A stretch of DNA of 34,280 bases from a virus. Each line of letters opens with the position of its first letter. Position 1 is the first letter of the stretch. Under the pieces are notes generated by a model. It made no database searches. It was not told where the DNA came from and worked only from the letters and a program-made list of their open reading frames with translations. A program made the translations under genes and the position numbers. Positions 1-34,280 of this stretch are shown piece after piece. Where the stretch lies: positions 1-34,280 of the IMG/VR virus record IMGVR_UViG_3300037562_000275. One strand, written 5' to 3'.

Positions 1-1419
1 CGCGTGGTGGATATGGCCGAGGCGTTCTGGGATGCGTTCCGCGCGGATTTTTTGCGGCTCTCCGAACCTAGCTTTAATTCCTGCTACCGGCGGACCTGCG
101 ACATTGCCAAGGCGCAGGGCTGGGAAATTCCCAACCAGCGCACGCTGCGCCGGCGGGCGGATGCGATACCCGAAGCCGTGAAGATTTTTGCCCGCAAGGG
201 GCGCGATGCGACGAAAGCGCTGTATCCGGCGCAGGAGCGTGACCGCTCCGGCTTCCATGCGTTGGAGATGGTGAACGCGGACGGGCACAAATGGGATGTG
301 TTCTGCCGCTACCCGGACGGCACCGTGGGGCGCCCGCTTATGGTGGCCTTTCAGGACCTTTATTCGAACATGTTTTTGGCCTGGCGCTTCGCGCGCTCGG
401 AAAACCAGCACGCCGTGCGCTTATGCTTTGGCGATTTGATTGAAACCTACGGCGTGCCGGACCGCTGCCTGCTGGATAACGGGAGGGCCTTTGCCAGCAA
501 GTGGCTGAGCGGCGGATCACCCACGCGCAACCGCTTTAAGGTGAAGGCCGAGGAGCCGGACGGCATCTTTAAACAGCTCGGTGTTGAGGTGCATTGGGCC
601 ACACCTTATGCGGGGCAGAGCAAGCCGATTGAGCGCGGGTTTGGGGATTTCGCGCGGGATATCGCCAAGCACCCGGCGTTCGAGGGGGCTTATACCGGCA
701 ACAGCCCGGAGGCGAAGCCGGAGAATTATGGCTCCAAGGCGGTGCCGATTGAGTTGTTCACCGAGATCGTCAACCAGGAAATAGCCAAGCACAATGCCCG
801 CGAGGGGCGCACCACGAAGGTGTGCGGCGGCAAGCTATCATTCCAGCAGGCGTTTGATGCGTCCTACGTGGCCTCGGCGATCCGTAAGGCCAGCCCGGAG
901 CAGGTGCGGATGTGCATGCGGGCGGTGGATAACGCGAAGCCGCGCAAACAGGATGGCTCAATCGTGCTGCTGGGCAACAGGTATTGGCACGAGAAGCTGC
1001 TGGAGTATCGCGGCCGGTTGCTTACGGTGCGGTTCGACCCGGAGAACGTGCAGCAGGATTTGGCGGTGTACGCGCAGGACGGCACGCTGATCTGCGTTGC
1101 CGAATTGATCGAAGCGGTCGGGTTCTCCGACACCAATGCGGCGCGCGAACACGCGCAGGCACGCAACGCCTATTTGCGGGCGACCAAGGAGCGGCTGGCG
1201 GCGGAGCGGAAAATGTCGCTGGCCGAGCTGGTGGCGTTGCAGCCCAAGGCGGACGGCTACGAGCCGCCTGAGACCAAGATCATCCGCCCGATGTTCACGC
1301 CGCAGGCGCGGGGGAATTTGGCGATGAAGCCCGTGGAGCATGCGGAGGCCGATGACGACTTCGATGAGAAGTTCGCGCGCGGGCTGCGCCTGGTGCGGGA
1401 GGATGCCGAGGAGTTCTAG
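1..1419 (+). CDS. Mu-type DDE transposase (MuA-like), 5' truncated by window edge
   Basis: Catalyses strand transfer of phage DNA during transposition. The reading frame is open from base 1, so the N-terminal DNA-binding domains lie outside the window; MuA is about 660 residues and only about 471 are seen here. Counting from the GTG at base 4, a DDE triad is visible: D93 in NADGHKWDVF, D158 in CLLDNGR and E210 in KPIERGF. The spacings are close to those of MuA (D269, D336, E392). The C-terminal portion is charged and helical, as expected for the region that contacts MuB and ClpX. A MuB-type ATPase follows 42 bases downstream, which supports the call. The true start cannot be decided from this window. 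Confidence 0.95.
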   Translation, partial: RVVDMAEAFWDAFRADFLRLSEPSFNSCYRRTCDIAKAQGWEIPNQRTLRRRADAIPEAVKIFARKGRDATKALYPAQERDRSGFHALEMVNADGHKWDVFCRYPDGTVGRPLMVAFQDLYSNMFLAWRFARSENQHAVRLCFGDLIETYGVPDRCLLDNGRAFASKWLSGGSPTRNRFKVKAEEPDGIFKQLGVEVHWATPYAGQSKPIERGFGDFARDIAKHPAFEGAYTGNSPEAKPENYGSKAVPIELFTEIVNQEIAKHNAREGRTTKVCGGKLSFQQAFDASYVASAIRKASPEQVRMCMRAVDNAKPRKQDGSIVLLGNRYWHEKLLEYRGRLLTVRFDPENVQQDLAVYAQDGTLICVAELIEAVGFSDTNAAREHAQARNAYLRATKERLAAERKMSLAELVALQPKADGYEPPETKIIRPMFTPQARGNLAMKPVEHAEADDDFDEKFARGLRLVREDAEEF

Positions 1420-1447
1420 CCGACCGATTTTTTAGCCGTCCATCAAT

Positions 1448-1453
1448 AAGGAG
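1448..1453 (+). promoter_or_regulatory. Ribosome binding site of the MuB-like gene
   Basis: AAGGAG lies 8 bases before the ATG at 1462. It is one of the few strong Shine-Dalgarno sequences here that is not buried in the preceding gene, and it fixes the start of the MuB-like protein. Confidence 0.7.
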
Positions 1454-1461
1454 AAGCATAA

Positions 1462-2460
1462 ATGCTTGATAATACCGAAGAGACTTTGGAGACCATGACG
1501 CCGCCGCCGCTGGAGGATTTGAGCGGGCTGGATGCGGAGGCTTTGCGCCAGCGGGTGCGTGATTACGTGGCCGCGAATTCGACCAGCTATTCCGGTGTCG
1601 CGCTGATCGCGGGGATTGCCGAGAGCACGTTCACCGCGTGGCTGGGCAACAAGTACAAGGGAAATAACGCCCGCATCGAGGAGCAGGTGCGCATCTGGCT
1701 GAAGAGCGAAAGCGCGCTGGGCAAGAAGCGCCTGGTGATGCCGGCGGATGTGAAGTTCGCGATGACGCGCTCGGCGCAAAAGTTCATGGCGGTGCTGGAG
1801 CATGCGCAGGGCGTGCCGGATATTGGCGTGATTACCGCCGGGGCAGGCGTGGGCAAGACAACCGTGTTCGAGCACTACAAGGCGACGCGGCCGAATGTGT
1901 GGATTTTGACGGCGGAGCCTTCGATTGCCTCGCCGTATGCGATGCTCGAATACTTGCGCGAGGTGCTGGGGATTCCCGAGACCGCGCCGCACCGGACGAG
2001 CCGGGCGATTACCACGAAGCTGATCAACAGCCAGGGGCTGATTATCATCGACGAGGCGCAGCATCTGGCGATCAAATGCATCGACCAGCTGCGCTCGATC
2101 TATGACCGGGCGAATATTGGCGTGGTGTTCGCCGGCAATTTGGAGGTTTGGAGCCGGATTGACGGGGGTGGACGCAAGGCGGAATTCGCGCAGCTGTTCT
2201 CGCGCGTTGGCATGCGGGTAACGGTGAACCGGCCGTCGGACAAAGATATCGAGATCATGCTCGATGCCGTGGCTGTCTATGCGGATGACCAGCGCAAGAT
2301 GCTGAAGTTTATCGCCACCAAGCCTGGCGCGCTGCGCGCCATGGTGAAGACGCTGCGGATTGCACGCATGCTGGCGATCGGCGCCGAAGAGGAGCTTTCG
2401 AAGGCGCATATTGCCAGTGCCTGGACCCGCCTTTCTGGCGGTGAGGCGGGCGTAGTATGA
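1462..2460 (+). CDS. MuB-like AAA+ ATPase, DNA transposition protein
   Basis: Target-DNA-binding ATPase that delivers target DNA to the transposase and activates strand transfer. The 332-aa length is close to MuB (312). Residues about 25-80 look like a helix-turn-helix DNA-binding domain. Walker A is AGAGVGKTT (126-134) and Walker B is LIIIDEAQHL (193-202, D197 E198). A sensor-like stretch, VVFAGNLEVW, follows. The C-terminal helices (from about 275) match the small domain of MuB/ExeA-type ATPases. The start is ATG with AAGGAG 8 bases upstream. The end overlaps the next gene by 4 bases (ATGA), so the two are probably translationally coupled. Confidence 0.93.
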   Translation: MLDNTEETLETMTPPPLEDLSGLDAEALRQRVRDYVAANSTSYSGVALIAGIAESTFTAWLGNKYKGNNARIEEQVRIWLKSESALGKKRLVMPADVKFAMTRSAQKFMAVLEHAQGVPDIGVITAGAGVGKTTVFEHYKATRPNVWILTAEPSIASPYAMLEYLREVLGIPETAPHRTSRAITTKLINSQGLIIIDEAQHLAIKCIDQLRSIYDRANIGVVFAGNLEVWSRIDGGGRKAEFAQLFSRVGMRVTVNRPSDKDIEIMLDAVAVYADDQRKMLKFIATKPGALRAMVKTLRIARMLAIGAEEELSKAHIASAWTRLSGGEAGVV

Positions 2461-2807
2461 GCGCCGCCGTGGCCCCGGAGACGGGCGTGGTGCTTGGCGC
2501 GCTGCTGGAAATGACAACGCAGACCGAGGCGTTCCGGCTGCGGCTGGGCGTGACGCCCAAGCAACTGCGGATGCTGTTCCTGCTGGCTGGTGCGGCGCCG
2601 GAGCCGGTGAGCGTGCAGGAGCTGAAGGCGGGGATTTATAACATGCTGTTTCCGCCGCCGAGCAATGCGGTGGTGGTGCTGTTGTCCCGGATGCGCGAGG
2701 CGCTGGCGCGAGCCGGCGTGGAGGTGAAGACGCATTACTGCAACCAGGGTTATTCGATGAGCCTGGAAGCGGTTGAGCGGCTGCGCGCGGCGGGAGGTGA
2801 GGCGTGA
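2457..2807 (+). CDS. Small winged-helix (OmpR C-terminal-like) protein
   Basis: 116 aa. Residues about 37-108 follow the plan of a winged-helix effector domain of the OmpR/PhoB type. They contain a helix-rich start (LGVTPKQLRMLFLLAG), a region with V-S-V-Q-E-L, a recognition-helix-like segment (NAVVVLLSRMREALARAG), and a terminal wing reading VKTHYCNQGYSM, comparable to the T-x-x-x-G-Y-x-L wing of that fold. There is no receiver domain. The ATG overlaps the MuB-like stop by 4 bases. A role in early-operon regulation or replication is inferred from fold and position only. Confidence 0.6.
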   Translation: MSAAVAPETGVVLGALLEMTTQTEAFRLRLGVTPKQLRMLFLLAGAAPEPVSVQELKAGIYNMLFPPPSNAVVVLLSRMREALARAGVEVKTHYCNQGYSMSLEAVERLRAAGGEA

Positions 2808-3010
2808 ACGATGAGCAGAAGCCGCTCGAAGGTGCGGCGATGACCAAAGTTTCGGCGATGCGCGCGTTGATTGCGTGGGCGGATAGCGGAGAAACGGCCG
2901 CGGCCTTGGAGGCAATTGAGCTGCTCGACCTCAGTGATGCGGACATCGAGGCGCTGTTCCGCCGTTCTGGCCGCGTGGTGCGGATTCCGCACCTCGGCAA
3001 AGTTTCCTGA
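2804..3010 (+). CDS. Hypothetical early protein, 68 aa
   Basis: Not recognised. It is a mostly helical, acidic small protein with no Cys motif and no membrane segment. The GTG start overlaps the preceding stop (GTGA), and GGGAGG sits 6 bases upstream at 2792-2797, so this start is well supported. A second possible start is the ATG at 2840. Its position between the MuB-like and Gam-like genes matches the block of small, variable early genes in Mu-like phages. Confidence 0.65.
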   Translation: MNDEQKPLEGAAMTKVSAMRALIAWADSGETAAALEAIELLDLSDADIEALFRRSGRVVRIPHLGKVS

Positions 3011-3017
3011 ACAGGCC

Positions 3018-3272
3018 GTGATTACCTTGGGACACTGCGCTGTTTGCGATGACAGCCGGTTGCGCCCCGGAGCGGTGTCCGTGGAGGACATCGATGCCTG
3101 CCCGCGCTGCGCACAGCAGGCGGAATTACAATGGTTGATAATTCAGAAGGATTTGAAAAGTGGCAAAATCAGTAAGCGGAAAAGTAAAGGCCCCGGCGCA
3201 GGTGATAAATGTGCCGCAGAGCCGGGAGGCGGCGGCGCAGGCGATCCACGAGATCGGGCTTGCGCAGCGTGA
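3018..3272 (+). CDS. Putative small Cys-rich (zinc-ribbon-like) protein
   Basis: 84 aa if the GTG at 3018 is used. Two CxxC pairs are visible, CAVC at 7-10 and CPRC at 28-31, as in a small zinc ribbon, followed by a Lys-rich helix. The frame is open upstream to 2871, so the start is uncertain; the only ribosome-site-like sequence (AGG at 3013) is too close. The last 113 bases overlap the Gam-like gene in another frame, an unusually long overlap for this phage. The Cys pattern argues for a real N-terminal part, but the C-terminal half could be only the shadow of gam. Confidence 0.45.
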   Translation: MITLGHCAVCDDSRLRPGAVSVEDIDACPRCAQQAELQWLIIQKDLKSGKISKRKSKGPGAGDKCAAEPGGGGAGDPRDRACAA

Positions 3273-3708
3273 ACGTACGCGCATTGAGGCGGTGATGAAT
3301 GATGAGATGGCGGGGGTGAAGGCGCGCTACGAGGGGCTGGCGCTGCCGTGGAACGAGAAAATCCAGGCCCTGCGCGACGGGGTGCAGATTTTCTGCGAGG
3401 CGAACCGGGAGAGCCTGACGCAGGGCGGCAAGGTGAAGTTTTCCACCTTCACGACCGGCGAGGTGAAGTGGCGCTTTACGCCGCCCTCAGTGAGCGTGAA
3501 GGCAGCGATTATGACCATGGAGGTGCTGGCGCGCAAAGGCTTCGCGCGGTTTTTGCGCACGAAAACCGAGGTGAACAAGGAGGCGATTCTGGCCGAGACG
3601 GACGCGGCGAAGTTGCTGATGGAGGCGGGCATCGCGGGCGTTACGATTACGCAGAAAGAGGAGTTCGTGATCGAGCCGTTCGAAACCAAACTCGAAGAGG
3701 TGGCGTGA
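3160..3708 (+). CDS. Gam-like host-nuclease inhibitor (DNA-end-binding protein)
   Basis: 182 aa, the size of Mu Gam (about 174). Gam-family proteins are Ku-like dimers that bind linear double-stranded DNA ends and protect them from RecBCD-type exonucleases. The match includes the N-terminal long helix (about 22-62, RERTRIEAVMNDEM), the central sheet with FTTGEVKWRFTPPSVSV, the helix VLARKGFARFLRTKTEVNKE and the C-terminal VTITQKEEFVIEPF. The GTG start has AGAAGG 9 bases upstream. Its position in the early region after MuB is as in Mu. The stop overlaps the next ATG (TGATG). Confidence 0.9.
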   Translation: MAKSVSGKVKAPAQVINVPQSREAAAQAIHEIGLAQRERTRIEAVMNDEMAGVKARYEGLALPWNEKIQALRDGVQIFCEANRESLTQGGKVKFSTFTTGEVKWRFTPPSVSVKAAIMTMEVLARKGFARFLRTKTEVNKEAILAETDAAKLLMEAGIAGVTITQKEEFVIEPFETKLEEVA

Positions 3709-3881
3709 TGGCCGCGGGACGGAATAGCTGGCGCATGGCGCCGCCAGTGATCGATCCGGCGCAGCGCCGGATTGTGATGCGCGGCCGGTATTGGAAACTG
3801 CAAGGCGTGATCAGTACCGGCATCGTGGCCGCGCTGATTGTGCTGGCGGTGTATCTGGTGATGAAGGAATGGGGGCCATGA
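3708..3881 (+). CDS. Small single-pass membrane protein, 57 aa
   Basis: Not recognised. A basic N-terminal half (RRIVMRGRYWK) is followed by one hydrophobic segment at about 34-51 (VISTGIVAALIVLAVYLV) and a very short tail. This suggests an inner-membrane protein with N-in orientation by the positive-inside rule. The ATG shares one base with the Gam-like stop, and the end overlaps the next gene by 4 bases, so it sits inside a coupled set of early genes. The function is unknown; a superinfection or membrane role would be speculation. Confidence 0.6.
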   Translation: MAAGRNSWRMAPPVIDPAQRRIVMRGRYWKLQGVISTGIVAALIVLAVYLVMKEWGP

Positions 3882-4150
3882 GCGCGCGCCCTAATTTCGA
3901 GCATCTCCGGCGGGAACGCGATGCGGCGATCGCATCTGTGCTCGATGCCGTGGCGGAAAAGTGGGGCGTCCCGCGCGAGGAGATGATGATGCATGTCTCT
4001 CCGGGTGGCTGCTATTGCGCGTGCCCGGAAGGGCCGTGCGAGCATGAGTTTTCCGGCTGGCGGGATTTTGAAGATGGCAACGGAGGCGAGAGCGTTTGCA
4101 AGCTCTGTGGCCTGGGGGCGATGATGCACGACATAAGGTGCGGGCTATGA
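3878..4150 (+). CDS. Small Cys/His-rich putative zinc-binding protein
   Basis: 90 aa. The N-terminal half is a charged helix. The C-terminal half has clustered Cys and His: GGCYCACPEGPCEHEFSGW at about 44-62 and VCKLCGLGAMMHD at about 73-85. The motif C-x-H-x-F-x-x-W followed by C-x-x-C-G resembles small zinc-binding proteins seen in many temperate phages. ATGA overlaps link it to both neighbours. I cannot assign a biochemical function. Confidence 0.65.
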   Translation: MSARPNFEHLRRERDAAIASVLDAVAEKWGVPREEMMMHVSPGGCYCACPEGPCEHEFSGWRDFEDGNGGESVCKLCGLGAMMHDIRCGL

Positions 4151-4644
4151 CCGTGCAACCTGATCGCCGGGCGAAACTGGCGAAAATTCATATCGCCAAG
4201 AAAGAGCTGGCGCTTGAAGATGACAGCTACCGGGCGCTGCTGTTGCGGACCACGGGTAAGGATAGCTCCGGGCTGTGCAGCGATGCGCAGCTCGATGCCG
4301 TGCTGGTGGAGTTTAAACGGCTGGGATTTGCCGGGGAAAAACCAAAAACGCCGCGCTCGGACAAGGCTTATGTGCGGATGATTTATGCGATCTGGAAGGA
4401 TTTGAAGCCGTTTGTAAATGATCATTCGGTAAGATCGTTGCAGAGCTTTGTGAAACGGCAAACCGGCGTGGATGCTCCTGAATATTTGAATGCCGAGCTG
4501 GCGAATGACGTGATCGAGGGCTTGAAAAGCTGGCTCGGACGCGAGCGCGCGAAGCTGACGAAAACCCGGATCGAGGCGAAGCTGCTGCCGAAAATGCGAC
4601 GCCGGCCGGCGGGGCTGCCGCCGATTGATACGGGGCGGCATTGA
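4147..4644 (+). CDS. GemA-like protein (Mu gp16, DUF1018)
   Basis: 165 aa. It begins with the typical GemA/gp16 sequence RRAKLAKIHIAKKELALEDD, followed by YRALLLRTTGKDSSGLCSDAQLDAVL and the second conserved block YVRMIYAIWKDL. In Mu, GemA is an early protein reported to affect host gene expression and DNA supercoiling. The chosen ATG overlaps the previous stop by 4 bases. The reading frame extends upstream to 4096, but that part lies inside the previous gene and does not match the family. A Mor-type activator follows directly, as in Mu, where gp16 and Mor are adjacent. Confidence 0.9.
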   Translation: MTVQPDRRAKLAKIHIAKKELALEDDSYRALLLRTTGKDSSGLCSDAQLDAVLVEFKRLGFAGEKPKTPRSDKAYVRMIYAIWKDLKPFVNDHSVRSLQSFVKRQTGVDAPEYLNAELANDVIEGLKSWLGRERAKLTKTRIEAKLLPKMRRRPAGLPPIDTGRH

Positions 4645-4982
4645 GCGAGCTGCCGTCCCTGCGTGAGCTACTGGGCGATGAGGGCGCGCTCATAGTGGTC
4701 GAGCGCCTGGGCGGCACGCGCGTGTTTGTGCCGGAGTTTATTACGGCCGAGCACCCGCTGCGCGAGACGCTGGGGGAGAAAGTGTTTGGCGACCTGGTGC
4801 GGTATTTTGGTAAATCCATGATCCTGGTGCCGCTGGCGCGGCACTGGCGGGTGGAGATTTACGCAAGCCAGAACATGACGCATGCGCAGATTGCGCGCAA
4901 ACTCGGCTGCGGCGAGACCATGGTTTACCGCGCGCTGAAGAAACTGCGCGCCGAACGTGACCAGATGGTGCTGAATTTTTGA
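4641..4982 (+). CDS. Mor/C-family transcription activator
   Basis: 113 aa; Mu Mor is 129 and C is 140. The N-terminal dimerisation part contains GGTRVFVPEFITAEHPL and the C-terminal helix-turn-helix is at about 77-103 (NMTHAQIARKLGCGETMVYRAL). Mor and C bind dyad sites as dimers and recruit RNA polymerase to middle and late promoters. Only one such gene is in the window, immediately before a 141-base dyad-rich gap and the lysis genes. It may therefore act directly on late promoters (inference). It starts with TTG, overlapping the GemA-like stop, and no in-frame ATG could replace it without losing the N-terminus. Confidence 0.88.
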   Translation: MSELPSLRELLGDEGALIVVERLGGTRVFVPEFITAEHPLRETLGEKVFGDLVRYFGKSMILVPLARHWRVEIYASQNMTHAQIARKLGCGETMVYRALKKLRAERDQMVLNF

Positions 4983-5123
4983 GTTTAAGCCGGGGTAGAT
5001 TTAACCCCGTGAGCGGCTGAATACAGCCGGGCGAAGATGCCGCTGCAACCGTTGGGTCGCAGGTTGGAATGAGGGTGAGCCTTAGATTTGGCGCATGTTC
5101 ACCCTTAGCGCAAGCGGCTTTTT
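4983..5123 (+). promoter_or_regulatory. Dyad-rich control region before the lysis cassette
   Basis: The only substantial gap between the early/middle block and the late genes. It holds four inverted repeats: CGGGGT/ACCCCG (4991-4996 and 5004-5009), CGGCTG/CAGCCG with a 4-base loop (5014-5019 and 5024-5029), CAACC/GGTTG (5046-5050 and 5062-5066), and AGGGTGA/TCACCCT (5072-5078 and 5099-5105). CCTTAG also occurs twice (5080-5085, 5103-5108). No good -35/-10 pair is visible, which fits an activator-dependent promoter. One hairpin could instead end the early transcript, although no T-run follows any of them. Confidence 0.5.
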
Positions 5124-5603
5124 ATGACCCAGAACGATCCCAATAAAGTGCTGGACGTGGCAGAGACCGCGCTGACTATTCCGAGCGAGGGCGACGTGCT
5201 GCATGCGTACCAGGACCCGCGTGGTATCTGGACGATCGGGACGGGTTCAACGACCGATTTGGCAGGCAATCCGGTAACGGCGAATACGCCGCCGATCAGC
5301 CCCGCGCAGAATATCATCCTCCTACATCGGGAAATGTACGGCGCTCTCACCGAGGTGGAGCATGACGTGCCGGTGACGCTGACGATTGATGAAGAAGCGG
5401 CGCTGGTGGATTTTGTATTCAACGTGGGCGCTGGGAATTTTGAAGCCTCCACGCTGCTGAAGGATTTGAAGGCGCGGGATTACCAGGATGCCGCCAACGA
5501 ATTTTTGCGCTGGGACCACGCCGGCGGCGTGGTGCTGGCCGGGCTGGCACGGCGTTGTGCTGCCCGGCGCGCGCTGTTCCTTAAGCCGGATGCGCAGGCA
5601 TGA
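5124..5603 (+). CDS. Endolysin, GH24 phage lysozyme
   Basis: 159 aa. It hydrolyses the N-acetylmuramic acid-N-acetylglucosamine bond of peptidoglycan. The T4-lysozyme-type triad is present with exact spacing: E22, eight residues, D31, five residues, T37 (in SEGDVLHAYQD and GIWTIGTGST). Further family blocks are the LLHREM and TIDEEAALVDFVFNVGAGNF region and the LARRCAARRALF end. There is no signal peptide or N-terminal anchor, so release would need a holin. The ATG at 5124 has no clear Shine-Dalgarno sequence. The end overlaps the next gene by 4 bases. Confidence 0.92.
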   Translation: MTQNDPNKVLDVAETALTIPSEGDVLHAYQDPRGIWTIGTGSTTDLAGNPVTANTPPISPAQNIILLHREMYGALTEVEHDVPVTLTIDEEAALVDFVFNVGAGNFEASTLLKDLKARDYQDAANEFLRWDHAGGVVLAGLARRCAARRALFLKPDAQA

Positions 5604-6199
5604 GCGGGATTTTTGCTGTGCTGTTCGTGGTTTTTGCTGCCGTGATGTGGCGGCTGCGCGGCGGGGCGTTTGCGACGCTCACCGGGATTAATATCGGCAC
5701 GCAATGGACGCGCGCGGCCTGTGGGCTGTTGATGACGGCGCCGCTGGGATTGCTGATCGGCTTATGGTGCGTGCCGATGGGTCTGGCGATCTGGGCCGGG
5801 CTGGCGCTGACCGGCTGGGAAGAGTTCCAGCAAATGGGTACGGAGTCCGTGGCGCTGCTGACGGAAAAGCCGCAATATTGGATGCGCTGGCTGCCGTGGT
5901 CGCTTGGGCTGCGGCCTGGGCAGGTTGAATATGATCTGTTCGGGATGGCGCAGGCCGGCATGGTGTGCATGGCACCGCTGGCGCTGCTGATGGGTTTAGT
6001 GGGTGATTATGATGCCGGTATAGTCCTGCTTTTTGCTGGGCTTGGCTTTGCGCCCTGCTACCTGCTGGCCCGGTTGAATTTTCCGACCGTCAAGAATTTC
6101 GCGCAGGGGCAATCCTGGGGGGAGGTATTCGTGGGCGCGCTGATCGGCGCCGCGCTCATGCTGATTATTCATCATAGCGCCGGATGGAGCTTCCTATGA
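5600..6199 (+). CDS. Polytopic membrane protein of the lysis region
   Basis: 199 aa with about five or six hydrophobic segments: roughly 3-17, 41-58, 60-73, 115-134, 138-158 and 175-192. The motif MWRLRGGAF lies just after the first segment. The family is not recognised. It sits between the endolysin and small membrane proteins with ATGA overlaps on both sides, so it is co-expressed with lysis genes. It is larger than usual holins, so I do not call it one. Transport of, or accessory function for, lysis proteins is possible but unproven. Confidence 0.7.
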   Translation: MSGIFAVLFVVFAAVMWRLRGGAFATLTGINIGTQWTRAACGLLMTAPLGLLIGLWCVPMGLAIWAGLALTGWEEFQQMGTESVALLTEKPQYWMRWLPWSLGLRPGQVEYDLFGMAQAGMVCMAPLALLMGLVGDYDAGIVLLFAGLGFAPCYLLARLNFPTVKNFAQGQSWGEVFVGALIGAALMLIIHHSAGWSFL

Positions 6200-6369
6200 C
6201 TGATCCGATCCAGACTGCGGCAACTGACGCCGCGAATGCTTTGAAAACCGATGTGAATGCCACCGTGACGAAAGAGGTTGGCTTTTTTGAGCGAAACCCG
6301 AAAGCAACCGCGATCGGCTCCGCCGTGGCCGGGGCGCTGTTGATGCTGTTGGTGGTTCACTTCCTCTAA
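6196..6369 (+). CDS. Small one-TM protein, holin candidate
   Basis: 57 aa. A polar N-terminal part (about 1-34) is followed by one hydrophobic segment at the C-terminus (about 36-57, ending LLMLLVVHFL). The ATG at 6196 overlaps the previous stop, and GGAG at 6186-6189 is well placed. An in-frame ATG at 6184 would add four residues but lacks a ribosome site. The topology (cytoplasmic N-terminus, C-terminal TM) and position in the lysis cassette make it a candidate holin or antiholin; no family signature confirms this. Confidence 0.6.
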   Translation: MTDPIQTAATDAANALKTDVNATVTKEVGFFERNPKATAIGSAVAGALLMLLVVHFL

Positions 6370-6388
6370 CGCGCGAGGGTTCGAGGCC

Positions 6389-6643
6389 ATGCGTCTGTCT
6401 GAATTGATCGAGGGTGATAACGGCAAGCTCGATGAGCAGCCTGCACTCTCGATCATTTTCGGGCTGACGCTCGTTGGCCTGACGATTTTTGTTGTCGTGG
6501 TGCGGGGTGTGGCGTTCGACCCTTGGGCGTTCGCTGGCGCTGCCGCCACATTCTCCACCGGCTCATGTGGTGCTCTGACTTTGCGGTCCCGGTTCCAGAA
6601 AGGAAAAGACAATGCCGCCATTCCTGATCAGCCTTCTGCTTAA
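6389..6643 (+). CDS. Small two-TM protein, holin candidate
   Basis: 84 aa with two likely membrane segments, about 20-40 (LSIIFGLTLVGLTIFVVVV) and about 45-62 (FDPWAFAGAAATFSTGSCGA), and a basic C-terminal tail (RSRFQKGK). This fits the general plan of a class II holin or a small phage membrane protein of the pre-spanin position. GAGGG at 6375-6379 is 9 bases before the ATG. The last 32 bases overlap the i-spanin gene. It is the best holin candidate of the three membrane proteins, on size and neighbour grounds. Confidence 0.6.
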   Translation: MRLSELIEGDNGKLDEQPALSIIFGLTLVGLTIFVVVVRGVAFDPWAFAGAAATFSTGSCGALTLRSRFQKGKDNAAIPDQPSA

Positions 6644-6998
6644 GCTTGGCCCCTATGCTGCCGTGGCGCTGATCGCGCTCGGGCTGGGCGGCTATGCGGC
6701 GCACCGTTTGGATTTGGGCACGATCCAGACTGAAAAACTGGCGCTGGCGCAACAGCAGACGCTGGATGCCAGCGTGACGGCGGACTGGAACAAGAAAGCC
6801 GCGGACTTCCATACGGAGATCGCCACGCTGCAGGCCGATGCGCTGACGGCGCGGATGGCGGAGCGGCAGGGCGCGCGGAGCGCCACCGAGACGCAACTGG
6901 CGGCGCAGGACGCGCAAGCAGCGCAGGCGGGACAGGATGCGCCCTCGGCCCCGGTGTTGCTGGCGGCGCGGGCATATTTGGCGGGGGCTGGAAAATGA
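6612..6998 (+). CDS. Rz-like inner-membrane spanin
   Basis: 128 aa. It has an N-terminal membrane anchor (about 5-30, LLLKLGPYAAVALIALGLGGY) followed by a long Ala/Gln/Glu-rich periplasmic coiled coil to about 105. This is the Rz architecture: the i-spanin joins with an outer-membrane lipoprotein to fuse the membranes in the last lysis step. A Shine-Dalgarno sequence (AAAGGA) precedes the ATG. The next gene, a lipoprotein, overlaps by 4 bases. Sequence similarity within spanins is weak, so the call rests on topology and the paired lipoprotein. Confidence 0.78.
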   Translation: MPPFLISLLLKLGPYAAVALIALGLGGYAAHRLDLGTIQTEKLALAQQQTLDASVTADWNKKAADFHTEIATLQADALTARMAERQGARSATETQLAAQDAQAAQAGQDAPSAPVLLAARAYLAGAGK

Positions 6999-7324
6999 GG
7001 CGCGGGATGAAGGGTTTTGGGCGGCTCACGCTGGTGGGCGTGCAGCTTGTGGTGCTGGCCGGGTTGATTGCGCTGACACTTTCCGGCTGCGCCGGTGCGC
7101 CGCCGCCGTTGGTGCAGACGCGGATACAGGTTGACCGGGTGAGTCTGCCGGCCGGGTTGCTGAGTTGCGAGGGTTCGCCAGCACTGGGCGACTGGAGCCA
7201 GCAGAGCGCGGTGGCTGATTACATCGTGCGGCTGCATGAGGCGTGGGCGGATTGCTCGCAGGATGTGGCGGCGATTGCGCATATCGAGACTTCCGCGCCG
7301 CCGGTGCCGGTGGCTGCGAAGTAG
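6995..7324 (+). CDS. Rz1-like outer-membrane spanin lipoprotein
   Basis: 109 aa. A basic N-terminus, a hydrophobic signal and a lipobox LSGC with Cys32 as the lipidated residue indicate a signal peptidase II substrate. A short Pro-rich stretch (APPPL) follows. The mature part has LLSCEGSPALGDW and LHEAWADCSQDVAAI, the two-Cys pattern seen in Rz1/LysC-type lysis lipoproteins. ATG at 6995 overlaps the i-spanin stop; a second ATG at 7007 would shorten the signal by four residues. Unlike lambda, the gene is not nested inside Rz. Confidence 0.82.
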   Translation: MRRGMKGFGRLTLVGVQLVVLAGLIALTLSGCAGAPPPLVQTRIQVDRVSLPAGLLSCEGSPALGDWSQQSAVADYIVRLHEAWADCSQDVAAIAHIETSAPPVPVAAK

Positions 7325-7327
7325 CCG

Positions 7328-7690
7328 ATGAATGCGCAAGACTGGCAAGCCGCTGCCGAGGTTTTTGGGGTCATCCTTATTCTCCTCAACCTCACGTTTG
7401 CTGGGGTCATGTACCGCATGCAGGCAAAATTCGTGACGCGGGCGGAGCATAGCGTGCTGGAAGGCAAGGTCGGGGAGATCGATGACAAGATCGACCAGAT
7501 CGAGACGGCGATGGCCGGGCTGTTCACCAACAAGGACGCCGATAATTTGAAGGGAAAAATGCAGGAGCTGGCGGTGCAGAATGCGCGGCTGCTGGGTGAA
7601 CTTCCGGGGCTGCACGACAGCATCCAGGCGCTGGCACACCAGACCAGGCTGCTGAACCAGCACGCGCTTAACCAGGCAGGGAAAAATTGA
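7328..7690 (+). CDS. Mu gp25-like protein (DUF2730)
   Basis: 120 aa. One N-terminal membrane segment (about 12-28, VFGVILILLNLTFAGVM) is followed by a long coiled coil (about 40-112, with EIDDKIDQIETAM and LHDSIQALAHQTRLL). Size, topology and position (after lysis genes, before gp26/gp27) match the DUF2730 family of Mu-like phages. The function is unknown. No strong ribosome site is seen. The stop shares a base with the next ATG (TGATG). Confidence 0.75.
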   Translation: MNAQDWQAAAEVFGVILILLNLTFAGVMYRMQAKFVTRAEHSVLEGKVGEIDDKIDQIETAMAGLFTNKDADNLKGKMQELAVQNARLLGELPGLHDSIQALAHQTRLLNQHALNQAGKN

Positions 7691-7989
7691 TGAGTCTCGC
7701 ACAAATCCACGCCGAGGACCGGCGGCTGATTATCCTCCGCTCGCTCGATGAGAGCGGCTACCACGCCAATGAGACGGTGCTGAAACAGGTGACCGAGCAG
7801 TTTGGCCATGCGCCGAGCCGGGACCTGATCCGCTCTGATCTGTTGTACCTGACCGAGCACAGCCTGGTGCGGCTGGAAAAGATGCCCGCGAACAGCGGGG
7901 AGATTTGGATCGCGCATTTGCTGACCGCCGGGCAGGAGGTGGCGCAGGGCCGCGTTTACCCCGGCGTGGCACGGCGTGAGCCGGGATAG
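7690..7989 (+). CDS. Mu gp26-like small winged-helix protein
   Basis: 99 aa. The start (IHAEDRRLIILRSLDESGYHANETVL) and the later RDLIRSDLLYLTEHSLVRLEK follow the gp26 family of Mu-like phages, which reads as a short winged-helix fold. TTG at 7687 is in frame, but the ATG at 7690 overlaps the previous stop and is preferred. It lies upstream of the small terminase gene as in Mu. A packaging or regulatory role is not established. Confidence 0.75.
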   Translation: MSLAQIHAEDRRLIILRSLDESGYHANETVLKQVTEQFGHAPSRDLIRSDLLYLTEHSLVRLEKMPANSGEIWIAHLLTAGQEVAQGRVYPGVARREPG

Positions 7990-7993
7990 AGCT

Positions 7994-8065
7994 ATGTTTT
8001 ACCCGATCAACTTTACCGCTCCGCTCCGCCGCTTCGCGCCGTCACTCCACGCGGTGTTGATCTAG
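7994..8065 (+). CDS. Possible 23-aa leader ORF before the small terminase
   Basis: A short frame begins at the ATG at 7994 and stops at the TAG at 8063-8065. The last base of that stop is the first base of the GTG start of the next gene, the same 1-base coupling used elsewhere here. The GTG has no Shine-Dalgarno sequence of its own, so translation of this mini-ORF could deliver ribosomes to it. The peptide begins MFYPINF and is basic in the middle. It may be only a coupling device rather than a functional peptide. Confidence 0.35.
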   Translation: MFYPINFTAPLRRFAPSLHAVLI

Positions 8066-8637
8066 TGGCACGGCCCAGCTCCATCGATAAACTGCCCGCG
8101 GAGATCCGCGTGGAGATCGGGCGGTTGCGTGGCGAAGGCCATACGATTGACCAGATACTCGCGCATCTGGCGGATATGCGCAGCCAGATCGCGGTGTCGC
8201 GCTCGGCGCTGGGGCGGCACATTAAAGGCTTCGACAAGGTCGCCGAGAAATTGCGGACTTCGCGCGTGGTGACCGAGGCGCTGGTGCGGGAGATGGGCGA
8301 TGCGCCGGAGAGCAAGACGGCTCGCTTAAATATCGAACTGCTGCACGGCACCGTGAATGAGCTGTTCATGAACTATCTGGACGGCGGCGATGTGGACGCG
8401 GACGGCAAGCAGGCGATGCTGGGTAACCCCGAGGGGGTGATGATGTTGGCGAAGGCGCTGGATCATCTCGGCAAGGCCAGCAAAAGCAACGTGGAATTTT
8501 TGCGGCTAGCGGAGGAGCGCGCGGCGAACAAGGCGCGGCAAGAGAGCGCGCGGGCGGTTGAGGACGTAGCGAAGGACGCCGGGCTTTCGAAGGATACCGT
8601 GGAAACGATTAAAGCGAAAATTTTTGGGGTGAAGTGA
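8065..8637 (+). CDS. Mu gp27-like protein (DUF3486), small terminase candidate
   Basis: 190 aa. It opens with MARPSSIDKLPAEIRVEIGRLRGEGHTIDQIL, a typical DUF3486 start that reads as a helix-turn-helix (recognition part around VSRSALGRHIKGFDKVAEKL, about 51-70). The rest is helical with a charged coiled coil near 140-170. In Mu-like phages this family sits directly before the large terminase and is taken as the DNA-recognising small subunit. Here a GcrA-like gene and a 63-aa gene separate them. The GTG start overlaps the stop of a possible leader ORF. Confidence 0.88.
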   Translation: MARPSSIDKLPAEIRVEIGRLRGEGHTIDQILAHLADMRSQIAVSRSALGRHIKGFDKVAEKLRTSRVVTEALVREMGDAPESKTARLNIELLHGTVNELFMNYLDGGDVDADGKQAMLGNPEGVMMLAKALDHLGKASKSNVEFLRLAEERAANKARQESARAVEDVAKDAGLSKDTVETIKAKIFGVK

Positions 8638-9110
8638 TGAGCCGGTTCGCTTGCCAGAATGAGTGGAACGACACGCAGCTTGGGGAATTGCGCAGCTTGT
8701 GGATGACTGAGCTTTCGACGGCGGCCATCGCAAAAGAGCTGCGGATGACAAAAGATGCCGTCATCGGGAAAGCACACCGGATCGGCCTGCCAGGCCGGCC
8801 ATCGCCGATTAAGCGCAGCGATGCGCCCAGGCAAGATTTGGAGAAGCGCGAGCGGAACCGGGCCGAAGTGCGCGGGCGCCGAACGACGCTGGCACCGATT
8901 GCATCCGCCGAGGAAATGAAGAGTGCCATAGCGGAGCCAGTGACGATTGCGCGGGTGCGCACGAGCGAACCATGCTGCTGGCCGATCGGCACTCCGGGTA
9001 AGCCCAGCTTCCGGTATTGCGATCTGCCGAGCCTGCCGGGGCGGCCTTATTGCCAGGAACATGCCGCGATTGCCTACGTGAACAAGCGCGACCAGGGAGA
9101 AGCGGCATGA
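8637..9110 (+). CDS. GcrA-family cell-cycle regulator homologue
   Basis: 157 aa. The N-terminal domain (about 10-54) matches the GcrA DNA-binding plan: W10, LRSLWMTELSTAAIAKEL, then TKDAVIGKAHRIGLPGRPSP. The C-terminal domain (about 113-147) has CCWPIGTPGKPSFRYC, then GRPYCQEHAAIAY, matching the conserved Cys/His end that contacts sigma-70 in host GcrA. A basic linker (58-82) joins them. Host GcrA activates promoters at CcrM-methylated GANTC sites. Here the gene lies inside the packaging cassette, coupled on both sides (GTGATG and ATGA), so it is expressed late. It could redirect host transcription or help packaging; neither is shown. Confidence 0.9.
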   Translation: MSRFACQNEWNDTQLGELRSLWMTELSTAAIAKELRMTKDAVIGKAHRIGLPGRPSPIKRSDAPRQDLEKRERNRAEVRGRRTTLAPIASAEEMKSAIAEPVTIARVRTSEPCCWPIGTPGKPSFRYCDLPSLPGRPYCQEHAAIAYVNKRDQGEAA

Positions 9111-9298
9111 CCCCGTGCGCGAAAAAGTCGGTGTTGATACCCGTTCCGTGCGATGCGTTGCGCTGGGCGGAGGATGATGGGTTCGAGGATTACGTGGGCG
9201 GGAAACTGCGCGGGCAGAATCCGTTTCCGCCGCGCAGCCCGTGCTTTTTGCAGTGGGACCAGGGCTGGCTAGAGGCGAGGTCTTACATTGGAGCATAA
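9107..9298 (+). CDS. Hypothetical protein, 63 aa (faint Rmf/CrpP-like pattern)
   Basis: It overlaps the GcrA-like stop by 4 bases. The second half reads GGKLRGQNPFPPRSP then WDQGWLEARSYIGA. The order G, G, N-P, aromatic, W, G-W-x-x-A faintly recalls the ribosome modulation factor/CrpP family (G..A...G, CPY, W..GW..A). The similarity is too weak to name the gene. Its end overlaps the large terminase start by 11 bases. Confidence 0.55.
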   Translation: MTPCAKKSVLIPVPCDALRWAEDDGFEDYVGGKLRGQNPFPPRSPCFLQWDQGWLEARSYIGA

Positions 9299-10889
9299 TC
9301 TCGCCCTCAATCTGCCGGATGTGTTTCTGCTGTATCAGCAGCGGTTGATGGCCTCGGCCGGCGCTTATGGCGTGACGGTTGCGGAGAAGAGCCGGCGAAC
9401 GGGCTATTCCTGGGCCATGGCTGCCGTCGCGGCATTGACGGCGGCCGCCAAGGCGGTCGCCGGCGGCATGGATGTCCTGTATATGGGTTACGAGAAGGAC
9501 ATGACCCGCGAGTTTATTGGCTACTGCGGGGACTTCGCCAAGGCGATTGAGCCTGCCGCCGCCCAGTTCGACGAGAGCTTTTTTAATGACCCGGAGCAGC
9601 CGGACAAGGAAATTCTCTGCTTCCGGATCAAGTTTGCGTCCGGCTTCGAGATCATGGCGCTGTCATCGGCGCCTCGATCCCTGCGCGGTAAGCAGGGCCT
9701 AGTGATTATCGACGAAGCGGCATTCCACGACGATTTGGATGCTGTGCTGAAAGCAGCGCTGGCGCACCGTATGTGGGGCGGCCGGGTGATTATTATCTCG
9801 ACCCACAAGGGCGATACCAACCCGTTCAATGCGCTGATCCAAGATATTCACGCGGGCAAGAAGCCGTACAATCTGCTGCGCACCACGCTGGATGATGCGA
9901 TTGCCGACGGCCTGGTTAAGCGGATATTCCTGAAGCTGGGAAAGGAGTGGTCGCCGGAAGCCGAGGCTGAATGGCGGGCGCAGACGGTTGCCGAGTATGG
10001 TGACGATGCCGATGAAGAGCTTTTTTGCATTCCGAGTGCTGGATCGGGCACCTATCTCTCCGCCGCCGTGATCGAAGCCCGGATGCAGAAGGAGCCGCCT
10101 ATTCCGGTGATTCGGCTGAATAAGCCGGATGACTTTAAAATGCTGGCCGAGCATCTGCGCATCGCCGAGATCAAGGATTTTTGCGAGGAAGAACTGAAGC
10201 CGGTGCTGGGGACGCTTAACCCAAAATTGCCACATGCGTTCGGGCAGGATTTTGCGCGCAGCCGGGACCTTTCGGTGTTTTGGCCGCTTTCGATTGGCCG
10301 TGATCTGATACTGCGCACACCCTTTGTGCTGGAGATGCGCAACGTGCCTTATGAGGCACAGAAACAGATCGTGATTTATATCATTGATCGGCTGCCGCTG
10401 TTTCGCGCCGGGAAATTCGATGCGGGCGGCAATGGCGGATATTTGGCCGAGGTTACCATGCAGCGGTTTGGAGAGCGCATCGAGGCCGTGATGCTGAGCG
10501 AGCCGTGGTACCGGGAAAATATGCCGAAATGGAAATCGGCTTTTGATGACGGGAACATCGTGATCCCGCAGGATTCGGAGATCCGCGATGATCACCGGCT
10601 GGTGAAGCTGGTGCGCGGCGTGGGCCGCGTGCCCGACGAGCGTACCGGACAGAAAGGGAAGAAACGGCACGGCGATAGCGCGGTGGCGAGCGCGCTGGCA
10701 GTGGCGGCGAGCCGGGCGGAGCCGGAGCTTTATGGCTACGAGGGCGCGCCGGCGCGGGCTCCGGCGCATGCCGGAGGTGATGATTTTTACGTGACGGCGG
10801 AAGCGGCCGACCAGGCGCAGCGAGAGGATGAGCGCAACGACGGCGGCTTTATGCCGAACATGACGCGGAGGGTTTACGATGGCCTTTGA
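9288..10889 (+). CDS. Large terminase subunit (Mu gp28-like)
   Basis: 533 aa, close to Mu gp28 (551). This is the packaging ATPase and nuclease. ATPase: a deviant Walker A, EKSRRTGYSW, at 33-42; Walker B LVIIDEAAF with D142 E143; and the coupling motif VIIISTHKGDTNPFN. Nuclease: acidic residues in GQDFARSRDL, KFDAGGNGGY and KKRHGDSAVASALA fit the RNase H-like triad. The start is a TTG with GAGG 7 bases upstream at 9277-9280; no ATG or GTG lies near enough to replace it. The C-terminal tail (from about 485) is low-complexity and acidic. It overlaps the next ORF by 11 bases. Confidence 0.93.
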   Translation: MEHNLALNLPDVFLLYQQRLMASAGAYGVTVAEKSRRTGYSWAMAAVAALTAAAKAVAGGMDVLYMGYEKDMTREFIGYCGDFAKAIEPAAAQFDESFFNDPEQPDKEILCFRIKFASGFEIMALSSAPRSLRGKQGLVIIDEAAFHDDLDAVLKAALAHRMWGGRVIIISTHKGDTNPFNALIQDIHAGKKPYNLLRTTLDDAIADGLVKRIFLKLGKEWSPEAEAEWRAQTVAEYGDDADEELFCIPSAGSGTYLSAAVIEARMQKEPPIPVIRLNKPDDFKMLAEHLRIAEIKDFCEEELKPVLGTLNPKLPHAFGQDFARSRDLSVFWPLSIGRDLILRTPFVLEMRNVPYEAQKQIVIYIIDRLPLFRAGKFDAGGNGGYLAEVTMQRFGERIEAVMLSEPWYRENMPKWKSAFDDGNIVIPQDSEIRDDHRLVKLVRGVGRVPDERTGQKGKKRHGDSAVASALAVAASRAEPELYGYEGAPARAPAHAGGDDFYVTAEAADQAQREDERNDGGFMPNMTRRVYDGL

Positions 10890-11181
10890 ATTGCCGGAGT
10901 CTGATGCCGAGGATGCGGCGCGGGTGAATGGCTCGATCATTAAAATGCTCGGCATTACCGTGGAGAAAATGCTGACGCTGAAACTGCCTTCAGGCAGCCC
11001 TGAGGGGCGGTTTATCGAGGCGATGGATATGCGGCTGAACGTGCTGCACCAGATGCCGGCGGACGACCAGGTGCAGCGGATTAAGGATTTGGCGTGGAAG
11101 TTCCGGCGGCGGTTGCCAGCGCATCTGGCGCCAAAGCTGCCGCCGCAAGACCCGATTGTGCAAGAGATGGAGAAGCAGTGA
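10879..11181 (+). CDS. Hypothetical protein between terminase and portal, 100 aa
   Basis: Not recognised. It is a helical, amphipathic protein with a Pro-rich segment near the C-terminus (APKLPPQDPIV). GGAGGG at 10867-10872 is 6 bases before the ATG, a strong ribosome site. The start overlaps the large-terminase end by 11 bases and the stop shares one base with the next ATG. Position suggests a packaging or head accessory role, without direct evidence. Confidence 0.65.
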   Translation: MAFELPESDAEDAARVNGSIIKMLGITVEKMLTLKLPSGSPEGRFIEAMDMRLNVLHQMPADDQVQRIKDLAWKFRRRLPAHLAPKLPPQDPIVQEMEKQ

Positions 11182-11342
11182 TGGACCGGGAGCCGCCGCG
11201 CATCGAGCACAAGCCGCACCTGAACTATCCATGGCAGGTGCGCATCAAAAATCATCGCGGCAAATGGGTAATGCTGGAAGCCCGGAAGACCGAGGCCGAG
11301 TGCATCAGGATTGTAGAGCGGCTGAAGGAAGGGATTGCATGA
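11181..11342 (+). CDS. Hypothetical protein, 53 aa
   Basis: Not recognised. A basic small protein: PHLNYPWQVRIKNHRGKWVML looks like two short beta strands, and KTEAECIRIVERLKEGIA is a helix. The start ATG shares one base with the preceding TGA and the end overlaps the next ATG by 4 bases, so the frame is held by coupling on both sides. Confidence 0.6.
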   Translation: MDREPPRIEHKPHLNYPWQVRIKNHRGKWVMLEARKTEAECIRIVERLKEGIA

Positions 11343-11554
11343 ACCAAAAACCGCTGAGCGAAATGACCTTTGGCGAGCTGAGCGAGGAGCTGACGGCGGC
11401 GACGGCGTCGCGGCAGATCGCGGAGTATCAGGACGGCCTGGCGAACTGGACCACGGCGGTGAACGCGGCGCAGGCGTGGCTGAATGGCGTGAATGCCGAG
11501 ATTGACAAGCGCCTCGCCGGGATGCGCGTGCAGGAGCAGAAACATGGCGGATGA
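11339..11554 (+). CDS. Hypothetical protein, 71 aa
   Basis: Not recognised. It is entirely helical by appearance (MTFGELSEELTAATASRQIA, then a second helix to the end), possibly a small coiled coil. The ATG overlaps the previous stop by 4 bases; the last 11 bases overlap the portal gene, whose ribosome site AGGAG (11532-11536) lies within this gene. Confidence 0.6.
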   Translation: MNQKPLSEMTFGELSEELTAATASRQIAEYQDGLANWTTAVNAAQAWLNGVNAEIDKRLAGMRVQEQKHGG

Positions 11555-13250
11555 TTACAAGCCGGTGATCGACCAGTTCGGCAACCCGATCAGCCGGGCC
11601 GATATCGCGCTGCTGAAGAGCGAGATCGCGGCGCCGAGCAGCTTTTCGGTGCGGGCACCGTTTGTCGGGAATATCGGGTTCGACATCGAGCCGAGGCGGC
11701 TGGGGGCGATTATCCGGGCGGCGGATAATGGCAGCACGCGCGACTGGTTTATTCTGGCCGAGCAGATCGAGGAGCTGTTCACGCATTACCTCGCGGTGCT
11801 GAGCAAGCGCAAACGCCAGGTGACGCTGCTGCCCGTGACGGTGGAGGCGGCCAAGAGCGTGAAGGACGGCGAGCGCCATGCCGATTACGTGCGCGAATGG
11901 CTGGAAACCGATGTGCTGGAAACCGCGTTCTATGGTTTGGCGGATGCGATCGGCAAAGGCTATTCGGCGAACGAGATCATGTGGGATTGCCGCCCCGAGG
12001 GTTTTAGGCCGGCGGAGATCGCGTGGCGCAACCAGCGCGACTTTGAGGTGAACTGGAACGACGGCAAGACGATCTGGCTGCGCACGAATACCGGGTTTGA
12101 TGAGCTGGATGCGCACAAGTTTTTGCTGCACGAGCACCCGGTGAAAAGCGGTAATCCGGTGCGCAACGGGCTGACGCGGGCGATTGCCTGGAAATGGATA
12201 TACGCGGCCTTTACCGAGAAAGACTGGGCGCTGTTCTGCCAGGGCTACGGGTTGCCGGTGCGGCTGGGCCGCTATGGGCCGGAGGCATCTGAGTCCGACA
12301 AGCGCACGCTGTGGCGCGCGGTGCGGGGCATCGCGGGCGACCTCGCGGCGATTATTCCCAAGTCAATGGAGATGGAATTCGTCGAGGCCAAGGGCGCGAA
12401 TGATGGTGCCAAGCTGTTTACCGAGCGGGCGAACTGGCTGAATTATGAGACCAGCAAGCTCGTGCTGGGCGGCACGGCCGGGACCGATGCGGTGGCGGGC
12501 GGCCATGCGGTGGGCCAGGAGCACCGCGCCGGTGAGCAGGACGTGGAGAAGTTTGACGCACGGCTGATTGCCGGGAGCATCAACCGGCAGATCGTGCAGG
12601 CGATGATTGCGTTCACGTTCGGCGAGCAGACGGCGTATCCGCGCGTAAAAATCGGCGTGGAGGAGCAGGTGCCGCTCTCTGACGTGATTGCCGCCGTGGC
12701 CGATCTGGGGCCGCTGAATTTCAAAGTGAAAGCCTCGGAGATTTATGACCGGCTGCAACTGACCGTGCCGGGGCCGAATGATGTGGTGATCGGCATGCCG
12801 CCGCCGGCGGCGGCGGGTGCGCTGGATGCCAACGGCAATCCGCTGGTGAAGGCGGATTTGACACCGAAGGCGAACCCGCACCCGGAGATCAACCCCAGCT
12901 CGGATTCGCGGGCGCTGATGACGGCGGGTGTGACCACGGGCACGCTGTTCGGCCGGTTTATCACCGCGCAGACGGCGCAGCTCGGCGATGATGAGGTGAA
13001 GGCGACGCTGGCGGCGCTGGACGCGCGGATGGCGCGCGAGGCCGCCGGGGCGCTGGCGGGAATGACCGCGCAGATCCGCGAGGCGTTTGAGGCGGCGCAT
13101 GACATGCAGGATTTGGCCGAGCGGCTGAGCAAGTTAAAGCTGAATGATGAGGACTTCGCGCAGGCGATGACGCGCGGCATGGCGCTGGCGAATTTGGCCG
13201 GACAGGCGGCGCTGATGGATGAGCTGAGGCCGCTCGCCAAGAAGGGCTGA
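11544..13250 (+). CDS. Portal protein (Mu gp29-like, DUF935)
   Basis: 568 aa from the ATG at 11544. The portal is the dodecameric ring through which DNA enters the head. The start MADDYKPVIDQFGNPISR, the PRRLGAIIRAADNGSTRDWF block, HRFLLHEHPVKSG-type core (here AHKFLLHEHPVKSGNPVRNG) and GRYGPEASESDKRTLWRAV match DUF935 portals. The C-terminal third (from about 450) is Ala-rich and helical. AGGAG is 7 bases upstream of this ATG; the frame is open further upstream to 11493, but that lies in the previous gene. A MuF-type head gene follows after two bases. Confidence 0.92.
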   Translation: MADDYKPVIDQFGNPISRADIALLKSEIAAPSSFSVRAPFVGNIGFDIEPRRLGAIIRAADNGSTRDWFILAEQIEELFTHYLAVLSKRKRQVTLLPVTVEAAKSVKDGERHADYVREWLETDVLETAFYGLADAIGKGYSANEIMWDCRPEGFRPAEIAWRNQRDFEVNWNDGKTIWLRTNTGFDELDAHKFLLHEHPVKSGNPVRNGLTRAIAWKWIYAAFTEKDWALFCQGYGLPVRLGRYGPEASESDKRTLWRAVRGIAGDLAAIIPKSMEMEFVEAKGANDGAKLFTERANWLNYETSKLVLGGTAGTDAVAGGHAVGQEHRAGEQDVEKFDARLIAGSINRQIVQAMIAFTFGEQTAYPRVKIGVEEQVPLSDVIAAVADLGPLNFKVKASEIYDRLQLTVPGPNDVVIGMPPPAAAGALDANGNPLVKADLTPKANPHPEINPSSDSRALMTAGVTTGTLFGRFITAQTAQLGDDEVKATLAALDARMAREAAGALAGMTAQIREAFEAAHDMQDLAERLSKLKLNDEDFAQAMTRGMALANLAGQAALMDELRPLAKKG

Positions 13251-13252
13251 AC

Positions 13253-14452
13253 ATGCCCACCAGCACGCGCGGCGCGATCGACCTGCCGTTCAACGAGGCA
13301 ATCGATTTCTTCCGCCAGAAGGTAAATGTGCCGACGGAGCGGTGGACGGATATGATGAACGAGGCGCACAGCCACGGCTTTGCCGTGGCCGGTGCGACCA
13401 ACGAGGCGATGCTGAGCGATTTCCGCGAGGCGGTGGATAAGGCGATCAGCCAAGGCACCGGGCTGGCGGAGTTCCGCGCCGACTTCGATACCATCGTGAA
13501 AAAATACGGCTGGCAGCACACCGGCAATGCGGGCTGGCGGGCGCGGGTGATTTACGAGACCAATATGACCACCGCGTTCTCGGCCGGGCGCTATGCGCAG
13601 CTGACGGACCCAGGGATGTTGGACGCCTTCCCCTACTGGCAATACAACCACACGCCTTGCGCCAACCCGCGGCTGATGCACCTGGCCTGGGACGGCATGG
13701 TGCTGCGCGCCGATGATGGGTTTTGGGACTCCTGCTATCCGCCCAACGGCTGGGGCTGCCGGTGCTTTGTCACCGCCGTGTCCGCCGGCGGACTGGGGCG
13801 GATGGGCAAGAGCGATGCCGACCCCTCACCCGTGCTGCAATATAAGGACTGGACGAATAAGAGCACCGGCGAGGTGATGCGGGTGCCGGTGGGCGTGGAC
13901 CCCGGCTTTGCCTATAACCCCGGCAAGGCATGGGCCGAGGGCGAAAAACTGCCGGTGCGGGCGCCGGATGTGAAGCCGGTGGGCGGCCACATGCCGGTAC
14001 TGGCGCGGCCGGGGCTGACCGCCGTGGAGCCGCATGTGCTGGGCAAGTTCATCGAGATGCCGCAAGGAGCGGCGCAGGTGGCCACGCTGGGGCCGGAGCT
14101 GGTGCATCTGCTGGGTGCGAAGGCGCCGCGCGTGTTGCTCTCGGCCGACACGATGGCCAAGCAGTTGCTAAACCACCCCGAGCTGCGCGCCGAGACCTAC
14201 CAGGAAATTCACGAGCTGCTGCGCGCACCAGCGGTGATCCAGCGCGATGGCGCGAAGAATTTGCGGATTCTGGGGACCGTGCATGGGCGCGCCGCGACCA
14301 TAGTGATCAAGGCCAGCGGCAGCGGCGCCGAGGTGTTTGTGCTGAGCTTCCATTTTGTGCGGCCTAAAGCGGTGCGCGGATTTTTGAAGCGCGACATAGT
14401 GTTGCGCGGGGATGCGGCGGCGTATTTGGCTGGGTTAAAAGGGACGCGGTGA
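13253..14452 (+). CDS. MuF-type head morphogenesis protein with C-terminal toxin-like (PBECR-like) domain
   Basis: 399 aa. The MuF/gp30 (F) domain covers about 35-225 with RARVIYETNMTTAFSAGRYA and the Cys motif GWGCRCF (167-173); these proteins are minor head proteins, and some may be injected with DNA. A linker (230-285) leads to a separate domain at about 290-385: RVLLSADTMAKQLLNHPELR, YQEIHELLRAPAVIQRDG, then strands ending VFVLSFHFVRPKAVRGFLKR. This order resembles the Barnase/EndoU/ColicinE5-D/RelE-like phage nuclease domains (PBECR) fused to MuF proteins. H308, Y316 and H367 are possible functional residues, not verified. Mu gpF itself lacks such an extension. Confidence 0.85.
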   Translation: MPTSTRGAIDLPFNEAIDFFRQKVNVPTERWTDMMNEAHSHGFAVAGATNEAMLSDFREAVDKAISQGTGLAEFRADFDTIVKKYGWQHTGNAGWRARVIYETNMTTAFSAGRYAQLTDPGMLDAFPYWQYNHTPCANPRLMHLAWDGMVLRADDGFWDSCYPPNGWGCRCFVTAVSAGGLGRMGKSDADPSPVLQYKDWTNKSTGEVMRVPVGVDPGFAYNPGKAWAEGEKLPVRAPDVKPVGGHMPVLARPGLTAVEPHVLGKFIEMPQGAAQVATLGPELVHLLGAKAPRVLLSADTMAKQLLNHPELRAETYQEIHELLRAPAVIQRDGAKNLRILGTVHGRAATIVIKASGSGAEVFVLSFHFVRPKAVRGFLKRDIVLRGDAAAYLAGLKGTR

Positions 14453-14559
14453 TGGGGCCTGCCAGGAACCCCATAATTGACGCGGCCAATAAATTGACCG
14501 GCCGTGGTGGGCAGAATATCGCCATCTCACACCGCGCCCAGGGCCAGTATAGGGGCTGA
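14452..14559 (+). CDS. 35-aa ORF directly after the MuF-toxin gene
   Basis: The ATG shares its A with the TGA of the MuF gene, and the next gene begins 5 bases after its stop, so it fills the gap exactly. The peptide begins MGPARNPIIDAANKL and is basic and Gly-rich later on. No family is recognised. The position after a toxin-like domain would suit an immunity factor, but 35 residues is short for one. It may simply keep ribosomes moving to the next gene. Confidence 0.45.
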   Translation: MGPARNPIIDAANKLTGRGGQNIAISHRAQGQYRG

Positions 14560-14564
14560 GGGAT

Positions 14565-15071
14565 ATGGGCGCAACGATTGATGTGGTGTTCGACGACAAG
14601 CCCGTGCTGGACGCGCTGGCGCGGCTGGCGGGGCTGGGTGGATCATCCACGCAGTTGATGGGCATTCTGGGCTCCGGGCTGACCGATTCCACGCGCATGC
14701 GCTTTTCCACCAACATCGCGCCGGATGGAACCGCGTGGCGCGGGTTGAACCCGGCCTATGCCGAGCTGCGGCGGCCGGGGCCGATTTTGGTGCAGGGCGG
14801 GCAGCTGCGCGGAAGCATCACCTTTTTGCCCGCCGCCGCCGAGGTGACGATCGGCAGCCGGATGATTTACGCCGGCGTGCACCAGTGGGGCGCGCGCATC
14901 GAGGCGAAAAACGCGAAGGCGCTGGTGTTCCACATGGGGGCGGGCGGCAAACTGGTGCGGGTGCGCGCGGTGACGATTCCGGCGCGGCCGTACCTGGGTA
15001 TCTCGGCCGAGGATGAGGAGATGATTTTTGCCGAGACGCAAGCCTATCTGGAGCGGCTTATGGCGGCCTGA
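14565..15071 (+). CDS. Phage virion morphogenesis protein (Mu gpG/gp31-like, tail completion family)
   Basis: 168 aa. Features of the family: N-terminal helix with a small-residue turn (ALARLAGLGGSSTQLMGILG), the F-STNIAPDGTAWRGLNPAYAE block, LVQGGQLRGSITF, then YAGVHQWGARI and IPARPYLGIS. These conserved blocks match virion morphogenesis/tail completion proteins that help join head and tail. AGGGGC 8 bases upstream supports the ATG. It is followed by the longest untranslated gap of the head region. Confidence 0.9.
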   Translation: MGATIDVVFDDKPVLDALARLAGLGGSSTQLMGILGSGLTDSTRMRFSTNIAPDGTAWRGLNPAYAELRRPGPILVQGGQLRGSITFLPAAAEVTIGSRMIYAGVHQWGARIEAKNAKALVFHMGAGGKLVRVRAVTIPARPYLGISAEDEEMIFAETQAYLERLMAA

Positions 15072-15334
15072 GCGGCGCGGATGCGTGTGGTGGGTGCGGG
15101 GTAAATTTTAAGGCGCGTTTAAGGCTTGTTAAAGCTAGGTAGAATGGCCGCGCGGCGGGAAAGACGGACAACCGCCGCGCCCCGCTGGTGACGCCCGCTG
15201 GCGGGCCTGTAATCGCGGGACTGGCGCGGCGGGGGCAAACTGGGTTATGCTGGGCCATCCCCACAACCGAATAGAGAGCCACTGCCACCCGAGGGTCGCA
15301 GAACCGCGCCTGCGTGCCGGGGCAAGTTCTGGGC
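15072..15334 (+). promoter_or_regulatory. Structured leader before the protease/capsid genes
   Basis: 263 bases without a convincing gene. First comes a repeat cluster: TTTAAGGC at 15107-15114 and 15118-15125 (11-base period), then GTTAAAGC at 15128-15135; TTTAA and TTAAA flank a 6-base spacer (15118-15133). TAGAAT at 15140-15145 could be a -10 element. Next are strong stems: 15150-15158 pairs with 15172-15180 (9 bp), while 15172-15181 can alternatively pair with 15223-15232 (10 bp), enclosing a GCCCG/CGGGC hairpin (15193-15206). This looks like an activator-dependent promoter plus a structured or attenuating leader. The remaining part to 15334 shows nothing clear. Confidence 0.5.
15144..15191 (+). 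CDS. Possible 15-aa Arg-rich leader peptide
   Basis: A short frame beginning at the ATG at 15144 reads MAARRERRTTAAPRW and ends at the TGA at 15189-15191. Five of 15 residues are Arg. It runs through both arms of the 15150-15180 hairpin, so ribosome position on it would decide which of two alternative stems forms. A weak AGG (15137-15139) precedes it. If TAGAAT at 15140 is a true -10 box, the peptide would not be made from that promoter. Tentative. Confidence 0.25.
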   Translation: MAARRERRTTAAPRW

Positions 15335-16291
15335 ATGGACGTTTCCTCCCATACCACCTTACTGCCGACCGGCGATGTACCTGAATGGGTACAGCTTCTG
15401 CCGGCCGGCAGCTTTTCCGGGGTGGATGGCCGGGGGCCTTACATTTTGCGGAATCCGGAAAATGTAATCGCGGCATCGATGGCGGCGCAAAAGCTGCCGA
15501 TTGACGAAAACCATTCCACGCAGCGCGCGCCCGCATTGGGGCAGCCTTCACCCGCGCAGGCATGGATCGTGGCGCTGCAATCGCGCGCCGACGGCATCTG
15601 GGGCCAGGTTGAATGGAACGACGGTGGCCGCGCGCTGATGACGCAAAAGAAGTACCGGGGGCTTAGCCCGGTATTCGCGCATGAGAAGGACGGCACCGTG
15701 ACGCGGATTATCTCCGCGGCGCTGACGAATTCCCCGAACCTGGGGCAGCTCGCCTCACTGAACACTGAACAAACCCACACACAATCTGGAGCAGACATGG
15801 ATATTGCGACGCTGCGGGCCGCCCTTGGGCTGCCCGAGACCGCGGATGAGGCGGCCGTGCTGACGGCCATCGCAACCCAAAAACAGACCGTGGCGGCACA
15901 TACCGCGACGATTACCAATTTGCAGGCGGCCACCGTGCCGCTCGCCGAGTTCGTGGCGCTGCAGACGCAGGTCGCCGCGGGTGAGACCGCCCGCCGCCAG
16001 GAGAAGGCGGTGGCCTTCATCGATGCGGCGATCAAGGACGGCAAGGCGCTTGGCCCGGTGCGTGAGCGGATGATTGCCATGCATGTGGCTGACCCGGCCG
16101 GCGCCGAGGCGCTGGTGGCCGGGCTGCCGAGCCTGAAGACGGCTGCCGGGGGAACCTATGTGGCTGAGCACGATGCCGGCGACGGCGACGGGCTGACCGC
16201 GATGGATAGCCAGGTCATCAAAAAAATGGGTCTGAAGAAGGAGGATTTTCTGAAGACCAAGAAATCCATGGCTGAAGGGAGTGCCGCATAA
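15335..16291 (+). CDS. Head maturation protease (Mu gpI/gp32-like)
   Basis: 318 aa from the ATG at 15335; a GTG at 15314 would add seven residues, and neither has a clear ribosome site. The N-terminal domain (to about 145) is protease-like: LLPAGSFSGVDGRGPYIL, LPIDENHSTQRA, WGQVEWNDGGRALM, KKYRGLSPVF, ISAALTNSPNL. These blocks match the Mu I protease family; the His in DENHST and Ser in GLSP may be catalytic by analogy with related head proteases. The C-terminal part is a helical scaffold domain with its own internal start. It overlaps the next gene by one base (TAATG). Confidence 0.88.
   Translation: MDVSSHTTLLPTGDVPEWVQLLPAGSFSGVDGRGPYILRNPENVIAASMAAQKLPIDENHSTQRAPALGQPSPAQAWIVALQSRADGIWGQVEWNDGGRALMTQKKYRGLSPVFAHEKDGTVTRIISAALTNSPNLGQLASLNTEQTHTQSGADMDIATLRAALGLPETADEAAVLTAIATQKQTVAAHTATITNLQAATVPLAEFVALQTQVAAGETARRQEKAVAFIDAAIKDGKALGPVRERMIAMHVADPAGAEALVAGLPSLKTAAGGTYVAEHDAGDGDGLTAMDSQVIKKMGLKKEDFLKTKKSMAEGSAA
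15797..16291 (+). CDS. Nested in-frame scaffold protein (Mu gpZ-like)
   Basis: 164 aa. An internal ATG in the protease frame begins MDIATLRAALGLPETADEA and has GGAG (15788-15791) 5 bases upstream, a better ribosome site than the protease start has. In Mu, the scaffold is made from an internal start within the protease gene, and the same arrangement is seen here. The protein is helical with a coiled-coil section (about 30-85) and a basic C-terminal tail (KKMGLKKEDFLKTKKS), as expected for a scaffold that binds capsid subunits. It would be cleaved by the protease during head assembly. Confidence 0.7.
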   Translation: MDIATLRAALGLPETADEAAVLTAIATQKQTVAAHTATITNLQAATVPLAEFVALQTQVAAGETARRQEKAVAFIDAAIKDGKALGPVRERMIAMHVADPAGAEALVAGLPSLKTAAGGTYVAEHDAGDGDGLTAMDSQVIKKMGLKKEDFLKTKKSMAEGSAA

Positions 16292-16704
16292 TGGCCGCCA
16301 CCAAAGACAGCGCCCCCGCACGCCGGGGTAATTCGCGCGGCGCCGCGTTCGGGTATCCGGTTGCGCCTGGCGAGAAAATCTTCAAGGGCACCGTGATGTG
16401 CGTGAACGCCGCCGGGCAGTCCGTGCGGCCGCAGACTGCCGGGGCGCTGGCCTTCATTGGTATTTCAGAGAGCGGGTACGATAATACCGGCTCCTCCGCG
16501 CCTGGCCCGAAGATCACGGGGCAGTTCGATGATTTCAAATTCCCGGTACCGGGGGCGTCCTACACCAATATCGGGGCGCCGGTTTATGCGACCGATGACA
16601 ACACGCTGACGCTGGCCGCGCCTGGCTCCGGCTTTGAGAAATCGGTCGGGCACATCGCGGGCATCGAGGGCGGTGCCACCTTCGTCGAATTCAGCGCTCA
16701 TTAA
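16291..16704 (+). CDS. Capsid cement/decoration-like small protein
   Basis: 137 aa, between the protease/scaffold and major capsid genes. It looks all-beta with a barrel-type pattern: APGEKIFKGTVMCVNAAG, ALAFIGISESGY, YTNIGAPVYATDDNTLTLA and SVGHIAGIEGGATFVEF. The phrases "G-x-V-C-V-N" followed by "F-x-G-I-S" and "G-x-P-V-Y-A-x-D-D" resemble DUF2190-type cement proteins. Its first base is shared with the protease stop. Assignment is by pattern and position. Confidence 0.7.
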   Translation: MAATKDSAPARRGNSRGAAFGYPVAPGEKIFKGTVMCVNAAGQSVRPQTAGALAFIGISESGYDNTGSSAPGPKITGQFDDFKFPVPGASYTNIGAPVYATDDNTLTLAAPGSGFEKSVGHIAGIEGGATFVEFSAH

Positions 16705-16718
16705 AGAGGTATTAGACA

Positions 16719-17651
16719 ATGGATATTTCGCCGATTTCGCTCGCCAGCATCAATGCTGGGGTCAACACCGCCTATAACACCCAGTTGTGGCAGGCCGACA
16801 CAGTTTACGACAAATTCACCTATCAGGCTCAGTCGACGGGCGACCAGGAAGTTTATCCGCGTTTGGATATGCTGCCGGGCCTGCGCGAGTGGGTGGGCGA
16901 GCGCGTGGTCAACTGGCTGACCCTGACGACCTTCGCGATCAAGAACAAGCTGTTCGAGTCGACCATCGGCATCAAGGTGCAGGACATCGAGGACGACAAG
17001 TTCTCGCTGCTCAACCAGGCGTCGGCCTCGATGGGCGAAGCCGCTGGGCGGTTGCCGGATTTGTTGATCGCGCAGCTGATGGCCGGCGGCACCACCGCAG
17101 CGGTTCCCGATGGCGCGAACTTCTTCGACACCGACCACGAGAATTACGATGCGAACGGCAACGTGATCTCCAACTTCAATTATCAGGCGGCGCCGGGCGG
17201 CTATACGGGGCCGAGCTGGTATCTGCTGGCGACCAAAAAGGTGCAGCGCCCCTTCATCTTCCAGACGCGCAAGCCGTTTGTGATGAAGGCGCTGTTCAAC
17301 CCGGAATCGCCGGAAGTGTTCTACAAGAACGAGTTCACCTGGGGCAACGATGGCCGCTGCAATGCCGGTTACGGGCTGTGGCAACTGGCGTTCCGCTCCG
17401 ACGCGCCGTTGACGGTGGCGAATTTGGAAGCCGCGCGTGCCGCCATGGCGGCCTGGCGCCGGCCGGATGGCGCGCCGCTGGGCGTCGTGCCGGATTTGCT
17501 GACGACGGGCGTCTCACTGGGGCCGACCGCGCGCAGCTACTGCACCAATGACTATCTGCCGCCGACCGACCCGCTGGTGGTTGGCGTGGGCACCGTGAAC
17601 AACACCTTCAAAGGTTTGGCGACGGCGCTGGAAAACCCCTGGATTCCGTGA
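16719..17651 (+). CDS. Major capsid protein (Mu gpT-like)
   Basis: 310 aa; Mu gpT is 305. The start MDISPISLASINAGVNTAYN, then DQEVYPRLDMLPGLREWVGER, FESTIGIKVQDIEDDKFSLL, FFDTDHENYD, QTRKPFVMKALFNPESPEVFYKNEF-type blocks and the C-terminal FKGLATALENPW match the gpT family (HK97-like fold expected). AGAGG at 16705-16709 is 9 bases before the ATG, a strong site for a highly made protein. A hairpin follows the stop. No N-terminal scaffold-type extension is present. Confidence 0.95.
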   Translation: MDISPISLASINAGVNTAYNTQLWQADTVYDKFTYQAQSTGDQEVYPRLDMLPGLREWVGERVVNWLTLTTFAIKNKLFESTIGIKVQDIEDDKFSLLNQASASMGEAAGRLPDLLIAQLMAGGTTAAVPDGANFFDTDHENYDANGNVISNFNYQAAPGGYTGPSWYLLATKKVQRPFIFQTRKPFVMKALFNPESPEVFYKNEFTWGNDGRCNAGYGLWQLAFRSDAPLTVANLEAARAAMAAWRRPDGAPLGVVPDLLTTGVSLGPTARSYCTNDYLPPTDPLVVGVGTVNNTFKGLATALENPWIP

Positions 17652-17672
17652 GCCCGGCTGGGCTCGCGTTTT
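17650..17672 (+). terminator. Hairpin with short T-run after the major capsid gene
   Basis: GAGCCC (17650-17655) and GGGCTC (17660-17665) form a 6-bp stem with a 4-base loop, starting inside the capsid stop codon, followed by GCG and TTTT (17669-17672). It could act as a weak terminator or as a 3' stabilising hairpin that keeps capsid message more abundant than downstream tail message. The T-run is short and separated from the stem by three bases. Confidence 0.4.
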
Positions 17673-17694
17673 CACTCTGATTTTTGAGGATATC

Positions 17695-17973
17695 ATGGCA
17701 AAAATTATTGTTACCTCTTCCCAGCCCGGCAAGCGCCGCGCCGGGACCGTGTTTACCGGCGCCAGCACTTTTGAGCTGGGCCATTTTTCCACCGACCAGT
17801 TGAAGGCGATTGCCGCCGACCCGGTGCTGACCTTGGTTTATGGCGAGGTTATTCCGGCTGCCGGCGTGGAAGTGTTCGCCGCCGACAATCCGGCGCCCGC
17901 GCCGGCTGGCGTGGAAGTGTTCGCCGCCGACAATCCGGCGCCCGCGCCGAAAGTGCCGGGCAAGGGCAAGTAA
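17695..17973 (+). CDS. FluMu N-terminal-domain-like head protein (Mu gp35-like position)
   Basis: 92 aa. The N-terminal part (AKIIVTSSQPGKRRAGTVFT then FSTDQLKAIAADPVLTLV) matches the short FluMu_N-type module of Mu-like phages: a strand, an R-R-A-G block and a D-Q-L-x-A-I helix. The C-terminal half is a 15-residue unit, GVEVFAADNPAPAPA, present twice, then a basic tail (KVPGKGK). GAGGA lies 4 bases before the ATG. Its position right after gpT is as expected. The repeat is discussed separately. Confidence 0.75.
   Translation: MAKIIVTSSQPGKRRAGTVFTGASTFELGHFSTDQLKAIAADPVLTLVYGEVIPAAGVEVFAADNPAPAPAGVEVFAADNPAPAPKVPGKGK
17863..17949 (+). repeat. Tandem direct repeat, 45-base period (two copies)
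   Basis: 42 bases beginning GGCGTGGAAGTGTTCG are repeated without a mismatch, copy 1 at 17863-17904 and copy 2 at 17908-17949, with a 45-base period that keeps the frame. Each copy encodes GVEVFAADNPAPAP. Identity at synonymous positions points to a recent duplication. Confidence 0.9.
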
Positions 17974-17976
17974 TAA

Positions 17977-18453
17977 ATGCCCTACGCCACCGTTGATGAG
18001 ATGATCGGGCGGTTTGGCGAGGTGGAGATGATGCGCCTCACCACGCCGGCGAACGCTGACCTGGTGGCGGTGCAGCGCGAACCGGCAATCGTCGCGCTGG
18101 GGGATGCCTCGGCGGTGATCGACACGTATTTGCGCAAGCGCTACCGCGCGCCGCTGGACGTGGCGCCAAAAGAGATCAAGCGGGCATGCTGCATTCTGGC
18201 GCGCTACGACCTGGCCACGGGCGAGCAGAAGCAGCCGACCGAGACCCTGGTGAATGAGCGCAAGGAAACGATGGCCTGGCTGAAGCAGATCGCCAACGGC
18301 GATGTGGTGTTGGACCTGGAAGAGGTGACGGTGGGCGATGAGTCGTTCTCCGCCATGCAAAGCCGCGACCAGGTGTTTGGCTCGCGCGGCGATGGTTCCA
18401 CGCGCGGGTTTGAGGATTACGCGCCGGGCGATGACGGGAGTTTTTGGGGATGA
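17977..18453 (+). CDS. Mu gp36-like protein (DUF1320), head-tail connector
   Basis: 158 aa. It begins MPYATVDEMIGRFGEVEMMRLT, a typical DUF1320 start, followed by AIVALGDASAVIDTYLRKRY and the APKEIKRACCILARYDL helix. DUF1320/gp36 proteins resemble the helical head-tail connector (gp15/gp6-type) family, which sits below the portal. The C-terminus is acidic and Gly-rich. The ATG lies 3 bases after the previous double stop; the end overlaps the next ATG by 4 bases. Confidence 0.9.
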   Translation: MPYATVDEMIGRFGEVEMMRLTTPANADLVAVQREPAIVALGDASAVIDTYLRKRYRAPLDVAPKEIKRACCILARYDLATGEQKQPTETLVNERKETMAWLKQIANGDVVLDLEEVTVGDESFSAMQSRDQVFGSRGDGSTRGFEDYAPGDDGSFWG

Positions 18454-19070
18454 GCACCACCGCAGCCGCCGCCCCGCTTTATCCGGTGCAGCCGATTGGG
18501 CCGGGGCCGCTGGCGCTGATTGCGCGGGCGTTGCAGGCACGGTTGCAACTGGTGTTCCCGACCACGCGGTTCCAGCACGACGTTGTGCCGGCGAAAATGA
18601 CGCCGGAGATTTGGAAGCAGCTGCTGCGCCGCACGCCGTTTATCGGCCTGGGCTGGAACGCGGTGAGCAACCAAATGGACGGGCGGCTGTTTGACGGGCA
18701 GAGCAGCTGGAGCGTGTTCCTGGTGCTGAAAAACCCGGCATCAGTGACCGCGCGGTTTTTTGGCGACAGCCAGGGCGCTGGGTTGTTCCTACTGACGCAG
18801 GCGGCGATTGGCGTGCTGAACGGATTTACCATCGAGGGCTTTGGCAGCGTGCGCGTGACCCAGGCGGGCAATGTGTATGCCGAGAGCTGGGATGACGATG
18901 CCGCCGCAGTGATTGTGGATGTGAGCGTGAGCACCACGCTGCCGCTGCCCGAGCTGATCACCGCGCCGGGCGATTTGAACGAATTCAGCCAGATGATGGC
19001 GACATGGAACTTTGGCGGCACGGATGTGCTGACCGGGCAACTGACGGTCGGCGACCGGAGCGGGGAATGA
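18450..19070 (+). CDS. Mu gp37-like protein (DUF1834)
   Basis: 206 aa from the ATG at 18450, which overlaps the previous stop and has GGGAG about 9 bases upstream. A start at 18444 would add two residues. The blocks LIARALQARLQLVFPTTRF, FLVLKNPASVTAR-type strand and GLFLLTQAAIGVLNGFTIEGFGSVRV match the gp37/DUF1834 family, a tail-terminator-like protein by position. It lies between gp36- and gp38-like genes exactly as in Mu. Confidence 0.88.
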   Translation: MSTTAAAAPLYPVQPIGPGPLALIARALQARLQLVFPTTRFQHDVVPAKMTPEIWKQLLRRTPFIGLGWNAVSNQMDGRLFDGQSSWSVFLVLKNPASVTARFFGDSQGAGLFLLTQAAIGVLNGFTIEGFGSVRVTQAGNVYAESWDDDAAAVIVDVSVSTTLPLPELITAPGDLNEFSQMMATWNFGGTDVLTGQLTVGDRSGE

Positions 19071-19270
19071 TGGAAAAAATACATGTGGTGCCGGGTGTTG
19101 GACGGCTGGTGAGATTGCCGGGGGGCACGATTGTGCCGCCGCAGGGTGTGATTTGCGCGCGCACGATGTTCATCGAGCGGCGGCTGTTGTGCGGTGACCT
19201 GGTGCTCGCTCCGGCCGCGCCGGTGGCCGAAGCGCCGGTGAAAGCCGCGCCTGAGAAGAAGGGAGCGTAA
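19067..19270 (+). CDS. Mu gp38-like small protein (DUF2635)
   Basis: 67 aa. Two consecutive ATGs (19067, 19070) are possible; the first overlaps the previous stop and is listed. The short motif order KIHVVPGVGRLVRLPGGTIVPPQGV then IERRLLCGDLVLA matches DUF2635, which has a V-x-P-x-x-G-x-x-V-R start and an R-R-L-x-x-G-D-V end. The C-terminus is an Ala/Pro/Lys tail. It always precedes the sheath gene in Mu-like phages, as here. Confidence 0.82.
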   Translation: MMEKIHVVPGVGRLVRLPGGTIVPPQGVICARTMFIERRLLCGDLVLAPAAPVAEAPVKAAPEKKGA

Positions 19271-19271
19271 C

Positions 19272-20777
19272 ATGTCCGACACCACATCGCCGCAGGGCGC
19301 GACGCCGCCGCAGATCATCAGCTTTGATGAAATTCCCAACAATGTTGAAGTGCCGGGGACTTACATTGAGACCAAGGTAAATTACAGCCAGAGCGGGCTG
19401 CTGCCTTATAAGGCGAAAGCGCTGATTATCGGCCAGATGCTGAGCAGCGGGATTGCCAAGCCGAATGTGGCTTATCCGCTGTATACCGCGCCGCAGGCGG
19501 AAAACCTGTTCGGCATCGGCTCCATCGCGGCACAGATGGCAGCCGCGTTTATCCTCGCCAACCCTTATGTCGCCGTGGATATCATGGGCGTGCCGGATGC
19601 GGTGAGTGCCGCGAAAGCCTCGCAGACCGTGACGATCGGCGGGACGGCGACGGCGGCTGGGACGCTGCCGGTGTATGCGCAAGGGCAGCGCGTGCCGGTG
19701 GCCGTGAATGTGGGCGATACCGCAGCCGTGGTGGCCGCTAATTTGCTGGCGGGATTGCAAGGCGCGGCACTGGAAAGCAGCGAGACCGAGAGTGGTGCCG
19801 TGATTACCGTGACGGCGCTGCATGGCGGGACGCTGGGCAACACGCTGGACCTGCGCGTGAATTATCAGCCGGGGGATACGATCCCGGCCGGGCTGACCGT
19901 GACGATTACCGCGATGACGGGCGGCGCTACCGACCCGACCATTACCGGCGCGCTGAACGCGATTGCCGCGAGCTGGTACAGCGACATTGTGATGTGCTGG
20001 GTGGACCCAACCAATGTGGGGCTGCTCGAAGCTGCGCTCGAAGGCCGCTACAATGCCATGAGCAAACTCGACGCGCATGCCTATGGCGCGCTGGGCATGA
20101 GCTACGGCGCCGGGCTTGCCAACCAGGCTTCGCTGAATTCGCGCTTCCGCTCCGTGCTGCTGGTGCAGAACGCGCCGCAGCCAGCCTGGATGTGGGCGGC
20201 GTGCTTTGCCGGCGTGTGCAGCTACTACCTGGCGCAGGACCCCGCGCGGCAGTTGCGCGGCCTGGCGCTGCCAGGGCTGCTGGCGCCCGCGCCGGCGGAC
20301 CGCTTCGACTGGACCGAGCGCAATTTGCTGCTGGCGGACGGGATTTCCACTTTCGACGTGGAGATCGACGGCACCGTGACGCTGGAGAAGGTGGTGACCG
20401 AGAACCTCACCGACGCCGCCGGTATCCCCACCACGGCGTGGCACGATATTATGGCGCCAAAGGTGAACAGCCGGATCAAATACGACTGGATCAGCTTCAA
20501 CGGCGTGACGTATCCGCGCAACAAGCTGGCCGATGATAACACCATTGCCGCCGAGTACGACCCCAGCGTGGCGACGCCGCGGCGGATCAAATCATCCTGG
20601 GCCGGGCGCTCGATGCTCTACGAGCAGTATGGCTGGATTGAGAATTCCCAGGCGACCGCCGCGCAGAGCTACTTCGTGCGCGATCTGACTGACCGCAACC
20701 GGCTGAATTGCCGCCTGCAATATAACCGCATCGGCAATTTGATGGTCGAGGCCGTCTCTCTCGAATTCCAGGCTTAG
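19272..20777 (+). CDS. Contractile tail sheath protein (Mu gpL/gp39-like)
   Basis: 501 aa; Mu gpL is 495. The N-terminal part (ISFDEIPNNVEVPGTYIETKV) and YKAKALIIGQML are typical. A central inserted domain (about 110-225) contains GDTAAVVAANLLAGLQGAA. Conserved later blocks include YSDIVMCWVDPTNVGLLEA and the C-terminal YNRIGNLMVEAVSLEFQA. The protein forms the contractile outer sheath, so the virion is a myovirus. GGGAG is 6 bases before the ATG. Confidence 0.95.
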   Translation: MSDTTSPQGATPPQIISFDEIPNNVEVPGTYIETKVNYSQSGLLPYKAKALIIGQMLSSGIAKPNVAYPLYTAPQAENLFGIGSIAAQMAAAFILANPYVAVDIMGVPDAVSAAKASQTVTIGGTATAAGTLPVYAQGQRVPVAVNVGDTAAVVAANLLAGLQGAALESSETESGAVITVTALHGGTLGNTLDLRVNYQPGDTIPAGLTVTITAMTGGATDPTITGALNAIAASWYSDIVMCWVDPTNVGLLEAALEGRYNAMSKLDAHAYGALGMSYGAGLANQASLNSRFRSVLLVQNAPQPAWMWAACFAGVCSYYLAQDPARQLRGLALPGLLAPAPADRFDWTERNLLLADGISTFDVEIDGTVTLEKVVTENLTDAAGIPTTAWHDIMAPKVNSRIKYDWISFNGVTYPRNKLADDNTIAAEYDPSVATPRRIKSSWAGRSMLYEQYGWIENSQATAAQSYFVRDLTDRNRLNCRLQYNRIGNLMVEAVSLEFQA

Positions 20778-20786
20778 GAGTAAAAC

Positions 20787-21155
20787 ATGGCGCAGACCCT
20801 CGGTATTGTCGATCTGATCTGGCTGGGCACGAAAATCCCGATCAAGACGGCGAGCTATAAGCGCGGCGGCCTGGTGAACAACGCCATGGTGGGCTCGCGC
20901 CAGGTGTTCAACAGCCAGGAATTCCAGGCGGACACGGTGGAAGCGACGATCCCGTTCAAGAAGGGGGATTCGCTGGCCGCCTACGCCGCCAGCCAGGTCG
21001 GCGAACTGCAGTACGTGTGCGACACCGGGCAGACCTATACGCTCCCCGATGCGTTTGTAACCGGCACGCCGCAGCTGGCGCCCGGCAGCGGCAAGGAAGG
21101 CGGCTCGGTGAAAATCACCTGGGCAGGCTCGACGGCGATGGAGGTGGTCTCGTGA
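20787..21155 (+). CDS. Tail tube protein (Mu gpM/gp40-like)
   Basis: 122 aa; Mu gpM is 118. The pattern GGLVNNAMVGSRQVFNSQEFQADTVEATIPFKKGDSL is diagnostic of the Mu tube family. AGGAG at 20776-20780 is 6 bases upstream of the ATG, so expression should be strong. The stop overlaps the next GTG. It builds the inner tube through which DNA passes. Confidence 0.92.
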   Translation: MAQTLGIVDLIWLGTKIPIKTASYKRGGLVNNAMVGSRQVFNSQEFQADTVEATIPFKKGDSLAAYAASQVGELQYVCDTGQTYTLPDAFVTGTPQLAPGSGKEGGSVKITWAGSTAMEVVS

Positions 21156-21586
21156 TCGGCGCCAGTGACGACGATCTGGTGGTGATTCTGGATGCCGATG
21201 AGCATGCGGATGAGCTGCCGGGGGTTGAGGAAGCCAAACCGGCGTCGGGCGCAGGGTTGCCGGAAAATGCGAAGCTGAACGAAGATGGCAGCGTGACGCT
21301 GACGCTGAGCCGGAAGGCGGCGATTAAGTACAAGGGCGGCGACGGTACGATCGTCGAAAAGCCAGTTGACGATGTGCTGGTGTTCAACCGGCTGACTGGT
21401 GGTGATTTGCGCGCGATGATGAGCGCCACCGGGCCGAATGCGAACCTGACGCTGTTCAACCGCTCGACCAAGCTGGGCGAGGCGAAAGGGCCGCTGACGT
21501 TTGATGCGCTCGATGCCCAGGATGCCAGCGCGGCGCTGGCGATTATCGGTTTTTTTACGAGTGCTGGACGCCGGACTGGCCGCTGA
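21152..21586 (+). CDS. Tail assembly chaperone, short form (gpG-like, Mu gp41 position)
   Basis: 144 aa from a GTG that overlaps the tube-gene stop. The N-terminal tail is acidic. The core (ENAKLNEDGSVTLTLSRKAAIKY then VDDVLVFNRLTGGDLRAMM) matches the tail-assembly chaperone family that precedes tape measure genes. Near the end, IIGFF is encoded on a run of seven T (21550-21556), after which this frame soon stops while the -1 frame stays open. The short and frameshifted forms together would be the equivalents of lambda gpG and gpGT. Confidence 0.85.
   Translation: MIGASDDDLVVILDADEHADELPGVEEAKPASGAGLPENAKLNEDGSVTLTLSRKAAIKYKGGDGTIVEKPVDDVLVFNRLTGGDLRAMMSATGPNANLTLFNRSTKLGEAKGPLTFDALDAQDASAALAIIGFFTSAGRRTGR
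21550..21556 (+). other. Predicted -1 programmed frameshift site, T-TTT-TTT
   Basis: In the chaperone frame the bases are GGT-TTT-TTT-ACG. The heptamer T-TTT-TTT lets both Phe tRNAs re-pair perfectly after slipping one base back, so reading continues as TAC. A possible stem (GCCGC 21579-21583 with GCGGC 21592-21596) lies 22 bases downstream, farther than usual for a stimulator. Position just before a tape measure gene is where such sites are conserved in dsDNA phages. Confidence 0.75.
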
Positions 21587-21714
21587 CGCTGGCGGCGCTG
21601 GCCAAGCATTACAGTGGCTGGACGCAGGCCGAGCTGCTGGCCGGGACTGACCTGGATGCGGCGTTCTGGCTGGGTGCAGCGGGGGCGTTGATGAAGCGGA
21701 TAACGGAAGGGTAA
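21556..21714 (+). CDS. Frameshift extension of tail assembly chaperone (gpT-like part)
   Basis: 52 codons in the -1 frame, from TAC at 21556 to the TAA at 21712-21714, with no start codon or ribosome site of its own near the beginning. The peptide begins YECWTPDWPLTLAALAKHYS and continues with GWTQAELLAGTDLDAAFWLG. The Trp-rich, helical character is like other frameshift-made T domains, which help load chaperone onto the tape measure. The full fused product would be about 187 aa, encoded by 21152-21714. Confidence 0.75.
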   Translation, partial: YECWTPDWPLTLAALAKHYSGWTQAELLAGTDLDAAFWLGAAGALMKRITEG

Positions 21715-21718
21715 TATA

Positions 21719-23497
21719 TTGTCCGGAGATATGGTCGCCAGCCTGACGCTGCGCTTGCAAGACCAGATGTCCGGCGGGGTGGGCGAAATACAATCGCTGT
21801 TCACCAATCTCACCACCACGCTCGGCACGCTGAACGATACGCTGGGCAGCATGCAGGATTTGCTGGCCAATTTGCGCGGGCCGGCGAATTTAATGAGCGA
21901 TTTGGATGCGGTGAATGCGCAGGTGAAGGTGTCCGCCGACACGATGGCCGCTTCCATGGATGAGGTCAGCACCGGGGTTGACGCCAATATCGTGAAAATC
22001 AAGGAAATGTACGCGGCGATGGGGCAGGGCATGTCTTTTATGCCGCCTGGTTCGCAAGTGGGCGGTGGATTTAATCCCGATGCAATGCTTCCGCCTGGCT
22101 CGGCGCGGCCCGGCGATGAGCCCGCACCCGAGGATGAGCCACGGCCCGGTGGTCAAGGTTTGGGCACCGCCGGAGATGCGATGGGGCATATCCTTATGGC
22201 TGGAATCGGCGTCGCGATCGCGCGGAATGCTGCCGAGAAATATGCCGATTTCGGCCAAATCCTCTACCAGACAGCGATCAAAGAGGGGCTGAACGGTGGG
22301 CCAGCGGCGGATGAAATCGCCCGGCTGAACACGATGCTCGATGGTCTAGCCGTAAAGACCGCAAACTCCAGCACAGCGCTGGCGGAGGCGTATTACTATC
22401 TCACCATCCATGGCATGGCGCCTGGGGTGATCAGCGCGATGATGCCCGCGCTCGCGCGGGATGCGACGGCCTATGGCAATGATCCGATCGAAGATGCGAA
22501 AAGTGTTTCCGCATTGAATCAAGTGCTTGGGATTGCACCCGATCAGATGCAGCGAGGCTTGTCGATTATCTCGGATGCCTCCAGTCTGGGCGGATTTTCG
22601 GTCGGGGATTTTGGCAGCTATATACAGGGTTTTAGCGCGAAGCTGGCCCTTATGAAGAATGGCGGTATCGGCGGCCTGGTATCGGTGGCATCTGCTGTTG
22701 AGGCTACGCATAAGGATTTTTCTGATTCTGCCGATGACGCGACCGCTATGCAGGATTTGCTTAGCTATCTCTCATCGCCGATCGCCGCGAGATTTTTTGA
22801 CCGGACGAAGCGCTCCATGGATTTGCTTGCCCCCTCCCAACGGGCACTGTTCGACAAATATCATATCGGCGGGATCGACATTCCAAAATATCTCGATAGC
22901 CGGGAAGCTTTGGGCGAAGGGGCGTTCGATGCCGAGATGGACCTGGCCCGGCTGGTCAACACGAAGCTGCCCACCAATATAACAGGCACTGATAAGCTGG
23001 AGATTTTCGGCGCGCTTTTCCACAATACCGAGGCTGCAAAAGCGGCTATGGCCATCGCGGAAAACTTTGACGTGTTCAAGGCCAATGAAACGACGTTATA
23101 CGGAATTGGCCCTGGCAAAGTGCAGACCGATTTTCAAACCAGTCTGAATTCGCCGAAGTCGCAAATGAATATCGTCGATGAGAAATTTGCTGAATTGACG
23201 CGCTCGCTTGGCGTTAATGTCATCCCCTCGCTGACGCTGCTTGGGACGGGCGCGAATGTCGCGCTGGAGGGGCTCAATAAAATTGGTGATTTTTGGAATT
23301 CGCTCGCCGTCGGTATCGGTACGGGTGCGGTGTACGCCATGCATCCCGGTGCCAAGCAGCCAAACGCTGGGTTTTTGGGCGCGCGCGATGGCCCCATCCA
23401 CATCCACGTGAACGTCGATAAATCCGGCAATGTGCGGGTGACGCAGGGGCCGAGCAGCTCCGCTGGCTCGCGCGGCCAGGTTTTGAGCCGGCATTGA
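21719..23497 (+). CDS. Tape measure protein (Mu gp42-like)
   Basis: 592 aa, somewhat short for the family. It sets tail length; at about 0.15 nm per residue the tail would be near 90 nm (inference). The N-terminal LTLRLQDQMSGGVGEIQSLFTN and the following amphipathic heptad-like helices to about 90 are typical. A hydrophobic stretch near 160-170 (GHILMAGIGVAIARNAAEKY) is also usual. TTG at 21719 has GGAAGG 8 bases upstream; the alternative ATG at 21731 has GGAG only 3 bases away. The end has the IHIHVNVDKSGNVRV block seen in such proteins. Confidence 0.85.
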   Translation: MSGDMVASLTLRLQDQMSGGVGEIQSLFTNLTTTLGTLNDTLGSMQDLLANLRGPANLMSDLDAVNAQVKVSADTMAASMDEVSTGVDANIVKIKEMYAAMGQGMSFMPPGSQVGGGFNPDAMLPPGSARPGDEPAPEDEPRPGGQGLGTAGDAMGHILMAGIGVAIARNAAEKYADFGQILYQTAIKEGLNGGPAADEIARLNTMLDGLAVKTANSSTALAEAYYYLTIHGMAPGVISAMMPALARDATAYGNDPIEDAKSVSALNQVLGIAPDQMQRGLSIISDASSLGGFSVGDFGSYIQGFSAKLALMKNGGIGGLVSVASAVEATHKDFSDSADDATAMQDLLSYLSSPIAARFFDRTKRSMDLLAPSQRALFDKYHIGGIDIPKYLDSREALGEGAFDAEMDLARLVNTKLPTNITGTDKLEIFGALFHNTEAAKAAMAIAENFDVFKANETTLYGIGPGKVQTDFQTSLNSPKSQMNIVDEKFAELTRSLGVNVIPSLTLLGTGANVALEGLNKIGDFWNSLAVGIGTGAVYAMHPGAKQPNAGFLGARDGPIHIHVNVDKSGNVRVTQGPSSSAGSRGQVLSRH

Positions 23498-23509
23498 GGG
23501 GGCGGAAAA

Positions 23510-24787
23510 ATGGTCGATATTGTTGGGCTCTACGACTCTCTGTTGAACGCGAGCTATGGCGGCGTGCAGTTTTACATGCTGCCGGCCGACATCGAGGTGG
23601 GGCGGCGGGTGCAGCGGTTCCTGTTCCCTGGGCAGGACGCTACCAGCTTCCAGGATCTGGGCGCGGCCGACGGTAAAATCTCGGTTCAGGGGTTTTTGAT
23701 CGGCGAGGATTACATCGCCCAGTCGCTGGCGCTGCGGGCGGCGTTCCGCAAGGCTGGCCCGGCGACGCTGGTGCATCCGTGGCTCGGCACCATGCAGGTG
23801 GTGCAGATTAAGGACCAACTGCCGAAGCTGAGCTTTACCGATAAGGAGCTGCGGGTGTGCCGGTTCCAGGCGGTGTTCTACCCCTACACGCCGCCGCCGC
23901 AGATTATGCCCGATACGCTTTCCCGGTTGATGAGCGCCGTGAGCAACGCGACATCGAGCGCGGAAGCGTGGCTGGCCGCCGTGCTGGCGCCGGCTGCTGG
24001 GGTGCTGGGCGCGTTCAGCTATGCACAGGGGTGGATTGCCGGGCTGGAAGGGCAGTTTGGCGCGCTGATTAATACCGGACCGTCCGGCTCGATCATCGGC
24101 CCGGTGGCGGGTTTTGCGGTGACGGCGCTGGGCGCGCCGGTGCTGGCGGTCAACGCCTTATGGGCAGCCGCCACGGCCAACGCGCTGGCGGGTGTGCCGG
24201 CGGCGATTGCTGGTGCCTGCGCACCAACAATCCCCTCCGCCGTGGCGCCGGGTGGCACCGTGACGGCGGCGGCGGCGGCAGACCCAGGGGACGCCGCCGC
24301 CATGCTGCTGGCGAGCCTGGGGCCGATAGCCGCCGGGTTGAACGCGCCCACGCCAGGCCCGGCGCTGGCCAGCGCGATGCTGGCGCTGGTGCTGGCGAAC
24401 GCCGTGCAGGCGGCAAGCAATATCAGCTACACCAGCCAGCAACAGGCGCAGGCGCAAGGGGCGTTGATCTACGCGGCGTTTGATACGGCGATCCCGGCCG
24501 CGGCACTCGCCGCCGCCAGCGCGCCGGCGCTGGGCGGTGCCGTATGGGGCGCTTTGCTGGACCTTAAAGCCGCCTTTGCGGCTGATATGAACGCGCTGAT
24601 CGGGCGGTTGCCGCCGGTGGTGAATATCGCGGTGCCGAACACGATGCCGGCGTGGCTGCTGGCGCAATATATTTCTGGCGACAATCCGGCGGATGTGTTC
24701 GCCACCTGGCAGGACATTGTGGCGCGCAACAATATCCGCAACCCCGGCGCGGTGCCGCCGGGCAGCATCGAGGCGCTGGCATCGTGA
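23510..24787 (+). CDS. Tail/DNA circularisation protein (Mu gpN/gp43-like)
   Basis: 425 aa. The N-terminal domain (about 1-125) matches the DNA-circularisation/gpN family: ASYGGVQFYMLPADIEVGRR, FPGQDATSFQDLGAADGKI, GFLIGEDYIAQSLALRAAF and PATLVHPWLGTMQV. The remainder is an Ala-rich helical section, less conserved. The family forms part of the baseplate hub. GAGGGGG precedes the ATG; the stop overlaps the next GTG. Confidence 0.9.
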   Translation: MVDIVGLYDSLLNASYGGVQFYMLPADIEVGRRVQRFLFPGQDATSFQDLGAADGKISVQGFLIGEDYIAQSLALRAAFRKAGPATLVHPWLGTMQVVQIKDQLPKLSFTDKELRVCRFQAVFYPYTPPPQIMPDTLSRLMSAVSNATSSAEAWLAAVLAPAAGVLGAFSYAQGWIAGLEGQFGALINTGPSGSIIGPVAGFAVTALGAPVLAVNALWAAATANALAGVPAAIAGACAPTIPSAVAPGGTVTAAAAADPGDAAAMLLASLGPIAAGLNAPTPGPALASAMLALVLANAVQAASNISYTSQQQAQAQGALIYAAFDTAIPAAALAAASAPALGGAVWGALLDLKAAFAADMNALIGRLPPVVNIAVPNTMPAWLLAQYISGDNPADVFATWQDIVARNNIRNPGAVPPGSIEALAS

Positions 24788-26013
24788 GTGCATCACTCGC
24801 CAAATTTGACCCAGCGGCCAGCCGCCGCGTGGGGCTGGTGGTGGGCGGGCATGTGTTCGACCGCTGGACCGATGTGGATGTGGACCGCGACCTGCGCAAC
24901 ATCGCGGGTGGGTTTACCATGCAGTACGAGGATTCCGGGCGGATCGCGCAGGCGGTCTCGCCGGATTTGGATACGCGACCGCCGTTCGAAATCATTAAAC
25001 CCGGCATGGCCTACACCGTGCTGCTTGACGGCGAGCCGGTGCAGAAGGGCTGGATTGATGAGGTCCAGCTAAAGGACAACGCCGACGAGCTGGAAGCCAC
25101 GGTAACCGGGCGCGATATTTGCGGTGACCTGGTGGATTGCGCGGCGTCGCCGGACGGCCCGGTGGAGTGGCGCGGGCTGAATGCGTTGCAGATCGCGCAG
25201 GGGATTTGCAAGCCATTTGGCTTGAGCGTGCGGGCCGAGGTGGATGTGGGTGCGGCCTTCCCGGTGTTTGGCATTCAGCTCGATGAGAATTGCATGCCGG
25301 CGATTGAGCGCGCGTGCCGCCAACGTGGGATGCTGATGGTCTCTGACGGCGTGAGCGGATTGATTCTGACGGTGGGCGGCAATACGCGCGCGCCGGCGGC
25401 GCTGGTGCGCGGGGGGAATGTGCAGGCCACCGATTATACGAATTCCTGGACCGAGCGATTCAGCGATTATTATGTGAAGGGGCAGACCAGCACCGCCGGC
25501 CAGCGTGCGGGCCAGGATGCCGCGATGACGCCCGGCACCGACCCGACCACGGACCCGGTGGCCCCGCCTGATGACGGCGTCGACACGGCCGAGGCCAGCA
25601 CCATTGTGATGACCGGCCATGCGATCGACCCCGAGGTGACGCGCTACCGGCCGAATGTGCGCGGCGTGGCGACGCAATCTGGCACTGCCTCGGCCCAGGC
25701 GCAGGCGGAGTGGGCGCTGCGGGTGGCGCGCGGCATGGGCGAGACGCTGAACTACACGGTGCAGGACTGGCGGGCGGGTGCCGCGAATGCGCTGTGGCTG
25801 GCCAACCAAGTGGTGGCGGTGAGCGATGCTTACTTAAATATCAACCGCGACATGCTGATCAGCGGCGTGAAATACCGCATGAGCGAGGCGGGGATTTTTA
25901 CCGTGCTGCGGGTGGCCGGACGCACGGCGTTCGACCGGATTGATGAGCCGGCGAAAGACCGGCTGCTGTTCAAGCGCGCGCCGCGCACGTTTGGCCCGAC
26001 ACGGAACGGCTGA
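24784..26013 (+). CDS. Baseplate hub protein (Mu gpP/gp44-like)
   Basis: 409 aa from a GTG (GTGA overlap) and beginning MSASLAKFDPAASRRVGLVV. The frame is open upstream but only inside gpN. Matches include LRNIAGGFTMQYED, KPGMAYTVLLDGEPVQKGWI, the DICGDLVDCAASPDG-type segment and NALQIAQGICKPFGLSV. The C-terminal half contains WTERFSDYYVKGQ, usual for gp44/gpD-like hub proteins (gp27 fold). It shares its last base with the next ATG. Confidence 0.9.
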   Translation: MSASLAKFDPAASRRVGLVVGGHVFDRWTDVDVDRDLRNIAGGFTMQYEDSGRIAQAVSPDLDTRPPFEIIKPGMAYTVLLDGEPVQKGWIDEVQLKDNADELEATVTGRDICGDLVDCAASPDGPVEWRGLNALQIAQGICKPFGLSVRAEVDVGAAFPVFGIQLDENCMPAIERACRQRGMLMVSDGVSGLILTVGGNTRAPAALVRGGNVQATDYTNSWTERFSDYYVKGQTSTAGQRAGQDAAMTPGTDPTTDPVAPPDDGVDTAEASTIVMTGHAIDPEVTRYRPNVRGVATQSGTASAQAQAEWALRVARGMGETLNYTVQDWRAGAANALWLANQVVAVSDAYLNINRDMLISGVKYRMSEAGIFTVLRVAGRTAFDRIDEPAKDRLLFKRAPRTFGPTRNG

Positions 26014-26513
26014 TGACGCAAGAGCTTTATTCCAACCTGCGCGGCCTGGCGAATGTTGGCCAGGTGATTGCCGTGGACGATTCCGGCCAGGCGCAAAAAG
26101 TGACGGTACGCACCGGCGACAATGTGGAGCGCGCCGATGTGGAAGTGATGATGCCGTTTGGCTTTTCCTCCATGCCGCCGCTGCACGGCGCGATCTGCAT
26201 GCTGGTGGCGATAGGGGCCGACCCGGCGAATTTGCGGGCGCTGCCGATTGGCGCACCATCACGGCGCTTTGGCGGCCAGCAACCCGGCGAGGCCGTGATG
26301 TATGCGCAAGACGGGACGCGCGTGGCGGTGCGGCAGGGCGGGATCGTGGATGTGTGGGGTGCCGAGCAGGTTAACGTGCATACCAAGACTTGCACGATCA
26401 ACGCGCCGGCGGGCTGCGTGATTAACGCGGCGGCTGGGACGACGGTGAACGGGGACGCTTTGGTGAATGGGAACGTCGAAGTCACCGGCAATATTTCGGG
26501 GACTGGCGCATGA
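26013..26513 (+). CDS. Baseplate assembly/spike protein (Mu gp45-like)
   Basis: 166 aa; Mu gp45 is 197. The OB-fold part (about 15-80) includes [37 protein letters not shown] and [20 protein letters not shown]. From about 95 short beta-helix-like repeats appear, such as [20 protein letters not shown] and [20 protein letters not shown]. No terminal HxH iron-binding motif is seen at the very end, unlike Mu gp45, so the membrane-piercing tip may be in another protein. ATGA joins it to the long fibre gene. Confidence 0.87.
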
Positions 26514-29500
26514 AGAGCGGGATTACAATGACCGGCACGGTTGATGCCGGGCAGGGATTTTATGTTGACGGCACGCCGGTGGGCGCGGCGGCGCTGATTT
26601 TTGAGCAGGGGACGTTCGATGTCGGCGCGCATACGCTGGTGCTGGCGGGCTCGGCATCGTTCAGCGGTGGGCCAGACGGCGTGACGCTGGATGTGTTCGG
26701 AGCCGGAGCTACCCTGGCGCAAGGGAGTATTTCCGCAACGGGGATGATTTCGCTGAGCAGCGATTTTGACCTGACCGCTGGCAGTTTAAGTATTTCGGAA
26801 AGCGGGCCGCTCTCTTCCTCGCTCGCGGCCGTGGCTAGTTTGGCGGCGGCGGCGATGCCTGAATTTAGCCTCGGGCCAGATTTCTCGTTCTCTGGCACCA
26901 CGCTGGAGCTGGAGACGAATTTTGTTGAATATGTCGAGGCGTCGAACGGTGTGACAGCCGCGATCACGGGGCGCACCCTGGCGGTGGGGCAAACGCTTGT
27001 CACTTACGGCAGCGGAGTGCCGACTTTCTACGCGCCGCCCGGCGTTATCTACGAGCGGCAGGATTCCCCAGGCTCCGTAATCGACCGGGTATATGTGTCG
27101 AACGGCGGGAGATACTTGGCGCCGCTACAGGCCGCTGACGGCGCTGTCCATCAGTATTTGTTCAACGAGACCACGGGGAGCGTGCTGGTAGACACGGGGA
27201 GCAGCCCTGTTAACGGCAGCTACACGGCTCCGTATTCCTTGGGAAATGCGTCGCATGTGAACGGGGTCTCAGCAGCGGCGAGCATCGCTTCGAGCGGGTA
27301 CGCAGGTGTGCCTGTTGTTGATCCGCCCGCCGGCGTGGGCGGGGCGTGGGCAATCGAGATCATCTACATCCCGTCTAATGTCACCGCCACGGGGAGAATT
27401 TTCAGCAACTCGCGGGCGGATACCAACGGGCTTGGCTTTACGATTGAGGGCATAAGTTACGCTCTTGGCTCGTACCGCTTCCTCGTCGGATTTAGCGGCG
27501 GAATTTCCTCCGTCACGCTGACAAATACTTTAGTCGCGGGAACGCTCTATCATATTGTCGGTGTCTATGACGGCACCAACTTATTGGTTTATCAAAACGG
27601 GGTTTTGTGCGGCTCGGTCGTGCCGAGCGGTACATATATGCCGGGCACCAATAATATCGAGTTCGGGCAGAACGCCGGTAATCCAGGCAATGATTTTGCC
27701 CCTGGGCTGTATCAATGCGCGGCGATGTATAATTACGGCCTGACCGCCGCTCAAGTTCTCAGCCACTATAATGCGATCAGTTTCAGCGGGACACCATGGG
27801 CGGATGTGCAGACTGTCAACGCGCTGACCGCAGGAGGCACCCTGATTGGTGCTGGCAATGCGGTGCAAGCCGGGACAAATATAACCCTGGGCCTCAGCGG
27901 CGAAAACATCATCATCAACTCCAATCCTGAGTTTTTCCAAGGGACGCTGACCGGCGTTGGGAACCCGGCCATCGGGACGGGGTTGCTCCTAAGTGGCACG
28001 AGCAACCCGACGATCAGTAATGCGGGCGTGCTGGCGCTGGCCGTTGGGACCACGGCGCTGGCGGGTAGCATTGCTCTGGGTTCGGAGTTTTTCACCACCA
28101 CCGGCACGCTGCATGTGTCGGCGGTTGCCGCGCCAATGACGATCCAGAGCGGCGGCACGGTCACGAATACGTTGGCGACGGGGCTGAATTTCACCGGCTC
28201 TGGGGTGACGATTTCCGGCACCGGCGCGACGGAGACGATCAACATTCCTGGGAGCGTTGGCGGCGTCACCTCGTTCAACACGCGCACAGGGGCAATCACG
28301 CTCACCAGCGGCGACGTTACCGGCGCGCTCACATACACCCCAGCGCACGCGGGGGTGAATAGCGACATCACGTCGCTCACCGGCTTGACGACGGCCCTAG
28401 CAGTCACTGAGGGCGGCACAGGCGTCACCACCAGCACGGGCACGGGGGCGAACGTACTCTCCACGTCACCTACACTGGCAACTCCCGCGCTGGGCACGCC
28501 GACATCAGGAACGCTGACCAACGCGGTTGGCCTCCCGCTCTCGACCGGCGTCACAGGAAATCTGCCGGTAGCGAACCTTGGCTCGGGCACCGGGGCTTCG
28601 TCGTCCACGTACTGGCGCGGGGATGGGACATGGGCCGCGCCGGCTAGTGGGGGCGGCGGCACAGTCACCAGTTCCACGGCTGGGCAACTGGCGTGGTATT
28701 CCGCCACCGGTACAACTGTGGTCGGCAACCCGAACGTCACCTATTCCGGCGGTGCGCTAACTATCGGCGTCACGGGCACGCAGACAGGCAGCCTCGTGCT
28801 GGCGGGCGCCACGTCCGGCGCGGTGACGATTAAACCAAACGCGGCGGCGGGTAGTTGGGCGATGACGCTGCCCGCCACGGCTGGAACAAATACCTACGTG
28901 CTGACCACGGACGGCTCGGGCAATTTGTCCTGGGCCGCGCCTGGTGGCGGCTCTAGCGTCACCTACGGCGGGAGTGCGGTCACGTCGCTGGTTGCTGGGT
29001 CAAACGTCACGATGACGCTCGCGGCGGGCGCACTGACCGTGGTGTCAAGCGGTGGCGGCTCGATCTACAACAGACCTGCACTGTCAGCGTTTACCTGGTG
29101 CAACCAAAGCGGCGTCGGCGCGTCTGCCACGGATAACACCGGCGGCCCGCTTACAATGAGCATAACGAACACCACCCTGAGTCTGACGGCGTTAACGCTG
29201 CCTGTCCCTGGCTCAACGTGGACGATTATCGCGCAACTGTTTACCGACCAGGGGGGTGGAAACCAGTTTTTAGGGCTATCTCTACACAATACTTTGACAG
29301 GCCCCGGACTTGTATTTTCCATCTACGGAAAATCAACTTTCTATATTTTCAGATTTTCAAGTCCAACCTCTTACACAAGCGGAACTGGTGGGGCGGGTGC
29401 CTCGTATAATCCAGCATGGCTAAAAATTGTAAATAACGGCACTAATTTGACGTATTCCTCGTCCTCAGATGGTTTTGATTTTGTTACCGTTTTCACGACA

Positions 29501-29614
29501 ACGCTTACCGCAGATTTGGCATCGATTACACATATTGGCTTTGCAGGCACGGCCAACAATTCAACCTCAAATTACCACGTAAAACTATATAATTGGACAT
29601 TGACCACCCCGTAG
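26510..29614 (+). CDS. Long tail fibre/receptor-binding protein with lectin-like domains, ends at amber codon
   Basis: 1034 aa. Residues 1-60 ([20 protein letters not shown]) resemble spike-like repeats. About 205-425 is a LamG/concanavalin-type sandwich: [60 protein letters not shown]. About 430-840 holds fibre repeats, including [20 protein letters not shown] and [13 protein letters not shown]. About 850-1034 is a second beta-sandwich ([20 protein letters not shown]) encoded by AT-richer DNA. It lies between gp45 and gp46, which are adjacent in Mu. It stops at TAG (29612-29614), and the same frame continues open to 29953. Host-surface binding is inferred. Confidence 0.85.
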
Positions 29615-29953
29615 GCGGCAACCGGCGCGGCGCAAATCTCGGAAGGACCGCTCTCGGATAGCAGTGTTGTGGTGGTGGCGCCGACAACGGGTTCAACAAT
29701 CACGGTGCCGAATGGCTGCTCCACATACGTAGTCAACCCATCAGGGACGTTGGCGGCATTGACGATCAATTTGCCCGCAAATCCCGTGGTGAGTAATCCC
29801 AACCCGATATTAAGAATCAAGATACAAAAAGCCATCACGTCGCTCACCTTGTCCGGTAACGGGTCGACTTTAAATGTTGCCGTTTCTGGGGCATCAGTGA
29901 GTGGGTCGACGACTTATGACGCGATCTATAACGCCGGGACGTGGTATTTTTAA
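29615..29953 (+). pseudogene. In-frame C-terminal fibre extension beyond the amber codon (readthrough product or remnant)
   Basis: 112 codons in the same frame as the fibre, without a stop until TAA (29951-29953). The peptide starts AATGAAQISEGPLSDSSVVV and later has GTLAALTINLPANPV and AITSLTLSGNGSTLNVAV, typical of distal domains in alphaproteobacterial tail proteins. The only internal starts are GTG codons at 29669-29677, and the nearest Shine-Dalgarno-like sequence (GGAAGGA, 29641-29647) is 21 bases away. Options: amber readthrough giving a 1147-aa fibre, a stranded old C-terminus left by a module swap, or a small separate gene. Confidence 0.6.
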
Positions 29954-30032
29954 GTAACGATGCAATTCCGCCCGGCGCTTCTGCCACCGCCGGGTTGCAG
30001 GCAACACTTCGCGCGCGCGCGATAGTCCGGGC
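29954..30032 (+). promoter_or_regulatory. Intergenic hairpins and CG tract before gp46
   Basis: Between the fibre remnant and the gp46-like gene: CCCGGCG (29971-29977) pairs with CGCCGGG (29988-29994), then GTTGC/GCAAC (29994-29998 and 30001-30005), followed by CG repeated six times (30010-30021). There is no T-run, so a classical terminator is unlikely. It may restart or insulate expression after the inserted fibre gene. No -10/-35 pair is convincing. Confidence 0.4.
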
Positions 30033-30485
30033 ATGGATGTGGCCCTGCAATATGATCCGGTGAAGCGCTGCTGCGACCTGGTTTTTAATGGCCGGGATTT
30101 CGCGCTCGACTACACGCCGGGGAGCGCCATGCTGTTTTCGATTTTGGCGGAACGGCGCGCGGCGAATGATGATGTGCTGCCCGACACGGTGCCCGACTAC
30201 ACCGCGCCCAGCACGTTTATCGCGCGGCGCGGCTGGTGCGGGGATTTTCTGGATGCACTCGGCCGGTTGACCGGCTCGCGCTTCTGGCTGCTGCGGCGGG
30301 CAAAGGCGACCGAGGAGACGCGGCGCTCGGCCGAGGTCTATTTCGCCGAGGCGCTGATCTGGCTGGAGACCGAGCGGAACCTGGCGGTGCAGATTACCGT
30401 GCGCTGGGTGAAGCCCGGCGTGCTCGGTATTCTGGCGCGTTGCGGCAAAGCTTCGCTCTCACTTTCGCGCGCGTTGGCCGCGTGA
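30033..30485 (+). CDS. Baseplate protein (Mu gp46-like)
   Basis: 150 aa; Mu gp46 is about 146. The blocks CCDLVFNGRDFALDYTPGSAML, FIARRGWCGDFLD, GSRFWLLRRAKATEETRR and ALIWLETERNLAVQITV match the gp46 family, which is equivalent to T4 gp25/GPW wedge proteins in position. The ATG at 30033 has no clear ribosome site. The next gene begins 13 bases after the stop. Confidence 0.9.
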   Translation: MDVALQYDPVKRCCDLVFNGRDFALDYTPGSAMLFSILAERRAANDDVLPDTVPDYTAPSTFIARRGWCGDFLDALGRLTGSRFWLLRRAKATEETRRSAEVYFAEALIWLETERNLAVQITVRWVKPGVLGILARCGKASLSLSRALAA

Positions 30486-30498
30486 TGGGTGCCTGCTG

Positions 30499-31557
30499 AT
30501 GCCAGTTCCTGTTCCAGCCCCTGGTGTGATCTCCGGCCGCGCCGCGGCGATTTACGAGGAGCTGCTGCCCGGCATCGATGCGCGCAGCCCGAACACGGTG
30601 GCGACCGCGAACACCCGCATCGTGGAAATGGCGATGCAGGATTTATATGTGCAGCTGCAGAACGTGGCGGATGAGACGATGCCCGACACCGCGCAGGACA
30701 ATCTGCCGCGCTTTGGCACGATGTGGGATGTGCCGCAGGTGCAGCCGAGTTTCGCGGGCGGCAATGCGGTTTTTACCGGGGGCAACACCACGGTAATCCC
30801 CTCTGGCTTGCAGCTTAGCGCCGCCTCACAGGCTATTTATGTCACCACGGCAGAGGTGACGATCGGCACCTCGCTCACCGCCAGTGTGCCGGTGCAGGCG
30901 GTTATTGCTGGAGTTGCGGGCAATTTGGTGGCCGGGGCGCCGCTGACGATTGTCTCGCCGGCGGGGCTGAACCTCAACACGGTTGCCACGGTGGACAGTA
31001 ACGGGCTGACCGGTGGTGCTGATATTCAGGGCGTGCCGGCGTGGCGCGGGGATATCATCCAGGAAATCCAGGATGAGCCGGCGGCGGGCGACTACGCTGA
31101 CTATGTGAAATGGGCGAAAGCGGCGCTGCCGAATGTGCAGCTGGCGGTGTGCCCGCCGGCGGCGTGCGGCGGTGGCGTGGTGAGCGTGGCGATTGCCATG
31201 ACCGGGCTGGTGCCGCCCACCACAGAGCAGATTGCGGCGGTGCTGGCTTACATCGAGACGCAGCGGCCGGTGGGTGCGACGAATATCACGGTGTACGCCT
31301 GCGTGCTGAACCCGGTGAATGTGACGCTGCATCTCAACCCTGACACGGTGACGATCCGCGCGGCCGCGAGTTCCGCGCTGGCGCTGAGCTTTGCCCAGGA
31401 TGCCGCGATTGGCGGTACGACCTACAAGAGCCGCCTGGAGACTGCCATCGGCATATCGGATGGTGAGGATAGCGATGAGATGACGGCACCGGCGGCGGAC
31501 GTAGCCGCGCCCACGCTGTTCTCCCTGAACGTGCTCGGCACGGTGAGCTTCGTATGA
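30499..31557 (+). CDS. Baseplate J-like protein (Mu gp47-like)
   Basis: 352 aa, near Mu gp47 (about 360). Typical features: N-terminal ARSPNTVATANTRIVEMAMQDLY, a GTMWDVPQVQPSFAGGNAVF beta part, GVAGNLVAGAPLTIVSPAGLN, and the GYADYVKW-type helix (GDYADYVKWAKAALPNVQ). J-like proteins form the baseplate wedge ring. The end overlaps the next ATG by 4 bases, and the order gp46-gp47-gp48 is as in Mu. Confidence 0.92.
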   Translation: MPVPVPAPGVISGRAAAIYEELLPGIDARSPNTVATANTRIVEMAMQDLYVQLQNVADETMPDTAQDNLPRFGTMWDVPQVQPSFAGGNAVFTGGNTTVIPSGLQLSAASQAIYVTTAEVTIGTSLTASVPVQAVIAGVAGNLVAGAPLTIVSPAGLNLNTVATVDSNGLTGGADIQGVPAWRGDIIQEIQDEPAAGDYADYVKWAKAALPNVQLAVCPPAACGGGVVSVAIAMTGLVPPTTEQIAAVLAYIETQRPVGATNITVYACVLNPVNVTLHLNPDTVTIRAAASSALALSFAQDAAIGGTTYKSRLETAIGISDGEDSDEMTAPAADVAAPTLFSLNVLGTVSFV

Positions 31558-32189
31558 GCCGCACGGTGCAACAGGTGCTGGCCGAGCTGCTGGCGATAAC
31601 GGCGCCGGGCGATGAGCTGCCAGCCGAAATGCCGGTGGTTTGGACGATGTCGCCGCTCGGCTTCATGCTGCCGCGCGATGCGACCTTGTGGGCGAAATGG
31701 CTGACGCCACTGGCCGTGGAGATCTCGATTTATGAGATGCTGCTGGACCAGATGCTGGCCGAGGTTGACCCGGCGACGGCGCAATATCTGCTGACCGACT
31801 TTGAGCGCGTGCTGGGGCCAGACCCGTATGGGCGTGATGCGGGGAGCTTGACGATCGCGCAGCGGCAGCAGCTCGCGCATAGCCGTTGGACGGGGCGGAT
31901 TGGCGCGCGGCCGGCGGATTTCATCGCGCTCGCGGCCAGTTTTGGCGTGGCGATCACGGTCGACGAATTTCAGGATTTGGAGACGAATTTCTACGCGGAC
32001 GATGAATGCGGTGACCATCCGCTTGAGTTCACCTGGCAGGTGAATTTGCCGTCGACCGTGCTGGAGTTTGCCGAGGCGAACGGCTTCTCGGCGGATGATC
32101 TCGTTTCCAGCTTTGATCCGAGCAATGTGCAGAACGTCATCGCCGCGAAGAATCCGGCGCAGATGACGGTGGTTTTTAATTATGCGTGA
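31554..32189 (+). CDS. Mu gp48-like tail protein (YmfQ/DUF2313)
   Basis: 211 aa. The DUF2313 plan is clear: VQQVLAELLAITAPGDELPAE, LLDQMLAEVDPATAQYLLTDFERVLGPDP, LTIAQRQQLAHSRWTGRIG, then ADFIALAASFGVAITV and YADDECGDHPLEFTWQVNLP. The family connects the baseplate wedge to fibres. The stop overlaps a GTG that could start the next frame, but a better start for that gene lies 9 bases further on. Confidence 0.92.
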   Translation: MSRTVQQVLAELLAITAPGDELPAEMPVVWTMSPLGFMLPRDATLWAKWLTPLAVEISIYEMLLDQMLAEVDPATAQYLLTDFERVLGPDPYGRDAGSLTIAQRQQLAHSRWTGRIGARPADFIALAASFGVAITVDEFQDLETNFYADDECGDHPLEFTWQVNLPSTVLEFAEANGFSADDLVSSFDPSNVQNVIAAKNPAQMTVVFNYA

Positions 32190-32197
32190 GGGCTGCG

Positions 32198-33103
32198 ATG
32201 TATTGGGTTAACGGGCTCTACGTCAACACGGTTGGCGGTGTGAATTATTTCCAGTCGGCGAACCCTGGCGCGGGTATCCCGAAGGGGACGCAGGTTACGA
32301 CTGCGTGGCTGAACGATATGCAGGGCGAGAACCTCAACTTTCTGGCCGCAGCGGGTATCACCCCGCTGCCAGGGACGCCGACGCAGGTGAAGGCGGCGAC
32401 GGATTTTCTATATGGCTTCAAATACGGCATTCTCACCGCGAATAAGGTGGTGGCGGCTGCGGACCGGGGTACGATTTTCACCTGCAATACCGGATGTTCC
32501 ACGGTGACGCTGCCGGCGGCGAGCGGGTTCGATACCGGGTTTGTTGTCGGGTTTGGCGGCGGCGGCGGCGCGCCGACGACGATCAATGTCTCGATTCAGG
32601 TGAATGATGGCGAGGCGCTTTCGGGCGAGAGCAGCTTTGTGCTGGCTTTCACCAGCTCCGTGCTGTTGCAGGCCCAGGGCGTGAATTGGGGGGTGATTGC
32701 CAGCACGCCTGATGTTGCGACGACTTCCTCTGTCAGTTATGCGCTATTGGCTGGGTCATCGTCGCAAGTGTTCAGTGTCGCGCCGGCGACCGTGGGGACG
32801 GAGGCATTGGCGGCGTCTCAAGCCATCGGTGGGTTATCCTCGTCAGTGAGTGTTGTCACGGGTTCGCGCGCGCTGGGTACGGTTTACACCAACAGCACAG
32901 GGCGCCCGCTCCAAGTAATTGTCAGCACAGGGGGAAGTGGGACCGGAGGGGCGACCGCTTATGTCAACGGGACTGCTGTTGGCGGCTACAGCAATGGTGG
33001 CAATCGTAACATTGCGTTCTTCTCATCATTTATCGTCCCGGCTGGGATGACTTACGAGGTTGTTTCAACCGGAAACTCACTCAACGAATGGACGGAGATT
33101 TAA
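32198..33103 (+). CDS. Tail fibre protein (second fibre)
   Basis: 301 aa from the ATG at 32198, with GAGG at 32188-32191; a GTG at 32186 would add four residues. The N-terminal baseplate-attachment motif is clear: NPGAGIPKGTQVTTAWLNDM then LNFLAAAGITPLPG. About 90-170 is a beta module (STVTLPAASGFDTGFVVGFG). The C-terminal part (about 215-301, RALGTVYTNSTGRPLQVIVS, then TYEVVSTGNSLNEW) looks like a distal receptor-binding head and is less GC-rich. It occupies the place of Mu S after gp48. It is followed 3 bases later by a DUF4376 gene. Confidence 0.85.
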   Translation: MYWVNGLYVNTVGGVNYFQSANPGAGIPKGTQVTTAWLNDMQGENLNFLAAAGITPLPGTPTQVKAATDFLYGFKYGILTANKVVAAADRGTIFTCNTGCSTVTLPAASGFDTGFVVGFGGGGGAPTTINVSIQVNDGEALSGESSFVLAFTSSVLLQAQGVNWGVIASTPDVATTSSVSYALLAGSSSQVFSVAPATVGTEALAASQAIGGLSSSVSVVTGSRALGTVYTNSTGRPLQVIVSTGGSGTGGATAYVNGTAVGGYSNGGNRNIAFFSSFIVPAGMTYEVVSTGNSLNEWTEI

Positions 33104-33106
33104 GCT

Positions 33107-33640
33107 ATGCAGCTTTATTTCGATACAGCTATTGGAAAACAGTATGCTTTCTCCGACGACGTGGTGGTGAGCGGCGCGCCTGGCGCCCTCGTGTTCACTG
33201 CCGCGAATGGCTCCGTGCTGGGACCATACCCGGCAACGCTGGTGGCTGGTACCGCCCCCATGCAGCCGGTGAGCCTAGCGCAGGCGCAGGCCGAGCAGAA
33301 TGCCGCGCTCACGCATGCCGCCGCAGTCGTAATCATTGGCGGCTTCAGCTCAAGCGCGCTGGGCTCGCCGAATCATTATCCGAGCAAGCCGACCGACCAG
33401 GAGAACCTGCGCTCAGCCGCGCTGGTAGCCGCGAGCGCGGCGGCCGGCTGGACGACCGGGCTATGGTGCGAGAATGCCGGTGGCACCTGGACGCTGATGC
33501 AGCATACGGCGGCCGAGGTGACGCAGGTGCATGCCGATTTCCAGGCGATGGTGGCCGCGACCCAGGCGAAGCTGGCGGCGGCACGCGCGTCTGTCGCCTG
33601 TGAAACCACCGTGGCGCTGGTGCTGGCGATTACCTGGTGA
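33107..33640 (+). CDS. DUF4376 tail protein (fibre assembly-like position)
   Basis: 177 aa. Residues about 82-170 match the DUF4376 pattern: SPNHYPSKPTDQENLRSAAL, WTTGLWCENAGGTWTLMQHTAAEVTQVHADF. The N-terminal part is short and beta-rich (KQYAFSDDVVVSGAPGALVF). DUF4376 proteins often sit after fibre genes where fibre-assembly chaperones (Mu U) occur, so a chaperone or tip role is possible. GGAG at 33094-33097 is 9 bases before the ATG. The end overlaps the next GTG by 4 bases. Confidence 0.8.
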   Translation: MQLYFDTAIGKQYAFSDDVVVSGAPGALVFTAANGSVLGPYPATLVAGTAPMQPVSLAQAQAEQNAALTHAAAVVIIGGFSSSALGSPNHYPSKPTDQENLRSAALVAASAAAGWTTGLWCENAGGTWTLMQHTAAEVTQVHADFQAMVAATQAKLAAARASVACETTVALVLAITW

Positions 33641-33999
33641 CTGATATCCGCATCAAGCGCGGCCAGCCGCTGATTTTCACCGACGTGTGCAGGAACGCCG
33701 ATGGCACGGCGTTTGATCTGACACAGGTGACGCTGGCTGGGATGGTGCGCGATTCGCGGGATAATCTGCTGGGGGCGCTCACGTTCACTAATGGCGCGAC
33801 GGGCACTTACACCGCGAGCTGCCTGGATACCACGCTCTGGCCCGAGGGGATGCATAAGATGGATATTGCCTTCGCCAGCGTGACCAACGGCAATGTGGTC
33901 TATAGCGAGACGATGCCAGTTTACGTCGAGCGGGCAGTGACGATTTTGCTACCCGAAGCGCCCGCACCGGACCCGGTAACTGATGGGCTGGACGCATGA
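33637..33999 (+). CDS. Distal tail protein, immunoglobulin-like beta fold
   Basis: 120 aa from a GTG overlapping the previous stop. It reads as a beta-sandwich: IRIKRGQPLIFTDVCRNADGT, DLTQVTLAGMVRDSRDNLLG, GTYTASCLDTTLWPEGMHKMDI, GNVVYSETMPVYVERAVTI. The pattern recalls BppU-type upper baseplate domains of Siphophages and similar proteins in alphaproteobacterial phages, but no firm family is assigned. The C-terminal tail is Pro/Asp-rich. ATGA joins it to the last gene. Confidence 0.65.
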   Translation: MTDIRIKRGQPLIFTDVCRNADGTAFDLTQVTLAGMVRDSRDNLLGALTFTNGATGTYTASCLDTTLWPEGMHKMDIAFASVTNGNVVYSETMPVYVERAVTILLPEAPAPDPVTDGLDA

Positions 34000-34280
34000 G
34001 CACGACGATTTCCGCCCCGGCCAGTATCACGCGGACCCAGATGGGGTTGAGCGTGCCGGTGATTGTGGTGCCGGGCACCGTGGCGCCGCCGCCGCCGGGC
34101 ATTCCGCCGTATCCGCTGGGCAGTGACCCGGCACAGACCTGGTACCTCACCTACGTGGGCGGCGTGCTGGCCTGGGTGCAGACGAATGCCTCGCCGGCGT
34201 TGCCGGTGTTTGCGTTGGAAGACGCGCGCGGCCTGTTCCTGCTCGAAGACGGGGCGGGTTTTCTTTTGTTGGAGGTTTAG
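33996..34280 (+). CDS. Terminal tail protein with LLLED-type C-terminus
   Basis: 94 aa, ending with the stop codon that is also the end of the window. It starts MSTTISAPASITRTQMGLSV and has a Pro-rich strip (VAPPPPGIPPYP). The C-terminus reads ARGLFLLEDGAGFLLLEV; such leucine/acid LLLED repeats end many tail proteins of alphaproteobacterial phages. Function is unknown. The ATG overlaps the previous stop by 4 bases. Confidence 0.7.
   Translation: MSTTISAPASITRTQMGLSVPVIVVPGTVAPPPPGIPPYPLGSDPAQTWYLTYVGGVLAWVQTNASPALPVFALEDARGLFLLEDGAGFLLLEV

Follow-up and report, generated by a model that had tools for sequence, protein, structure and literature searches.

Recent mosaicism has been described for certain functional classes, tail fibres included (PMC10684548). 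In the cdiA/rhs systems, when a new 3' module integrates, the coding sequence of the former C terminus is pushed downstream and becomes an orphan module, for which roles as a fossil and as a reserve have both been proposed (PMC4927057). In code-15 phages, TAG is reassigned to glutamine (PMC9523058, PMC10607447). Here we describe a phage tail fibre gene that ends in TAG and is followed, in the same frame, by an open stretch homologous to fibre tips. We favor, with a probability of roughly 0.84, the explanation that a distal domain ending at the stop was recently swapped in or inserted, stranding the old tip as an untranslated 3' relic. Most likely, then, the locus is a case of ordinary phage mosaicism and not a new way of stop-codon readthrough. 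A tail-fibre domain swap caught before the displaced end decays offers both a clear junction and the direction of the exchange. It also illustrates that a frame kept open past a stop is not in itself a sign of readthrough: what has to be asked is whether the domain in front of the stop usually terminates at that point.

The fibre gene and the open frame behind its stop

The stretch of DNA analyzed (34,280 nucleotides, hereafter the window) covers the greater part of a Mu-like phage or prophage and lies on a 40-kb contig (C38) of a bacterial genome. Its assignment to the Mu-like phages follows from Pfam matches to DDE_2 (the Mu transposase), Portal_Mu, Phage_Mu_F, Mu-like_gpT, and Phage_Mu_Gp48, all in one cluster. 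The fibre gene is enclosed by the baseplate operon (26013-30485), between a spike-like and a wedge gene, instead of being placed after gp48. The features of the locus are collected in Table 1.

Table 1. Features of the fibre locus, in window coordinates.
Feature	Position	Strand	Basis or remark
Baseplate spike-like gene, fibre neighbor	26013-26513		Neighbors match baseplate hub and wedge PHROGs
Tail fibre gene, 1034 aa	26510..29614	+	PHROG tail fiber 11393 at residues 611-803
Internal Laminin_G_3 / ConA-like domain, fibre residues 277-416	27338..27757	+	Pfam PF13385, E 1e-13
Repeat-rich shaft, common to the L009/L010 fibre	28259..28678	+	tblastx matches, ORF translations
AT-rich distal lectin-like domain, residues 851-1034, putative incoming module	29060..29611	+	phrog_19068, ten viral homologs, profile, GC
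TAG stop	29612-29614	+	Most likely where the present fibre truly ends
Putative stranded former C-terminal tip module, 112 codons, open	29615..29950	+	Homology to fibre tips
TAA, stop of the stranded module	29951-29953	+	
Baseplate wedge gene, fibre neighbor	30033-30485		Neighbors match baseplate hub and wedge PHROGs

An earlier note on this DNA, made from the letters alone, had described a fibre stopping at TAG with a same-frame extension of 112 codons that encodes a typical distal tail domain. ORF analysis bore out the first part of this description: the frame of the fibre ORF stays open up to the TAA, the remaining two forward frames of 29615-29950 are broken by 6 and 5 stops, and when the bases of this stretch are shuffled, one frame stays open in 0.63% of cases. 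The region recurs in a second assembly, the IMG/VR contig L008, with a single differing base (at 31109) in 5816 nt and with the same TAG, which is thus not an accident of a single assembly, with the reservation that L008 and the window may come from the same or a linked sample.

The 112 codons match the C terminus of the uninterrupted fibre of L009/L010, with 52% identity to L009, so the extension is a genuine distal fibre domain as proposed; this homology to fibre proteins is the decisive reason for regarding the stretch as formerly coding. From the first relatives we made a profile of the tip (A1) and searched 249 genomes of the same bacterial family, obtaining matches in 28 of them, the window's own counted. 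One weak match (L043), probably spurious, was set aside, and three loci were cut by contig ends. The tip was fused inside one long fibre ORF in all 25 fully readable family relatives and in two viral contigs. In the 25, an uninterrupted run of 101 to at least 500 same-frame residues preceded it, and the protein ended within 2-9 residues of it in 21 of 28 sound loci. Because it is always fused in readable relatives, we conclude that the tip is normally the end of a fibre and not a gene of its own.

The earlier note had named relatives with a separately started 3' part as the observation that would tell against its proposal; we looked for this arrangement and found none among the 25 fully readable relatives and two viral contigs. 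The same result bears on whether the 112-codon stretch is translated separately, from an internal start, as a small tip protein. A 94-aa product could begin at the GTG codons at 29669-29675, but there is no in-frame ATG, the nearby GGAAGG lies about 22 nt upstream, leaving no ribosome-binding site at the usual spacing, and the module is never its own gene in relatives. We consider separate translation very unlikely.

The lectin-like domain and the position of its stop

The part of the fibre immediately before the TAG is a lectin-like domain, matched by phrog_19068 at positions 125-264 of 267. Homologs were found with a degenerate DNA pattern for the motif WLxIxxNGTN, which yielded ten further viral contigs with homologous proteins, nine of them distinct since those of L081 and L090 are identical. 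The distance from motif to stop is 62-68 codons in all ten and 65 in the window, and TAG, TAA, and TGA all serve as this stop in the family. In each complete homolog, the additional copies on L067 and L071 among them, a profile of the domain, which takes in the window sequence, ends 0-24 residues short of the stop. By motif-to-stop distance and by profile, the domain in the window terminates at its own natural C terminus. The window fibre has five residues after the last W where three are usual, and because it thus extends two residues past the usual domain end, the TAG is perhaps not the donor's stop; it may be either the donor's own or one formed at the junction, at most two codons from the usual end.

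A phrog_19068 scan of the 249 family genomes returned the window itself as the sole match, a class-wide search gave one weak match, and short exact peptides together with tblastn found no relatives in phages except L008. Among solved structures there was no convincing relative, and single-sequence structure prediction of the domain gave a mean pLDDT of 33. The viral contigs L067 and L071 each have three separate ORFs ending in this same domain, which suggests that alternative fibre genes are arrayed there.

The position of the stop bears directly on how the open frame is to be read. The earlier note had offered three readings, amber readthrough giving two fibre lengths, suppression in some hosts, and a very recent module swap; the last of these is supported here, and the first two are not. 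Programmed or host-dependent amber readthrough would produce a minor long fibre with both ends, and it would accommodate an open extension that keeps the frame and matches fibre tips. It is nevertheless highly improbable, since the stop falls at the usual end of the domain family and TAG is an ordinary stop here, ending 5 of 35 likely phage genes (the fibre and four others). RF1 is present. The parts of the phage contig that were scanned (the window and the contig ends) contain no tRNA, and among 42 host tRNA matches those read include no CTA anticodon, the resolved ones being ordinary; one weak host tRNA-like fragment at the end of a contig (C34) received no ARAGORN assignment. None of the 25 fully readable relatives shows an in-frame stop before the tip, and none of the nine lectin-like homologs having sequence past the stop (0/9) has a tip module behind it, so the conservation of stop and extension in relatives that would mark programmed readthrough is not seen. 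Nor were the suppressor tRNA and many in-frame TAGs of a recoded code-15 phage found, the tRNA search covering the contig parts named above. We rejected recoding or a suppressor tRNA because TAG is used as a stop elsewhere, no CTA tRNA was found on those parts or among the host tRNAs read, and RF1 is present.

The junction and the fibre 3' end as a site of exchange

The compositional difference that had favored a swap in the earlier note, with DNA before the TAG AT-richer than DNA after it, was confirmed: GC is 0.42-0.45 before the TAG versus 0.54-0.60 after. Within the lectin-like domain GC is 0.48 overall and 0.42-0.45 in the later part, and it is about 0.65 upstream of the domain. The best change point falls at 29601-29603 (support 29590-29617), with a permutation p of 0.004-0.018 in windows ending at 29800, weakening to 0.03-0.13 when the windows also cover the AT-richer end of the tip. 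Directly behind the TAG, the first residues, AATGAAQISEG, are similar to the linker that precedes the tip in relatives, such as AATGTASFSGG in L026. This resemblance was reached by 49 of 3000 shuffles, with the list of relatives chosen after looking, and the likeness to a linker is only suggestive. Together, the change point and the linker-like residues, the latter a weak likeness, put the break at the TAG or slightly upstream of it.

A break at this position also bears on another history, in which the fibre was one 1147-residue protein with the tip behind the lectin-like domain until a single substitution made the TAG between the two. Such a point nonsense mutation would account for the intact frame on either side of the TAG, and it would give the order of shaft, distal domain, and tip that is seen in L009/L010, where the shaft is followed by a different (third) middle domain and then the tip. 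However, the lectin-like domain and the tip do not occur together in any ORF of the fetched loci, a stop placed at random in about 1146 codons would come to lie no more than 3 codons from the normal end of the domain family in only ~0.6% of cases (7/1146, by our own arithmetic), and the GC break coincides with the TAG. We therefore regard a nonsense mutation as unlikely.

We found a syntenic locus, L046, in which the flanking DNA on both sides is 71-73% identical to the window. Its fibre gene occupies the same position, has another distal domain, and ends in its own TAA, and because of this difference at the same gene position we take the fibre 3' end to be a swap site. The L046 fibre gene is followed by a 257-nt spacer (L046:5719-5975), after which homology resumes at window position 30008; no tip remnant was found in any of the six translated frames of the spacer. 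This non-coding spacer interrupts otherwise compact baseplate genes and may be debris of earlier swaps.

Under the explanation we favor, a swap or insertion, the distal end of the fibre would have been replaced or extended when its gene recombined with the 3' end of a different fibre gene. The incoming lectin-like domain would terminate by the TAG at the normal C terminus of its family, and the former C-terminal tip would be left directly downstream as a relic. That the junction was made by recombination, that the exchange was recent, and that the tip is no longer translated are each probable on the comparisons above. For the relic to be still in frame, the event would have to be recent and the phase matched by chance, a one in three outcome. 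Several features count against a swap that left a relic: the frame is exactly kept across the stop, the relic is without decay, a state in which a neutral relic stays for a short time only, and the fibre extends the two residues past the usual domain end. Nor was a close relative with the pre-swap fibre found.

A stranded tip might instead be a kept reserve, a silent fibre end revived by low-level readthrough or by recombination, the latter as proposed for orphan cdiA/rhs modules, and if so a minority of virions would get another tip. We consider this unlikely.

A perfect 16-nt direct repeat, CATCACGTCGCTCACC, is present in the fibre shaft (28366-28381) and in the stranded tip (29833-29848). 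Both copies encode ITSLT, and their spacing of 1467 nt is a multiple of three, so recombination between them would preserve the frame; judged from its sequence, the repeat may be a simple consequence of a common short peptide. Site-specific inversion of the Mu G segment type was rejected because there are no convincing inverted crossover repeats around the module and no serine invertase on contig C38, the ten Resolvase-family matches of the genome all lying elsewhere.

Comparison with known systems

The closest described counterpart is mosaicism of receptor-binding proteins (PMC10684548), in which, as here, non-homologous distal domains are swapped onto a common fibre; L009/L010 share the shaft and the tip with this locus but not the middle domain, and L046 has another distal end at the same gene position. 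The locus differs in that the displaced module would still be visible, in frame and directly behind the new stop. With the cdiA/rhs orphan modules (PMC4927057) it shares the displacement of an old C-terminal part downstream by a new 3' module, but the relation is one of analogy and not of membership, as there is no toxin or immunity gene here and the module is a fibre tip. With code-15 phages (PMC9523058, PMC10607447) it has in common an in-frame TAG in a structural gene; unlike in those phages, this is a single case, TAG is a stop elsewhere, and a suppressor tRNA was not found.
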